DNA of 55,898 bases, taken from NCBI GenBank assembly GCA_002708305.1, contig PANE01000030.1:46264-102161 (forward strand). The letters run 5' to 3'. Numbering within the stretch: position 1 is the stretch's first letter; each line of letters opens with the position of its first letter. Positions 1 through 55,898 of this stretch are shown in pieces. A model generated the notes under the pieces. The model worked only from the letters and a program-made list of their open reading frames with translations. It had not been told where the DNA came from and did not search any database. This stretch comes from Rhodospirillaceae bacterium (GTDB taxonomy: Bacteria; Pseudomonadota; Alphaproteobacteria; Thalassobaculales; Thalassobaculaceae). The position numbers and the translations under genes were made by a program.

Positions 1-38
1 ATCCAAACGTATAGCAGTACTAAGAGATTTTCTCATAC

Positions 39-84
39 AGGAAGTTGCAAAAACTTCCTTCTAGCCATGCAGATTTTGCATGGC
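39..84. other. Two adjacent perfect hairpins
   Basis: Two inverted repeats lie four bases apart. The first has 8-bp arms AGGAAGTT/AACTTCCT (39-46 and 52-59) around a 5-base loop. The second has 8-bp arms GCCATGCA/TGCATGGC (64-71 and 77-84) around a 5-base loop. The first is followed by TTCT, so it could be a weak terminator for a gene left of the window. The pair could also be part of a structured RNA. No coding frame with a ribosome binding site covers it. Confidence 0.5.
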
Positions 85-122
85 CGATCTGACAAATTAT
101 CACTGGATCTGATCCGCTACCG

Positions 123-253
123 TATAATATAAAATACTCGTACCGTGTTATTCGCGGGTTACATATCTACGGGCTCTCGGGTCCCTCGTCTCCCAGACGA
201 AAACCTCCCTGTATAAACTTGCCCAGGCTATTACTAGTCTGGGCTTTTTTTTA
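123..253 (+). ncRNA. Candidate small RNA with intrinsic terminator
   Basis: A perfect TATAAT box at 123-128 is followed about 90 bases later by a Rho-independent terminator, with no open frame between. A transcript starting near 135 would be about 115 nt. It would contain a tight hairpin CGTCT-CCC-AGACG (188-200) whose loop shows CCC, then an unpaired CCTCCC (204-210). C-rich, anti-Shine-Dalgarno-like loops occur in several alphaproteobacterial small RNAs, but no named family was recognised. No convincing -35 box is visible, so the promoter is uncertain. The region could instead be the 3' untranslated end of a gene outside the window. Confidence 0.35.
222..253 (+). terminator. Rho-independent terminator
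   Basis: The stem GCCCAG/CTGGGC with a 12-base loop is followed by an uninterrupted run of eight T on the plus strand. The other strand has no T run after the stem, so it terminates rightward transcription and is not the terminator of the leftward gene ending at 257. Confidence 0.8.
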
Positions 254-256
254 AGC

Positions 257-1417
257 CTAATCTAGAATTACGTGTGGTAAAAATCGAGATGTATCCCTAG
301 TGATTGCGGTATCATCCTCTCTTATTCCGATACCACATGCATTACTCGCAACAAGCCAAGAACCAATTACGGTATGATTGCCATCAAAAACTGGTAGCGG
401 GTGTAAAGCCTGTATAATTGAACCTTGGTCACCGTATGGACCATCCGCTTTAATAATACTTCCATCCACTTCAGTTATTTCAACATTTCCTCCTTCCCTG
501 GAGAATAATGGCTTTTTGACAACCCCTCCTTCTATTTCACTTACCCGAGGGTCATTGGGGAAAAAAGCAGGTAGCAAATTTGGATGTCCTGAAAACATCT
601 CCCAAAGCAGAGGAAGCATTCCTTTATTAGATAGTATTATCCGCCAAGCTGGTTCAATTATCTTCAATTCACTTTTTGGCAATGAAAGACCAAATTCATC
701 TTTCATGATCCATTCCCACGGATAAAGTTTGAACAACGTCTCTATTCTTTTGTCATCAAGGTCAGTAAAATATCCATTTTCATCAATGCCTATATCCTCC
801 AAAAAAATAAAATTTGTTTCAAGCCCAGCCTGAACCGCACACTCTTCGATATAACGCACAGTCCCCTCGTCTTCCTCACTTCCTCTACACGCGGTTAAGT
901 GCAATTGATCTTTAATACCGAATTGCTCAAGAGCTTTCACCATACTTTCATGGATCGAATTGAACTGATCACAACCCGAGGGAATAATCGACATTTCCAT
1001 AGCCTGCTCCAACCACACCCATTGAAAGGCTGAACTTTCATAGAGTGAAGTAGGCGTGTCCGCATTATACTCTAGCAGTTTTGCTGGCGAAGATCCGTCA
1101 TAAGAGAGATCTAAACGCCCATATAAATTTTTTTCTTGTTTCAACCAACTAGAGCGAACGTAATCCCAAAATTCTTCCGGTATAGCTAACTTATGCAGCA
1201 CCTCTTCATCTTGGACTGCTCGAGCAACTAGCTCAAAGCACATTTGCTCTATTTCGTTTGTTGGATCCTCTATATCATTTTCTATTTGGTTAATCGAGAA
1301 TCGATAACAGGCCGACTCATCCCAGTAGGCAGCGCCATACATAGTGTGGAAGTTAAACCCTAAGGACTCCGCTTGGGCCTTCCAGTCTGCACGTTCTTCA
1401 ACCTTAATACGTTGCAT
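257..1417 (-). CDS. ygiC: Glutathionylspermidine synthase-like ATP-grasp protein (YgiC/YjfC family)
   Basis: This 386-residue protein matches the C-terminal ATP-grasp synthetase half of glutathionylspermidine synthase. Visible family stretches are GRLDLSYDGSSPAKLLEYNA near residue 101, and KKPLFSREGGNVEI in the C-terminal third, which is the likely nucleotide- and Mg-binding part. It lacks the N-terminal amidase domain of the bifunctional enzyme, as do E. coli YgiC and YjfC. Family members ligate an amine to a carboxylate using ATP, but the substrate of stand-alone members is unknown. It starts 12 bases after the upstream ygiB-like gene ends, so the two are probably one transcript. No strong ribosome binding site precedes the ATG. 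The family is well supported; the reaction is not. Confidence 0.85.
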   Translation of the reverse strand: MQRIKVEERADWKAQAESLGFNFHTMYGAAYWDESACYRFSINQIENDIEDPTNEIEQMCFELVARAVQDEEVLHKLAIPEEFWDYVRSSWLKQEKNLYGRLDLSYDGSSPAKLLEYNADTPTSLYESSAFQWVWLEQAMEMSIIPSGCDQFNSIHESMVKALEQFGIKDQLHLTACRGSEEDEGTVRYIEECAVQAGLETNFIFLEDIGIDENGYFTDLDDKRIETLFKLYPWEWIMKDEFGLSLPKSELKIIEPAWRIILSNKGMLPLLWEMFSGHPNLLPAFFPNDPRVSEIEGGVVKKPLFSREGGNVEITEVDGSIIKADGPYGDQGSIIQALHPLPVFDGNHTVIGSWLVASNACGIGIREDDTAITRDTSRFLPHVILD

Positions 1418-1429
1418 CTGGACAGGCGA

Positions 1430-1987
1430 CTAACCGCCAAAACCTCGGAAACTACGGAAGCGCCCAGTAGACGCTCTCGCAGAAGAACCAAAACCGCCTC
1501 GACGGATTGTTCTTGTTTTAGTGGATGCAGCCCGTGCAGTTTGCCCTGCTACTTTTGTTACCCCTGTCTTTCCTGATACTTTTTGATTATCTCCCGTTCT
1601 AAAATTACGAGAATCGTCCCGCGATCGATATAGCGGTTGAGCAGAAAAGCGCGAATTACCACCTAACATATTGCCCATCATATAACCCATCATCATAGGC
1701 ATAAAAACTGATCCTCCCGATGTAGTTCGCTGCGGTGCTGTTTCACATTTTTCCGATCCAAAATCTATCTCACAATCCGAAATGGAAGTATATTTAGGCG
1801 CTACCCTAACATGCTCAGATTGTGCCTTTTTCTGATTTGCTTCACAAATGTCACGCGAAAACCCCGCTTGGTCAATGCATTGGTCGACCGTCTCAAAGAC
1901 CCCAACCTCTTGACTATTATCGCAAGCCACCAAGGTCAGTGCGCTAGCTCCCATTAGTGATAGTTTCAGTGCTCTAGATCTTTTCAT
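1430..1987 (-). CDS. ygiB: DUF1190 (YgiB-like) lipoprotein
   Basis: The N-terminus is basic, then hydrophobic, and ends in the lipobox LTLVAC, so this is predicted to be an outer- or inner-membrane lipoprotein. The body has four cysteines in a DUF1190-like arrangement and a Met/Gly-rich segment MPMMMGYMMGNM. The tail is rich in Arg, Gly and Ser. YgiB and YgiC are adjacent in many proteobacteria, and the same order is seen here. Two ATGs lie six bases apart; the second (1987) is preferred because GTAGGAA lies at proper spacing from it, while the first ATG touches that site. The molecular role is unknown. Confidence 0.8.
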   Translation of the reverse strand: MKRSRALKLSLMGASALTLVACDNSQEVGVFETVDQCIDQAGFSRDICEANQKKAQSEHVRVAPKYTSISDCEIDFGSEKCETAPQRTTSGGSVFMPMMMGYMMGNMLGGNSRFSAQPLYRSRDDSRNFRTGDNQKVSGKTGVTKVAGQTARAASTKTRTIRRGGFGSSARASTGRFRSFRGFGG

Positions 1988-2107
1988 TCTCATTTCCTAC
2001 AAACTTAAGTCTTACTTTATTGAGACATTAAGCTTTATTTATCAGAATTAATATCGTTTTATAGTAAAAAGCCTTGCCTATAATCCCCATTGGTTAATTC
2101 AAAAGGT

Positions 2108-3352
2108 CTACATAGGACTTTTGTTATTATGAACTGCCTCTAACTTAAAACCGGCGATTTTTTTATACTGATCGGATAAAGCTTCAAGTTCATCAACGGA
2201 AATCACGTCATTTAACTCTTTAAATGGTTTATCCCCAGTCCTCTCGTACACCTCTCGTAATATTGCGTCTGGAGGATTAGACCGATTTGCATGGACGACA
2301 GCACTAGTTTTAGGTCGTCTATCAGACTCATACTTCCTAAAAGCAGTTACCTCATCGCATTCGGAAGTCAAATTATCTGCCAGGCATCTAGCATCAATGA
2401 TCGACTGCCCTGCTCCATTAGATCCTCTAGGATACATTGGGTGAGCTGCGTCACCAAGTAATGTAACGCGACCAAAGCTCCATTTTTTCAGAGGTTCCTT
2501 ATCGACCATAGGGTATTCAAGAATAACCTCCGCCGCCTTTATCATTTCTGGAATATTAAGCCAGGAGAATGTCATCTCCTTACACGACCAAATAAAATCC
2601 TCTATACGCCCCTTTTGCCCCCAATCACCTTTTGGGTTTCTAGGAGGACAATAGAATTCACAAAGCCAATTTATAATATGCATTCCATCATCAGTTTTGC
2701 TTATCGGATATGCAATTACCTTTCCAGTCTCTAACCAACCAGCATAGACCATTGACGACCCTGACAAAAAAGGGGGCCATTTTGTTATGCCGCGCCACAT
2801 GGTAATTCCAGAATAAATCAAAGGGTCGTTCTTCTCATAAAAAGAAGAACGCACAACTGATTTTATACCATCACAGCCCACTATGGCGCATCCCCTATAT
2901 GTCCTCACACCTGGGCAGGAGCCCTCTGTATTAAAGTGGGCAACCACACCCTCGTTAGATTGCTCTAGCTCTTTAAAACGATGCCCTTTCTTAATTGCAT
3001 CAGAACCCAAACGATCGTAAACCGCCTTCATGAGAACATCATGTAAACTAGCTCGATGAATTGAATATTGTGGCCATTCATAGCCAGCAAATCGGCCTCT
3101 AGTCTCAGTGAATATATGTTGACCAAATCGATTATAAAAAGACACATCCCGTGTTTCAATAGCATCTTTTGCGATATTAGATTCTAGCCCAAGAAAAGAT
3201 AATTCACGCATGGCATGAGGCAAAATATTTAACCCAACGCCCAGAGGTTTAATTTCCTTAGCAGACTCAAAAACCTGGCACCGGATACCCGCTCTATGTA
3301 GATTGAGGGCTAAAGTTAAACCACCTATCCCTCCCCCAATAATTAAAATCAA
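2108..3352 (-). CDS. FAD-dependent group A aromatic monooxygenase-like protein
   Basis: This 414-residue flavoprotein carries the FAD-binding motif IIGGGIGGLTLALNL at the extreme N-terminus. It has the second FAD motif GDAAHPMYPRGSNGAGQSI in the last third, as in salicylate or p-hydroxybenzoate hydroxylases. These enzymes use NAD(P)H and O2 to hydroxylate aromatic or related rings in the cytosol. The start is TTG, supported by GGGAGG eight bases upstream and by the FAD motif beginning right after it. The gene lies 58 bases downstream of the metallophosphoesterase gene on the same strand; a functional link is not evident. The substrate cannot be read from sequence. Confidence 0.85.
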   Translation of the reverse strand: MILIIGGGIGGLTLALNLHRAGIRCQVFESAKEIKPLGVGLNILPHAMRELSFLGLESNIAKDAIETRDVSFYNRFGQHIFTETRGRFAGYEWPQYSIHRASLHDVLMKAVYDRLGSDAIKKGHRFKELEQSNEGVVAHFNTEGSCPGVRTYRGCAIVGCDGIKSVVRSSFYEKNDPLIYSGITMWRGITKWPPFLSGSSMVYAGWLETGKVIAYPISKTDDGMHIINWLCEFYCPPRNPKGDWGQKGRIEDFIWSCKEMTFSWLNIPEMIKAAEVILEYPMVDKEPLKKWSFGRVTLLGDAAHPMYPRGSNGAGQSIIDARCLADNLTSECDEVTAFRKYESDRRPKTSAVVHANRSNPPDAILREVYERTGDKPFKELNDVISVDELEALSDQYKKIAGFKLEAVHNNKSPM

Positions 3353-3410
3353 TACTTCTACCTCCCAACACTTTACCCTACTGTTGTAAGTATATTTTAA
3401 AGCTAAGCAT

Positions 3411-4241
3411 TCAATCGGCTATGATCGTTCTTAAGTAATAATCTATACCATGATTTACATTCCATTGACGCCTATATCCCAAAGACACTTCCTCAAATCT
3501 ACAATCGTCGATAAAATCTGTCCGCCTAGTATGTAAATGGCCACTTATAACTACATTAGCTCGAAATTTATTATGCCAATCGTTTGTCAATTCGGTACCA
3601 CACCAAGGCGTAAAACGGGGGACCCTAGGTAAATTTATAAGATCTAGTCGGAGTGGCCAATGGTTTATTAGGATTGTTTTGTATGAATCAGGAATATTAG
3701 ATAACTTTTTGATGCTCGTATCGCATCGTTCCCAACACCATTCTTCGCGGCTTTTATATGGCTTTGGGTCAAGGAGAATTTCGTCACTACACTCAGCGTG
3801 AACCTCACGCACCCAGTTTTTAACATTTTTTCTATCAACACTTTTGGGACGAAAAGAATAATCATATAATAAAAATAGTGGTGCTATAAAAAGCGATTCT
3901 GTGTCATTATTACTCTTTTCTGGCCATTCTAGAAATGGATCTTCTGGTGTTATTACACCAAAAGATCTAGCTATCTCTACCAACAGGTTGTATTTTTCAA
4001 CACCACGTTTTGCATATTTGCTCTTGCTAACAAAAGTCCATAAATCATGATTCCCAGGAACCCAGATTAGTCTGGCGAACCTTTTGCTTAGCTCTTTAAA
4101 TGCAAACTCATGTAGTTCGGGTTTTTCACTCGTGTCTCCTCCAATAATAAGCCAATCGTCTCTATGATCTGCCATCTTTATTAAGGCATCTTTATTGGAA
4201 GTTTGGGAAAGGTGAAGATCGCTGATCGCTAATAATTGCAT
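3411..4241 (-). CDS. Metallophosphoesterase (calcineurin-like)
   Basis: The 276-residue protein shows all the metal-binding blocks of calcineurin-like phosphoesterases in order: SDLHL (Asp8, His10), GGDTSE (Asp36), GNHDLW (Asn64, His65, Asp66), NHWP, and SGHLHTRR near the C-terminus. It probably binds two metal ions and hydrolyses a phosphomonoester or diester. It has no signal peptide or membrane segment, so it is likely cytosolic. The start has an AGG eight bases upstream. The substrate is unknown; family members include nucleotide, phospholipid and protein phosphatases. Confidence 0.88.
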   Translation of the reverse strand: MQLLAISDLHLSQTSNKDALIKMADHRDDWLIIGGDTSEKPELHEFAFKELSKRFARLIWVPGNHDLWTFVSKSKYAKRGVEKYNLLVEIARSFGVITPEDPFLEWPEKSNNDTESLFIAPLFLLYDYSFRPKSVDRKNVKNWVREVHAECSDEILLDPKPYKSREEWCWERCDTSIKKLSNIPDSYKTILINHWPLRLDLINLPRVPRFTPWCGTELTNDWHNKFRANVVISGHLHTRRTDFIDDCRFEEVSLGYRRQWNVNHGIDYYLRTIIAD

Positions 4242-4354
4242 TAGTTAAACCTAAATATAAAATATGTTACCTATTTATCATTGTCGAGCTTTCAAAGATA
4301 TTCAATATATAACAGGACTTGCATCAAAGAGTTTACAGGCGTATTTTCGAATAG

Positions 4355-5587
<1,233 letters not shown>

Positions 5588-5635
5588 GAATAAACCGCTG
5601 AATTGCTGAGGTACAGTAATTTAGACTAAACAGAT

Positions 5636-6595
5636 TTAATGCAATTTTGGACCCTTTAACATATCTGAGCGAGCTACCGACAAGATGCTTACATCTATTA
5701 TCTCTCCATCACGCTCTAGAACCAAAGGTACCTCGATGCCTGCTGGTCCTAAAGACCAGATATTTCTGAATAATTCCGCTAAAGAGTCGATCTCATTTTC
5801 TGCAACAGCCCGAACAATGTCGCCGACTTGCACATCTGCATCATGAGCGGGGCCGCCCTCAGTCAAAGCAGCGACTACAATCGCACCATCTGCCTCTGCA
5901 CCGAATAAACCTAACCACGGGCGAGCCTTCTTATTTGGCCTACCCATCGTAAGAAGATCATCTATAATTGGTTCTAGAAGGTCAATCGGAACAACCATAT
6001 TACCATCAACTACTTCATCACCGATAGTCTCGTGCTGTATAAATAAAGAACCAACACCAAGTAACTCACCATTACGACCTATAAGCCCGGTCCCTCCCCA
6101 ATTTGGGTGAGCCGGTGATGTGAAAATCGCATCACTTAACAAGTATTCCCAATACCCAGCAAATTCTCTAATCGCTACTACTTCTGCGCTGACACAATTT
6201 CTTTGCCCACCAAAACCAGCCACCAAAACCTTATCAGCTTCTTTCAAAGAAGATGATTGTCCAATTGGCACAACTTCCGCATTTAATGTCCCAAGTGCTT
6301 GTATTAGCCCTAAGCCACTCTCTTGGTCGTACCCCAAAACGTCACCTTGAACAGCCACGCCTGTATGATCGGTAAGCCAAATCGTTTCCGCTTCCGTTAG
6401 CAGGTAACCAATCGTTAAAACAATACCGCCCTCTTTTATAACAATTCCGTTACCACCCCGTTCAGTTCCTAAAACAGGTGCCGTGAAGGCATCCTTTGGG
6501 ATGTTCGATTGTACAGAAACCATACACGCGAACACTTTATCGAGGTCGAAAGAATAGTCTTTTTGATTTGGTTTGTTATTTGATTTAATAGCCAT
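5636..6595 (-). CDS. Catalytically inactive HtrA-like protein with PDZ domain
   Basis: The fold matches HtrA/DegP: a trypsin-like domain (about residues 35-215) followed by one PDZ domain (about 225-310). Aligned with DegP, each catalytic residue is replaced. The His in TNNHVV becomes TIGYLL (Tyr64), the Asp in RSDIAL becomes ESGLGL (Gly94), and the Ser in GNSGG becomes PNWGG (Trp166). The protein should therefore not cut peptide bonds and may act as a scaffold or peptide-binding regulator. No signal peptide is seen, which suggests a cytosolic location, unlike true HtrA. An in-frame GTG 21 bases upstream is possible, but the ATG start is preferred. The loss of the triad is read directly; the role is inferred. 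Confidence 0.8.
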   Translation of the reverse strand: MAIKSNNKPNQKDYSFDLDKVFACMVSVQSNIPKDAFTAPVLGTERGGNGIVIKEGGIVLTIGYLLTEAETIWLTDHTGVAVQGDVLGYDQESGLGLIQALGTLNAEVVPIGQSSSLKEADKVLVAGFGGQRNCVSAEVVAIREFAGYWEYLLSDAIFTSPAHPNWGGTGLIGRNGELLGVGSLFIQHETIGDEVVDGNMVVPIDLLEPIIDDLLTMGRPNKKARPWLGLFGAEADGAIVVAALTEGGPAHDADVQVGDIVRAVAENEIDSLAELFRNIWSLGPAGIEVPLVLERDGEIIDVSILSVARSDMLKGPKLH

Positions 6596-6832
6596 TTTAT
6601 CTTTTTTCAGTCTCACTGACAGTTATATATATAGTATCTTTATTCAAAGTTAAAAGAGCCCAGCCCGTTAAATTAATGGTATCACTAACCACGATGAGAA
6701 CGGTAAAATTTAAATTTTGTCTTTAAAAAAACGATCTATAATATCGATCCTCGAACTCGCGCAGTTTTACTCGAATAGTGGTCTCAACCTAATTTGGAAG
6801 CGTCATGCCCCCTAAACTGGTACGCTTGAGCA

Positions 6833-7459
6833 TTACTCTGGTAAATTCATTCCTCGAGATAAAGCTGGACGCCGCATCATAGTATCATACCAGCGGTTCA
6901 CATTGCTAAAATCCGTCAGATCGACCTCTTGCCAATCATGACGAAAAACCCAAGGTAAAGTGCAAAAATCTGCAATCGATACTTCATCATTAGCTATATA
7001 TTCTCTCTTGGCTAATCTAGCATCCAAAACTCCATATAGTCGCCGACATTCGGTATAATACCTGTTTATTGCGTATGGGACTGTTTCTTTCGCAGCTCGT
7101 TTAAAATGATGTACTTGGCCAAAAATTGGCCCAACCCCGCCCATTTGAAACATAACCCATTGGATTACTTCATATTTTTTTTCCATCTCTTTCGGCAAAA
7201 ACAAACCCGTTTTTTCAGCCAGGTACATCAAAATTGCGCCAGATTCAATAACGGTAAACGAACTCCCGTTTGGTCCATCATGATCTACAATCGCTGGTAT
7301 TTTGGAATTTGGGTTTATTTTCAGGAAATCTTCTGCAAACTGAATATCCGTCGAAATATCGATGGGGTGTATTCTATAATCTAAACCACATTCTTCCATC
7401 ATAATAGTGGCCTTCTTTCCATTTGAAGTCTTCCACGTATACAAATCAATCGGCGTCAT
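6833..7459 (-). CDS. Glutathione S-transferase family protein (YfcG/YghU-like)
   Basis: The 208-residue protein has the thioredoxin-like N-terminal domain (MTPIDLYTWKTSNGKKA, with the TSNG turn of Nu-class GSTs), the cis-proline block KINPNSKIPAIVD, and ESGAILMYLAEKTG for glutathione binding. A helical C-terminal domain includes SIADFCTLPWV. E. coli YfcG and YghU, the closest type known to me, act as disulfide-bond oxidoreductases on glutathione. The start has GGAG nine bases upstream. It is on the same strand as the aldolase and VOC genes and may work with them in breakdown of a reactive compound; this link is inferred from position. Confidence 0.87.
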   Translation of the reverse strand: MTPIDLYTWKTSNGKKATIMMEECGLDYRIHPIDISTDIQFAEDFLKINPNSKIPAIVDHDGPNGSSFTVIESGAILMYLAEKTGLFLPKEMEKKYEVIQWVMFQMGGVGPIFGQVHHFKRAAKETVPYAINRYYTECRRLYGVLDARLAKREYIANDEVSIADFCTLPWVFRHDWQEVDLTDFSNVNRWYDTMMRRPALSRGMNLPE

Positions 7460-7550
7460 ATCTTTATTCTCCAGAGTGCGTAGAGGATTACTCTAATTCC
7501 ATTGTATTAAGGTTGCTTACGATCATTTTCGATGTGACCGTTAACGTTAT

Positions 7551-8348
7551 TTAAATAGTATCTGTCAATCGACGAAGCCCCTCTCCTAAATTTTTCAAGC
7601 CAGCTTGTAGGATAAATCTATCCCAACCGATACAAAAATGCCTAACTCCTAAATCGATATAGCGTTTTGCCTTTTCAACCTCGCCAATTTCAATACGTGG
7701 CGCCACATCATACTCCACACACTTTTGTATAACCATTTCCTCAATCGGAATTATATCTTCTTGAAACATCATATTCGGTCGACCTCGAGTAATACTGTAA
7801 TCAGCCGGCCCCCACTGGACCATGTCAACGCCTTTTTCTTTAGCTCGTGAGAGTATTTCATCGATATTTTCCACAGCTATTTGTTTCTCCAACATTAAAC
7901 AAAAAACTATAGAGTTAAGGTCCTCTAGATAAGTCTCAGGTGCATAGGTTGATAACGCTGGTCGTCTGAGTTTCAAACCCATCCGTCCGCCAACATTTGG
8001 GGTATCAGGCCGTATTATGTCATGACAAGTATCAATATCACTTGCAGAACGGATATCGGTGAACAAGATAGATTTAAACCCCGCACCCAGAGCAGCCTGC
8101 CCCCAAAAACCCTGTCCTTCCTGATCCAACTTAATCATCAATGTTAGATTAGAGCATTGGGCTGCCCTGGCTAAGTGATAAAGTAGTCGCATATCCAAAA
8201 TCGAATATTCAGCAGAGAATTCCGCGTAATCAAAGAGCCCTGTATCGCCTATTAATTCTGCTACATCTGGATCAGAAAATAGAAAATGCGTACCAATCGT
8301 CGATTTTCCTGCCTCTAGTGCTTTTCTGAAAGTATTAGACATAATCAT
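7551..8348 (-). CDS. HpcH/HpaI aldolase family protein
   Basis: The 265-residue TIM-barrel protein belongs to the class II 2-oxo-acid aldolase / citrate lyase beta family. Visible blocks are GTHFLFSDPDVAELIGDTG near the N-terminus, a metal-site Glu in LMLEKQIAVENI, and the GPADYSITRG block carrying the second metal ligand. Relatives cleave 2-keto-3-deoxy acids or 4-hydroxy-2-oxo acids to pyruvate and an aldehyde. The canonical active-site Arg/His pair could not be placed with certainty, so an altered chemistry is possible. The ATG has AAGG eight bases upstream. It lies in the same leftward set as the VOC and GST genes. Confidence 0.82.
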   Translation of the reverse strand: MIMSNTFRKALEAGKSTIGTHFLFSDPDVAELIGDTGLFDYAEFSAEYSILDMRLLYHLARAAQCSNLTLMIKLDQEGQGFWGQAALGAGFKSILFTDIRSASDIDTCHDIIRPDTPNVGGRMGLKLRRPALSTYAPETYLEDLNSIVFCLMLEKQIAVENIDEILSRAKEKGVDMVQWGPADYSITRGRPNMMFQEDIIPIEEMVIQKCVEYDVAPRIEIGEVEKAKRYIDLGVRHFCIGWDRFILQAGLKNLGEGLRRLTDTI

Positions 8349-8512
8349 ACCAACTACCTTGAACCCAGCAAAAAATTGAAATGATGAAATTTTGAGCTAC
8401 GATAACATTCTACTTACATTTTTGGCTGGCAGAAACCAGCCAAACCTAGAGGTCCAGTTGATTGGATCTCTATATAAAAATGATATAATTATTTAATAAG
8501 CCTTAACTATTT

Positions 8513-8956
8513 TTACCGTAACTCTAGCGGATTTGAAGTCGCTACTAAACTAGGATCATTATGCCAAACAGACGGGTCTGACTCCACAAAAATTTCAATC
8601 TGATTACCATCCGGATCATGAAAATAAACCGACTGAGTTGCTATATGGTCTCTTGTCCTATGGGGTTCTACACCATTACTGCTTAACCAATCTTTAGCGT
8701 GTTGAAGTTCATCTAGGCTATCTCCAACTTTAAACGCAACATGGTGAAGCCCAGGCGAGTTTTCCTCGGCTGAGACTGCGTCTTTTCCAGTTTCTAATAA
8801 GGCTAAATCATGATGATTATCTACAAACGAAAAAAACACCATTTTCTCGCCATCCTGCCCCACCTTTTTCAAACCGAGCACATCCCTATAGAATGGAACT
8901 GACCGATCCAAATCTCTAACCTTAAGAACGACATGTCCAAGACCATGTAGGCGCAT
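8513..8956 (-). CDS. VOC family (glyoxalase / extradiol dioxygenase-like) protein
   Basis: The 147-residue protein has two beta-alpha-beta-beta-beta modules typical of the vicinal oxygen chelate fold. The likely metal ligands are His8 in GLGHVVLKV, a His in GLHHVAFKV, and Glu in NQIEIFVES. It has the FHDPDGNQIEIF signature shared by glyoxalase I and catechol 2,3-dioxygenase-like enzymes. The start is well supported by GGAGG seven bases upstream. It is read divergently from the AtuA-like gene, so the 180-base gap may regulate both sides of the catabolic region. The substrate is unknown. Confidence 0.85.
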   Translation of the reverse strand: MRLHGLGHVVLKVRDLDRSVPFYRDVLGLKKVGQDGEKMVFFSFVDNHHDLALLETGKDAVSAEENSPGLHHVAFKVGDSLDELQHAKDWLSSNGVEPHRTRDHIATQSVYFHDPDGNQIEIFVESDPSVWHNDPSLVATSNPLELR

Positions 8957-9136
8957 TTATTTTCCTCCATTAGACCATCCAAAAACTGATAATCTCAGAT
9001 CATACACTATTTTCTCTATTCAACTAACATTTTTGAATATTCTTGATCCGGCAATAGATGATAAGCTTAACTTAATTAGGATATCTCTAATCCTCAAACA
9101 GTAAAGAGTTCAACCTCTTTCTAAAAGGAGCAGAAA

Positions 9137-10513
9137 ATGGTTTCATCCGTTGTTCACATAGGTTGTGGCGCTGGTTTTTCCGGGGACAGGGTCGATGCTG
9201 CGATACCAGTTGTAGCGACCCTGGCTAAAAAGGAAGGCCCTAAATACCTAATCTTTGAAACGCTAGCTGAAAGAACTTTAGCTTTGGCACAAAAACACCG
9301 AAGAAAGGATCCATCCCACGGTTATTCGCCATTTTTAGAGAGTTATATACGGCCAATTTTGAAAAAATGTCATGAATGTGGGATTAAAATAGTATCTAAT
9401 TTTGGCGCAGCCAACCCCAAAGGGGGTGCTATCAAAATAGCCGAAATAGCAAAAGAAACTGGGTGTAACGATATCAAAATCGCAATCGTAGAAGGAGATG
9501 ACCTACTGCAAATAATGTCGGGGGCTGATATTCAAAACCATCCGACTATTGAAGGGTTAGATATTGGGGATAATGAAGTCCTAGCCGCAAATGCCTATCT
9601 TGGCGCCCGGCCAATAGCTGAAGCCCTTCAAAAAGGAGCCGATGTAGTAGTAGTTGGGAGATGCACTGATCCCGCCCTAGTGCTCGGTCCATTGATAAAA
9701 GAGTTCAGTTGGGCCGAAAACGATTGGTCCAAATTGGCTGCCGGCACAATGGCTGGTCACCTTTTAGAGTGCGGAGGCCAGGTTACTGGCGCATACTTTG
9801 CTGATCCTGGATATAAAGATGTTCCTAATTTAGCGAATGTAGGCTTTCCACTAGCAGAAGTTAAAAGTGATGGAACTTTAATTATAACAAAGGCCGAAAA
9901 TACCGGTGGCCTGGTGTCAGCGCAAACGGTCAAAGAACAACTCTTATATGAAATTCATGATCCAGAGAACTATTATACCGCTGACGTTATACTGGATATC
10001 AGCAAGGTAGAAGTCACCGAAGTTGGTTTAGATCGAGTAGAGGTCTCTGGGGCTAATGGTAAACCAAGGCCTGATACTCTAAAAGCGACAGTTAGTATTG
10101 ACGGAGGATGGATGGGCGAGGCTGAAATGAGTTATGCCGGTCCCAATGCTCTAAAAAGAGCACGACTAGCTATAGATGTCTTAAAAAGCAGATACCGCGA
10201 TATTGGAACTAATTATCCTATTCGCTTTGATATTCTAGGTACAATGAGCGTGCATTCAGGTGATAATGAAGATATCACAAGCTCGCATAGCTACCCTGAA
10301 GACGGGGATTATAGAATTCGTGTGGCTACTTGTGGCCATGAAAAAGAAGTCATTGAGCGAATTAATCAAGAAGTGCTAAGTTTGTATTGTAGCGGTCCTG
10401 CTGCTGGGGGTGGATTTCGTCAGCATCTAACCGACCAAGTTCAAACAGCATCAATATTAGTCGATAGAGAGAAAATTAGACCAAAAGTAAACTTTTTAAC
10501 CGGTAATGTTTAA
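9137..10513 (+). CDS. AtuA family protein, N-terminal part (DUF1446)
   Basis: The 458-residue protein starts with the DUF1446/AtuA core: HIGCGAGFSGDRVDAAIPVV, then LTAGT-like and VVVGRCTDPALVLGPLI blocks, and a GGQVTGAYFADPGY segment. AtuA was named for acyclic terpene (citronellol/geraniol) utilisation in Pseudomonas, but its chemical role is unsolved and many homologs sit in other catabolic clusters. The C-terminal domain that some homologs carry fused is encoded here by the next gene, overlapping by one base (TAATG). The start has a strong AAAAGGAG site. A downstream ThDP enzyme and SDR suggest an acyl-CoA or keto-acid pathway; this is inference. Confidence 0.85.
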   Translation: MVSSVVHIGCGAGFSGDRVDAAIPVVATLAKKEGPKYLIFETLAERTLALAQKHRRKDPSHGYSPFLESYIRPILKKCHECGIKIVSNFGAANPKGGAIKIAEIAKETGCNDIKIAIVEGDDLLQIMSGADIQNHPTIEGLDIGDNEVLAANAYLGARPIAEALQKGADVVVVGRCTDPALVLGPLIKEFSWAENDWSKLAAGTMAGHLLECGGQVTGAYFADPGYKDVPNLANVGFPLAEVKSDGTLIITKAENTGGLVSAQTVKEQLLYEIHDPENYYTADVILDISKVEVTEVGLDRVEVSGANGKPRPDTLKATVSIDGGWMGEAEMSYAGPNALKRARLAIDVLKSRYRDIGTNYPIRFDILGTMSVHSGDNEDITSSHSYPEDGDYRIRVATCGHEKEVIERINQEVLSLYCSGPAAGGGFRQHLTDQVQTASILVDREKIRPKVNFLTGNV

Positions 10514-10869
10514 TGAGCAAACAAGTGGAAAACGTAAGACTACATGAAATTGCTCATGCTAGAGCCGGAGACAAAGGAAATCGGTCCAATATAAGCCTAA
10601 TACCCTATAACCCGGCTATCTATGATTGCTTGTTAGATCAAATCACAGAGGCGCGAGTTTTAGACCTTTTTAAGAAAAAAGGAGCCAGTAAAGTGACACG
10701 GTATGAACTGCCTAACCTACCAGCTCTCAATTTCGTAATAGACGACGTTTTAGAAGGAGGTGTCAATAGTGCTCTAAACCTTGACCAGCATGGTAAAACA
10801 CTATCTTTTTTTCTACTAACACTGCTCGTGAAGGTTCCCGCAGACTTATACAAAAGTAAAAAGAATTAA
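10513..10869 (+). CDS. AtuA C-terminal-like ferredoxin-fold protein
   Basis: The 118-residue protein matches the domain that follows DUF1446 in full-length AtuA proteins. It has LHEIAHARAGDKGNRSNISL at residues 10-29 and FVIDDVLEGGVNSALNLDQHGKTL near residues 76-99. Its ATG overlaps the TAA of the preceding gene, so the two chains are translationally coupled and very probably form one complex. It has no membrane segment. The role is as uncertain as that of AtuA. Confidence 0.83.
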   Translation: MSKQVENVRLHEIAHARAGDKGNRSNISLIPYNPAIYDCLLDQITEARVLDLFKKKGASKVTRYELPNLPALNFVIDDVLEGGVNSALNLDQHGKTLSFFLLTLLVKVPADLYKSKKN

Positions 10870-11004
10870 AACCGACTATTGCTCGGATCAATTCTAATTG
10901 CATTAGAGTGATGGGCTTAAAAGTTAGCCGTTTACGCTTTTTAGTTGAACTCTCAACCAATCTCCAAACATCTTGGAGAACAACCAAAACACAGGAGAAT
11001 TCCA

Positions 11005-12645
11005 ATGGCTAGCAAAAAAACAGAGAAGCTAAGTGGCGGCGAAGCCTTGATACGTTCTCTTATAACCGAGGGCATAGATACTGTTTTTGGATTGCCAGGG
11101 ATACAGCTCGATCCAATGTTCAATGCCCTTCATGATGCAAGCAATTCTATCTCTGTAATAAACTCTCGGCATGAGCAAGGCGTGGCTTATATGGCATTTG
11201 GATACGCCCAATCCACCGGAAAAGTTGGAGCTTATGCAGTTGTACCTGGACCAGGAATGCTTAACACGACTGCCGCTTTGTCTACAGCATATGCATGCAA
11301 TAGTCGGGTGCTAGCCATAACCGGACAAATACCCTCTACCACGATAAACAGAGGGTTTGGCATGTTGCATGAAATCCCTGAACAATTAGAAATAATGAAT
11401 GCATTAACAAAATATTCAACCCGAATAAATCATCCTTCAGAAACACCAACAAAAATTAGTGAAGCCTTTTGGCACTTGCGGAGTGGACGTCCTCGGCCCG
11501 TAGGGATTGAGATGCCAATGGACATGATGTGGCATAAATCAGAAGTAGCGTTGGGTATTAAGACAACTGGAGGTCCAGCACCCATCGCAGATCCAGACCT
11601 AGTCGAAAAAGCAGCAAAAATGCTTGGGCACGCAAATCAACCCATGATTTTTGTTGGAGGTGGCGCCTATGACGCATGTGAAGAAGTTAAAATATTGGCT
11701 GAAACGCTCCAAGCTCCAGTAGTTTCATATCAAAATGGTCGGGGTGTCTTAGATGAACGTCACTATTTGGCTCATACAAACACAGCAGGCGCTATACTCT
11801 GGAATAAGTGTGATGTCGCAATCAGTATTGGGTGTCGCTTGCAAGCGGAACGTATGACGTGGGGTATGGATAATGCCATTAAAATTATACATATAGACAT
11901 AGACCCGACCGAGCTAACTCGGGTTATGAAACCAGATGTGGGTATCGTCGCAGACGCAAGTTCTGCGACCAAACAGATCATCAACTCCCTTACAAAATAT
12001 AATAATAAGCGGGTCAGTCGAGAAGAAGAGATGCTTAACCTTAAAGGTCAGGCAGATACAATAATGGAGAAAAAGGCTGGACCACAAATGGCGTGGTTGA
12101 GGGCCATCCGAGATGCCCTACCCGAAAATGGTCTATTCGTGGATGAATTCACTCAAGTAGGCTACGTATCCCGTGTGGGTTTCCCAGTCTACCATCCCCG
12201 GTCAATGATTACCCCGGGGTACCAAGGGACACTCGGATATGGTTACGCCACTGCTCTCGGTGTTAAAGTTGCTCATCCTGATAAACCGGTCGTATCTGTT
12301 AATGGAGATGGAGGTTTCATGTACACCATGCCGGAGATTGCAACCGCTGTTCATCACGGTATTAATTTAGTTGCCATTGTTTTTGCTGATGGAGCATTTG
12401 GTAACGTTCTTCGGATGCAACGTGAATTACATGATGGAAAAGTTATTGCTTCGCAATTTACTAATCCTGATTTTGTGCGATTAACGGACAGTTTTGGAGC
12501 ATTGGGACTTCGCGCAAAAACTCCAGATGAACTTAGAGCCGCTTTAGATCAGGGCTTTTCTGCAAACCGACCCACTGTTATCGAGGTTCCCGTTGATACT
12601 TTCCCAGAACCATTTGAATTACTTCGCCCACCTGCTTCCCGATAA
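11005..12645 (+). CDS. Thiamine-diphosphate enzyme, acetolactate synthase-like
   Basis: The protein has the three-domain layout of the acetolactate synthase/benzoylformate decarboxylase superfamily. The N-terminal domain carries the catalytic Glu57 in NSRHEQGVAYMAFGYA. A central domain has FVGGGAYDA. The C-terminal domain has the ThDP/Mg motif VNGDGGFM at about 433-439, with the closing Asn about 30 residues later. The start at 11005 is chosen over an upstream ATG because AGGAG lies just ahead of MASKKTEK and the family begins here. No small regulatory subunit gene is next to it, which argues for a catabolic decarboxylase or ligase rather than amino-acid biosynthesis. The substrate is not determinable. 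Confidence 0.85.
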   Translation: MASKKTEKLSGGEALIRSLITEGIDTVFGLPGIQLDPMFNALHDASNSISVINSRHEQGVAYMAFGYAQSTGKVGAYAVVPGPGMLNTTAALSTAYACNSRVLAITGQIPSTTINRGFGMLHEIPEQLEIMNALTKYSTRINHPSETPTKISEAFWHLRSGRPRPVGIEMPMDMMWHKSEVALGIKTTGGPAPIADPDLVEKAAKMLGHANQPMIFVGGGAYDACEEVKILAETLQAPVVSYQNGRGVLDERHYLAHTNTAGAILWNKCDVAISIGCRLQAERMTWGMDNAIKIIHIDIDPTELTRVMKPDVGIVADASSATKQIINSLTKYNNKRVSREEEMLNLKGQADTIMEKKAGPQMAWLRAIRDALPENGLFVDEFTQVGYVSRVGFPVYHPRSMITPGYQGTLGYGYATALGVKVAHPDKPVVSVNGDGGFMYTMPEIATAVHHGINLVAIVFADGAFGNVLRMQRELHDGKVIASQFTNPDFVRLTDSFGALGLRAKTPDELRAALDQGFSANRPTVIEVPVDTFPEPFELLRPPASR

Positions 12646-12660
12646 AAGAAAGGATATAGA

Positions 12661-13353
12661 ATGAAACAAACAGCCCTTATTGTAGGAGCGGGACCAGGAC
12701 TTAGCTCATCATTAACTTATCTTTTAGTGAGAAATAGTTTTAAGGTTTCAATAGCTGCACGCAATACCGAAAAACTCTCTAAATTAGCAGAAAAAACCGA
12801 CGCAGAAGTATACCGGTGTGATGCTGGTAGCATTGAGGAGGTTCAGTCATTATTTCAGAAGCTAGACAAAAATTTGGGCACCCCAAATCTCGTAGTATAC
12901 AATCCCTCAGCTCGAGTTCGAGGAGGAATTATAGAGGTCGACCCTCTAGAGACACAAAAGGCATTAAACATAACATGTTTTGGCGCTTTTCTGGTAGCTC
13001 AGGAAGCTGCGAAGAGAATGATTGAAAGAGGAAATGGAAGCATATTTTTTACAGGTGCCTCAGCCAGTGTTAAGGGATATGCACACTCTTCTGTATTTGC
13101 CATGGGGAAATTTGGTTTGAGAGGGCTAGCTCAATCTTTAGCTCGAGAACTGCATCCAAAAAATATACATATCGGCCATTTCATTATAGATGGGGGAATA
13201 AAGGCGGCCCATCGGCCAGAGAGAAATGACCCAGGGGACGATAGTATGTTAGATCCAGAATCAATAGCAGAAACCTATCTCCAATTCCATCGACAACATC
13301 GAAGCTCATGGGGTTGGGAAATTGAACTAAGGCCATGGGTTGAAACGTTCTAA
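12661..13353 (+). CDS. Short-chain dehydrogenase/reductase lacking the catalytic Tyr
   Basis: The 230-residue Rossmann protein has the cofactor motif IVGAGPGLSSSL at 7-18 and AARN at 32-35, a pattern that favours NADP. The Ser of the triad is present in TGASAS (134 or 136) and the Lys is present (Lys150), but the Tyr of YxxxK is Phe146 (FAMGK). A divergent SDR group with this Phe is common in proteobacteria, so this is probably a family trait, not damage. It sits 15 bases after the ThDP gene in the same transcript. It may bind a nucleotide and act without the standard proton relay, or have another role. Confidence 0.82.
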   Translation: MKQTALIVGAGPGLSSSLTYLLVRNSFKVSIAARNTEKLSKLAEKTDAEVYRCDAGSIEEVQSLFQKLDKNLGTPNLVVYNPSARVRGGIIEVDPLETQKALNITCFGAFLVAQEAAKRMIERGNGSIFFTGASASVKGYAHSSVFAMGKFGLRGLAQSLARELHPKNIHIGHFIIDGGIKAAHRPERNDPGDDSMLDPESIAETYLQFHRQHRSSWGWEIELRPWVETF

Positions 13354-13469
13354 GTAAATATCTCAGAAATAAAACGATTAATTAGGCTTAAACTAGAAAA
13401 TGCTTTAAATGCTTCCTATGTCTATTTCTAATATACCACTAAACCTATTTTTTTCTGATCGCCGATTGT

Positions 13470-14570
13470 ATGACACCTTCTAAATCTTCTGTAATTATTG
13501 CAGTAATACTTGCGGTTCTGGTCGCAGGATGGCTATTTTCAGGTCAGATTTTCGACGTAGCTAGCACCACTAAGCTACTGCCAGAATTTCAGCAACCAAC
13601 TTCCCCTAAAACAGTTGCCAAGGTACAGACCAGAAAACTTAAAGCCCAAACATACATTCCAAGTATCTTTGTAACGGGTCAAACTGAAAGCTCGCGTGCA
13701 GTAACAATCCGCACTCAAATCACTGGGAAAATATCAAAAACGACAGTAAATGCAGGAGATAGTGTGAGTAAAGGAGATGTCATTGCTCAGCTTTATCCAG
13801 AAGATTTACCAATTCGCTTAAAAGAAGCTGAAGCACGGGTCAAACAAAGAAAAATAGAATTTTCCGCTGCCAAAAAATTATCCATAAAAGGGTTCAAGAC
13901 AGAGACAAAATTGGCTGCGGCTTTTGCAGATTTACAATCAGCAAAAGCTCATGCAAAGCGAGTAAAGATTGATTATGAAAATACTGTTATTCGTGCTCCA
14001 TTCAGTGGTATTTTAAGTGAGCGGTTAGTTGAAAATGGTGATGTTTTAAAAAAATTCGAGCCTATCGCAGAATTGATCGATTTAGACCCACTTATAATTG
14101 CAGCCTATGTTTCAGAAAGAGACTATTTGAAAATCGTTAAAGGGCAATCAGCAAAAGCTAAGCTGAGAAGTGGGAGAGAAATAGATGGACAAATACGATT
14201 CATAAGTCCCGTGGCTCAAAAGAATACGCGAACTTTTAAGATAGAATTTGAGACAAAAAACTTCAAAATAAGAATAGCCGAAGGAATTACAACAAAATTA
14301 ATAATCCCTATGCCTCCCATTTTAGCACATCAATTATCTGCCTCACTATTTTCATTAAATAAGGATGGCCATTTAGGGGTTAAAATAGTCAATGCAGAGA
14401 ATAAGGTAAAATTTATCCCTATTAATATTGTTGGCGACTCTGCTGAAACAGTATTCGTAACAGGGTTACCTGACATCTGCGAGATCATCGTTGTCGGCCA
14501 GGGGTTTGTTATGGACAACGAAATCGTCGACTCGGTCTCGGAAGCCCAATTATCGGATAGACAGCGATGA
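13470..14570 (+). CDS. RND efflux periplasmic adaptor (membrane fusion protein)
   Basis: The 366-residue protein has one N-terminal membrane anchor (about residues 7-24). A biotinyl/lipoyl-like half follows (TIRTQITGKISKTTVNAGDS), then a short alpha-helical hairpin of about residues 110-165, the second lipoyl half (IRAPFSGILSERLVENGDVL), and a beta-barrel domain. This is the order in HlyD/AcrA-type adaptors. Its stop overlaps the start of the permease gene by four bases (ATGA), so the pair is one operon. No outer-membrane channel gene is adjacent, so a TolC-type partner must be encoded elsewhere. The exported substrate is unknown. Confidence 0.88.
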   Translation: MTPSKSSVIIAVILAVLVAGWLFSGQIFDVASTTKLLPEFQQPTSPKTVAKVQTRKLKAQTYIPSIFVTGQTESSRAVTIRTQITGKISKTTVNAGDSVSKGDVIAQLYPEDLPIRLKEAEARVKQRKIEFSAAKKLSIKGFKTETKLAAAFADLQSAKAHAKRVKIDYENTVIRAPFSGILSERLVENGDVLKKFEPIAELIDLDPLIIAAYVSERDYLKIVKGQSAKAKLRSGREIDGQIRFISPVAQKNTRTFKIEFETKNFKIRIAEGITTKLIIPMPPILAHQLSASLFSLNKDGHLGVKIVNAENKVKFIPINIVGDSAETVFVTGLPDICEIIVVGQGFVMDNEIVDSVSEAQLSDRQR

Positions 14571-17500
14571 AGAAGGTCATTGACTCAGCGCTTTCAAGAT
14601 CTCGAGCGACACTGTTGGCCTTACTAATGATACTTATCGCAGGTGGGGCCGCTTATATCGATATTCCAAAGGAAGCAGATCCTGATATTGATATTCCGTT
14701 GATATACATTCTTCTTAAACACGATGGGATTTCTCCAGAGGACAGTGAACGATTATTACTACAACCATTAGAAACCTCATTGCGCAGTATTGAAGGTGTA
14801 AAAGAGGTTCGGAGTTCCGCATATGAGAGTGGTGCAAGTCTTGTCCTTGAATTTGATGCAGGGTTTGACGCAGAAAAAGCAATAACTGATGTCCGTGAAA
14901 AAGTTGACTTGGCAAAAACCAGTCTTCCAACTGAGACAAAAGAGCCAAAAATAAAAGAGATAAACTTTAGTTTGTTCCCTGTTTTAGTTGTAACTCTTTC
15001 CGGCAATATTCCTGAACGTACTTTACTTGCATTGGCTCGAAGTCTTCGCGATGAAATTGGAAGCATAAATAGCGTTCTAGACGTAAAGCTCACAGGAAAT
15101 CGAAAAGAACTAATTGAAGTCACAATAGATCCGACACTTTTGGAAAGCTACAACTTAGACTCAATAACGATACTTCAGATAATCGCCCGTTCAAATCTAC
15201 TGGTGACGGCAGGAACACTGGATGCAGGGAATGGCAGCTTTCCTATTAAAGTCCCAGGTCTTTATGAAAATATCTCAGATATTCTAGCTCAACCTATAAA
15301 GGTACATGATGGAGCTTTAGTAACTATTGGAGATGTAGCAAAGGTAAAAAGGACTTTTAAGGATAGAGATTCAATAGCTCGGTTATCTGGCGAGCCCTCC
15401 ATAGGACTGGAAATCTCAAAACGAAGTGGTGAGAATATAATCGATACAATTCAAAGCGTGCGAGCAAAGGTTTTCCAACAAAGCCAACAGTGGCCTAATG
15501 AGATAAAAGTAACTTTTTCCCAAGATCGGTCCTTGCATATTAATCGCATGTTAAAAGATCTTCAGAATAATGTTATAAGTGCAATATTGTTAGTTATGAT
15601 CATAATTGTGGGTGCACTTGGTTGGCGATCAGGGCTCCTTGTGGGTATAGCCATCCCTGGCTCCTTCTTACTTGGAATTTTAGTGTTAGCAACGTTAGGA
15701 TTTTCGATAAATGTAGTAGTACTTTTCAGTTTAATTTTATCTGTTGGTATGTTGGTGGATGGGGCGATTGTAGTCACAGAATTTGCTGACCGCCAAATGA
15801 CCAATGGCCTTCCTAGAAAAGACGCTTATCAAGTGGCAGCTAATCGAATGGCTGGACCTATTATAGCTTCAACGGCTACTACACTGGCCGCATTCATGCC
15901 GTTGATATTTTGGCCTGGTATGGTTGGAGAATTCATGAAATTTCTTCCAATAACTTTAATAGCAATATTAACCGCTTCACTTCTAATGGCCTTGGTTTTT
16001 ATACCTACTCTCGGTTCTAAAATTGGAAAACCCAATACCTTAGACGCCGTGCAAGGCGCCGCGGCAAAAAGTAGTTTTCCGGTAAGTATTGGGAAGCCAA
16101 ACTGGTTTACGGGATTCTATCTGCAAACACTAGAACTGGCATTAAAAAACCCTGCAAAAATCATATTAGTCGCTTTATTTACGTTAGTTGCAGTTCAGTA
16201 CACATACATTACAAGAGGTAATGGAGTTCAGTTCTTTCCCGATATAGAACCCGATACCGCTAAGATATACATACATGCACGTGGAAACCTATCTACAGAG
16301 GAAAAAGCAGCATTAGTTTATCATATTGAAAGAGAAGTATTAAAAATCGACGAATTTAAATCCATCTATACGTTCGTTGGCAAGCTTCAGGGCGGAGGTC
16401 AGAATATACCAAAAGACGTTGTAGGGACGATACAACTAGAGTTTAAAGACTGGGCTCAACGAAGGCCAGCGGAGGTTATTCTAGCGGAGATTAAAAGTCA
16501 GGCTAGTAAATATGCTGGAATATTGGTTACGTTTGTAGAATTGCAAAAAGGCCCCCCAACAGGAAAACCAATAAAATTATTAATTAAATCTAATAATATT
16601 TCAGATTTAAATAACGCTACAGAAACGATAAGGAACCATCTAGATAAGATTGAAGGCCTTGTGAACATTGACGATGATAGAGATTTGCCAGGAATTGAGT
16701 GGCAGCTAAAGGTAGATCGGGCAGAAGCAGCAAAATTTGAAGTCGATGTAGCACTAATTGGTAATTATGTGCAACTTATTACCAAAGGCCTAAAAGTAAC
16801 TGATTACAGGACGACCGATAGTGATGAAGAAATTGATGTTGTTATCCGATATCCACGGAGCCATCGAAAACTCAATCAATATGAGCGAATACAAATAAAA
16901 ACTAATAAAGGTCTAATCCCTATTGATAATTTTATAACGTGGACTCCGAAGTCTAAGGTTGGTGTAATTAAACGAGTACAATCGATAAAAACAAAGACTA
17001 TTACGGCAGATGTTGCACCAGGGATTCTAGCAGACTCAAAAACCCAAGAGCTTAAGGCATGGCTTAAAGCTTCAGATCTTCCTGACTCAGTTAAGATTCG
17101 ATTCAAAGGAGAAGATGCCGAACAAAAACAAGCTAAAGGTTTTCTTATAAAAGCGTTTACAGCAGCCATATTTATTATGGGTATAATATTAGTCACACAG
17201 TTCAATAGTTTTTATAGTGCCTTTTTAATATTATCAGCTGTCATATTGTCGACTGCCGGTGTCTTCCTGGGTTTACTTTTTACTGGAGAACCATTCGGTA
17301 TCGTCATGTCAGGGGTTGGCGTTATCGCTCTGGCCGGTATAGTTGTTAACAATAACATTGTTTTAATAGATACCTTTGATTATTTAAAGCTTACGTCTAA
17401 AAATGTTCAAGAAGCAATTCTTCTGGCTGGAGCTCAACGTTTACGACCAGTATTGTTAACAACTGTCACGACGGTATTGGGACTTCTACCAATGGTTTTT

Positions 17501-17680
17501 CAAACTAATATTGATTTTGTAACTAGAGAAATTACTATAGGCGCCCCATCAACCCAATGGTGGGTTTCACTATCGACAACCATTGTATTTGGTCTCAGTT
17601 TTGCGACAGTTTTGACTTTATTAGTTACGCCCTGTGCATTGATGTTGCGATCAAATCTAAAAGACTGGTATGAAGTTTAA
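14567..17680 (+). CDS. RND efflux permease (AcrB/MdtB-like)
   Basis: The 1037-residue protein has the length and duplicated architecture of HAE1-type RND pumps: a first membrane helix, a large periplasmic loop, a block of six helices, and then the same pattern again. In TM4 the proton-relay region reads LVDGAIVVTEFADRQM, and TM10 has VNNNIVLIDTFDYL. It uses the proton gradient to move substrates from the inner membrane and periplasm outward with the adaptor encoded just upstream. The start overlaps the adaptor stop. No regulator gene is adjacent. Drug, lipid or metabolite substrates cannot be told apart from sequence alone. Confidence 0.9.
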   Translation: MKKVIDSALSRSRATLLALLMILIAGGAAYIDIPKEADPDIDIPLIYILLKHDGISPEDSERLLLQPLETSLRSIEGVKEVRSSAYESGASLVLEFDAGFDAEKAITDVREKVDLAKTSLPTETKEPKIKEINFSLFPVLVVTLSGNIPERTLLALARSLRDEIGSINSVLDVKLTGNRKELIEVTIDPTLLESYNLDSITILQIIARSNLLVTAGTLDAGNGSFPIKVPGLYENISDILAQPIKVHDGALVTIGDVAKVKRTFKDRDSIARLSGEPSIGLEISKRSGENIIDTIQSVRAKVFQQSQQWPNEIKVTFSQDRSLHINRMLKDLQNNVISAILLVMIIIVGALGWRSGLLVGIAIPGSFLLGILVLATLGFSINVVVLFSLILSVGMLVDGAIVVTEFADRQMTNGLPRKDAYQVAANRMAGPIIASTATTLAAFMPLIFWPGMVGEFMKFLPITLIAILTASLLMALVFIPTLGSKIGKPNTLDAVQGAAAKSSFPVSIGKPNWFTGFYLQTLELALKNPAKIILVALFTLVAVQYTYITRGNGVQFFPDIEPDTAKIYIHARGNLSTEEKAALVYHIEREVLKIDEFKSIYTFVGKLQGGGQNIPKDVVGTIQLEFKDWAQRRPAEVILAEIKSQASKYAGILVTFVELQKGPPTGKPIKLLIKSNNISDLNNATETIRNHLDKIEGLVNIDDDRDLPGIEWQLKVDRAEAAKFEVDVALIGNYVQLITKGLKVTDYRTTDSDEEIDVVIRYPRSHRKLNQYERIQIKTNKGLIPIDNFITWTPKSKVGVIKRVQSIKTKTITADVAPGILADSKTQELKAWLKASDLPDSVKIRFKGEDAEQKQAKGFLIKAFTAAIFIMGIILVTQFNSFYSAFLILSAVILSTAGVFLGLLFTGEPFGIVMSGVGVIALAGIVVNNNIVLIDTFDYLKLTSKNVQEAILLAGAQRLRPVLLTTVTTVLGLLPMVFQTNIDFVTREITIGAPSTQWWVSLSTTIVFGLSFATVLTLLVTPCALMLRSNLKDWYEV

Positions 17681-17752
17681 TTTCCCAAAATAAAAAAGCA
17701 AACCAAGTAGAAGTACTTTCTCACTTTAGATACTAATAGAAAAAATTTTGGA

Positions 17753-18541
17753 TTATTCTTCTAGTGTTCCAATTTGTAAGCGTAAATTTAATTTTATATA
17801 TGATAAAAAACTAAGCGGTATTGAGAAAAAATAGACTATTATCAACATGGCCAACGCGATCCAGGTTGCAGTTAATACACACGCAATAAATAATCCTGCG
17901 ATAACGAAAAGAGGGATGACTAGTTTCCTTGGAAGTTTGCTTCCCTTGAAAGAAAAAGTTGGAATACTACTTACCATCATCAATCCAATAAAAACTAACC
18001 AACCTGAAATAAGGTACGGCTGTTTTATAGCATCCAAATCTAATTCAAAACTTACTATCACAGGCAAGCAAGCAAGCCCCGCCGCGGCAGGGGCAGGAAC
18101 ACCTGAAAAAAATCTGGCCGAAAACGACGGTGGGTTAGGGTCTTCAAGTTGCGTGTTAAACCTGGCCAGGCGCAAAGCCATACACGTTGAAAAGAAAAGA
18201 ACACTTGCCCAACCAATCCCATGAATACTCTGTGTAGTCCAAAAAAATAATATCAGAGCTGGCGCTACCCCAAAACTTATAAAGTCCGATAGCGAATCTA
18301 GTTCTGCACCAAACTTACTTTGCCCTTTTAACAATCTAGCCATTCGCCCGTCAAGGGTATCTAAAATAGCCGCTAAAGCAATAGCTCCGATAGCAAATTC
18401 CCATCTCTCCTGAAGGGCAAACCTTATACCTGTAAGCCCAGAGCATAGAGCCATCACCGTAATTAAATTAGGAATTATGATGCTAATTGGCATCATTTTA
18501 ATACGACTTCGTCGAGGCACTTTATCCATCAAATTACGCAT
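17753..18541 (-). CDS. pssA: CDP-diacylglycerol--serine O-phosphatidyltransferase
   Basis: The complete CDP-alcohol phosphotransferase motif D-x2-DG-x2-AR-x8-G-x3-D-x3-D is present at Asp61, Asp64-Gly65, Ala68-Arg69, Gly78, Asp82 and Asp86. The rest is hydrophobic, with several membrane helices over 262 residues, matching PssA type II. It makes phosphatidylserine from CDP-diacylglycerol and serine at the inner membrane. It lies 12 bases after psd, whose product decarboxylates its product to phosphatidylethanolamine, so both steps are in one operon. The start could also be the Met at residue 5. Confidence 0.93.
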   Translation of the reverse strand: MRNLMDKVPRRSRIKMMPISIIIPNLITVMALCSGLTGIRFALQERWEFAIGAIALAAILDTLDGRMARLLKGQSKFGAELDSLSDFISFGVAPALILFFWTTQSIHGIGWASVLFFSTCMALRLARFNTQLEDPNPPSFSARFFSGVPAPAAAGLACLPVIVSFELDLDAIKQPYLISGWLVFIGLMMVSSIPTFSFKGSKLPRKLVIPLFVIAGLFIACVLTATWIALAMLIIVYFFSIPLSFLSYIKLNLRLQIGTLEE

Positions 18542-18553
18542 CCTAGTTAGCCG

Positions 18554-19255
18554 TTAACGAACTTCGCCAGATCTAGCCGGTTCATCTGATTTCAAGTCGG
18601 CAATTACCGTCTCGCCCGAAATACACTTCTGACCAATAATCACTTGTGATACTGTGTTCGGAGGAAGGTAGACATCGACACGACTTCCAAACCTGATCAA
18701 TCCAAATCGCTCACCAGCAAGAACTGTTTGGTCATCTTCCAGATAACAAATAATTCGTCGGGCTACTAATCCAGCGATCTGGACAGCACCTACAAACGCT
18801 CCAGTCTCCAGATCAATTCGGATCATTTGTCTTTCATTTTCCTCACTTGCTTTATCAAACGAGGCATTGAGAAATTGGCCTGGAACGTAGACTAGTCGCC
18901 CAACCCGACCATCGCATGGGATCCTATTAACGTGACAATCAAATACATTCATAAATACACTAACTCGAACTACTGGCTCTGTTCCCATATCTAATTCTCT
19001 GGGGGGAGCAACCTCAGCTATCATTTGGACGATGCCATCGGCAGGCGAGATTAGCAAACCTTCACGTTCTGGCGTTACTCGGTCTGGGTTTCGAAAAAAA
19101 TAAATACACCAAAGGGTCAGAACCAATCCCACCCAACCCAATGGGGCATAAACAACGTATAGAACCAACGATACAAGACTAAAAATTGCGATAAACGGCC
19201 ATCCCTCACGCGCAATTGGGACAACTACGTTGTTAAGTAGAGAATCTTTTGTCAT
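18554..19255 (-). CDS. psd: Phosphatidylserine decarboxylase proenzyme
   Basis: At 233 residues this is the short (type II) form of Psd. The self-cleavage site is the Gly190-Ser191 pair in RFGSRVDVYLP; the Ser becomes the pyruvoyl group of the small alpha chain. Other family blocks are SPADGIVQMIAEV (70-82) and FMNVFDCHVNRIPCDG (101-116), with the catalytic His in CHVNR. One or two N-terminal membrane helices anchor it. It makes phosphatidylethanolamine from phosphatidylserine. It is followed closely by pssA and preceded by the LysM protein gene (8-base gap). Confidence 0.94.
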   Translation of the reverse strand: MTKDSLLNNVVVPIAREGWPFIAIFSLVSLVLYVVYAPLGWVGLVLTLWCIYFFRNPDRVTPEREGLLISPADGIVQMIAEVAPPRELDMGTEPVVRVSVFMNVFDCHVNRIPCDGRVGRLVYVPGQFLNASFDKASEENERQMIRIDLETGAFVGAVQIAGLVARRIICYLEDDQTVLAGERFGLIRFGSRVDVYLPPNTVSQVIIGQKCISGETVIADLKSDEPARSGEVR

Positions 19256-19263
19256 TTAATTTA

Positions 19264-20406
19264 TTACTCAGCTTTCAATTGTGTAGGAAGTTTAAAAATT
19301 TGTCCGGGATAAATTAGGTTAGGATCACCAATTTGACTTGCATTTGCCTCATAGATTTCGGTGTATCGAAATCCGCTACCGTAAACCCTTGCAGCTATTC
19401 GCCAGAGACTATTTCCAGGTTGAATAACTACGCTATTTTTTTCTTTCTTAGCATCAATAACGGGCACCCTTACAAAAGGCAACTGTATCCTATCCAGGAC
19501 TGTTCCCGACGAACTTACTTGGTCTACTCGTATTATATATTTTCCAGGTTTTAAGTTATCTTTAAGTTTAAGATCCCAAGTACCATTACTGTCTGCCGTT
19601 ACTACTCCTACCAATAAATTATCAATATATACCTGCAAAATTGAATTTTCCTCAGAAAATCCGCTAAAGATAACCATTCCGCTATCATTGTAGTCGACCA
19701 TCTTTAATATAAGAGCTGGCTTCTCAATTTTGTTTTCCTTATGTTTACTTATTTTTGCTATTTTACTATCACTTACAACTTCTGGCTTGTTAGCAACAGG
19801 CATCTGAATCAAACGTGATGCAACATTTTTTGCCTCATTTCTTGGAACAACCATAGCCAAAGGTGTATCATCAGCCTTTCCCTCCAACCCTGCTATATTT
19901 TTTCCTATATTCGGAATAACAAGAACAACGGCATTTTCTGATTCTATAACCATCGTTGGATTTGTTATATCTCTCAATATTAAAATTCGACTTCCAGGCG
20001 CCAACCGCGTTTTTGGTATAAATACCCATTCACCTCTACCGTCCGCCTCTACTATACCTATAGACACATCTCCATCTAATATCTCTATGGTTGCACCATT
20101 TGCTCCCTTTCCCGCAATTACCATATTACCTTCAGGATCTACTCGAACTAAATCAAACGAAGGCTTATCAATATCTTGTTCGACAATCACTGTTCCATTG
20201 AGAGGTGTCTGTCGGTTCTCCGGCTTCTGGTTTATGGTTTTATTTATTTGTTTGGATGGTGGCGTCAGTTGTTTCTCTTGTTTCAACACTAATGCTTTAG
20301 ACGTTTGCTGTTCTATCGGATCTTTATCGTTACTGTAATTAAGAACAAACGCTATAATCACAACAATGGTGCCAATGACACCAATAGCTATGGGGCGAGA
20401 AATCAT
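19264..20406 (-). CDS. Membrane-anchored Ig-like and LysM domain protein
   Basis: The 380-residue protein has one N-terminal membrane helix (about 6-23), a low-complexity linker, two related Ig-like beta domains (about 83-150 and 232-318), and a C-terminal LysM domain (about 324-377, PGNSLWRIAARVYGSGFRY and NPNLIYPGQIFKLP-like end). In both Ig-like units a G-x-V-x-A-D-x-x-G-x-W block recurs (GIVEADGRGEWVF and GVVTADSNGTWDL), which shows the duplication. LysM binds peptidoglycan, so the protein probably tethers the inner membrane to the wall. A strong AAGGAG site precedes the ATG. It is the first gene before psd and pssA, linking envelope and lipid functions by position. Confidence 0.85.
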   Translation of the reverse strand: MISRPIAIGVIGTIVVIIAFVLNYSNDKDPIEQQTSKALVLKQEKQLTPPSKQINKTINQKPENRQTPLNGTVIVEQDIDKPSFDLVRVDPEGNMVIAGKGANGATIEILDGDVSIGIVEADGRGEWVFIPKTRLAPGSRILILRDITNPTMVIESENAVVLVIPNIGKNIAGLEGKADDTPLAMVVPRNEAKNVASRLIQMPVANKPEVVSDSKIAKISKHKENKIEKPALILKMVDYNDSGMVIFSGFSEENSILQVYIDNLLVGVVTADSNGTWDLKLKDNLKPGKYIIRVDQVSSSGTVLDRIQLPFVRVPVIDAKKEKNSVVIQPGNSLWRIAARVYGSGFRYTEIYEANASQIGDPNLIYPGQIFKLPTQLKAE

Positions 20407-20524
20407 ACAAAAATGCTCCTTAAGCTTTTATCGATTTTAAGCTTGAAGTGATAACTAAGCAATGGCACTAAATATCACAGAAAATGAATTAACCAAAAGC
20501 TAATAAAAAATGAATGAGAAATAA

Positions 20525-21073
20525 ATGAAAAACAAGCTCTCAGTCTGTGTCTTTTGTGGATCATCTAGTGGTTTAAACTCTGATTATGCTCAGGCGGCTA
20601 AGGAATTGGGGTCTCGCCTAGCACGCGAACAGATAAATGTTATATACGGAGGTGGAAGTACGGGATTAATGGGACAGCTCGCTGACGCCACATTAGACGC
20701 AGGGGGCACTGTGATTGGTATCATACCTGAATTTTTGCAAGTTGCTGAGGTCGGTCATTCTAGGCTAACAGAACTAATCGTCACAAAAGATATGCATGAG
20801 CGAAAAAGATTGATGTATGATAAGGCTGATTTGTTTATTTCGTTACCTGGCGGGACAGGAACATTTGATGAAACAATCGAAACAATGACCTGGTCCCAAC
20901 TAAGTGTTTTTAAGAAACAAATCATTTTAGTAAATATCGCAGATTATTGGCGCCCATTTTTAACATTAATATCTCATGGTGTAAGGGAAGGGTTTATTCA
21001 TAAAAAAAATGAAGGTTTACTTACTATTGTTGAAACACCAGCCCAAGTTTTAGATTTAATTAAACAACATTAA
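20525..21073 (+). CDS. LOG family protein (TIGR00730), nucleoside-5'-monophosphate phosphoribohydrolase-like
   Basis: The 182-residue Rossmann-like protein has the LOG signatures YGGGSTGLMG (41-50) and PGGTGTFDE (108-116) plus CVFCGSSSG near the N-terminus. Plant LOG enzymes release active cytokinin bases from their nucleotides. Bacterial homologs also hydrolyse AMP or similar nucleotides and are widespread outside plant associates. The catalytic Arg (HERKRLMYDKAD block) and Glu (FDE) are present. It is divergent from the LysM operon with a 118-base gap. The biological role here is unknown. Confidence 0.9.
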   Translation: MKNKLSVCVFCGSSSGLNSDYAQAAKELGSRLAREQINVIYGGGSTGLMGQLADATLDAGGTVIGIIPEFLQVAEVGHSRLTELIVTKDMHERKRLMYDKADLFISLPGGTGTFDETIETMTWSQLSVFKKQIILVNIADYWRPFLTLISHGVREGFIHKKNEGLLTIVETPAQVLDLIKQH

Positions 21074-21322
21074 TCGTTGAATTAGCTGGAAAGTCCCTTG
21101 ATCGCCAAAATCAAACAGATTTTGCAAGAAAACGAGAATTATTTTATTTTTTTAACAACATAAGAATGATTCTAGAGAATATTTAAATAAATAATGCTTT
21201 AACTAGCTTTACAGAAAATATATGACACAGCATAAGAACGGATAACGGTTACTGTTTTAAATATCTGTATCTGTTGATTAAGTTATGATTACTTGGAACC
21301 ACATTTAAACAAAGAGGCGTGA

Positions 21323-22693
21323 ATGATCGATCTAATGTCAATTGCACAAACCGAGGCTAAAGGGGGCGATCTATTTGGTGCGCTTCAATCACTTTATCAA
21401 CCAACGGATGTCAGACCCAAAGGGCATCCAGACGCTATTGTTTGGCAAGGTGGTAACTTTGATGGAAGTATTAAGCCAGTAGCACACTCGTTAACCGACG
21501 CCTATGCTCTCATAGGCACAATAGCGGCAGCGGACGTTTTAGGCTTGCCGTTTTACGCAGTGCCAATGTGGTCACAATATCGTCATGACACTCAACTCGA
21601 CTGCTTAAGCTGGTTTGGAAACATGCCATGCACTTCGATTAAATGGTCAACAGCAGGTGATGCTTACGTAAATGATGGCAAAGGCGGCCGGGTAGTGGTG
21701 ATGGGTAAGTCGGGGAATGCACCATTACGCACACAAGCTGGCGTGTATTGCAATGTGAGACCATACGGTCCTATCACCGCTGTCCGCTGCATGCCATGCT
21801 TGCCATATTCTCAGAACAAGGCAAAATTTAATGTAGATCCTGAAACCGGACTTATTCACTCTGAAATGAACTCTCCGGGAATACAGATGGCCTATGCCAA
21901 TCGACTATTTCTCAAAATGGTTAACGACACCGGGAAGATAGGACGTGTTGCTATGAAACCAACTCAGGCTATGGAAGATGGGATCAATGCAGGCCTTCAT
22001 GCCTGGTTACTGGAAGGAACAAAATTCAAGGTAGGCCGAAAATATGCTGTAAACCCATTTGAAGAACACAGAGAGAATATTGAAAAAATTATTGCGCTAT
22101 TACCATCGGACTTCAAAGACGGAATGGAAAACTGGGGAGGACAAATTGAGCAACATATAGCAGATACTAATTATGGACTGCTATTGTGGGATCTCATTGA
22201 ACAACGTGACTGTATCGTACTGGCCACAGACCTCGATGGTGATAGGTTAACAGACTTAATGGCAGATGTATCTGATCCACTGCGTGACTTTGGGAAAAAG
22301 ATAGCGAAACACCTTGGACATGACATAGATATGTCCAAAGTATGGTCAGATATGGGATACACGACCGGAAATGGCCGCGATATGACGTCCGTTATGCACC
22401 GCACGAGCGGTCCAGCTATTCACGAACAAACCCTCGGCTCGGCAGATGCAATGTTGCTTCGTTTGTTAGATGGGGATGAATCTATGGGAGGCACAAAACA
22501 ACCCTACGACCCTAGAATTCATTTTGTCTTAATCCGAGATGCTTATCTTGATGCTAATCAAGGTAATGAGGAAATACGAGCCTGGTTAGATGATGTACTT
22601 AACAAATTTGATTCTATATATGGGCAATCCAGGCCAGGCTTTATTGAGGGTTACAAAGCTTTGAAGCAAGCAATAACTCCATGGGGCTCATAA
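21323..22693 (+). CDS. Conserved-looking protein of unknown family, 456 residues
   Basis: No known family was recognised. The protein has no signal peptide or membrane helix and should be soluble. It has six cysteines, five of them in the N-terminal third (94, 103, 143, 156, 159), including a CMPC pair at 156-159 that could bind a metal or be redox active. An Asp-rich stretch DLDGDR at 303-308 resembles a metal loop of phosphohexomutases, but nothing else in the protein supports that fold. A well-placed AGAGG lies just before the ATG, and the length and composition look like those of a real gene. Upstream is 249 bases of AT-rich DNA without a gene; downstream is a long inverted repeat and then nadK. 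An enzyme is likely, but the function cannot be named. Confidence 0.75.
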   Translation: MIDLMSIAQTEAKGGDLFGALQSLYQPTDVRPKGHPDAIVWQGGNFDGSIKPVAHSLTDAYALIGTIAAADVLGLPFYAVPMWSQYRHDTQLDCLSWFGNMPCTSIKWSTAGDAYVNDGKGGRVVVMGKSGNAPLRTQAGVYCNVRPYGPITAVRCMPCLPYSQNKAKFNVDPETGLIHSEMNSPGIQMAYANRLFLKMVNDTGKIGRVAMKPTQAMEDGINAGLHAWLLEGTKFKVGRKYAVNPFEEHRENIEKIIALLPSDFKDGMENWGGQIEQHIADTNYGLLLWDLIEQRDCIVLATDLDGDRLTDLMADVSDPLRDFGKKIAKHLGHDIDMSKVWSDMGYTTGNGRDMTSVMHRTSGPAIHEQTLGSADAMLLRLLDGDESMGGTKQPYDPRIHFVLIRDAYLDANQGNEEIRAWLDDVLNKFDSIYGQSRPGFIEGYKALKQAITPWGS

Positions 22694-22721
22694 TAGAAAA
22701 TATTTCAAACGAGATTGATAT

Positions 22722-22757
22722 ATTCCAAACAGTCAATTGAAATTGATTGTTTGGAAT
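22722..22757. other. Long near-perfect inverted repeat after the 456-residue protein gene
   Basis: The arms are 17 bases (22722-22738 and 22741-22757), starting ATTCCAAACA, and match except for one G/T that would still pair in RNA. The centre is two bases, so an RNA hairpin would have a four-base loop. It starts 28 bases after the stop codon and ends 97 bases before nadK. No T run follows, so it is not a textbook terminator. It may stabilise the 3' end of the message or be an operator. Confidence 0.55.
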
Positions 22758-22853
22758 AGCCGGTTTAATATTTTTCCAATACTTTCTATGCCCATGCACA
22801 AATTTTGTGTTTTTTGAATCAGAACTTCTCTTAGCCCTTATAGGAAATTTGGA

Positions 22854-23621
22854 ATGACTGATCCCAAAATAGCTTTCTTAGCGTCGTCTACAAAACAAGC
22901 AATAGCTGCAAAAAAAGCGCTAGAAAAATTGTATGACAGTATAAATATAGAGAATGCTGATATAGTCATCGTACTCGGTGGCGATGGAATGATGTTAGAT
23001 GCGTTGCGCAGTCATATTGATAAGCCAGTAAAAGTATTTGGGATGAACAGAGGCACAATAGGCTTTTTGATGAATGAGTTCTCGAAAGAAAATTTAATTG
23101 AGCGGATAAATTCAGCGACGTTAGTTACTTTGCACCCACTACGAATGAAGGTTGAAAAAAGTGATGGCTCCATCGAAGAAGCAATAGCAATTAATGAGGT
23201 CTCCTTAATAAGACAAACCTCACAAACAGCAAAAATAAAGATAACCATCGATGACACTATCCGTATGAAAGAATTGTTATGCGACGGAATATTAGTTTCC
23301 ACTCCAGCAGGCAGTACTGCTTATAACCTGTCGGCACATGGACCCATTGTACCGTTAGGTGCCGGGATCTTAGCAATGACGCCCATAAGCGCATTTAGGC
23401 CAAGGCGGTGGAGAGGAGCACTACTGGAACATAATGCGACGATAAAAATCGAAGCGCTAGAGATAAGAAAACGCCCTGTAAGTGCATCAGCTGATTCTAC
23501 GGAGGTGCGTGATATAAAATCGGTGATCATCACAGAAGATCGAAATATAAAACTAAATATTTTATATGACCCCGACCATAACCTCGACGAACGTGTGTTA
23601 AAAGAGCAATTTTCTCCATAA
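22854..23621 (+). CDS. nadK: NAD kinase
   Basis: The 255-residue protein has the NAD kinase motif GGDGMMLDALR (GGDG at 42-45) and NRGTIGFLMNEF, plus the second family block STPAGSTAYNLSAHGP that binds NAD. It phosphorylates NAD to NADP using ATP or another donor in the cytosol. The length is normal for alphaproteobacterial NadK. AGGA and GGA lie before the ATG. The gene stands in a short rightward run with the small unknown protein downstream. Confidence 0.94.
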   Translation: MTDPKIAFLASSTKQAIAAKKALEKLYDSINIENADIVIVLGGDGMMLDALRSHIDKPVKVFGMNRGTIGFLMNEFSKENLIERINSATLVTLHPLRMKVEKSDGSIEEAIAINEVSLIRQTSQTAKIKITIDDTIRMKELLCDGILVSTPAGSTAYNLSAHGPIVPLGAGILAMTPISAFRPRRWRGALLEHNATIKIEALEIRKRPVSASADSTEVRDIKSVIITEDRNIKLNILYDPDHNLDERVLKEQFSP

Positions 23622-23694
23622 TAATTGTCTATATTCATCTCTCAATATGCTATCTATAGTTCACTTTAAACTCACTTAAGACCGGATTAAATGG

Positions 23695-23931
23695 ATGAGT
23701 GATAAACCAGACGACAGTAAAAAATCTTCACTAGAAAACTTTATACCTCCATCACACGAAAATGATGTTAGCATTGATGATAATGCTTTATTTATGAAAG
23801 AGCGATATAAGAAACATCAGAAGTACCTGAGGGCGGCTTTAAACACTCAAAAGAAAATAGATAAAATAAGCCAGAATGAAGCATTAATAGAAGCGGCTAA
23901 ACTCATAAAGAATGATAACTCTGAGGAATAA
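23695..23931 (+). CDS. Small charged protein of unknown function
   Basis: The 78-residue frame is rich in Lys, Asp, Glu and Asn, with a predicted helix over about residues 30-75 (MKERYKKHQKYLRAALNTQK) and no membrane segment. No family was recognised. It follows nadK by 73 bases on the same strand and ends 96 bases before the convergent dipeptide transporter operon. The start is uncertain, as the ribosome binding site is weak. It is probably a real gene because the helix pattern is regular and nothing else occupies this stretch. Confidence 0.55.
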   Translation: MSDKPDDSKKSSLENFIPPSHENDVSIDDNALFMKERYKKHQKYLRAALNTQKKIDKISQNEALIEAAKLIKNDNSEE

Positions 23932-24027
23932 TTAAACCCTCGTTGATTTAATTTCATTGCAATAAATTAGTAAGCTTATCTCTGCGATTATAGGAAAACT
24001 ATTTCATGATTTAGTTTTACCATTTAT

Positions 24028-25035
24028 CTAACTATTTAAATGGCAAGCGGAAAAGCGTTTTTGTGCAATCTCACGCAAAACAGGAATTTCTTCACGGCAC
24101 CTAGCGGATGCCTGTGGGCACCGTGGATGAAAATGACATCCAGAAGGGGGATCAATCGGGGATGGAATTTCTCCTTTCACCGGAGCAAACTTCCTTTGGC
24201 GGGTTTCTAATCTTGGCACTTCGGCTAACAAAGCTTGTGTGTATGGATGATTTGGATCAGCAAAAAGTTCTGAAGTCGGTGCGATCTCAACCACGCGACC
24301 AAGATACATTATAACAACTCTATCGCTTAAATGCTCAACAACTCCTAAATCGTGACTGATAAATAGATATGTAAGGTTGAGCTCCTCACGTAATCGCATA
24401 AAAAGATTGAGAACTTGCGCTTGAATAGAAACATCAAGGGCAGCTACGGACTCATCACAAACAAGAAAGTCCGGTTGTACAGCTAACGCTCGTGCAATAC
24501 CTATCCTTTGACGCTGACCCCCAGAAAATTGATGTGGATAACGTCGCGCATAACTTGGATCCAATCCAACTCTAAGCATTATCTCTTCTACGTAATTTGT
24601 AATATCTTTACTGTCCACCACTCCGTGAACAACTGGAGCTTCTCCAATAATATCCTGAACACGCATTCTAGGGTTTAGAGAACTCATTGGATCTTGAAAT
24701 ATCATCTGTATTTTAAGTGCTGCGGCTTGAGCATCCTGCCCTGTCAAACTATCTATTTCTTGACCTCGAAACAGAACCTTTCCATCACTAGGCTCATGGA
24801 CACCAGCCACTACTCTACCAAGGGTAGATTTCCCACAACCAGATTCTCCAACTAAACCGACAACCTCTCCATCCTGGATCTCCAGAGAAACTTTATCAAC
24901 CGCATATACAATTTCTTCACGGATATCTGCACCAAAGCGTTGCGCAATTCTACCTGCGAGGTCTAGAGATTTGACAAAACGCTTCGATATTTGGTTGATA
25001 GTTACAATTGACTGTTTTTGAGCATTAGGATCCAT
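24028..25035 (-). CDS. dppF: Dipeptide/oligopeptide ABC transporter ATP-binding protein (DppF type)
   Basis: The 335-residue ATPase has Walker A GLVGESGCGKSTLGRV, the ABC signature FSGGQRQRIGIARAL, and Walker B DFLVCDESVAALDVSIQAQ. The D of the usual DEPV/T is followed by Ser instead of Pro (DESVAALD), a common variant. The C-terminal oligopeptide extension with CHFHPRCPQA is present, as in DppF/OppF. It is the last gene of the dpp-type operon, three bases after dppD. With DppD it powers import of a peptide-like substrate through DppB and DppC. Confidence 0.9.
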   Translation of the reverse strand: MDPNAQKQSIVTINQISKRFVKSLDLAGRIAQRFGADIREEIVYAVDKVSLEIQDGEVVGLVGESGCGKSTLGRVVAGVHEPSDGKVLFRGQEIDSLTGQDAQAAALKIQMIFQDPMSSLNPRMRVQDIIGEAPVVHGVVDSKDITNYVEEIMLRVGLDPSYARRYPHQFSGGQRQRIGIARALAVQPDFLVCDESVAALDVSIQAQVLNLFMRLREELNLTYLFISHDLGVVEHLSDRVVIMYLGRVVEIAPTSELFADPNHPYTQALLAEVPRLETRQRKFAPVKGEIPSPIDPPSGCHFHPRCPQASARCREEIPVLREIAQKRFSACHLNS

Positions 25036-25038
25036 AGA

Positions 25039-26040
25039 TTAATCCTTCAGTTTGGGACTTACGAGTGCGTCTAACGGATTGTGACAACGCAGTTGCCTTC
25101 CTTTATCCAGCATCGAGATATTTGGTATGATTCCACAATCGGCAGTCACCTGGGGACAACGAGGACCAAAGGAGCAACCTTTAGGTAATTTTAGTAATGA
25201 CGGTGCCATGCCTGGAATTTGAGCTAGCGGAACTCCCCGTCTATTTCTGCTTGGAACAGAACTAATTAAACCATGGGTATAAGGATGCCTTGGATTATCT
25301 AGAACTGAATTTACACTTCCCTGTTCTACAATCCTACCTGCATACATCACACAAATATCGTCAGCTAATCCTGCTACAACCGATAAATCATGTGTTATCC
25401 AGATTAATGCGGTGCCTGTCTGTGAGCATAATTTTTGAACTTCATATAGAATCTGTCCTTGTATTGTAACATCTAATGCGGTGGTGGGTTCGTCTGCTAC
25501 TATCAGATCCGGCTTATTCAATAATGCAATCGCAATAGCTACTCGCTGTCTCATTCCGCCAGAAAATTGGTGTGGGTACGCTCGCAAACGTTCGTCTGGA
25601 GATGCGATACCTACTTGTCCCAATACATCTCTTGCCCGTTGTCGGGCGTCATCTTTTGAAATCTTTTCGTGAGCTTGTATGGCTTCTATCATTTGGGTAT
25701 CAATACGTAATACAGGATTTAAGGTCATCATTGGATCTTGGAATATCATCGAAATATTCAGCCCCCGTAATTCACGCATTCTACCCATTGATGCCGAAAC
25801 AAGGTTTTCGCCTCTATAAAGTATCTCACCACTCACTATCCTTCCAGGTTCATCTACTAAGCCCAGTATAGAAAAGCCAGTCACCGTCTTACCAGAACCA
25901 GATTCGCCAACCAGCCCTAGAACTTTACCTCTCCCAACCGAAAAGCTTACGCCATCGACAGCTCTAGCAATACCACCCTTTGTGAAAAAATAGGTCTTAA
26001 GATCTTTGACCTCTAGTGTGGGGGAGTCAGAAAAAGACAT
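25039..26040 (-). CDS. dppD: Dipeptide/oligopeptide ABC transporter ATP-binding protein (DppD type)
   Basis: The 333-residue ATPase has Walker A GLVGESGSGKTVTGFSI, the signature FSGGMRQRVAIAIALL, and Walker B DLIVADEPTTALDVTIQGQ. Its C-terminal extension has CSFGPRCPQVTADC, matching the oligopeptide/dipeptide subfamily. It lies between dppC (9 bases upstream) and dppF (3 bases downstream) and forms the heterodimeric motor with DppF. Confidence 0.9.
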   Translation of the reverse strand: MSFSDSPTLEVKDLKTYFFTKGGIARAVDGVSFSVGRGKVLGLVGESGSGKTVTGFSILGLVDEPGRIVSGEILYRGENLVSASMGRMRELRGLNISMIFQDPMMTLNPVLRIDTQMIEAIQAHEKISKDDARQRARDVLGQVGIASPDERLRAYPHQFSGGMRQRVAIAIALLNKPDLIVADEPTTALDVTIQGQILYEVQKLCSQTGTALIWITHDLSVVAGLADDICVMYAGRIVEQGSVNSVLDNPRHPYTHGLISSVPSRNRRGVPLAQIPGMAPSLLKLPKGCSFGPRCPQVTADCGIIPNISMLDKGRQLRCHNPLDALVSPKLKD

Positions 26041-26049
26041 GGAAATTAC

Positions 26050-26991
26050 CTATTTTTGCAGCCTTGGGTTCAGTACATCGCGTAAACGGTCACCAACAAG
26101 ATTAATACTTACAATCGTTATCAGCAGAGCAATTCCTGGATAAACACTAATCCAATATTTACCGCTCAAAATATATTCAAACCCATTAGATATGAGACGG
26201 CCAAGGGACGGTTCAGTTTGAGGCATACCAAGACCGAGAAATGATAAGGTCGCCTCTAATGATATAGCATGTGCGATCTGCATAGTTCCAACGACGATCA
26301 TAGGGGCTAAGCAATTTGGAAGTAAATGGCGAAACATTATGCGATTTTTAGATAACCCCAAGCAAACAGCTGATTCTATATATTCTCGTCTTCGTTCTAC
26401 TAAGGCTGTTCCCCTAATAGTCCTCGCGTAGTAGGCCCATTGAACAACAACTAGTGCTATTATTGTTTTATCAACGCCCTTTCCAAGCGTCACAAGTAAA
26501 ACAAGAGCGACAAGAATAGCTGGAAAACTTAATTGAATATCGACGATACGCATAAATACACTATCAATTTTTCCGCCTGCATAAGCTGAAAGCAAGCCAA
26601 AACTGATACCAATCAACATAGCAATAATACCACTACCAATTCCAACGCCTAAACTGATACGTAATCCATAGATCATGGCGCTAACCATGTCCCGTCCAGC
26701 TCCATCAGTACCCAGATACGCAATAGTACCGGACATCATCGCCTCTCCTGGCTCTAATCTACTATCAAGTATACTGACTGTCGCAAGATTATAAGGGTCG
26801 GTTGGGGCAATAAAAGGAGCCATAATAGCTACTAACGCTATCACTAAAATGATAAAAAACCCAAAAACTGCTAATCGCGCCTCACAAAAGTCTGAAAGGA
26901 ACCTTCTTAGAGGAGTTTGAGCGCCTTCATAATTTTCTTCATCATTTCTATCCTCTGCCATAAGCTCTGGATTATTCTCGATAATAGTCAT
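26050..26991 (-). CDS. dppC: Dipeptide-type ABC transporter permease DppC
   Basis: This permease has the N-terminal helix FFIILVIALVAIMAPFIAPTDPY, the helices around ISLGVGIGSGIIAMLIGISF, and the EAA loop RREYIESAVCLGLSKNRIMF that contacts the ATPases. The ATG at 26991 is chosen over one 48 bases upstream because it overlaps the dppB stop as ATGA, a translationally coupled junction. The resulting length of 313 residues fits the family. It forms the membrane channel with DppB. Confidence 0.9.
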   Translation of the reverse strand: MTIIENNPELMAEDRNDEENYEGAQTPLRRFLSDFCEARLAVFGFFIILVIALVAIMAPFIAPTDPYNLATVSILDSRLEPGEAMMSGTIAYLGTDGAGRDMVSAMIYGLRISLGVGIGSGIIAMLIGISFGLLSAYAGGKIDSVFMRIVDIQLSFPAILVALVLLVTLGKGVDKTIIALVVVQWAYYARTIRGTALVERRREYIESAVCLGLSKNRIMFRHLLPNCLAPMIVVGTMQIAHAISLEATLSFLGLGMPQTEPSLGRLISNGFEYILSGKYWISVYPGIALLITIVSINLVGDRLRDVLNPRLQK

Positions 26992-27965
26992 GATTTGATA
27001 TCCTCCAATCGCACACGTGGATCCAGGATTGAATAGCAAATATCAACTACCAAATTAATAAAAACGAACAAAAATACAATAATCATAAGATAAGCTACTA
27101 TAATAGGTCTATCCAATAGCCCTATAGAGTCAATTAAAAGCTTTCCCATTCCAGGCCATGCGAACACAGTCTCCGTGACTACTGAAAAGGCCACTAAACC
27201 TCCAAATTCCAACCCTAGAACAGTCACTACGGGAATGAGGATATTTTTTAGCACATGAACTAAGATTATCCTTGATTCTTTGAGACCTTTAGCTCGCGCA
27301 AACTTTATATAATCTTGGTGCATCACTTCCCGAGTTCCCGCACGGGCAAGCCTGATTACCATCGACAGTTTAAATAAAGCCAGGTTCACTGCAGGCATTA
27401 ATACATGGCTAAACCCATCCCAGCTAAAAACACTTATAGGCATTCCCAAGATAATCTGAACATCACCACGGCCCGTAGATGGTAGCCAACCTAATAATAC
27501 TGCAAATAATAAAATCATCATTATCCCAACCCAGAAGGTCGGCAAGCTAAAACCTAAAATCGACCCAGTCATAATACTTTTAGATGCTAAAGATTCTGGC
27601 TTAAGTCCTGCCCAAACTCCCAGAGGTATTCCAAAAATGATGGCTATTAAAAGGGCGACAACAGCTAATTCCATTGTTGCAGGCATTCTGTCCAAAATTA
27701 ATAATAAAGCTGGTTCTTGGAATACGAAAGAATCACCTAAGTCGCCCCTAACAGCTTTAGAGATAAAAATGCCATATTGAACCAAAAATGGTTTATCAAG
27801 CCCCATAGACTTAATCATCATTTCCCGTTCCTCTTGGTCCGCATCGTCGCTTACTAAAATTTCGACCGGGTCGCCAACCAAAAATACACCTGAGAAGACA
27901 ATGAACGACATTATTACCACAACTAATGCTGACTGCATTAATCTTCTTATAATGAATACTGACAT
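26988..27965 (-). CDS. dppB: Dipeptide-type ABC transporter permease DppB
   Basis: The permease starts MSVFIIRRLMQSALVVVIMS, a typical DppB/OppB N-terminus, and has six membrane helices. Its EAA loop reads HQDYIKFARAKGLKESRII. The ATG at 27965 is preferred over an upstream TTG because GGGGA lies in front of it and homologs begin with this helix. It follows dppA after 114 bases that hold a strong hairpin. It is the partner of DppC. Confidence 0.9.
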   Translation of the reverse strand: MSVFIIRRLMQSALVVVIMSFIVFSGVFLVGDPVEILVSDDADQEEREMMIKSMGLDKPFLVQYGIFISKAVRGDLGDSFVFQEPALLLILDRMPATMELAVVALLIAIIFGIPLGVWAGLKPESLASKSIMTGSILGFSLPTFWVGIMMILLFAVLLGWLPSTGRGDVQIILGMPISVFSWDGFSHVLMPAVNLALFKLSMVIRLARAGTREVMHQDYIKFARAKGLKESRIILVHVLKNILIPVVTVLGLEFGGLVAFSVVTETVFAWPGMGKLLIDSIGLLDRPIIVAYLMIIVFLFVFINLVVDICYSILDPRVRLEDIKS

Positions 27966-28036
27966 TATTTCCCCGACAGAGTCACTCAACTACTATTCAA
28001 AAAAACATTTATTTTAAGGGTTTAGTTCTTCAGGTT

Positions 28037-28060
28037 AGGGTTGTCTTTTCAGACAACCCT
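28037..28060. other. Intercistronic hairpin between dppA and dppB
   Basis: A perfect 10-bp stem (AGGGTTGTCT/AGACAACCCT) with a TTTC loop lies 20 bases after the dppA stop in the leftward operon. On the leftward strand it is not followed by T, so it should stabilise the dppA message rather than terminate transcription. This fits the usual need for more binding protein than permease. On the plus strand it is followed by TTTT, but no rightward gene lies upstream. Confidence 0.6.
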
Positions 28061-28079
28061 TTTTAACAAACAACCTGAT

Positions 28080-29693
28080 TTATTTAACCAGCGTATAATC
28101 ATAACCAGTGGTACGTTCGTCAGCTCTTGGGTCAAACTTTAACCCTTTACGAGTTGCCCAGGTGTTTACTTGGTAGTGTAATGGGATGATACCAGTGTTT
28201 TCGCCAATTGCTATTTCTGTTGCCTTAGCTAGTAGAGCACCTCGTTTAGCATCGTCAACTGTTGCCAGTGCCTGGTTCAACACCTCATTCACTCTCGGGT
28301 CAGAGTGTCGGCCACGGTTTGAAGCTCCCATTCCTTTGGATTTATCATGTGTAGCCAACAGCGATTTAATTGGCGAAGATGATTCCCCAGTGCCAGACCC
28401 CCATCCAACTAGGACAAAACTAAATTCAGGTAAACCACCTTTAGCTCCCTTGGAAGCGCGCTTAAAGAATACATTTTTAGGCATCGTAACAACTTTTGTC
28501 GGAATACCTTGCGCCGAAAACATCTGCCCTATTGCTTCACATATCTTCGCATCGTTGATATAGCGATCATTTGGGCCATGTATAGTCAGACCAAACCCAT
28601 CACCCCAGCCCGCTTCTTGTAACAGCTTTTTTGCTCCCTTGGGATCAAATTTTTCAACCTGAAGTTTATTAGATCTGCCAAAAAAGCCTTCCGGCAGAAG
28701 TTGACCAGCAGGAATTGCAATTCCCTCCATAACCCGCTCAACGATTGCCTTTCTGTTTATCATCATAGACAGGGCTTTTCTGACTTTTGGATTTCTTAGT
28801 GGGTTTTTATTCATTGGCTGGCCATCCTTCGTGGTTACGAATGGAGAGCTGTCTCTAAATTGGTCCATATGGAGGTATATAACCCGGTTAGAAACACCAG
28901 AGCTTAGAGAGAGTTTTGGGTTCTGCTTCAATCGTTCAACATCGGAGGTTGGAACATTGTCGATAGCGTCCACATCTCCAGCCATTAAAGCAGCCACGCG
29001 AGCTGGTTCTGACTTAATAAACTTAAATGTTATCTTATCCCAAGGTTGCGCAATAGGTCCCGTGTAGCCATCAAATTTTTCTAATACAATACGATCGCCT
29101 TTTTTCCATTCAATAAATTTGTATGGTCCTGAGCCAATTGCTGCTGTTCCATTATTGAAATCCTTAGCAGATATACCTTTATTCTTACCACCAGTTCCTT
29201 TTGCCTCACTCGACATAATCATGACAGTAGTCGTATCGTTTGGCATTAACGGATACGGTTTTTCAGTCATAATGTGAACCGTATAGTCATCAATTTTTTT
29301 AAGCGTTTTACCCTTTGTGTAAGTTCTAAAACTCGAATTACCCCCAGTGTAATTCCCTGCTCTTTCATATGAAAAAATCACATCATCCGCTGTCAGATCC
29401 GAGCCGTCGTGAAACTTAATCCCTTTTTTTATTTTAAATTCCCATGTCGTATCATTAATTGGCTTCCAGGAAGAAGCAGCTCGACCAAACATTTTATCCA
29501 TTCCAGGCGTCCAGTCGTTTAACCGATCAAATATTTGACCCAGCATACCATTATTTGGACCAAGGTTGTGGAAATATGGATCTATAGAAGAAGGTTCCGA
29601 ACGAACACCAATTACAATATCTGCAGCGTGAAGTGGACCAGAAAGTGCGGCAACTCCAAGCGCGGCAAGTCCTATTTGACGTAAAGCTCTCAT
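28080..29693 (-). CDS. dppA: Periplasmic dipeptide/oligopeptide-binding protein (family 5)
   Basis: The 537-residue protein has a Sec signal peptide (basic MRALRQ, hydrophobic run, likely cleavage after PLHA). The family 5 solute-binding fold follows: GVRSEPSSIDPYFHN, the WEFKIKKGIKFHDGSDLTADD block, and RKALSMMINRKAIVERVMEG. It binds a peptide or similar ligand in the periplasm and delivers it to DppBCDF. AGGAG precedes the ATG. It is the first gene of the operon; the 280-base gap to the divergent AbrB-like gene holds the promoters. Related proteins can bind nickel, heme or opines instead of peptides. Confidence 0.9.
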   Translation of the reverse strand: MRALRQIGLAALGVAALSGPLHAADIVIGVRSEPSSIDPYFHNLGPNNGMLGQIFDRLNDWTPGMDKMFGRAASSWKPINDTTWEFKIKKGIKFHDGSDLTADDVIFSYERAGNYTGGNSSFRTYTKGKTLKKIDDYTVHIMTEKPYPLMPNDTTTVMIMSSEAKGTGGKNKGISAKDFNNGTAAIGSGPYKFIEWKKGDRIVLEKFDGYTGPIAQPWDKITFKFIKSEPARVAALMAGDVDAIDNVPTSDVERLKQNPKLSLSSGVSNRVIYLHMDQFRDSSPFVTTKDGQPMNKNPLRNPKVRKALSMMINRKAIVERVMEGIAIPAGQLLPEGFFGRSNKLQVEKFDPKGAKKLLQEAGWGDGFGLTIHGPNDRYINDAKICEAIGQMFSAQGIPTKVVTMPKNVFFKRASKGAKGGLPEFSFVLVGWGSGTGESSSPIKSLLATHDKSKGMGASNRGRHSDPRVNEVLNQALATVDDAKRGALLAKATEIAIGENTGIIPLHYQVNTWATRKGLKFDPRADERTTGYDYTLVK

Positions 29694-29973
29694 TTATGTC
29701 TCCTGTGAATTTTATTTTTCAGTTTTTTCCCAATAACTAACAGTTAACGTTATACACGCAACTGCTTTTTTTATACCATGACCGAAATAGCAAGCTCTAG
29801 CAATCCCCATAAAATTTATGCTTTGATGTTTATTAACGACCCCCTAGACTTCGATCATTATAGAAAGTATCAAACTGATCTCGTTTGAAAAAGGCTCAGT
29901 TTAACTATTTTTAATTGATCATTTCTCTAACTTATGACGGTAACGCCTCCATTTTATATCTTAGACACATATT

Positions 29974-31038
29974 TTGATGAAAAATAATAAAATAATAACT
30001 GTTTTCATAGCAATTCTGATTGGTACCGTTGGTGGCTTCATTTTTGCAATCATAAAAATACCCTTGCCTTGGATGTTAGGAGCAATGGTCTTTGTAACTA
30101 TTGCTGCTGTTTCAGGTGTCCCAGTTCTCTTACCGTTCATGCTCAGACAAAGCATGGTAGTTTTCATAGGCGTTTTACTTGGAAGCCAATTTACTCCCGA
30201 ACTTTTTGACCAAATAAGCAGTTGGTTAATTTCTGTCATAGCGATGCTATTTTATGGCATAATCGTGATGTTTCTAGTCCTAAGTTATCTGAAGAAATTT
30301 GGTAATTATGAACCTATAACAGCCTATTTTTCAGCAGCACCGGGCGGCTTGAATGATATGACTATCATTGGTGGAGAAATGGGAGGTGATGATCGAATAA
30401 TTGCACTCACGCAGGCCTCGCGAGTCCTTTTGGTCGTAATGACCATCCCTTTTCTATTTAGGATATTTGGTGGATATGAAGCACCATCTGGTTTACTTCC
30501 AAAGGGACAAGGATTTGATCTGCCATTTCGGGAATGGTGCATTATTGGAATATGCGTGACACTAGGACCTTTCATAGCCAGAAAACTTAAATTGCCGGCA
30601 GCGTTTTTGTTGGGCTCTTTAATACTGACAGCAATTGCTCACATAGCTGGCTGGAGTAACTCATCACCACCTACCGGCCTCGTAGCAGCAGCCCAAGTTA
30701 TTCTTGGTACAGCAATAGGGTGCAGGTTTACCGGAACGGATTATGGCGAAATAACCCGCGTTATAAAAATTTCAGTTGGATCGGCCTTTATACTAATGTC
30801 AACCGCAGTTGGTGCAGGGTTACTTCTAAGTGAAATAACAGGATTACCGTGGTATTTAGTAACGCTGGCGTACGCACCTGGTGGATTAGCCGAGATGAGC
30901 CTTATAGCTTTTGGAATAGGCCAAGACGTACCCTTTGTCGCAACACATCATCTTTGCCGGATTGGCATGGTAATTTTATTAGCGCCAATAGCATTCAAAC
31001 TTATAAAAAAATATTTTTTCATAAAAACCATTGATTAA
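29974..31038 (+). CDS. AbrB-family membrane protein (duplicated AbrB domain)
   Basis: The 354-residue protein has about ten membrane helices and an internal repeat. Each half ends with an APGGL-x-x-M block (APGGLNDMTIIGGEMG and APGGLAEMSLIAFGIG), and each has a paired L-G-x-x-x-G-x-x-F-T helix (GVLLGSQFTP and GTAIGCRFTG). This is the family often mislabelled ammonia monooxygenase or AbrB regulator. It is in fact a membrane protein of unproven, probably transport, function. Its stop shares four bases with the stop of the convergent potA gene. Confidence 0.85.
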   Translation: MMKNNKIITVFIAILIGTVGGFIFAIIKIPLPWMLGAMVFVTIAAVSGVPVLLPFMLRQSMVVFIGVLLGSQFTPELFDQISSWLISVIAMLFYGIIVMFLVLSYLKKFGNYEPITAYFSAAPGGLNDMTIIGGEMGGDDRIIALTQASRVLLVVMTIPFLFRIFGGYEAPSGLLPKGQGFDLPFREWCIIGICVTLGPFIARKLKLPAAFLLGSLILTAIAHIAGWSNSSPPTGLVAAAQVILGTAIGCRFTGTDYGEITRVIKISVGSAFILMSTAVGAGLLLSEITGLPWYLVTLAYAPGGLAEMSLIAFGIGQDVPFVATHHLCRIGMVILLAPIAFKLIKKYFFIKTID

Positions 31039-32144
31039 GAATCATGATCCTCTAGTAGCAACGCAGAGCCTGCAGTCCAATGCATGAGCACCGATTCCCC
31101 TATACACAAATCGATATTCTCTGATCTGTCAGAATGGCTCATTGAAACATTCATTACGATATTCTCATCACCAGAAACTTTAACGTGGTACATAGAACTT
31201 CGCCCCAAATAGGTAATATTATTTATAATACCAGCCAATTTGTTATCGTATTGGTCTATATCGGTAAGCTTTGTTAATTGTATTTTCTCAGGTCTAACCC
31301 CCATAAGATAAGATTGACCAACAGAGATTTCATTTTTACCTTTAATACTAAATAAATCTTTCGTCAGCCCAGTAGTGACTGCACAGAGCTCTCCTTCTAT
31401 TTGTCTAACCTCACATTTAATAAGATTAATTGATCCTATAAAACCTGCTACAAATTTATTGGACGGAGATTCATATAAATTAGTTGGCGATGCCACCTGC
31501 TTAATGCGACCATTATTCATAACAGCAATCCGGTCTGCCGTAGACAATGCTTCCTGCTGATCATGTGTAACCAGTATAAAAGTAATACCCATACTTTTCT
31601 GTAGTCGCACTAATTCCTGTCTCATTTCATTTCTGAGTTTTGCATCAAGTGCCGATAAAGGCTCATCGAGCAATAAAACCTTCGGCCGTTTTACTAATGC
31701 GCGCGCCAATGCAACTCGTTGTAGCTGCCCCCCTGAAAGCTGATGCGGAAACCTATGGTCAAGACCTGATAATTTTACAAGTTTGAGTAACATTTTTACT
31801 CTTTGGTAACACTCTTTTATTGGGACCCCAGTTACTTTCAGCCCAAAAGCAATATTATCCAATACGGTCATATGCGGAAAAAGTGCATAGGATTGAAAAA
31901 CGATATTAAGAGGCCGTCGGTTTGGTGGAATACTTCTCATATTCTCACCGTCGATAAACAATAAACCTGAATCAGGCACTTCAAATCCAGCCAGAACCCT
32001 CAAAAGAGTAGTTTTTCCGCATCCAGATGGACCAACTATCGCAAAGAATTCTCCTTCATAAATACTGAGATCTATTTCCTCTAAGGCATTTTTGATGCCA
32101 AACTTTTTCGTTATACCCTCTATCTTAATGATAGGATTTTTCAC
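31035..32144 (-). CDS. potA: Spermidine/putrescine-type ABC transporter ATP-binding protein
   Basis: The 369-residue ATPase has Walker A GPSGCGKTT (38-46), the signature LSGGQLQRVALARAL, and Walker B VLLLDEPLSALDAKL. A C-terminal TOBE domain of about 110 residues is usual for PotA/PotG. The start is GTG and overlaps the potC stop (GTGA), so the genes are translationally coupled. It drives import by PotB and PotC of the ligand bound by the periplasmic protein. Its 3' end overlaps the AbrB-family gene tail to tail. Confidence 0.92.
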   Translation of the reverse strand: MKNPIIKIEGITKKFGIKNALEEIDLSIYEGEFFAIVGPSGCGKTTLLRVLAGFEVPDSGLLFIDGENMRSIPPNRRPLNIVFQSYALFPHMTVLDNIAFGLKVTGVPIKECYQRVKMLLKLVKLSGLDHRFPHQLSGGQLQRVALARALVKRPKVLLLDEPLSALDAKLRNEMRQELVRLQKSMGITFILVTHDQQEALSTADRIAVMNNGRIKQVASPTNLYESPSNKFVAGFIGSINLIKCEVRQIEGELCAVTTGLTKDLFSIKGKNEISVGQSYLMGVRPEKIQLTKLTDIDQYDNKLAGIINNITYLGRSSMYHVKVSGDENIVMNVSMSHSDRSENIDLCIGESVLMHWTAGSALLLEDHDS

Positions 32145-32992
32145 AATTTTCCAATTCTACTAATTTTCGCTCTGTGGACCCAGAGAGCAATACCCGCGGC
32201 GCAGAGTGTTATTAATAATAGTATCGTCGAGGCAGCGTTTACCTCAGGAGTGACCGAGAACCTTACCATAGAATAGATCTTAATTGGTACTGTGATAGTG
32301 TCGGGCCCTGAAGTAAAAAATGTAATCACAAAGTCATCTAAAGAAAGCGTAAAAGCAATAAGGCCACTCACAATAAGTGCTGGCCGAATATGTGGCAGAA
32401 AAACATTTGTAAAAACTTGGCCTGGACTAGCACCGAGGTCAAACGCAGCCTCTTCTTGTTCTAAATTAAAAGTAGCCAGTCGAGCTCTTATAATTATCGC
32501 TACAAATGGGAAACTAAATAATATATGCGCAAAGGTTATCTTAGAAAGGCTCAGCGGCCAGGGTAAATTATTCGCCCAGCCTATTTGATTAAAGAAAACT
32601 AAAAGTGCCACGCCAATACATATTTCGGGCATAACGACTGGCAAAAGAATTATTCCCTCGTATACTGCCTTAAATGGGAACCTAAACCTCCATAATAATA
32701 ACGCCGTTAATATTCCTAAGATTAAACTACCTAAAGTATTAAAAATTCCTATAGTTAATGAATTAATAAAGGCATCAATTAAACCATCATTTAGGGCGGC
32801 TTTTTCATAATATTTAAACGTAAAACCACGCCAAGTAATATTCCTGCGACTATCATTAAAGGAAAAGATAATTAACACTAATATTGGGGCGTAAAGAAAT
32901 ATAAATGTTACGCACAAAATCACTTTAAACCACCATTGGTAAAAATAATCTAGCGACACCTTTGGGGCTTTATCGTTATTTTTTATTTTCAT
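32141..32992 (-). CDS. potC: Spermidine/putrescine-type ABC transporter permease PotC/PotI
   Basis: The 283-residue permease begins with a helix FIFLYAPILVLIIFSFNDSR, followed by the NITWRGFTFKYYEKAA block typical of PotC. It has the EAA loop QEEAAFDLGASPGQVFTNVFLPHIRP. Six membrane helices are visible. Its ATG overlaps the potB stop by four bases. It forms the channel with PotB. Confidence 0.9.
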   Translation of the reverse strand: MKIKNNDKAPKVSLDYFYQWWFKVILCVTFIFLYAPILVLIIFSFNDSRRNITWRGFTFKYYEKAALNDGLIDAFINSLTIGIFNTLGSLILGILTALLLWRFRFPFKAVYEGIILLPVVMPEICIGVALLVFFNQIGWANNLPWPLSLSKITFAHILFSFPFVAIIIRARLATFNLEQEEAAFDLGASPGQVFTNVFLPHIRPALIVSGLIAFTLSLDDFVITFFTSGPDTITVPIKIYSMVRFSVTPEVNAASTILLLITLCAAGIALWVHRAKISRIGKL

Positions 32993-33876
32993 AATCGACG
33001 CTTATTTTTGTCGAGATATAGATTATTAAAGCATAGGTATCGTAAAGCTAAAATCCCAAAAGTCAGATAAACTAAAACCATCGAGAGTGCTGAGCCAAAT
33101 GGCCAATCGTTAGCATTCATAAATTGCCTTTCTATTACATTGGCTATCATTTGACTGTTCGGCCCCCCTAGCAGTTCTGGAGTGAGGTAGGAGCCTAAGG
33201 CAGGGATAAAAACTAAAATGCAGCCCGAAATTATAGAAGGAGTGATAATTGGAATAATAATACTAGTTAATAATTCTAATTTGGATGCCCCAAGGTCCAA
33301 TGCAGCTTCCAGTAACGTTTTATTAAACCCTTCAAACCCTGCATATAATGGCAAAATCATAAAAGGAAGGTGAACATACACAAGCCCCAGAATAACAGCC
33401 GTGTCGTTGTACAGTAAAGATAATGGCTCAAACGGCACATTAATTAGATCGGCGAACCATTCTAAACCAAAATTGAAGAATCCTCTGGTTCTAAATACAG
33501 CTATTAATGCATAGGTTCTAATTAGAAGATTGACGCAAAACGGTAATATAATAGCAATTAAGAGGATTGATTTCCAGCGTGGAGGAGCACTAGCTATACC
33601 TAGAGCTAGCGGAAACCCAAATAAAAAACAAATGACAGTTGTTATCCCAGCAACTCCAATACTCTTGATAAGAGTAGATAAATAAATAAGATCCGCGGCC
33701 CGGATATAATTATTTAGAATCCAGCTGAGTTCTATATCAATCAGGCCTCGCTTCTCAGAGAAACTAAAGGAACCTATTATAGAAAGGGGAATTAACAAAA
33801 AAATTAATAGCCATAGGGTCGGAGGAATAAAAGTGAGCCAAAATATTAATCTATGACTTCCTACTTGCTTCATCAT
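32989..33876 (-). CDS. potB: Spermidine/putrescine-type ABC transporter permease PotB/PotH
   Basis: The 295-residue permease has six membrane helices, starting with FWLTFIPPTLWLLIFLLIPL. Its EAA loop reads LLEAALDLGASKLELLTSIIIP. It lies 33 bases after the binding-protein gene and overlaps potC. It is a family member by order and sequence. The exact polyamine or other ligand is set by the binding protein and is not proven. Confidence 0.9.
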   Translation of the reverse strand: MMKQVGSHRLIFWLTFIPPTLWLLIFLLIPLSIIGSFSFSEKRGLIDIELSWILNNYIRAADLIYLSTLIKSIGVAGITTVICFLFGFPLALGIASAPPRWKSILLIAIILPFCVNLLIRTYALIAVFRTRGFFNFGLEWFADLINVPFEPLSLLYNDTAVILGLVYVHLPFMILPLYAGFEGFNKTLLEAALDLGASKLELLTSIIIPIITPSIISGCILVFIPALGSYLTPELLGGPNSQMIANVIERQFMNANDWPFGSALSMVLVYLTFGILALRYLCFNNLYLDKNKRRL

Positions 33877-33909
33877 TGATCAATCTGATAAATTTTTAAA
33901 AACTGCTTT

Positions 33910-34986
33910 TTAAGCTGATAGCACACGGCTCCAAGCCTCGTCATAGAGACGCACTACGTCAGCCCCCAAATAAAAGGACGACTCACAGGACGATAGAGTT
34001 TCGTTAGAAGGATAAATAGCTGGGTTTTTGGAATAACTTTCAGGCATTAACTGTTTTGCAGCCTTGTTTGGAGTTGCATATTGTATAAAATCAGCAATCT
34101 TTGCACCTACGCTAGGTTCTAGGATAAAATTGATAAAACGGTGGGCATTTTCTGGGTGAGGCGCGCCCTTTGGAATAGCTAAAGCATCTTCCCACACAGC
34201 TGACCCCTCTTTTGGAACGATATAGGAAATATCTGGGTCTTCCTCCATCACTTGCAGTATATCTCCATTCCATTCCATAGTTATGTCTACCTCACCTGAA
34301 AGCAAAAGGTCTTGTCCATTATCAGGGGCAAAGACCTTGATATTTGGTTTCTGTTTAATGAGTAGTTTTTCAGCTTCTTTGATAATTTTTGGGTCTTTGG
34401 TATTTAGTGAGTATCCCATATACTTAAATGCGGCGCCCAGGACATCGCTCGCCTCACTAAGTAGTGCACATCTGCCTTTGTAGCGATCAGAGTCGAATAG
34501 CCACTTCCAGCTATCCGGCGTACTATTCATCTTTGATTTCCGATAACCTATTCCCATTGTACCCCACATGTACGGAAGAGAATACTTTCGGCCTGGATCA
34601 AATGATGCATCAAAAAATGATTCCTGAATATTAAATCTATTCGGGATCATATCGTCATTTAGTGGCATAAGCATGTCAGCTAATATCATTCGTTCCACAT
34701 AATCACTTGATGGAACGATGAGATCGTAACCGGGGTTACCAACTTTTAATTTTGCAAAGAGTTCATCATTATCAGCAAATAAATCCATTTTTACATTTAT
34801 GCCGCTTGCCACTTTGAAATCTTTCAGCGTCGTCTCGCCTATATATGTATCCCAGTTATAAAAATTCAGTTTTGGCGTTTCATCACACCAAGCTTGTCTT
34901 GAAATAAGCGAAAGCCCCGCAGCAACAGCACCTGTTCCCGCCAAAAACTTCCGCCTCGATAGATGGCCGCCAGGAAATAACTTCAT
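33910..34986 (-). CDS. potD: Periplasmic polyamine-type binding protein with Tat signal
   Basis: This is a family 1 solute-binding protein of 358 residues. The N-terminus carries a twin-arginine signal (SRRKFLAG, then a hydrophobic run ending near QAWC), so it is probably exported folded by the Tat path. The mature part starts TPKLNFYNWDTYIGE, matching PotD/PotF. Trp/Tyr and Asp residues of the polyamine pocket are likely present (YDLIVPSSDYVERM, GSAVWEDALAIP). The ATG at 34986 is chosen over an upstream start because AAGGGGTG precedes it at proper spacing. It is the first gene of the potDBCA operon. Confidence 0.88.
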   Translation of the reverse strand: MKLFPGGHLSRRKFLAGTGAVAAGLSLISRQAWCDETPKLNFYNWDTYIGETTLKDFKVASGINVKMDLFADNDELFAKLKVGNPGYDLIVPSSDYVERMILADMLMPLNDDMIPNRFNIQESFFDASFDPGRKYSLPYMWGTMGIGYRKSKMNSTPDSWKWLFDSDRYKGRCALLSEASDVLGAAFKYMGYSLNTKDPKIIKEAEKLLIKQKPNIKVFAPDNGQDLLLSGEVDITMEWNGDILQVMEEDPDISYIVPKEGSAVWEDALAIPKGAPHPENAHRFINFILEPSVGAKIADFIQYATPNKAAKQLMPESYSKNPAIYPSNETLSSCESSFYLGADVVRLYDEAWSRVLSA

Positions 34987-35142
34987 TAAACACCCCTTAA
35001 AATTGATCACTACTCGAGTATTCTATTTTCAAATCGGTATATTTTTTTAATAGTATAATAGTTGTATAAATAGCTAGCTTAATTTTTAACATTTTTCTTT
35101 TGATTATTTGTCTAATATCAGAAGAAAATTTCACCCAAATGG

Positions 35143-35625
35143 TTGGAAAAAGTGATTAATAAAACAGTCAACACCGTCAACTTCAGAGAAGCGAATGCTA
35201 ACGATAGAAGTGCGCTGGAAGAAATGATTGTGGCTTATTATCTTTTTGATCACCAAACTATAGATAAATCAAATATAAAATCTTCGTTGGATATCGCCCT
35301 TAAAAAAAATCCACATATTGTAATCTGGATAATAGAAGTGAAACAAGAAATAGCAGGGTATCTTGCTGTGGCTATTGGGTTCACAATTGAAGCTGGAGGG
35401 AAAGATGGTTTCTTAGATGAACTTTTCTTAAAAGAGAAATATAGAAATCAGGGCATAGGACGAAAAGCTGTTCAATTTGCTATTGGAATTTGCCCAACTC
35501 TGGGAATACGCAGACTAAGCTTAGAAGTAGAGTCTCATAATCTGCGAGCAAAGCGCCTATACCAAGACATAGGTTTTTTTACACATGACCGCATATTAAT
35601 GTCACATTGGACAGACCAAAATTGA
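35143..35625 (+). CDS. GNAT family N-acetyltransferase
   Basis: The 160-residue protein shows the GNAT core: NFREANANDRSALEEMI at the N-terminus, DELFLKEKYRNQGIGRKAVQFA with the acetyl-CoA loop NQGIGR, and SLEVESHNLRAKRLYQDIGF at the end. The start is uncertain: TTG (35143) or GTG nine bases later, both without a good ribosome binding site; no ATG lies in the right place. It is read divergently from the polyamine-type importer. It might acetylate a polyamine or other amine, but the substrate is inferred only from location. Confidence 0.83.
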   Translation: MEKVINKTVNTVNFREANANDRSALEEMIVAYYLFDHQTIDKSNIKSSLDIALKKNPHIVIWIIEVKQEIAGYLAVAIGFTIEAGGKDGFLDELFLKEKYRNQGIGRKAVQFAIGICPTLGIRRLSLEVESHNLRAKRLYQDIGFFTHDRILMSHWTDQN

Positions 35626-35660
35626 AAGTTACCTGCAACACATAGCGAAACAGACCAATC

Positions 35661-36254
35661 ATGAATTCACGAAATACAGCTTTATCCGAGTTCATCACAG
35701 CCCATAAAGCTGTTGTAGACACATTAACTCAATCATCGATTAAGACATTTTTGGGTCGCTGTCACGCGAGCTTGTCAAAGTTGGGAGAACCCAGCTGCAA
35801 AGACATCTCCAACCTAGAGCCGGTCTGTAAATATATTCCTGAAAGCCTAAAACTTGCCAGCAATCAAAGTCCAGAATTAAAACAGTTGGCGCTTAAATTT
35901 GGAAATTTATACACACATCTACCATGGCACCCGAGTGATAGATCATCGGATAAAAAAGGAGCATTTTATAATGGCCACGCCAATGCAGTTATTACGGGAA
36001 CAGGAGGTCTTGAAGAACATAAAAGCGTAAGATTTGGCGCTAGCCTTATCGCACCCCATCTCGAATACCCTTACCATCGTCATCGACCGGAAGAGGGTTA
36101 TTTAGTAATTAGCGAAGGTGATTGGCGACAGGGCAGCGGAGAATGGTTTCGCCGTAACCCTGGTGAGACGGTGCATAACGTGCCAAATATTTGGCACGCT
36201 ATGAGATCAGGTGAGACACCATTACTGGCAGTTTGGATGTTATGGACCGAATGA
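35661..36254 (+). CDS. dddQ: DMSP lyase, DddQ-type cupin
   Basis: The 197-residue protein carries the DddQ metal and catalytic residues at the family spacing: Tyr136, His139, His141, Glu145, Tyr147 and His179. These match Tyr120, His123, His125, Glu129, Tyr131 and His163 of the structurally studied Ruegeria lacuscaerulensis enzyme. The stretch YPYHRHRPEEGYLVISEGDW holds most of them. DddQ splits dimethylsulfoniopropionate into dimethyl sulfide and acrylate using a bound metal ion. It follows the GNAT gene by 35 bases and ends 8 bases from the convergent amidinotransferase gene. No signal peptide is seen. No dmdA or acuI gene is present in the window. Confidence 0.86.
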   Translation: MNSRNTALSEFITAHKAVVDTLTQSSIKTFLGRCHASLSKLGEPSCKDISNLEPVCKYIPESLKLASNQSPELKQLALKFGNLYTHLPWHPSDRSSDKKGAFYNGHANAVITGTGGLEEHKSVRFGASLIAPHLEYPYHRHRPEEGYLVISEGDWRQGSGEWFRRNPGETVHNVPNIWHAMRSGETPLLAVWMLWTE

Positions 36255-36262
36255 GTATTCAT

Positions 36263-37384
36263 TCATTGAATTGGGAAGTAATCCTCGCAGGTTCCCTCTC
36301 GATAAACGTCTGCCGTGCAACAATGTAACCCACCTCCAAAGGCATATGCATCTCGAAGGTCCACTTCTACAACTTCCATGCCTAGTTTATCTAATTGTTC
36401 TGCCTGATAGACCTCTGATTTCTCCACACAAACTGTTTTTGTATCAAGAACGAGAACGTTCATTGACAACCATACGGAAGAATAACAAAGAGGCGGTGGA
36501 GAGTTATGGGCGGGTTGCGCTGAGTCAATAATTTCCCATCCATTTTTATTGAACATCTCCCTCTGTTCCTCGGGAAGCCGCCGTTGTGGATTATTCATTA
36601 TGAGGCCAGGTTTAATTGGCGTGAAGGTAGCATCGATATGAATTGGATACGGATCACCAGGAAAATTGACTGTATGAACTCGATGACCCGGGAAGTGTCG
36701 AGCCAACCAATCGATACCTTTCAAGTTTGTCGTAAATCCGTGCTGAACAACAAGATCTTTGCCAAATCGTAAAACATCTGCCGCATCGAATAAAACTTCC
36801 TCCTCTGTCGTAACAAAAAATTTATTGGCGGTCCATTCTAACCTTTTTTGAACTCCTATTTTATCCGACAAGTAGTCTTGTCTATAGTCGTGATCTGTTA
36901 GCCTTGGTTTTGGAGCTGCCTCATGGCGCATTTCTGAATCTTCATCATAATATTTTTGGAGTAACGGCCTATAGCAAAGGTACTCGAACCATCTGCATCT
37001 ATAAGACATGGTTGCTTCTAATATTTCTTTTCCGACGGTAAGAAGAACATCTCGTGGAGGCATGCATCCAAACATAGTTTCTGCCTGCCAATCTGGAGTG
37101 CTTGTCTTTTGATTAAATTCCATCGGGGTAGGCCTATCCACGCGAATACCACGACCTTCGAGTTGGCTTGCAAACTGATCTAGTAACTCATTAGCTTTAT
37201 CCACCATTTCTTTAGGACGTGGACCAAATTGCCCTCTCATATCACTATCCTCAGGCACCTTGGCATCTAATGCTGGTTCGGGAGCCGGTATGCATGCGCC
37301 ATCTGCCGTCCCAACGATAACGTGCTTCAATGGGTCCCATTCATTCCAACTTGAAACGATGGTTTTTTGTCTTAACTGGTCCAT
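36263..37384 (-). CDS. Glycine amidinotransferase-like enzyme
   Basis: The 373-residue protein closely follows L-arginine:glycine amidinotransferase. The opening is WNEWDPLKHVIVGTADGACI, then ILEATMSYRCRWFEYLCYRP, and the three catalytic parts: FDAADVLRFG (Asp200/Asp203), IHIDATF (His249), and GGGLHCCTADV (Cys355). Such enzymes move the amidino group of arginine to an amine such as glycine or a related acceptor. The position next to the active His, a Met in the human enzyme, is Ile248 here, so the acceptor may differ from glycine. The start has AAGGA in front. The product may be a guanidino compound used as an osmolyte or intermediate; this is inference. Confidence 0.88.
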   Translation of the reverse strand: MDQLRQKTIVSSWNEWDPLKHVIVGTADGACIPAPEPALDAKVPEDSDMRGQFGPRPKEMVDKANELLDQFASQLEGRGIRVDRPTPMEFNQKTSTPDWQAETMFGCMPPRDVLLTVGKEILEATMSYRCRWFEYLCYRPLLQKYYDEDSEMRHEAAPKPRLTDHDYRQDYLSDKIGVQKRLEWTANKFFVTTEEEVLFDAADVLRFGKDLVVQHGFTTNLKGIDWLARHFPGHRVHTVNFPGDPYPIHIDATFTPIKPGLIMNNPQRRLPEEQREMFNKNGWEIIDSAQPAHNSPPPLCYSSVWLSMNVLVLDTKTVCVEKSEVYQAEQLDKLGMEVVEVDLRDAYAFGGGLHCCTADVYREGTCEDYFPIQ

Positions 37385-37512
37385 AACTTTTTTCCTTGGT
37401 CCAACAAAAAAACTGCTTATATGAGAACAATTTTTGTTTTATTCAATACATAAAGAATTAAATCTTAATGTATAGCTGACACTATAATTTAAATAGTCTT
37501 AGGTGTTTTGTG

Positions 37513-38553
37513 CTAAAAAGGTTCAAGCATTACTTTTATCTGATTGGAAGGCTTCTTTAATTCTTCAAAAGCTCGAGGAAAGTTTTCTAGATTGACACTT
37601 TCGCTTACCAAGCCGATTGCGTCGATCCTATTTTGCGCCAGCATATCAAGTGTCATTGCAAAATCACTTCGGTCATAACAAAAACAAAATGAGATATCGA
37701 CTTCTTTAATTACTGCAGTTGTCGGTTGAAAGGAATCTGAAACCATACAGAGCCCAACGACAACAACTCGAGTATAATTTGGCGCATAGTTAATCGCTAA
37801 CTGCATTGAACCGGCAATACCAACGGCATCAAACACAACAGACGGATGGCTACCTGATAGCCTTAAAAACCTCTCAGGAACATTTTCTTTGGAAGCATCG
37901 ATGGCGGCAGTAGCTCCAAATCTAGCTGCTTCATCTGCTCTCGCTTTTACTAAATCGCTGACGATTATATGTCGCGCTCCAAAAAACTTACACCACAAGG
38001 CAATTGATAGTCCCACTGGCCCTGCACCGATTATAAGAATATTATCTCCAACTTTTAAACATGCCCGTTTAACTGCGTGTAACCCAACGGCCAAAGGCTC
38101 TACCAGCGCGCCCTCTTGAAAACTTATATTATCGGGAAGCTTAAAGGTTTCGTTCGCGCCTACCCGAGTATATTCCGCGTAAGCCCCTGGATGGCCAGGG
38201 CTTGCCCGGTTTAAAACCTTGTAACACCGATGTGGCCTGCCAGCGAGGCAATCGGAACAGTGGCCACAACCAATTTGAGGCATTGCACAAACACGATCAC
38301 CTACTTTCCAATCGCTACCAACTTCAGTTCCTAGCTCAACGATCTCACCAGCAAACTCGTGTCCCATAACGGCCCCGGGGTTTATATCACGCCAGCCAGA
38401 TTCTGCATTATTGACCTCCGACCAATGCAAATCAGTTCCGCAAATACCACAGGCACAAACTTTTAATATCATGTCAGTAGGAGATGGCTCAGGATCAGCT
38501 ATACTCTCTATAGACAGCGGCAAACCTGAGCGATGAAAAACAGCAGCTCTCAT
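37513..38553 (-). CDS. Zinc-dependent medium-chain alcohol/polyol dehydrogenase
   Basis: The 346-residue protein has the catalytic zinc ligands Cys38, His65 and Glu66 (CGICGTD and GHEFAGE). It has four structural-zinc cysteines at 96, 99, 102 and 110 and the cofactor motif IIGAGPVGLSIALW. It resembles threonine, butanediol and polyol dehydrogenases. The zinc sites distinguish it from the zinc-free acrylyl-CoA reductase AcuI, so it should not be assigned to that step of DMSP breakdown. AAAGGAG precedes the ATG. It lies 128 bases upstream of the amidinotransferase gene's neighbourhood on the same strand. Confidence 0.87.
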   Translation of the reverse strand: MRAAVFHRSGLPLSIESIADPEPSPTDMILKVCACGICGTDLHWSEVNNAESGWRDINPGAVMGHEFAGEIVELGTEVGSDWKVGDRVCAMPQIGCGHCSDCLAGRPHRCYKVLNRASPGHPGAYAEYTRVGANETFKLPDNISFQEGALVEPLAVGLHAVKRACLKVGDNILIIGAGPVGLSIALWCKFFGARHIIVSDLVKARADEAARFGATAAIDASKENVPERFLRLSGSHPSVVFDAVGIAGSMQLAINYAPNYTRVVVVGLCMVSDSFQPTTAVIKEVDISFCFCYDRSDFAMTLDMLAQNRIDAIGLVSESVNLENFPRAFEELKKPSNQIKVMLEPF

Positions 38554-38740
38554 ACAAAAACTCCTTTATTAGTTTTTAACGCTACAAAGTTGAGTGCAAA
38601 AAGTGATTGTGCAATTATTATAAACTAAAGTTTATCGTGATTCATAAAATTCGTTACTTTGCTCAATATAAATTCACATCTGAGTTATCGTTCGCTAATG
38701 ACTTGGCATTCCCTTCATCGCGAGTTAAGTCATATCAAAC

Positions 38741-39574
38741 ATGTTTGGAAATAATACAATGAGCCACCCTGATTTTATCAACCATACTGTAGACGCTTTA
38801 AATATCTCCGCTAGTTCTGAGAATAAAATTCACGATGACAGTATTGCTAAACGTTTTGGTTTTCAGGGAGGCTTAGTTCCTGGTGTAGAGGTGTATGCTT
38901 ATATGACAAATCCAATCGTTCAATTTTTTGGTTATCAATGGTTGGAGATTGGAAGTATGGAATGTAAATTTATTAAGCCGGTCTATGATGGAGACCAAAC
39001 TGATATAAAAGCAAGTAAAAATCGAAATACTGAAATTTTGATAGAGGTCACAACACCAACCAACTTTTGTGCTCGTGGGATAGCAAACCTAGATAAAGCA
39101 GAAAAAAAAATTCAGCTTACCCCAGATGAAAAGATAATCCCGAGTCCCAATTTTAACTCTCGGCCCAAAGCATCTCCAGCATCGCTTAACAAAGGTAAGT
39201 TACTTGGAACGTTTCAGCAATTAATGATAGATAAAGATCAACACCAATACCTGCAAGATATAAGGGAATCATTAAGTCTTTATAGAGATGAGAAGATAAT
39301 TCACCCAGGGTGGGTGCTTCGAATGGCAAATAAAGCATTATCCACAAATGTAAAATTAGGACCATGGATACACGTTGGCAGTAAAATTCAAAATTATAAT
39401 GTCGCCCACTGCGGGGATACCTTATCTGCCCAAACATCAATTTCCGATTCTTATGAGCACAAAGGGCATTTATTTGTTGAGATGGACGTAAAAATCGTAA
39501 ACAGTATTAAATGTTTTACCCACATCATACATACTGCAATTTATCGACCAAGGCCGGTAAATTCTAACGATTAA
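38741..39574 (+). CDS. Double-hotdog MaoC-like protein
   Basis: The 277-residue protein looks like two hotdog domains in one chain. The N-terminal half has the block IHDDSIAKRFGFQGGLVPGVEVYAYM, typical of MaoC-like hydratases and related thioesterases. The C-terminal half contains a second hotdog pattern, VAHCGDTLSAQTSISD. MaoC-type proteins add water to enoyl-CoA. The gene precedes the enoyl-CoA hydratase gene by 46 bases, so both may act on the same acyl-CoA chain. A second Met six residues in is another possible start. Catalytic activity is not certain, because the canonical Asp/His dyad is only partly visible. Confidence 0.72.
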   Translation: MFGNNTMSHPDFINHTVDALNISASSENKIHDDSIAKRFGFQGGLVPGVEVYAYMTNPIVQFFGYQWLEIGSMECKFIKPVYDGDQTDIKASKNRNTEILIEVTTPTNFCARGIANLDKAEKKIQLTPDEKIIPSPNFNSRPKASPASLNKGKLLGTFQQLMIDKDQHQYLQDIRESLSLYRDEKIIHPGWVLRMANKALSTNVKLGPWIHVGSKIQNYNVAHCGDTLSAQTSISDSYEHKGHLFVEMDVKIVNSIKCFTHIIHTAIYRPRPVNSND

Positions 39575-39620
39575 AAAACACTACGAGATTAAAAACACCA
39601 TGAATTGAGAGGATATTTTC

Positions 39621-40394
39621 ATGCCAGAATTTTTTAACGCTGATCGGGACGGTCATATTTTAACCATCACACTCAATCGTCCTGAAAGAATGAATGCTTT
39701 ACATTCACCTGCACATTTTGAATTACATGAAATTTTTGACGAGTTTGAAAATGACCCAGACTTATGGGTTGGTATCTTAACTGGAGCAGGTGAACGCGCC
39801 TTTAGTGCAGGAAACGACCTAAGATGGCAAGCTGAAGGAGGTTCACGAGAGAAGCCTTCTAGTGGTTTCGGTGGGATAACAGAACGGTTTGAACGAAGCA
39901 AACCAATGATAGCAGCTGTTAATGGCGTAGCAATGGGAGGTGGGTTTGAGCTTGCTTTAGCTTGCGATATCATAATAGCCGCAGAAAATGCGTTATTTGC
40001 GCTACCCGAGCCTAAAGTTGGTTTGGCCGCACTAGCAGGTGGGCTCCATCGACTTCCACGAATGATCCCTCTAAAACGAGCTATGGGTATGATTCTTACG
40101 GCAAGACATGTACCGGCAAAAGAAGGATATGAATTAGGGTTTGTTACGCAGCTTGTTCCAGAAGGAGAGGCTCTATCGGCAGCTAAAGAGTTCGCTAATC
40201 AGATCATGGAGTGTTCTCCTGTATCAATTAGGACAAGCTTGGATGTTGTTCGGCGAGGCTTGGAACACAGCGATGTAAAAGCTGCGATGTCTGCTGAATA
40301 CGACAGCGTCAAAACACTATGGAATAGTGAGGACCTGATAGAAGGTCCCTTAGCTTTTTCGGAAAAAAGAAAACCAAATTGGAAAGGCAAATAG
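39621..40394 (+). CDS. Enoyl-CoA hydratase/isomerase family protein
   Basis: The 257-residue crotonase has the oxyanion-hole blocks FSAGNDL and NGVAMGGGFELALACD. Both catalytic glutamates are present: Glu110 in GGGFE and Glu130 in ALPEPKVGL. This argues for a true hydratase rather than an isomerase or a broken copy. It would add water to 2-enoyl-CoA in the cytosol. GAGAGG precedes the ATG. The next gene starts three bases after its stop, so the two are coupled. Confidence 0.88.
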   Translation: MPEFFNADRDGHILTITLNRPERMNALHSPAHFELHEIFDEFENDPDLWVGILTGAGERAFSAGNDLRWQAEGGSREKPSSGFGGITERFERSKPMIAAVNGVAMGGGFELALACDIIIAAENALFALPEPKVGLAALAGGLHRLPRMIPLKRAMGMILTARHVPAKEGYELGFVTQLVPEGEALSAAKEFANQIMECSPVSIRTSLDVVRRGLEHSDVKAAMSAEYDSVKTLWNSEDLIEGPLAFSEKRKPNWKGK

Positions 40395-40397
40395 TTC

Positions 40398-41408
40398 TTG
40401 TCCTTAGGCCGGCCAACAACTGTTAGACTGCAGAGAATAGCGCGTGCATACCGTGAATCTGGCGCGTTGTTGGCAGCCGTTGAGTTAGATTTATTTTCAA
40501 AAATTAATCAGGGTGCAAATACCGAAGAGAAGTTATCAGCTGCGTTAGGCATCTCATCATTAAATGCCGAGAGAATTACGGTGGCGTGTCTTGGGTTAGG
40601 ATTAATAATAAGAGATGAAGATAAGTTGAAAAACGCAATAGACGTCGAACGGTTTTTAACAAAAGAGAAAAGCACCTATGCTGGTGATTGGATGTTCTTT
40701 ACACAGCCCGATTGGGAAAAGTGGGGCCGCCTCTCCGATTTTCTCAAAAATAACGAACCGGCAAAACTTGATAATGAAACCGTTAAAGGCATAACAATAG
40801 ATGAAGCCAGACGATATCATAGGGCAACCTTTAGTATAGGAAGAGGAGCTGGGCGCCTTTTTGTTCGAAGTGTAGATTTATCGTTTCACCATAGGATGTT
40901 GGATATAGGGGGAGGCTCAGGGGCTTATTGCATAGAGGCATGCAACGCGAACCCTCATTTAAAAGCGACAGTCCTAGACCTTCCAGAAGTAACATTAGTG
41001 GCTCAAGAGTTTATTGCAGAAAATAATCTATCCGATAGAATTATCACTCACGATGCCGATTTTAATAAAGATCCTTTTCCTAAGGATGCTGATATTGCAA
41101 TTATGGCCAGTAACCTCCCAATGTATGGAAGGCAGGCTATTCAAGCAGTAATTCAAAAAGTATATGATGCTTTGCTGCCCAACGGGGAATTTCATCTGAT
41201 TGGCGAAGCATTAAATGAAGATAGAAGTGGTCCAACTGATCCAGCGATATGGGGACTAGCGCAGACACTTCATAATAGTACTGGGATGGCCCATTCGATC
41301 ACAGAATGTACTGATTATATAAAAAATGCAGGTTTTCAATCTATTGATATTAATGAATTCGTCCCTGGTGTCTTGACTAGAATAAGTGGCGTTAAGTCTT
41401 CAAACTAA
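40398..41408 (+). CDS. SAM-dependent O-methyltransferase-fold protein without the usual catalytic His
   Basis: The 336-residue protein has the N-terminal dimerisation domain of the acetylserotonin/caffeate O-methyltransferase family (RIARAYRESGALLAAVELDL). The SAM-binding motif is MLDIGGGSGAYC, with DLPEV as the second acidic block. In that family the catalytic His lies in a LHDW motif after the ADLxLL strand; here the equivalent reads NLPMY, so the general base is missing. This may mean altered chemistry, as in the RdmB hydroxylase branch. The start is TTG, three bases after the hydratase stop, with only a weak binding site. The substrate is unknown. Confidence 0.78.
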   Translation: MSLGRPTTVRLQRIARAYRESGALLAAVELDLFSKINQGANTEEKLSAALGISSLNAERITVACLGLGLIIRDEDKLKNAIDVERFLTKEKSTYAGDWMFFTQPDWEKWGRLSDFLKNNEPAKLDNETVKGITIDEARRYHRATFSIGRGAGRLFVRSVDLSFHHRMLDIGGGSGAYCIEACNANPHLKATVLDLPEVTLVAQEFIAENNLSDRIITHDADFNKDPFPKDADIAIMASNLPMYGRQAIQAVIQKVYDALLPNGEFHLIGEALNEDRSGPTDPAIWGLAQTLHNSTGMAHSITECTDYIKNAGFQSIDINEFVPGVLTRISGVKSSN

Positions 41409-41409
41409 T

Positions 41410-41428
41410 CGCCTCAGCCCCCTAGGCG
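41410..41428. terminator. Possible bidirectional terminator between convergent genes
   Basis: A CGCCT/AGGCG stem with a nine-base loop fills the 21-base gap between the methyltransferase-fold gene and the GFA gene. The plus strand then has TTT. It is weak and overlaps the end regions of both genes, so this is only a suggestion. Confidence 0.35.
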
Positions 41429-41429
41429 T

Positions 41430-41858
41430 TTAAACTAGGGCAACCTTCATCCACCTACCCCGCCTTCTCTCAAGGCGAGATTTTTTTGATTCATCATCGT
41501 AGTGAGCAGCCTCCGATAACTTGACCTCAACTTGATCTAGATCAAGCGCGTTTACAATACAATTACCAATCAACTGTTTATTTTCTTCATCAAGCATAAC
41601 AGCGCTAACGTAAACGCCACATTCTTTACAAACTAAAAAGTCTGTGACGCCAAGGCCCATGTTATATTTAGATAACTTAGTTTTATCAATTACCGATATT
41701 TCAAGTTCACCATCAGGATCAGCCGTTGCACGGACATTATGCTTTCGGCAAAAACTGCATTGGCATGCCCTAATAGGTAATTCATTGAATGGTTTCGAGA
41801 GAGAAAATTTCAACTTTAAATTACCACAGTGACATCCACCTTTAATTATGTGAACCAT
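41430..41858 (-). CDS. GFA/CENP-V family zinc protein
   Basis: The 142-residue protein has the cysteine pattern of the glutathione-dependent formaldehyde-activating family. GGCHCGN carries Cys9 and Cys11, CQCSFC carries Cys32, Cys34 and Cys37, and VCKEC carries Cys77 and Cys80. These bind two zinc ions. Family members bind or process S-hydroxymethylglutathione, but most are uncharacterised and the formaldehyde role is disputed. It faces the methyltransferase-fold gene end to end. Confidence 0.84.
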   Translation of the reverse strand: MVHIIKGGCHCGNLKLKFSLSKPFNELPIRACQCSFCRKHNVRATADPDGELEISVIDKTKLSKYNMGLGVTDFLVCKECGVYVSAVMLDEENKQLIGNCIVNALDLDQVEVKLSEAAHYDDESKKSRLERRRGRWMKVALV

Positions 41859-41986
41859 TAAACACCTCTTATCCTATCATCAAATTGGAATACTTTTTTA
41901 CGTTAAGATAATTATTTCCTCACTATTCGCTATTCCGTCTATCGATCTTCAATAAATCATAGACTTTATTTAGAACTTTTCAAAAT

Positions 41987-42859
41987 TTAGGCTTTTTGTT
42001 CTCTATAAAAAACATATAAGCCTGCTGCTACGATAACACTCGATCCTAACCACATATTCAGGCTTGGAATATCATTAAAAATAAAAAAACCAAGTAATGA
42101 AACCCACAGTAATTTTGTGTAGTTATAAGGAGCTAAAAGTGAAGCCTCTGAACGGCTAAAAGCACTAATCATACATAAGTGAGCTATAGCGCCCAATAGA
42201 CCAGTTGAAAGAAAAATAAACCAATGAATTTCTGATGGGGAAACCCAGACAAATGGCACCAGAATACTCGTCCAAAAAATCCCTCCTAATCCTGTATAGA
42301 AGAGCGTTGTGCTAGTCTTCTCTGTTGCAGATAATAATCGTGTTATAATTTGAAAAACCGCAAAGAAAATGGCCCCCAAAAAAGGCATTAGCGAGGCCCA
42401 ATGCCATAAACCTCCCCCAGGCCTGACAACAATCAATACTCCTAATAATCCAACAATTACAGCTATCCAACGATTAATTCCTACCCTTTCTTTAAGGATT
42501 GGTATGGATAATATGGTTATGAATAACGGGGCGGTAAAACCTATAGCTGTAGCTTCAGCTATAGGTAAATATGTCAGACCCAAAAATAGAAATGTTATCG
42601 AAGCCGCCAAAAATGCAGGCCGCAGTAACTGAACAATGGGCCTGTCAGTTTTAATTAATTTAGGGAGCGTCTCTCGCCGAACTAAAAAGAAAGTCCAAAG
42701 AGTCAAGTTAATCCCAAGGAAATAACCCCAAACAAGCTGAAGTGAGTGCAATTCTGAAGTAAAAATTTTGCAAATGGTATCAACAATCGAGATCAAAAGT
42801 ATGGCCAGCACAAAAAATAATATTCCTGTGATTTTTTGTCCGGGCACTACTTCTGGCAT
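41987..42859 (-). CDS. EamA/DMT superfamily transporter
   Basis: The 290-residue protein has ten predicted membrane helices in two EamA repeats (around residues 10-140 and 155-285). The first includes PIAEATAIGFTAPLFITILS and ERVGINRWIAVIVGLLGVLIV; the second includes SRSEASLLAPYNYTKLLWVS. Members export amino acids, nucleotides or other small metabolites. It stands between the GFA gene and sufA on the same strand, with gaps of 128 and 79 bases. The substrate is unknown. Confidence 0.87.
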   Translation of the reverse strand: MPEVVPGQKITGILFFVLAILLISIVDTICKIFTSELHSLQLVWGYFLGINLTLWTFFLVRRETLPKLIKTDRPIVQLLRPAFLAASITFLFLGLTYLPIAEATAIGFTAPLFITILSIPILKERVGINRWIAVIVGLLGVLIVVRPGGGLWHWASLMPFLGAIFFAVFQIITRLLSATEKTSTTLFYTGLGGIFWTSILVPFVWVSPSEIHWFIFLSTGLLGAIAHLCMISAFSRSEASLLAPYNYTKLLWVSLLGFFIFNDIPSLNMWLGSSVIVAAGLYVFYREQKA

Positions 42860-42938
42860 TAAGGCTCCGTGCTAGACAACAGGGTCAACGCCCAATTGTC
42901 ACAGAATATCTATAAGCAAAAAATTGGATGGCAATATT

Positions 42939-43307
42939 TTATTGTTTTACAGAAAAGCTCTCACCACAACCACATCTGCTTATTTCGTTAGGATTATTAA
43001 AAACAAAACCCGAAGACATTTTGTCTTCTTTGTAGTCCATTTCGGAACCAATGATAAACATTATTGCAGTTGGGTCTATAAACAATGTGACCCCATTTTC
43101 TTCAACCTTATCCTCGAACTTCTTCTGCTCTTTTGCATACTCAACGAAGTAACTCAAACCCGAACAACCCGTAGTTTTAACACCTACTCGAAGTCCTAGT
43201 ATCTTGTCATCACCACTTTTTTCCATCAATAACTTAGCTCTAGTGACAGCGGCTTCAGTCAATGTAATTGGTGCTTTACCTGGTTCAAATTGAAACATTA
43301 CACTCAT
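42939..43307 (-). CDS. sufA: A-type iron-sulfur carrier (SufA/IscA family)
   Basis: The 122-residue protein has the three invariant cysteines of A-type carriers: Cys48 in TTGCSG and Cys112/Cys114 in RCGCGESF. It carries assembled Fe-S clusters to target proteins. It is the last gene of the SUF operon, 67 bases after sufT, which supports the name SufA over ErpA or IscA. A second Met at residue 4 may be the true start. Confidence 0.88.
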   Translation of the reverse strand: MSVMFQFEPGKAPITLTEAAVTRAKLLMEKSGDDKILGLRVGVKTTGCSGLSYFVEYAKEQKKFEDKVEENGVTLFIDPTAIMFIIGSEMDYKEDKMSSGFVFNNPNEISRCGCGESFSVKQ

Positions 43308-43374
43308 CCCAAAATTGTCTTTTTTTTAGTCAACGTAACCATACCAATACTATAGAACAATAAAAGTTTTCGAT

Positions 43375-43788
43375 CTAAAAAATATTCAGTATTAATTTAG
43401 CGTCCTCAGTCATCCGATCCTGGGTCCAAGCCGGCTCCCAAGTCAATTCCACCTCTACTTCCCCTACACCATCAACCGCCGATACTGCAGCAGCTACATC
43501 ATAGGGCATCTCTCCAGCTACAGGACAAGCGGGGGCAGTAAGCGTCATTAAAACCTTTACATCGCCCCCCTCTAGGCGCTCTGTATCGTAAATCAGACCA
43601 AGGTCATAAATATTAACTGGGATCTCGGGATCATGCACTGTTCGCAAGGCCTCAATAATGGCCTCGTCTGACGCCACTGCAACACCACCTTCGAGTTTAG
43701 CTCCCGCTCGTGCTTTCGTGCCTTCAGGCACAGCCGGTCCCATCATAAAGGACCCATATGGATTAACGCCTGGATCATAATCGGTCAT
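43375..43788 (-). CDS. sufT: SUF-associated DUF59 protein (SufT)
   Basis: The 137-residue protein has the MIP18/DUF59 fold: EALRTVHDPEIPVNIYDLGLIYD, then VLMTLTAPACPVAGEMP with the conserved Cys, and VEVELTWEPAWTQDRM at the C-terminus. It assists Fe-S cluster maturation. The N-terminal 45 residues are extra, acidic and probably flexible. Its ATG overlaps the sufS stop (ATGA). This order, sufS-sufT-sufA, is frequent in alphaproteobacteria. Confidence 0.88.
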   Translation of the reverse strand: MTDYDPGVNPYGSFMMGPAVPEGTKARAGAKLEGGVAVASDEAIIEALRTVHDPEIPVNIYDLGLIYDTERLEGGDVKVLMTLTAPACPVAGEMPYDVAAAVSAVDGVGEVEVELTWEPAWTQDRMTEDAKLILNIF

Positions 43789-45020
43789 TTAAAAATCTCT
43801 TTAACTTTCTCAAGACTAGTGGCAAGGATATCAACATCTTCCCGTGTATTATACAATCCAAAACTTGCCCTTGTGGCTGACGGTATGTCAAAACGCTCCA
43901 TAAGTGGTTGTGCACAATGATGGCCGGCACGAACAGCCACGCCATTTTGATCTATAATTGTAGCAATATCGTGAGGATGAGCACAGTCCATTGTAAATGA
44001 TAATACGCTCACCTTCCCAGGGGCGGTTCCAATGAAGTTCAAACCCTCTATTCCTGATAATCGTTGGGTAGCATATTCCAACAGATCGACCTCATATTCC
44101 GCTATTTTGTTCAAACCGATGTTGTTCATATAATCAATAGCGGCTCCCAAACCGATTGCTTGTGCAATAGGTGGGGTACCTGCCTCAAATTTATCGGGGA
44201 GATCCGCCCAAGTCGTCTTATCAAAAGTCACGGTATTTATCATACCTCCTCCACCTTGATAGGGAGGCATCACATTCAATAAATCTCTTTTCCCGTAAAG
44301 AACGCCTATCCCTGATGGGCCATAAACCTTGTGCCCACCAAATGCATAGAAATCCACACCCAAATCTTGAACGTCAACAGGCATATGCACAACACCCTGC
44401 GCTCCATCAATCACAACTACCGCACCATGGGCATGAGCAATTTTGGTCACCTCTTTAACAGGGAGAACAGTTCCTAAAACATTTGAGACATGGCAAAAGG
44501 CTACAATTTTTGTTTTCTTAGAAATTAATCTTTCAAACTCTTCTAACCGAATGACACCATCATCATCAACTGGAACAACATTAATTTTACAACCAACCTG
44601 ATCTCTTAATAATTGCCATGGAATTATATTGGAGTGATGCTCAGCCCAGGTTAATACAATTTCATCCTCGGGACCCAAGTTCTTAATCCCAAAACTATTA
44701 GCCACTAAATTAATTGATTCAGTCGTTCCTTTAGTGAAAATGATTTCTTGTTCAAACTCTGCATTTATAAACCGCGCTACCTTTAGCCGAGCCTCCTCAT
44801 AACGAGCAGATGTTTGTTCGGACATGTAGTGGAGCCCTCTATGGACATTAGAATATTCAGCTTCATAAACATGCTTGACTGCGTCAATTACCTGTTTTGG
44901 CTTTTGTGCTGAACCGGCAGAGTCTAAATATACTAACCTTTTACCCCGAACCTCTTCTTTTAGGATTGGAAAGTCATTTCGAATCGAAGCAGCATCAAAT
45001 GGGATTGTTTTGCCTATCAT
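43785..45020 (-). CDS. sufS: Cysteine desulfurase SufS
   Basis: The 411-residue PLP enzyme has the PLP lysine Lys231 in FGGHKVYGPSG and the sulfur-carrying Cys369 in RAGHHCAQPLM, within a short active-site loop typical of group II desulfurases. It removes sulfur from cysteine to make alanine and a persulfide for cluster building. It overlaps sufD by one base and sufT by four bases. A SufE or SufU partner gene is not in the operon and must be elsewhere. Confidence 0.93.
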   Translation of the reverse strand: MIGKTIPFDAASIRNDFPILKEEVRGKRLVYLDSAGSAQKPKQVIDAVKHVYEAEYSNVHRGLHYMSEQTSARYEEARLKVARFINAEFEQEIIFTKGTTESINLVANSFGIKNLGPEDEIVLTWAEHHSNIIPWQLLRDQVGCKINVVPVDDDGVIRLEEFERLISKKTKIVAFCHVSNVLGTVLPVKEVTKIAHAHGAVVVIDGAQGVVHMPVDVQDLGVDFYAFGGHKVYGPSGIGVLYGKRDLLNVMPPYQGGGGMINTVTFDKTTWADLPDKFEAGTPPIAQAIGLGAAIDYMNNIGLNKIAEYEVDLLEYATQRLSGIEGLNFIGTAPGKVSVLSFTMDCAHPHDIATIIDQNGVAVRAGHHCAQPLMERFDIPSATRASFGLYNTREDVDILATSLEKVKEIFK

Positions 45021-46327
45021 TATTTCTTCTCATACAAATTATGTTTTAACCAGTTTTCGGCAACGCCCTGTATAGAAGAGCGGATACCAGTATTTCTAAT
45101 TTCATCGATTGCATCGCTGATATAGGCGCCGATTAGCATTCTGCGTGCACGTTCCCTATCAATTCCCCGCGCGCGCAAGTAAAAAATATGCTCTTCCTCT
45201 AACTCTCCAACTGTTGCTCCATGGCTACAACGAACGTCATCTGCATAAATTTCTAATTCAGGCTTCGAATTTATCTCAGCCTGGTCAGAGAGCAACATAG
45301 CCCTGTTCATCTGATAACCATCAGTTTTTTGCGCATCTGGGTGAACTAATATTTTTCCCTGAAAGACGCCACGTGCCCTATCACCTAATACGCCTTTAAA
45401 AACTTCCCTACTACAACTACCTTCAGCTATATGTTCGATAAGCGTTGTATTATCAATATGTTGGCTACCCGCACCTAAATAGGTTCCGTTGACGCAACAT
45501 TCGGCACCGCTACCTGTTATATGTGCCTGAATTTCGTTTCTCGATAATATTCCACCTAGACTAATTGTAAAATTATCATAAAATGCACGCTCTTTAATCA
45601 AAACCTTTGTAAGGCTAATGTGAAAAGACTCGTTACTTTCATTTTGCAATTTATAATGACCAACCTTTGCCCCATCTTGGAGGTTAAACTGAACAACTGA
45701 ATTTGAAAAATACATACCAGAAGAAGCTCCAACATGACTTTCAATAACATCCAGTTTTGCTCCCTTACCTACATTTACGACTATTCTCGGCGCAAAAGTT
45801 ATCTGGCTACCTGAACCAATCGAGATAATATGTATAGGAGAAGACAACTCTGTTCCTTCAGCTAGTTCTAAAACTAACGCATCAGAGAACATCGCTGTAT
45901 TTAAAGATGCCAACGGCAGCGCATATTTAATCTCTTTGCCCAACCTTAAATCATCAAAAAATGTTTTTTGATAATCACTCAAATTTGCCAGCGGAGTTAG
46001 AGCTATACCTTCAGGTAACAGCTTTTGGTCCGAGAGTTCACTATTAAACACACCGTTAACGAGGACTAATCTAGGACAATCCAAAGGTATTATCATATCT
46101 TCAGGAATAGCTGTCGAATAATCTTTTGCTATAGAGAATGAATGGGAGCCCAATTTATTCAGATTTGTATATTTCCACGATTCATTTTTTGCACCCGGCC
46201 AACCGACATCCACATAATTTTGCAATCCGCGTTTGCATAACTCATGATGCCAATCACCAGTCACCCCCTCAAAGGATTCAGCAATAAGTTCCTCAAACGG
46301 CAATTTGCTTGATTGTTGTATATTCAT
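45020..46327 (-). CDS. sufD: Fe-S cluster assembly scaffold SufD
   Basis: The protein (435 residues from the ATG) has the SufBD beta-helix core. KNESWKYTNLNKL is in the N-terminal third and VHPDAQKTDGYQMNRAMLL with the SKPELEIYADDVRCSHGATV block lies near the C-terminus. It forms the SufBC2D scaffold. An in-frame TTG one codon earlier exists, but the ATG overlapping the sufC stop is preferred. Confidence 0.92.
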   Translation of the reverse strand: MNIQQSSKLPFEELIAESFEGVTGDWHHELCKRGLQNYVDVGWPGAKNESWKYTNLNKLGSHSFSIAKDYSTAIPEDMIIPLDCPRLVLVNGVFNSELSDQKLLPEGIALTPLANLSDYQKTFFDDLRLGKEIKYALPLASLNTAMFSDALVLELAEGTELSSPIHIISIGSGSQITFAPRIVVNVGKGAKLDVIESHVGASSGMYFSNSVVQFNLQDGAKVGHYKLQNESNESFHISLTKVLIKERAFYDNFTISLGGILSRNEIQAHITGSGAECCVNGTYLGAGSQHIDNTTLIEHIAEGSCSREVFKGVLGDRARGVFQGKILVHPDAQKTDGYQMNRAMLLSDQAEINSKPELEIYADDVRCSHGATVGELEEEHIFYLRARGIDRERARRMLIGAYISDAIDEIRNTGIRSSIQGVAENWLKHNLYEKK

Positions 46328-47082
46328 CAAGCAGCCTCTCCTGAAAATTCGGCATAGCCGTTTGCCTCCAACTCCAATGCTAACTCTTTTCCTCCAGATC
46401 GTTGGATTTTACCATGAGCCAAAACATGAACGTGATCAGGTTGTATATAATTCAGTAGCCTTTGGTAATGGGTTATTATAAGCATACTCCTATTTTCTGA
46501 GCGAAGCTTATTGACACCCTCTGATACCAGCTTGAGCGCGTCGATATCAAGCCCTGAGTCTGTTTCATCTAAAATTGCTAGTTCTGGTTCTAAAACTGCC
46601 ATTTGCAGTATTTCGTTTCGTTTTTTTTCCCCTCCTGAGAAACCAACATTCACAGCTCTTTTGAGCATCTCGTCACTCATATTCAAGGTTTTTGCCCTGG
46701 ACCTAACAAATTTAAGGAATTCCATCGCGTCAGCCTCTTTATGCCCCGAATATCTGAGCTTTGCATTGTAAGCCTCTCTTAAAAAGGTCATACCAACCAC
46801 ACCCGGTACCTCGACAGGGTATTGAAAAGCGAGAAAAATCCCTTCATTAGCCCGTTCATCCGCTTCCAGATCAAGTAGGTTCTTATCTTTGAATACTATC
46901 TCTCCCTTTGCCACGTCATATCCCTCACGCCCAGCAAGCACATATGACAATGTACTTTTTCCTGATCCATTAGGCCCCATTACGGCATGTATTTCACCAG
47001 GACCAAGTTCAAGATTAATCCCTTTCAATATCTCTTTACCACCAACAGTAGCATGAAGATTTTTGATTGATAAAAGCGCCAT
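46327..47082 (-). CDS. sufC: Fe-S cluster assembly ATPase SufC
   Basis: The 251-residue ABC ATPase has Walker A GPNGSGKSTLSYVLAG, the SufC-type signature GFSGGEKKRNEILQMA, and Walker B LAILDETDSGLDIDAL. It has no membrane domain. It powers structural changes in the SufBCD scaffold. It sits between sufB (38-base gap) and sufD (one-base overlap). Confidence 0.94.
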   Translation of the reverse strand: MALLSIKNLHATVGGKEILKGINLELGPGEIHAVMGPNGSGKSTLSYVLAGREGYDVAKGEIVFKDKNLLDLEADERANEGIFLAFQYPVEVPGVVGMTFLREAYNAKLRYSGHKEADAMEFLKFVRSRAKTLNMSDEMLKRAVNVGFSGGEKKRNEILQMAVLEPELAILDETDSGLDIDALKLVSEGVNKLRSENRSMLIITHYQRLLNYIQPDHVHVLAHGKIQRSGGKELALELEANGYAEFSGEAA

Positions 47083-47120
47083 TATTGTTTTCCCCTACTT
47101 TAATTTATTTCAGTATTTAA

Positions 47121-48578
47121 TCAGCCCACGCTACCTTCGAGACTAATTCCAATTAGTTTCTGAGCTTCAACGGCAAATTCCATAGGTAATTCCTTCATCA
47201 CTTCCTTGCAAAATCCATTTACAATAAGAGAAACAGCCGCTTCTGGAGACAACCCACGTTGCTGACAATAAAACATCTGATCTTCACTTATTTTTGACGT
47301 TGTAGCCTCGTGTTCAACACGAGCCGTTGGGTTACGGCTCTCTATATAAGGAACTGTATGCGCACCACAACTATTGCCAATTAACAAACTATCGCACTGC
47401 GTAAAGTTCCTAGCACCTTCGGCTTTTGGCATTATCTTCACTAAGCCTCGATAGGTGTTATCGGCCTTCCCCGCGCTTATTCCTTTTGATATTATTGTTG
47501 ACCTAGTATTTTTACCCAAATGGATCATTTTCGTACCTGTATCCGCTTGCTGAGCATTATTTGTGATGGCAACTGAATAAAACTCTCCAACCGAGTTGTC
47601 TCCCTGAAGTATGCAACTGGGGTATTTCCAAGTGACTGCTGAGCCTGTTTCTACTTGCGTCCACGATATTTTTGAATTATCCCCTCGGCAGGCCCCACGT
47701 TTGGTCACGAAATTGTATATACCACCAGCACCATTTTCGTCTCCTGGGTACCAATTTTGAACGGTAGAATATTTTATCTCTGCATCCTTCAAAGCTACTA
47801 ATTCTACTACAGCCGCATGTAATTGGTTTTCATCTCTTTGAGGGGCGGTACAACCCTCTAAATAACTGACATAAGAACCTTCGTCAGCAATAATCATCGT
47901 ACGCTCAAACTGACCCGTGTTTTCTGCATTAATTCTAAAATAAGTGGATAATTCCATGGGACAACGAAGGCCTTTGGGAACGTACACAAATGATCCATCC
48001 GTAAAAACTGCACAATTCAGGGCAGAAAAGTAGTTATCAGACTGTGGCACAACTGACCCAAGATATTTTTTTACGAGATCCGGGTATTCGCGTACAGCCT
48101 CTGATATAGAACAAAATATAACACCCATCTCTGTTAATTTAGCTTTATAAGTAGTTGCAACAGACACGGAATCAAAAACAGCGTCTACAGCAACAACACC
48201 AGAGAGTAATTCTTGCTCTTTGAGTGGTATTCCCAATTTCTCATATGTTTTAAGAAGCTCTGGGTCAACTTCATCTAGACTTTTGGGACGATCCATCGAT
48301 TTGGGCGCGGCATAATAATAAAGATCTTGATAGTCAATTTTCTTATACCCTACCTTTGCCCAATTTGGCTCCTTCATGGTCAACCAATGCCTGTAAGCCT
48401 TAAGTCGCCATTCCAACATCCAATCCGGTTCTTCTTTTTTTTCAGATATGAAGCGAATTATATCCTCATTCAACCCTTTTGGGGCTGTCTCCATTTCGAT
48501 ATCAGTCACAAAGCCGTATTTATATTTATCGGCTTCAAGACCCTTTACTTGATCAACTGTCTCTGAAGATATTGACAT
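47121..48578 (-). CDS. sufB: Fe-S cluster assembly scaffold SufB
   Basis: The 485-residue protein matches SufB across its length: [24 protein letters not shown], the [13 protein letters not shown] block, and [19 protein letters not shown], where the conserved Cys lies in the core beta-helix. The SufB Cys involved in sulfur transfer is probably in the C-terminal SCGAHT region. The ATG at 48578 is preferred to a GTG directly before it. It is the first structural gene after the Rrf2 regulator (a 40-base gap). Confidence 0.94.
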
Positions 48579-48618
48579 CACTCATCCGTTCTAAATTAAT
48601 TACAACTCAATAATAAAA

Positions 48619-49092
48619 TTAACGCGTTTGAAAACTACTAGAGTCTATGGGTTTTAGACCGCCATCCGATTTCAACGGAAATATCTCTCCTGGGTCCAAT
48701 AAATCAGCCAACGTGACACGATCTAATGCACTTTTTATAGCCTCATTAACTGTGTTCCAATTTCCACGCATAGGACATGAAGCTTCCACATCGCATTGGT
48801 CAGTCGTCCCATCTACACAAGCGGTTAGAGCGATTGGACCATCTAGCGCTTCGATAATTTCAGACACCCGCACTGCATGTGCACTTCTGTTAAGACAATA
48901 ACCCCCATTTGCACCACGGTGCGACTCTATCAATGATGACCCAGCCATTAGTTTCAATATCTTAGATACAGTAGGTGTTGGCAGCCCCGTACTATCAGAA
49001 ATCTCTCCCGCAGTCTGGACGTTTCCCACATCATTTGATAATCGGCTCAGAACGACTACCGCGTAATCTGTCAATCTATTAAGTTTAAGCAT
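48619..49092 (-). CDS. Rrf2-family Fe-S-sensing regulator of the suf operon
   Basis: The 157-residue regulator has the Rrf2 winged-helix (LTDYAVVVLSRLSND, and the recognition region STGLPTPTVSKILKLM). Three cysteines at 92, 100 and 106 probably hold an Fe-S cluster, as in IscR (spacing 7 and 5, against 5 and 5 in E. coli). As the first gene of the suf operon, with a palindrome upstream, it probably represses suf when its cluster is full. AGGA precedes the ATG. It may be called IscR-like or SUF-type Rrf2. Confidence 0.9.
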   Translation of the reverse strand: MLKLNRLTDYAVVVLSRLSNDVGNVQTAGEISDSTGLPTPTVSKILKLMAGSSLIESHRGANGGYCLNRSAHAVRVSEIIEALDGPIALTACVDGTTDQCDVEASCPMRGNWNTVNEAIKSALDRVTLADLLDPGEIFPLKSDGGLKPIDSSSFQTR

Positions 49093-49148
49093 AACTTTCC
49101 TAACGAGTACGACGTAACAGTAAGCTAGGGTTCTATATTAAAAAAACC

Positions 49149-49183
49149 AGTTAAAATAGTACTAAATTAGTACTATTTTAACT
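49149..49183. promoter_or_regulatory. Candidate Rrf2/IscR-type operator upstream of the suf operon
   Basis: A perfect 15-bp inverted repeat (AGTTAAAATAGTACT and its complement, five-base spacer) lies 57 bases before the regulator start. Its centre reads ACTAAATTAGT, which fits the middle of the E. coli IscR type 1 consensus ACTRWWWYAGT. It sits in the intergenic gap before the rrf2-suf operon and also upstream of the divergent EamA gene. No T run follows it on either strand, so a terminator is unlikely. Use by this Rrf2 protein is inferred. Confidence 0.6.
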
Positions 49184-49375
49184 TTGTACGAATAATTAAC
49201 AAATATAAATGAACGACTGCACCTTTCAATAGGAGGCGTAATCGACTAATATTTGCCGTTTTTTCTTGGTGAGTTATATATTTTTCATTATTAAGTCCTG
49301 CAAACCACGAATTATAACGAGTGAACGTTAAATGCAACTACATTTCTAATCCATTTAATAGATCGAACTTCATCC

Positions 49376-50260
49376 ATGGAAAATAAAAATCAACAAAGGC
49401 CATTTCTAGCCAGCCTTTGGATGATTGGGGCCTTAATATCAATATCTGGTATGGCCGTTGCGGGACGCGAGCTTTCCAGCGAGCTTAACGCATTTCAAAT
49501 TTCATTCACCCGGAGCTTTCTTTGTTTTGTGTCTCTGTTATTACTATTAATATTTATCGGTTTTAAACACATAAAAACAAACAAAATTAAATTACATGTT
49601 TTTCGTAATATCATTCATTTTGGAGGACAAACTGGTTGGTTATATGGGGTCGCCCTACTACCTTTAGCAGAGGTTTTTGCCATCGAATTTACGGCACCTA
49701 TTTGGACTGCAATTTTAGCAATAATCATTTTAAAGGAACGACTCACCAGTGGCCGATCTATAAGTATTATTCTAGGTTTTATTGGAGTTCTAATTATCTT
49801 AAGACCTGGACTACAAATCATTCAGCCGGCAGCACTAGTGGTTTTGTTTGCGACATTTTGCTTTGCATCAACCTATGTATTTACAAGATACATGTCTTCT
49901 ACAGAAACACCCTTAACCATAATTTTTTACATGAACCTAATACAATTACCAATTGGCCTGATGGCATCGATTCCCAATTGGCACATACCATCAATTGAGC
50001 TTTGGCCATGGGCGTTACTGCTAGGACTAACTGGGCTTGCTTCGCATTTTTGCTTTGCACACGCTTTCAAACATGCAGATGCAGCAGTCGTGTCTCCTTT
50101 AGATTTTATGCGCTTACCTTTAATCGCATTTATCGGCTTTGTTTTATATGACGAAGGATGGGATTTTATGATCTTATTCGGTGGAACTATTATATTCGTT
50201 GGAAACTTATTAAATATTTATTCAGAACAACGTTCTGTTAGAAAACAGAGTGTTAATTGA
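49376..50260 (+). CDS. EamA/DMT superfamily transporter
   Basis: The 294-residue protein has ten membrane helices in two EamA repeats. It includes PLAEVFAIEFTAPIWTAILA with the ERLTSGRSISIILGFIGVLI segment in the first repeat and HADAAVVSPLDFMRLPLIAF in the second. It resembles the family of inner-membrane metabolite exporters. It is divergent from the suf regulator, with the palindrome in the shared 283-base gap. The ribosome binding site is weak. The substrate is unknown. Confidence 0.87.
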   Translation: MENKNQQRPFLASLWMIGALISISGMAVAGRELSSELNAFQISFTRSFLCFVSLLLLLIFIGFKHIKTNKIKLHVFRNIIHFGGQTGWLYGVALLPLAEVFAIEFTAPIWTAILAIIILKERLTSGRSISIILGFIGVLIILRPGLQIIQPAALVVLFATFCFASTYVFTRYMSSTETPLTIIFYMNLIQLPIGLMASIPNWHIPSIELWPWALLLGLTGLASHFCFAHAFKHADAAVVSPLDFMRLPLIAFIGFVLYDEGWDFMILFGGTIIFVGNLLNIYSEQRSVRKQSVN

Positions 50261-50399
50261 AGTTGACAGGTGATTGAGAACCCTAACAAAAAATTAAGAT
50301 AACACAGCTATATGTTTTTCTCATTAATATGCTTTCCAGACGGCGTATTTGATATTAACGTTTTTTAAGTTTTTCAATCTAGTGACTTGGAAAAGATTC

Positions 50400-52121
50400 A
50401 TGCCTTTTGAAATTTTAACCTTGAACGATACAACTTGGCAAATCGGAGCAACAGTAACAAAGAAAGCTGAAGCAGAAGAAGTTGCCACTCAAATGTTAAG
50501 TGAGTCCGGTGTCACTGGTGTCAGAATCGTGCTTGATCACACGCTGATCTCAAAGTCCATAGACCAACTTGAGGATGAAGATATTATCTTTGAAAAGCTC
50601 AAGGAGGTTGGTCAAGAAAAAGTATTTATCAATGACATTGATAAGGCGCCGGATTGTTCTGTAGCGGGGGACCTTTTATTGACTGACAGTAGAAAGGCAA
50701 TAAATAAACTTTTCCGCCGATATCTCGACAAAAACAACATAACCGCTATGGAAGCGCTGCACAACAGTAAGGAACTCAAACGAGTTCAAGATGCAGATGC
50801 GTTGGTGCCATCAGCAATTGCAAAAGTGGCAAAATTACAAGCGGACCCGGAAGTATCTAATGCAAATAAAAGACGAGATACTTTATTTGAATTTGTTGCA
50901 ACTATCACCGAAAAAGCTAGAAAAGCCGAAGAAACGAATCTCCCAAAGATAGTTGGAACGGATCTAGATCTGGCAATAGTAGCTATCGATGAACTATCAG
51001 AAACTGATAACTTTGATTATCTTCTAAATATCACCATAACAAAGGCGCTGATTGATGTCAGAGATTGGTGGGGTAAGCTTGTCCAGAGCATTGACTATGC
51101 AGAATCTACTACTGACCAAAGAGGAATAAATGCGCTTGACCGTTTCATAGCTGATATTTTGAGCAACAACTCCGTAATTCAAGATTTATTGGGAGACCAG
51201 GCCGATTTAGGAAGCGCCATAATAACGATGCTGGATTTAAGTGCAGGATCTCTAAAGGTTGGTAATGTTGAGGAAATGCAGAATGGTAGCATTGAACAAA
51301 CTAAAGCAAAGTTGAATCTATTATTAAGTCAAGGAGCCTTGCAAGAAAGTCAACGGGTACTCACCGATCGAGTGAGCCAGCAGATAGCAGGGTCAGCTGC
51401 ACTGTCAAAAACTGGAGAGGAAGGGGAACGTGAACGTTTTACGACTATTATTGAACGCCTCATAGTCAAAGATGAAATTAAAGGAGGTGCAGAGATTGCT
51501 CAAGCAATAATAGAACGTCAAACACGAATTATTAATAAAGGCGGTTTAAACGGTCTAAAAGAAGCAGTCATAACCTTGATAAACCAATTAAATTCGCCCG
51601 CGAGAAAAACCGCTTTTTTACTATCCCTAAGTAAATCTCAAAAAGGTGTTGAGCAGCTGAGTGAGTATATACAAGAACAGATTGACCTTTTGTTTTTAAG
51701 ATCTGAATCTTTGAATTCTTGTGTCGCCAAAGATCTCCCACCCAATCAAAAAATGCAACAAGTTACGGCTAGTTTTTATCAAATAGAACAATCTGATATT
51801 GAGCTGGATAAAAAACAGCAGATACTTGAAAAGATGGACGAGTTGCTTTTGAGCTACATTGAAGCATCAAAAATAATGGAAAAAATTAATAGTACCCAGC
51901 GACCAATGCATCTCCGAGCTCTCATGTTGGTCGGAATGTGTCAGGCTGAAATGTTACCTAAGGGTAAAGCATCCGAAATTCCACGCAATATTTTGAAAGA
52001 ACGAATGCAGGATCCAGATTTTAATAACCAACTAGTGTCTCAAATCGATGACCCTGCCGAAAAGGACCGGGTCATAAATAGATTTCAAGCTCAATTGAAA
52101 AGGGCAAAAATGGCGAGTTGA
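50400..52121 (+). CDS. Large helical protein of unknown function, 573 residues
   Basis: No named family was recognised. The N-terminal 60 residues (MPFEILTLNDTTWQIGATVT, then a helix with EAEEVATQMLSE and GVRIVLDHTL) look like a small alpha/beta module. A similar opening occurs in conserved alphaproteobacterial proteins of unknown role. The remaining 500 residues are mostly charged amphipathic helix, with no signal peptide, membrane helix or cysteine-rich motif, and only two cysteines near the middle and end. The ATG at 50400 is preferred over an upstream start because GGAAAAG precedes it. It stands alone between a transporter and a convergent hydrolase gene. A cytosolic structural or regulatory role is possible but unproven. 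Confidence 0.75.
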   Translation: MPFEILTLNDTTWQIGATVTKKAEAEEVATQMLSESGVTGVRIVLDHTLISKSIDQLEDEDIIFEKLKEVGQEKVFINDIDKAPDCSVAGDLLLTDSRKAINKLFRRYLDKNNITAMEALHNSKELKRVQDADALVPSAIAKVAKLQADPEVSNANKRRDTLFEFVATITEKARKAEETNLPKIVGTDLDLAIVAIDELSETDNFDYLLNITITKALIDVRDWWGKLVQSIDYAESTTDQRGINALDRFIADILSNNSVIQDLLGDQADLGSAIITMLDLSAGSLKVGNVEEMQNGSIEQTKAKLNLLLSQGALQESQRVLTDRVSQQIAGSAALSKTGEEGERERFTTIIERLIVKDEIKGGAEIAQAIIERQTRIINKGGLNGLKEAVITLINQLNSPARKTAFLLSLSKSQKGVEQLSEYIQEQIDLLFLRSESLNSCVAKDLPPNQKMQQVTASFYQIEQSDIELDKKQQILEKMDELLLSYIEASKIMEKINSTQRPMHLRALMLVGMCQAEMLPKGKASEIPRNILKERMQDPDFNNQLVSQIDDPAEKDRVINRFQAQLKRAKMAS

Positions 52122-52225
52122 GCTAATAGTTATAATCTACATTTAAAAAAACAACGAAGTGGCTTTAAATGAAAGCAAAACGACGCGCCTTAAAAAGTCC
52201 CTAAGAAACGGCGCATCAATTACGA

Positions 52226-53020
52226 TTATAACGACAAGAAGTTCTCTATAACCGAGTTAAATTCCTTAGAATCTTCAAGATAACCCGCGTGGCCAACTCC
52301 AGTTATCTGCTTACTTTCAACGCCAGAGATTAAAGTAGCTATTTCTTCGCTTCTCGAAGGAATAACAACGCGGTCTTTTTCCCCGGTCAGAACTAAAACA
52401 GGTAGTTTGAGATTCTCAACAATTCCTCGTGTATCAGCATGATGAAGCATTTTACATCCTGCAAGTAATCCGCTGTACGTCACCTCAGCCGCTATTGAAG
52501 CCACTTCATTTTTAATCTCAATTGATACTGATGAGGTGAGCATGCTAGCCGCTCGCGCCATGCCAAAATCCTCTGGCGACATATTTTCAATATCATTCAG
52601 TCGAGAAAGGTAACCTTCACCTAATGGAGAACCGACAGATGCCCCATGCCCCATAAATGTGCTAGATAATATCAACTTATTGACGCGATCGGGGTTTGCC
52701 CCGGCGACACCCTGAGCGACAACCCCCCCCATTGAATGTCCTAACAAATTAACACTCGATATTTTTAGCGCGGTCATAAACTCTAAGACAGCATTCGTAT
52801 ATTCTCTTACATTCGCTTCTCTACCCGCACTTTTGCCGTAAGCTGGCGCGTCCCATGCTATAACATGAAACTGTTTCTCTAATGCTGAAAACTGATTTCG
52901 CCATGACCGGGAGTTTCCCCCGATACCGTGTAACAACAAGAGTACAGGTCCAGAACCATTTTCCCGGTAGGAAATCTGTCCTCCTCGCGTTTTAACTATT
53001 TTTCGCTCAGGTAATATCAT
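52226..53020 (-). CDS. Alpha/beta hydrolase
   Basis: The 264-residue protein has the oxyanion block LLLLHGIGGNSRSWRNQ, the nucleophile elbow GHSMGG (Ser96), a late acidic residue in LTGEKDRVV, and the catalytic His in TGVGHAGYLED. This matches small-molecule esterases or C-C hydrolases such as MhpC-like enzymes. No signal peptide is seen. It follows the FAD/[2Fe-2S] dehydrogenase genes on the same strand after 68 bases, so it may act in the same pathway. The substrate is unknown. Confidence 0.86.
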   Translation of the reverse strand: MILPERKIVKTRGGQISYRENGSGPVLLLLHGIGGNSRSWRNQFSALEKQFHVIAWDAPAYGKSAGREANVREYTNAVLEFMTALKISSVNLLGHSMGGVVAQGVAGANPDRVNKLILSSTFMGHGASVGSPLGEGYLSRLNDIENMSPEDFGMARAASMLTSSVSIEIKNEVASIAAEVTYSGLLAGCKMLHHADTRGIVENLKLPVLVLTGEKDRVVIPSRSEEIATLISGVESKQITGVGHAGYLEDSKEFNSVIENFLSL

Positions 53021-53088
53021 AACTATTCATCCAAATTCCTAAGTTTTTATGCCCCATTAACCCCAACTCAAATTTTGATTGCCTCAGC

Positions 53089-54495
53089 TTAATTATCATT
53101 CAAAGTTACTATCTCTTCTAATGATAATGGTTTTATTGGAGGACGAACCCTAAATGCCCCCACATCTGCTGGTTTTTTTTCAAGGGCCTTGCTCATCACT
53201 TCCGTGACCGAAGTCCCACACATTCGCCCCTGACAAATACCCATACCGCATCGTAGGAAGGCTTTTGCTTGATTCGGACCAGAACAACCTTTCTTAACAA
53301 CCTCTCTTATTTCAGCGGCAGTGATCTCTTCGCAACGGCATATAATCGTTTTGTCAGGCACCTCTCCTATTCTTTCTGGCGCGGGAAACAAAGTATCCAA
53401 GAAAGGCCTAATACCTTCATCTAATAAACGACGGAATTTCCTATCCTCAATAATTAAATCCCTTTGACTCTCTTTTATGTATTCAAGCCTTTCCAAAATA
53501 ATTATTCCTGCAATAGCTCCGCTATATTCAGCAGTTCTTGCACCTGAAACGCCTGCTCCATCACCAACGACAAAAACACCAGAGAGCGATGTTTCACCCC
53601 AAGAGTTAACCACGGGGGAAAATGATCGTTGTCGGGGAGACCAAACATGTTCAAGATCAAGCAATCTAGTCAATTGAACATTTGGAAGGATGCCCTCATG
53701 CAATGCGAGCGTGTCCGCTTTCAGGCAATGTTTTGTTTCATTTACCTTAAAAGATAGATTTTGTAGTCTACCATCACCTGAAGCATTCAACTCAGTCACG
53801 TTGCGATAAACCTTTATATTAGATTGCATAATTTTATTTGTTAAATTCCATCCCTTATAGAGATAATCACCTGCAAATAACGCCCTTGGAAAATGTCTCA
53901 AAGCTTTTAAAAAACTCCCCTTAGGCGAAGTATCTAAAATTGCTAAAATACTAATACCCGCACCTATAAGTTGACTTGCCAACTGAAGTACCAGAGGGCC
54001 AGCACCCGCCAAGACTAATTTTCCGGATGGGTACATACCTGAATTTTTCAGAACAGATTGAACGGCTCCTACCGTCATAACGCCAGGCAAGGTCCAGCCT
54101 GGAATAGGAACAGGACGCTCCATCGCACCGGTAGCTATGACTATATATTTTGTTTCAATTTTTTTTGAAACCCCGGCTTGACTATAAAAAATATTATAGA
54201 GGCCGTCTAAGTTGCGGCACTCAATATGCCAAACCATACTACCTGGTTGGTAATCTTTAGCTTGTGATCTAAATTTTTTTGTAAGCCTAGCTCCATCATG
54301 GTACGCGGAACCTAGCCAACTAAGTTCGTTCGGGCGATCACGCATCACCCTATCAATTGCTTTATAAATTTGTCCTCCAGGTTCACTTTGCTCGTCAAGA
54401 ATTACCGCACGACCACCATACTCATGGATCATATTTGAGGCACTCATTCCAGCAGGACCAGCACCAATAATTACAACATCAACACACAAGGTCAT
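53089..54495 (-). CDS. FAD/NAD-binding subunit of a multi-subunit amine dehydrogenase (HcnB / opine oxidase A-like)
   Basis: The protein has two dinucleotide-binding motifs (VVIIGAGPAGMSASNM at the start and KLVLAGAGPLVLQLASQL in the middle). A C-terminal BFD-like [2Fe-2S] segment carries cysteines at about 386, 388, 416 and 421 (CRCEEIT and CGMGICQGRMCG). This is the architecture of hydrogen cyanide synthase B, opine oxidase A and hydroxyproline dehydrogenase subunits. It passes electrons between the oxidase flavin and the chain. The ATG at 54495 is chosen over an upstream start because AGAGG precedes it and the FAD motif begins nearby; it overlaps the small subunit by 17 bases. Confidence 0.85.
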   Translation of the reverse strand: MTLCVDVVIIGAGPAGMSASNMIHEYGGRAVILDEQSEPGGQIYKAIDRVMRDRPNELSWLGSAYHDGARLTKKFRSQAKDYQPGSMVWHIECRNLDGLYNIFYSQAGVSKKIETKYIVIATGAMERPVPIPGWTLPGVMTVGAVQSVLKNSGMYPSGKLVLAGAGPLVLQLASQLIGAGISILAILDTSPKGSFLKALRHFPRALFAGDYLYKGWNLTNKIMQSNIKVYRNVTELNASGDGRLQNLSFKVNETKHCLKADTLALHEGILPNVQLTRLLDLEHVWSPRQRSFSPVVNSWGETSLSGVFVVGDGAGVSGARTAEYSGAIAGIIILERLEYIKESQRDLIIEDRKFRRLLDEGIRPFLDTLFPAPERIGEVPDKTIICRCEEITAAEIREVVKKGCSGPNQAKAFLRCGMGICQGRMCGTSVTEVMSKALEKKPADVGAFRVRPPIKPLSLEEIVTLNDN

Positions 54496-54787
54496 CAGAA
54501 ATAAGCCTCTTTGCTTTCTCACGTTTGATGCTCATACCACTTCTCACAGGCACAAGGCACGCTTGTTGGTGGCCAACTCCATCTATCTCAACTAAACATT
54601 CAAAACAGACGCCCATCATACAATATGGGCCCCTGGGTGTATTAGAAACTGGAGCATCACGAAAATTCATAATACCGGCTGCCATGAGCACGCTTGCAAC
54701 CATTTCACCCTCCAGAGCATCAAGCACCGTTCCATCAAACTCAATTTTAATTAAGCAATTTTTATTTTCATTAAACCTATCGAACAT
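54479..54787 (-). CDS. Small [2Fe-2S] subunit of a multi-subunit amine dehydrogenase (HcnA-like)
   Basis: The 102-residue protein has four cysteines in plant-ferredoxin-like spacing: Cys56-x4-Cys61-x2-Cys64-x12-Cys77 (PYCMMGVCFECLVEI and CLVPV). This matches the small subunit of HcnABC and of hydroxyproline or opine dehydrogenases. The ATG at 54787 is preferred over one 36 bases upstream because AGAGG precedes it. It overlaps the flavoprotein gene upstream by 11 bases and the large flavoprotein downstream by 17 bases, so the three chains are translationally coupled. Confidence 0.85.
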   Translation of the reverse strand: MFDRFNENKNCLIKIEFDGTVLDALEGEMVASVLMAAGIMNFRDAPVSNTPRGPYCMMGVCFECLVEIDGVGHQQACLVPVRSGMSIKREKAKRLISDDLVC

Positions 54788-55880
54788 CGAACCTCTTAGG
54801 AGAGAAAGCGTTAAATTTACCATTAAAATCGTTACCCAGTAGCTCGGGAGCTAACTTTAATGCATGAGCGGCAGCTAACGTGACGCCACTATGACAAGTG
54901 ATCACAAATGCCCCAGGAAAGTTACTTGATTCTTCGTAGATAGGAAATCCATCCGGAGACATGATTCGCAGTGCACTCCAACTTCTTATCATCCTAAGTT
55001 TTTTTAACGCAGGAATCTTCCTAACAGCCTTATCAATTATTTTAGCAGCCATTTCAAAATTGAAACCCGAGTCAAAGCCTACGTTTTCTTTAGTTGCACC
55101 CAACATTACAGTACCTTCGTCAGTCTGGCGGATTGCCCCCAAAACATAATTAAAGAGCGGTGAAGTTCTCTCTGTAACGACAATGTGCCCTCTTTCGGGT
55201 CCAGTTGGAATATCCAGCCCAACAAATTCCCCTAGAGCTTTATTTCCATTTCCTGCAGCTAAGATAACTTTATCACTCAAAAAGTAACCTTCGTTAGTTA
55301 TAATTTTGAAACCTCGTATTTGTGGGATGATTTTCTTTACTTCGTGGTCAGGTCTATAAATGAGCCCAGATTCAATACATTTCTGATGCAAGGCCCTAAG
55401 AGTGTAAAGAGGATTCACTATCCCATCATATGGACAATAGGATGCACCGACCACCTCAGGCCCCACACTTGGCTCCATTCTTCGCACTTCATCACCACTT
55501 ATCATTCGCCTACCATTTTCGGCAACATTAGGTTGATTATGCATACGATTAATGGAATTCTCAAAGTCCATGTACTCTGCCTCGTCTAGACATAGTTCTA
55601 GACCGCCTGGCCGATGATGGCCCACATTGATACCCGTCTCTTCAACCAAAAGCTCTGCAAAATTTGGCCAAAGGTCAGATGACTCGCGGCTCCATGTTGC
55701 ATATTCATGCATGCCATCACCTTTTGACTGCACCCAAACTAAACCAAAATTACCCCGGGAAGCTCGAAAGGCTGTGTCCCCTTCGTCTAAAATAGTAACA
55801 GTTGCGCCTAATTTTAAAAGCCCATAAGAGACCGCAGCACCAACTAATCCCCCTCCTATAACAATGAAATCTGAAGTCAT
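54777..55880 (-). CDS. FAD-dependent amine oxidase subunit (DAO family)
   Basis: The 367-residue flavoprotein has the FAD motif FIVIGGGLVGAAVSYGLLKLGA at the N-terminus and an FAD/substrate block near the end (SWSALRIMSPDGFPIYEES, CHSGVTLAAAHALKLAPELL). It belongs to the glycine/D-amino-acid oxidase family. With the two following genes it forms the three-chain pattern of HcnABC, opine oxidase and D-hydroxyproline dehydrogenase. It oxidises the C-N bond of an amino acid or derivative. GGAATAAAT precedes the ATG. It lies at the window edge, so upstream partner genes may be missing. Confidence 0.88.
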   Translation of the reverse strand: MTSDFIVIGGGLVGAAVSYGLLKLGATVTILDEGDTAFRASRGNFGLVWVQSKGDGMHEYATWSRESSDLWPNFAELLVEETGINVGHHRPGGLELCLDEAEYMDFENSINRMHNQPNVAENGRRMISGDEVRRMEPSVGPEVVGASYCPYDGIVNPLYTLRALHQKCIESGLIYRPDHEVKKIIPQIRGFKIITNEGYFLSDKVILAAGNGNKALGEFVGLDIPTGPERGHIVVTERTSPLFNYVLGAIRQTDEGTVMLGATKENVGFDSGFNFEMAAKIIDKAVRKIPALKKLRMIRSWSALRIMSPDGFPIYEESSNFPGAFVITCHSGVTLAAAHALKLAPELLGNDFNGKFNAFSPKRFDVR

Positions 55881-55898
55881 ATTTATTCCAAATAGAGT

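Follow-up and report, generated by a model that had tools for sequence, protein, structure and literature searches.

A DMSP-lyase-like cupin outside the DddQ clade, with a polyamine-type importer and an amidinotransferase as neighbours

The cupin gene of a marine bacterium analysed here, which a first-pass annotation had called a DddQ-type DMSP lyase, is placed by sequence comparison in a separate clade of DMSP-lyase-like (DLL) cupins. It lies at positions 35661-36254 of the window, by which we mean the whole stretch of 55,898 nucleotides that was analysed. The sequence data support the label 'DMSP-lyase-like cupin of an amine/betaine module', and the phylogeny does not support 'DddQ-type DMSP lyase'. 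In the reading that we favour, with a probability of roughly 0.6, the product is a mononuclear-metal cupin of a distinct DLL clade whose members work in modules that import and degrade cationic amino-acid osmolytes, most of them N-methylated or guanidino compounds. We think it probable that the window gene has been mislabelled and that its enzyme acts in the degradation of amines or betaines.

The reading frame is intact and encodes 197 amino acids, and stops occur throughout its antisense strand. The Pfam model PF16867 ('DMSP_lyase') matched the protein with 133.2 bits (E = 9e-39; curated cut-off 27), which by profile statistics is far beyond chance. Same-genus orthologues showed 75-78% identity and shared the gene order. 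Judged by these comparisons, the frame is a real, conserved gene and its product a member of the DLL cupin family. A profile search of the organism's own genome, whose assembly is ~92% complete, returned the window frame as its single PF16867 gene. When 385 genomes of the class were searched with the window protein, a group scoring above 100 bits was followed by a gap down to matches of 66 bits or less. Relatives were held by 252 plasmid records, and no match was found in phage records. A structure prediction from three sequences gave a pLDDT of 39. The gene and its neighbours are arranged as follows.

31035-32144, minus strand: PotA-type ATPase (ABC ATPase motifs; same cluster as ProV/PotA ATPases)
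32141-32992, minus strand: PotC-type permease (open reading frame; position and synteny)
32989-33876, minus strand: PotB-type permease (open reading frame; position and synteny with PotD/PotA)
33910-35010, minus strand: PotD/PotF-type (polyamine-type) substrate-binding protein of an ABC importer (PotD/PotF-type PDB matches, E down to 1e-64)
35143-35625, plus strand: GNAT N-acetyltransferase (PF00583; synteny)
35661-36254, plus strand: DLL cupin of a non-DddQ clade (PF16867, alignment, residue table, trees), with predicted metal ligands H139, H141, E145 and H179, Y136, the probable base Y147, and the clade-specific H106 and N173
36263-37384, minus strand: AGAT-type amidinotransferase of the pentein fold (match to human AGAT; synteny)
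37513-38553, minus strand: zinc-dependent alcohol/polyol dehydrogenase, threonine-dehydrogenase-like (PF08240, PF00107; synteny)
38741-39574, plus strand: MaoC-like hydratase (weak PF01575; synteny; kept in the block)
39621-40394, plus strand: enoyl-CoA hydratase/isomerase (PF00378, 203 bits; synteny; kept in the block)

The annotation had rested on six family residues, and these are indeed present: in the alignment, Y136, H139, H141, E145, Y147 and H179 occupy the motif-1 and motif-2 positions of solved DddQ. According to a review, the two motif-1 tyrosines are conserved in cupin DMSP lyases and not in other cupins (PMC5395565). The Y..H.H...E.Y motif and the motif-2 histidine were kept in nearly every DLL sub-branch examined, soil rhizobia included. 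Because soil rhizobial members that lie in proline-betaine clusters carry the six residues too, these indicate family membership and not DddQ, and we rejected them as a marker of DddQ. Two other positions distinguish the clades: the window's clade has His106 (in 'GHAN') against Tyr or Phe in the DddQ clade, and Asn173 against His. The DddQ-clade features as derived here, an aromatic residue at 106 and His at 173, are absent from the window protein. Across a 28-member alignment, His106, the metal ligands and Tyr147 were invariant. Trp195 aligns with Trp178 of DddQ and is kept in the window's branch, and Trp192 aligns with Trp110 of DddK.

Direct comparison with the solved DddQs gave E = 3.8e-5 (4b29), 0.003 (5cu1) and 0.018 (4la2), and the stretches that matched were about 27-34% identical; the published similarity cut-off for calling DddQ is an E of about 1e-30 (PMC5395565, PMC8520302), which the window protein does not reach. 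With RnDddQ as query on the own genome, the window gene scored 27 bits (E 6.4e-6), and the same query found DddQ-like genes in other genomes. The window protein differs in this respect from DddU, whose identity to the other cupin lyases is below 15%.

In a 70-row maximum-likelihood tree, in which the DddQ references are domain fragments from printed alignments, the window protein fell within a 31-row clade (support 100/99), the three solved DddQs and six relatives formed a separate clade (100/99), and another PF16867 subfamily, from the window's order, formed a third (100/100). When long-branch rows were dropped, both the window's clade and the DddQ clade received 100/100, and AU tests rejected the grouping with DddQ of the window's genus (p = 0.0055) and of the order's rows (p = 0.0155); for the full set, the latter grouping gave p = 0.095, which is not significant. 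Since DddL, DddW, DddY and DddU are not among its rows, the tree tests DddQ only. The annotation thus stands as far as it describes a PF16867 cupin with a complete metal site and catalytic tyrosine, and fails on the DddQ type, as the gene sits in its own clade, apart from DddQ and within PF16867.

The surroundings described by the annotation were borne out for the PotABCD-type importer (31035-35010), the GNAT gene and the amidinotransferase; the MaoC-like and enoyl-CoA hydratase genes, which it had called distant, actually lie 2.5-3.4 kb downstream of the cupin. The GNAT gene ends 35 bp upstream of the cupin on the same strand and is kept there in the window's genus and in genus g3; the two are probably co-transcribed. 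The PotD/PotF-type gene is divergent from the cupin, and its product scored 223 bits against NCBIfam PotD, below that model's cut-off. Convergent with the cupin, and next to it in three genera of the order, is the amidinotransferase gene. Its product matched human L-arginine:glycine amidinotransferase (1jdx) with E = 3e-85 and keeps the DAAD, HIDAT and GGGxHC active-site motifs; it is a close bacterial homologue of animal AGAT, the first enzyme of creatine synthesis. The zinc-dependent dehydrogenase is conserved together with it.

The order PotABCD, GNAT, DLL cupin, AGAT-type amidinotransferase, zinc-dependent dehydrogenase, MaoC and enoyl-CoA hydratase was kept in the window's genus and in g3. 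Beside the DLL gene, only PotABCD was kept in genus g7, and only the amidinotransferase side in genus g2. A Pot-type importer is found next to the DLL gene in family f38 as well as in three genera of the order to which the window belongs. In f38 (genomes G199 and G296), a DDAH/arginine-deiminase-like pentein and a formate-tetrahydrofolate ligase come after the importer and the DLL gene, and almost all of these genes share one strand. A Pot-type importer, the cupin and a guanidine-acting enzyme therefore stand together in two separate lineages, the window's branch and f38. Because the importer and the amidinotransferase are kept beside the cupin in several genera, the neighbourhood is not accidental. 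Farther along the window (53089-55880, minus strand), three overlapping genes resemble, by eye, an FAD/[2Fe-2S] amine or opine oxidase-type dehydrogenase.

Many relatives of the cupin lie in proline-betaine clusters. In Rhizobium, Sinorhizobium, Shinella and two further genomes (G642, G506), the DLL gene is directly 3' of a 678-residue flavin oxidoreductase, and the genes most often found near the pair are ProVWX, a P5C-reductase-like gene and a TetR regulator. The oxidoreductase is 90% identical to R. etli stcD, annotated as N-methylproline demethylase, and 72-73% identical to Paracoccus hpbA, annotated as N-methyl-L-proline N-demethylase. A 2025 study located stcD, of stachydrine catabolism, on pSymB (PMC12239276). 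A DLL gene directly downstream of stcD/hpbA was also found in Paracoccus, in a genome of the same class (G387) and in one of another class (G761), the last with the same set of TetR, EtfA, EtfB, P5CR-like, StcD and DLL genes. In Phyllobacterium, the DLL gene follows a Rieske oxygenase and reductase on the same strand, with an stcD-like gene about 2 kb off. In Paracoccus pantotrophus, the order is hpbD, Rieske reductase and oxygenase, ProVWX, hpbA, DLL, EtfB and EtfA; a quick tree placed this DLL protein in the window's clade on a long branch (SH-aLRT 99). The presence of both genes in that one cluster weakened a simple split of labour between the cupin and the betaine epimerase HpbD, which we had considered. 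The rhizobial proline-betaine-cluster DLLs belong to the same clade as the window protein (100/99).

Some hpbA/stcD loci are without a DLL gene, so the cupin is an accessory, non-obligatory part of them. The proline-betaine setting is also not simply transferable to the window, because no StcD orthologue was found in the own genome; the best StcD-like match is 28% identical and lies elsewhere in that genome. DLL members of families f68, f81 and f83 had no clear amine context, and neighbours differed between sub-branches. No AcuI or DmdA homologue was found beside DLL genes in 49 fetched loci over 7 kb. The RefSeq/GenBank name of the stcD/hpbA-linked cupins of rhizobia and Paracoccus plasmids is 'dimethylsulfoniopropionate lyase (family)'. 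Rhizobium operons also showed a second, distinct DLL-family gene after EtfBA (L097:11395-12087, L099:11356-12051 and L100:11455-12147); Rhizobium proline-betaine modules can carry two different DLL cupins. On a Gemmobacter fulvus plasmid (L174:5641-6324), a longer DLL labelled 'DMSP lyase' lies outside the window's clade, flanked by an AMP-binding ligase, two enoyl-CoA hydratases and a CaiB-like CoA-transferase, with an ABC importer on the other side.

Genes for handling DMSP were sought elsewhere in the own genome, as the annotation had proposed for acuI, prpE and dmdA. An AcuI/YhdH homologue (397 bits, over the cut-off) and a 371-residue DmdA-like protein were found, and a PrpE-like ligase scored 696 bits, under its cut-off. 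The DmdA-like protein matched 3tfh with E = 7e-107; the PDB name of this entry is GcvT-like aminomethyltransferase, and we take it to be the Pelagibacter DmdA structure. On these matches, the organism probably demethylates DMSP whatever the window cupin does. Since AcuI, the PrpE-like ligase and the DmdA-like demethylase are encoded away from the cupin, the cupin is not necessarily required for the use of DMSP. DddP was considered and rejected for this genome: it has only three M24 proteins, and the one closest to DddP in length is similar to Xaa-Pro dipeptidases and has no DddP structure among its best 60 matches. In the same genome (G000), a 253-residue upstream reading frame on contig C14 (L153:236-2166) overlaps a Xaa-Pro dipeptidase/creatinase-like M24 gene by a few bases. 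Contigs C8, C4, C27, C37 and C14 encode several GCV_T-domain proteins of dimethylglycine dehydrogenase or sarcosine oxidase size, which suggests much methylated-glycine catabolism.

A mechanism for the favoured reading can be outlined from DddK, whose metal is coordinated by two His, Glu and His; the carboxylate of the substrate binds to this metal, and Tyr64 takes the alpha-proton (PMC10686828). By analogy and alignment, His139, His141, Glu145 and His179 would hold a metal that binds the substrate carboxylate, Tyr147 (equivalent to Tyr64) would remove the alpha-proton, and Trp192, the counterpart of the cation-binding Trp110 of DddK, would stack on the cationic group of the substrate. Because the window protein has the metal ligands and tyrosine of DddK and the aligned Trp192, its reaction likely starts with removal of the alpha-proton from a carboxylate that bears a cationic group. 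In DMSP, the cation is on the beta-carbon and is eliminated; in proline betaine and N-methylproline, the substrates known for the rhizobial and Paracoccus modules, it is on the alpha-carbon and there is no beta-leaving group. As the latter two cannot beta-eliminate, epimerisation or tautomerisation would be more plausible in the stc/hpb setting. We infer that the outcome is less likely a DMSP-style beta-elimination than an alpha-epimerisation, or a tautomerisation, of a betaine or imine, and this is the least certain part of our reading. In the window organism, the substrate would probably be imported by the divergent PotABCD system. A more specific proposal, that the clade represents a new betaine/amino-acid epimerase or isomerase combining metal-bound carboxylate and Tyr147 deprotonation with His106 (or Tyr136) as the second acid/base, is speculative and in our estimate improbable.

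The protein may instead be a diverged cupin that truly cleaves DMSP (or DMSOP) despite falling outside the DddQ clade, yielding DMS or DMSO and acrylate for AcuI and the PrpE-like ligase encoded elsewhere. We regard this as unlikely, although the metal site is complete, both motif-1 tyrosines and the aromatics W192 and W195 are kept, and the same-genus relatives bear the NCBI label 'SAR116 cluster'. The retained Trp195 leaves room for DMSP-like substrates, which counts against our reading, and the AcuI/YhdH, PrpE-like and DmdA-like genes make DMSP handling by the organism probable. However, genes for AcuI and PrpE are common and have housekeeping roles in propionate and acrylate metabolism, AcuI and DmdA are absent from every fetched neighbourhood, and the clade is separate from DddQ and widespread in soil rhizobia within proline-betaine operons. 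The similarity to solved DddQ (E = 4e-5 to 0.02) is likewise far short of the 1e-30 cut-offs.

The same lyase chemistry could act on a different cation, as in beta-alanine betaine or a 3-guanidino acid; the products would be an amine or guanidine and an acrylate-type acid, which the nearby MaoC and enoyl-CoA hydratase would help to use. The Pot-type amine importer, the AGAT-type enzyme and the MaoC and enoyl-CoA hydratase genes of the conserved block fit such a beta-onium lyase, but the stc/hpb pathway, home of most relatives, is without a known beta-onium substrate, no acyl-CoA ligase was seen beside the gene, and the MaoC/enoyl-CoA hydratase block is absent near many clade members; we hold little expectation for it. 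An accessory, non-catalytic or repair cupin of demethylation modules, handling formaldehyde or iminium and keeping the lyase-like site as a relic, would agree with three observations: the gene is flanked by those for the demethylase and for the electron-transfer flavoproteins of the demethylase, genes of formaldehyde detoxification follow it in Rhizobium, and some hpbA loci do not have it. The invariant metal ligands and Tyr147 favour catalysis, however, and such a role appears very improbable.

Estimates of how much dimethyl sulfide, a climate gas, is produced draw on counts of DMSP lyase genes in genomes and metagenomes. Since members of the window's clade pass the Pfam cut-off, have every 'diagnostic' residue and are labelled 'DMSP lyase' in rhizobial plasmids, such counts may be inflated, as may the claim of DMSP cleavage by soil symbionts. 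Lei et al. (2018) reportedly left open the function of non-lyase DLL members, and the clade offers a ready sequence set with a simple signature (His106/Asn173 versus Tyr/Phe and His) for probing it. Were the clade an epimerase or isomerase, it would supply a previously unassigned step in the catabolism of proline betaine and related osmolytes, common to rhizobia and marine bacteria.

Compared with known systems, the window protein shares PF16867, the metal ligands, both motif-1 tyrosines and a similar length with the roseobacter DddQs (RlDddQ, 4la2; RnDddQ, 4b29; RpDddQ, 5cu1), but differs from them in its separate clade, in His106/Asn173 and in its gene neighbours. With SAR11 DddK (6a53, 5tfz), it has in common the metal ligands, the catalytic tyrosine (Tyr64 = Tyr147) and an aromatic cation-binding residue, whereas DddK is a short single-cupin protein of weak sequence similarity (profile E = 1.6e-5). 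The DLLs of proline-betaine clusters (stcD in Rhizobium and Sinorhizobium, hpbA in Paracoccus) have the same clade and residue set, with about 36-41% identity to the window protein; their partners are ProVWX, StcD/HpbA, a Rieske demethylase and ETF, whereas those of the window cupin are PotABCD and AGAT.
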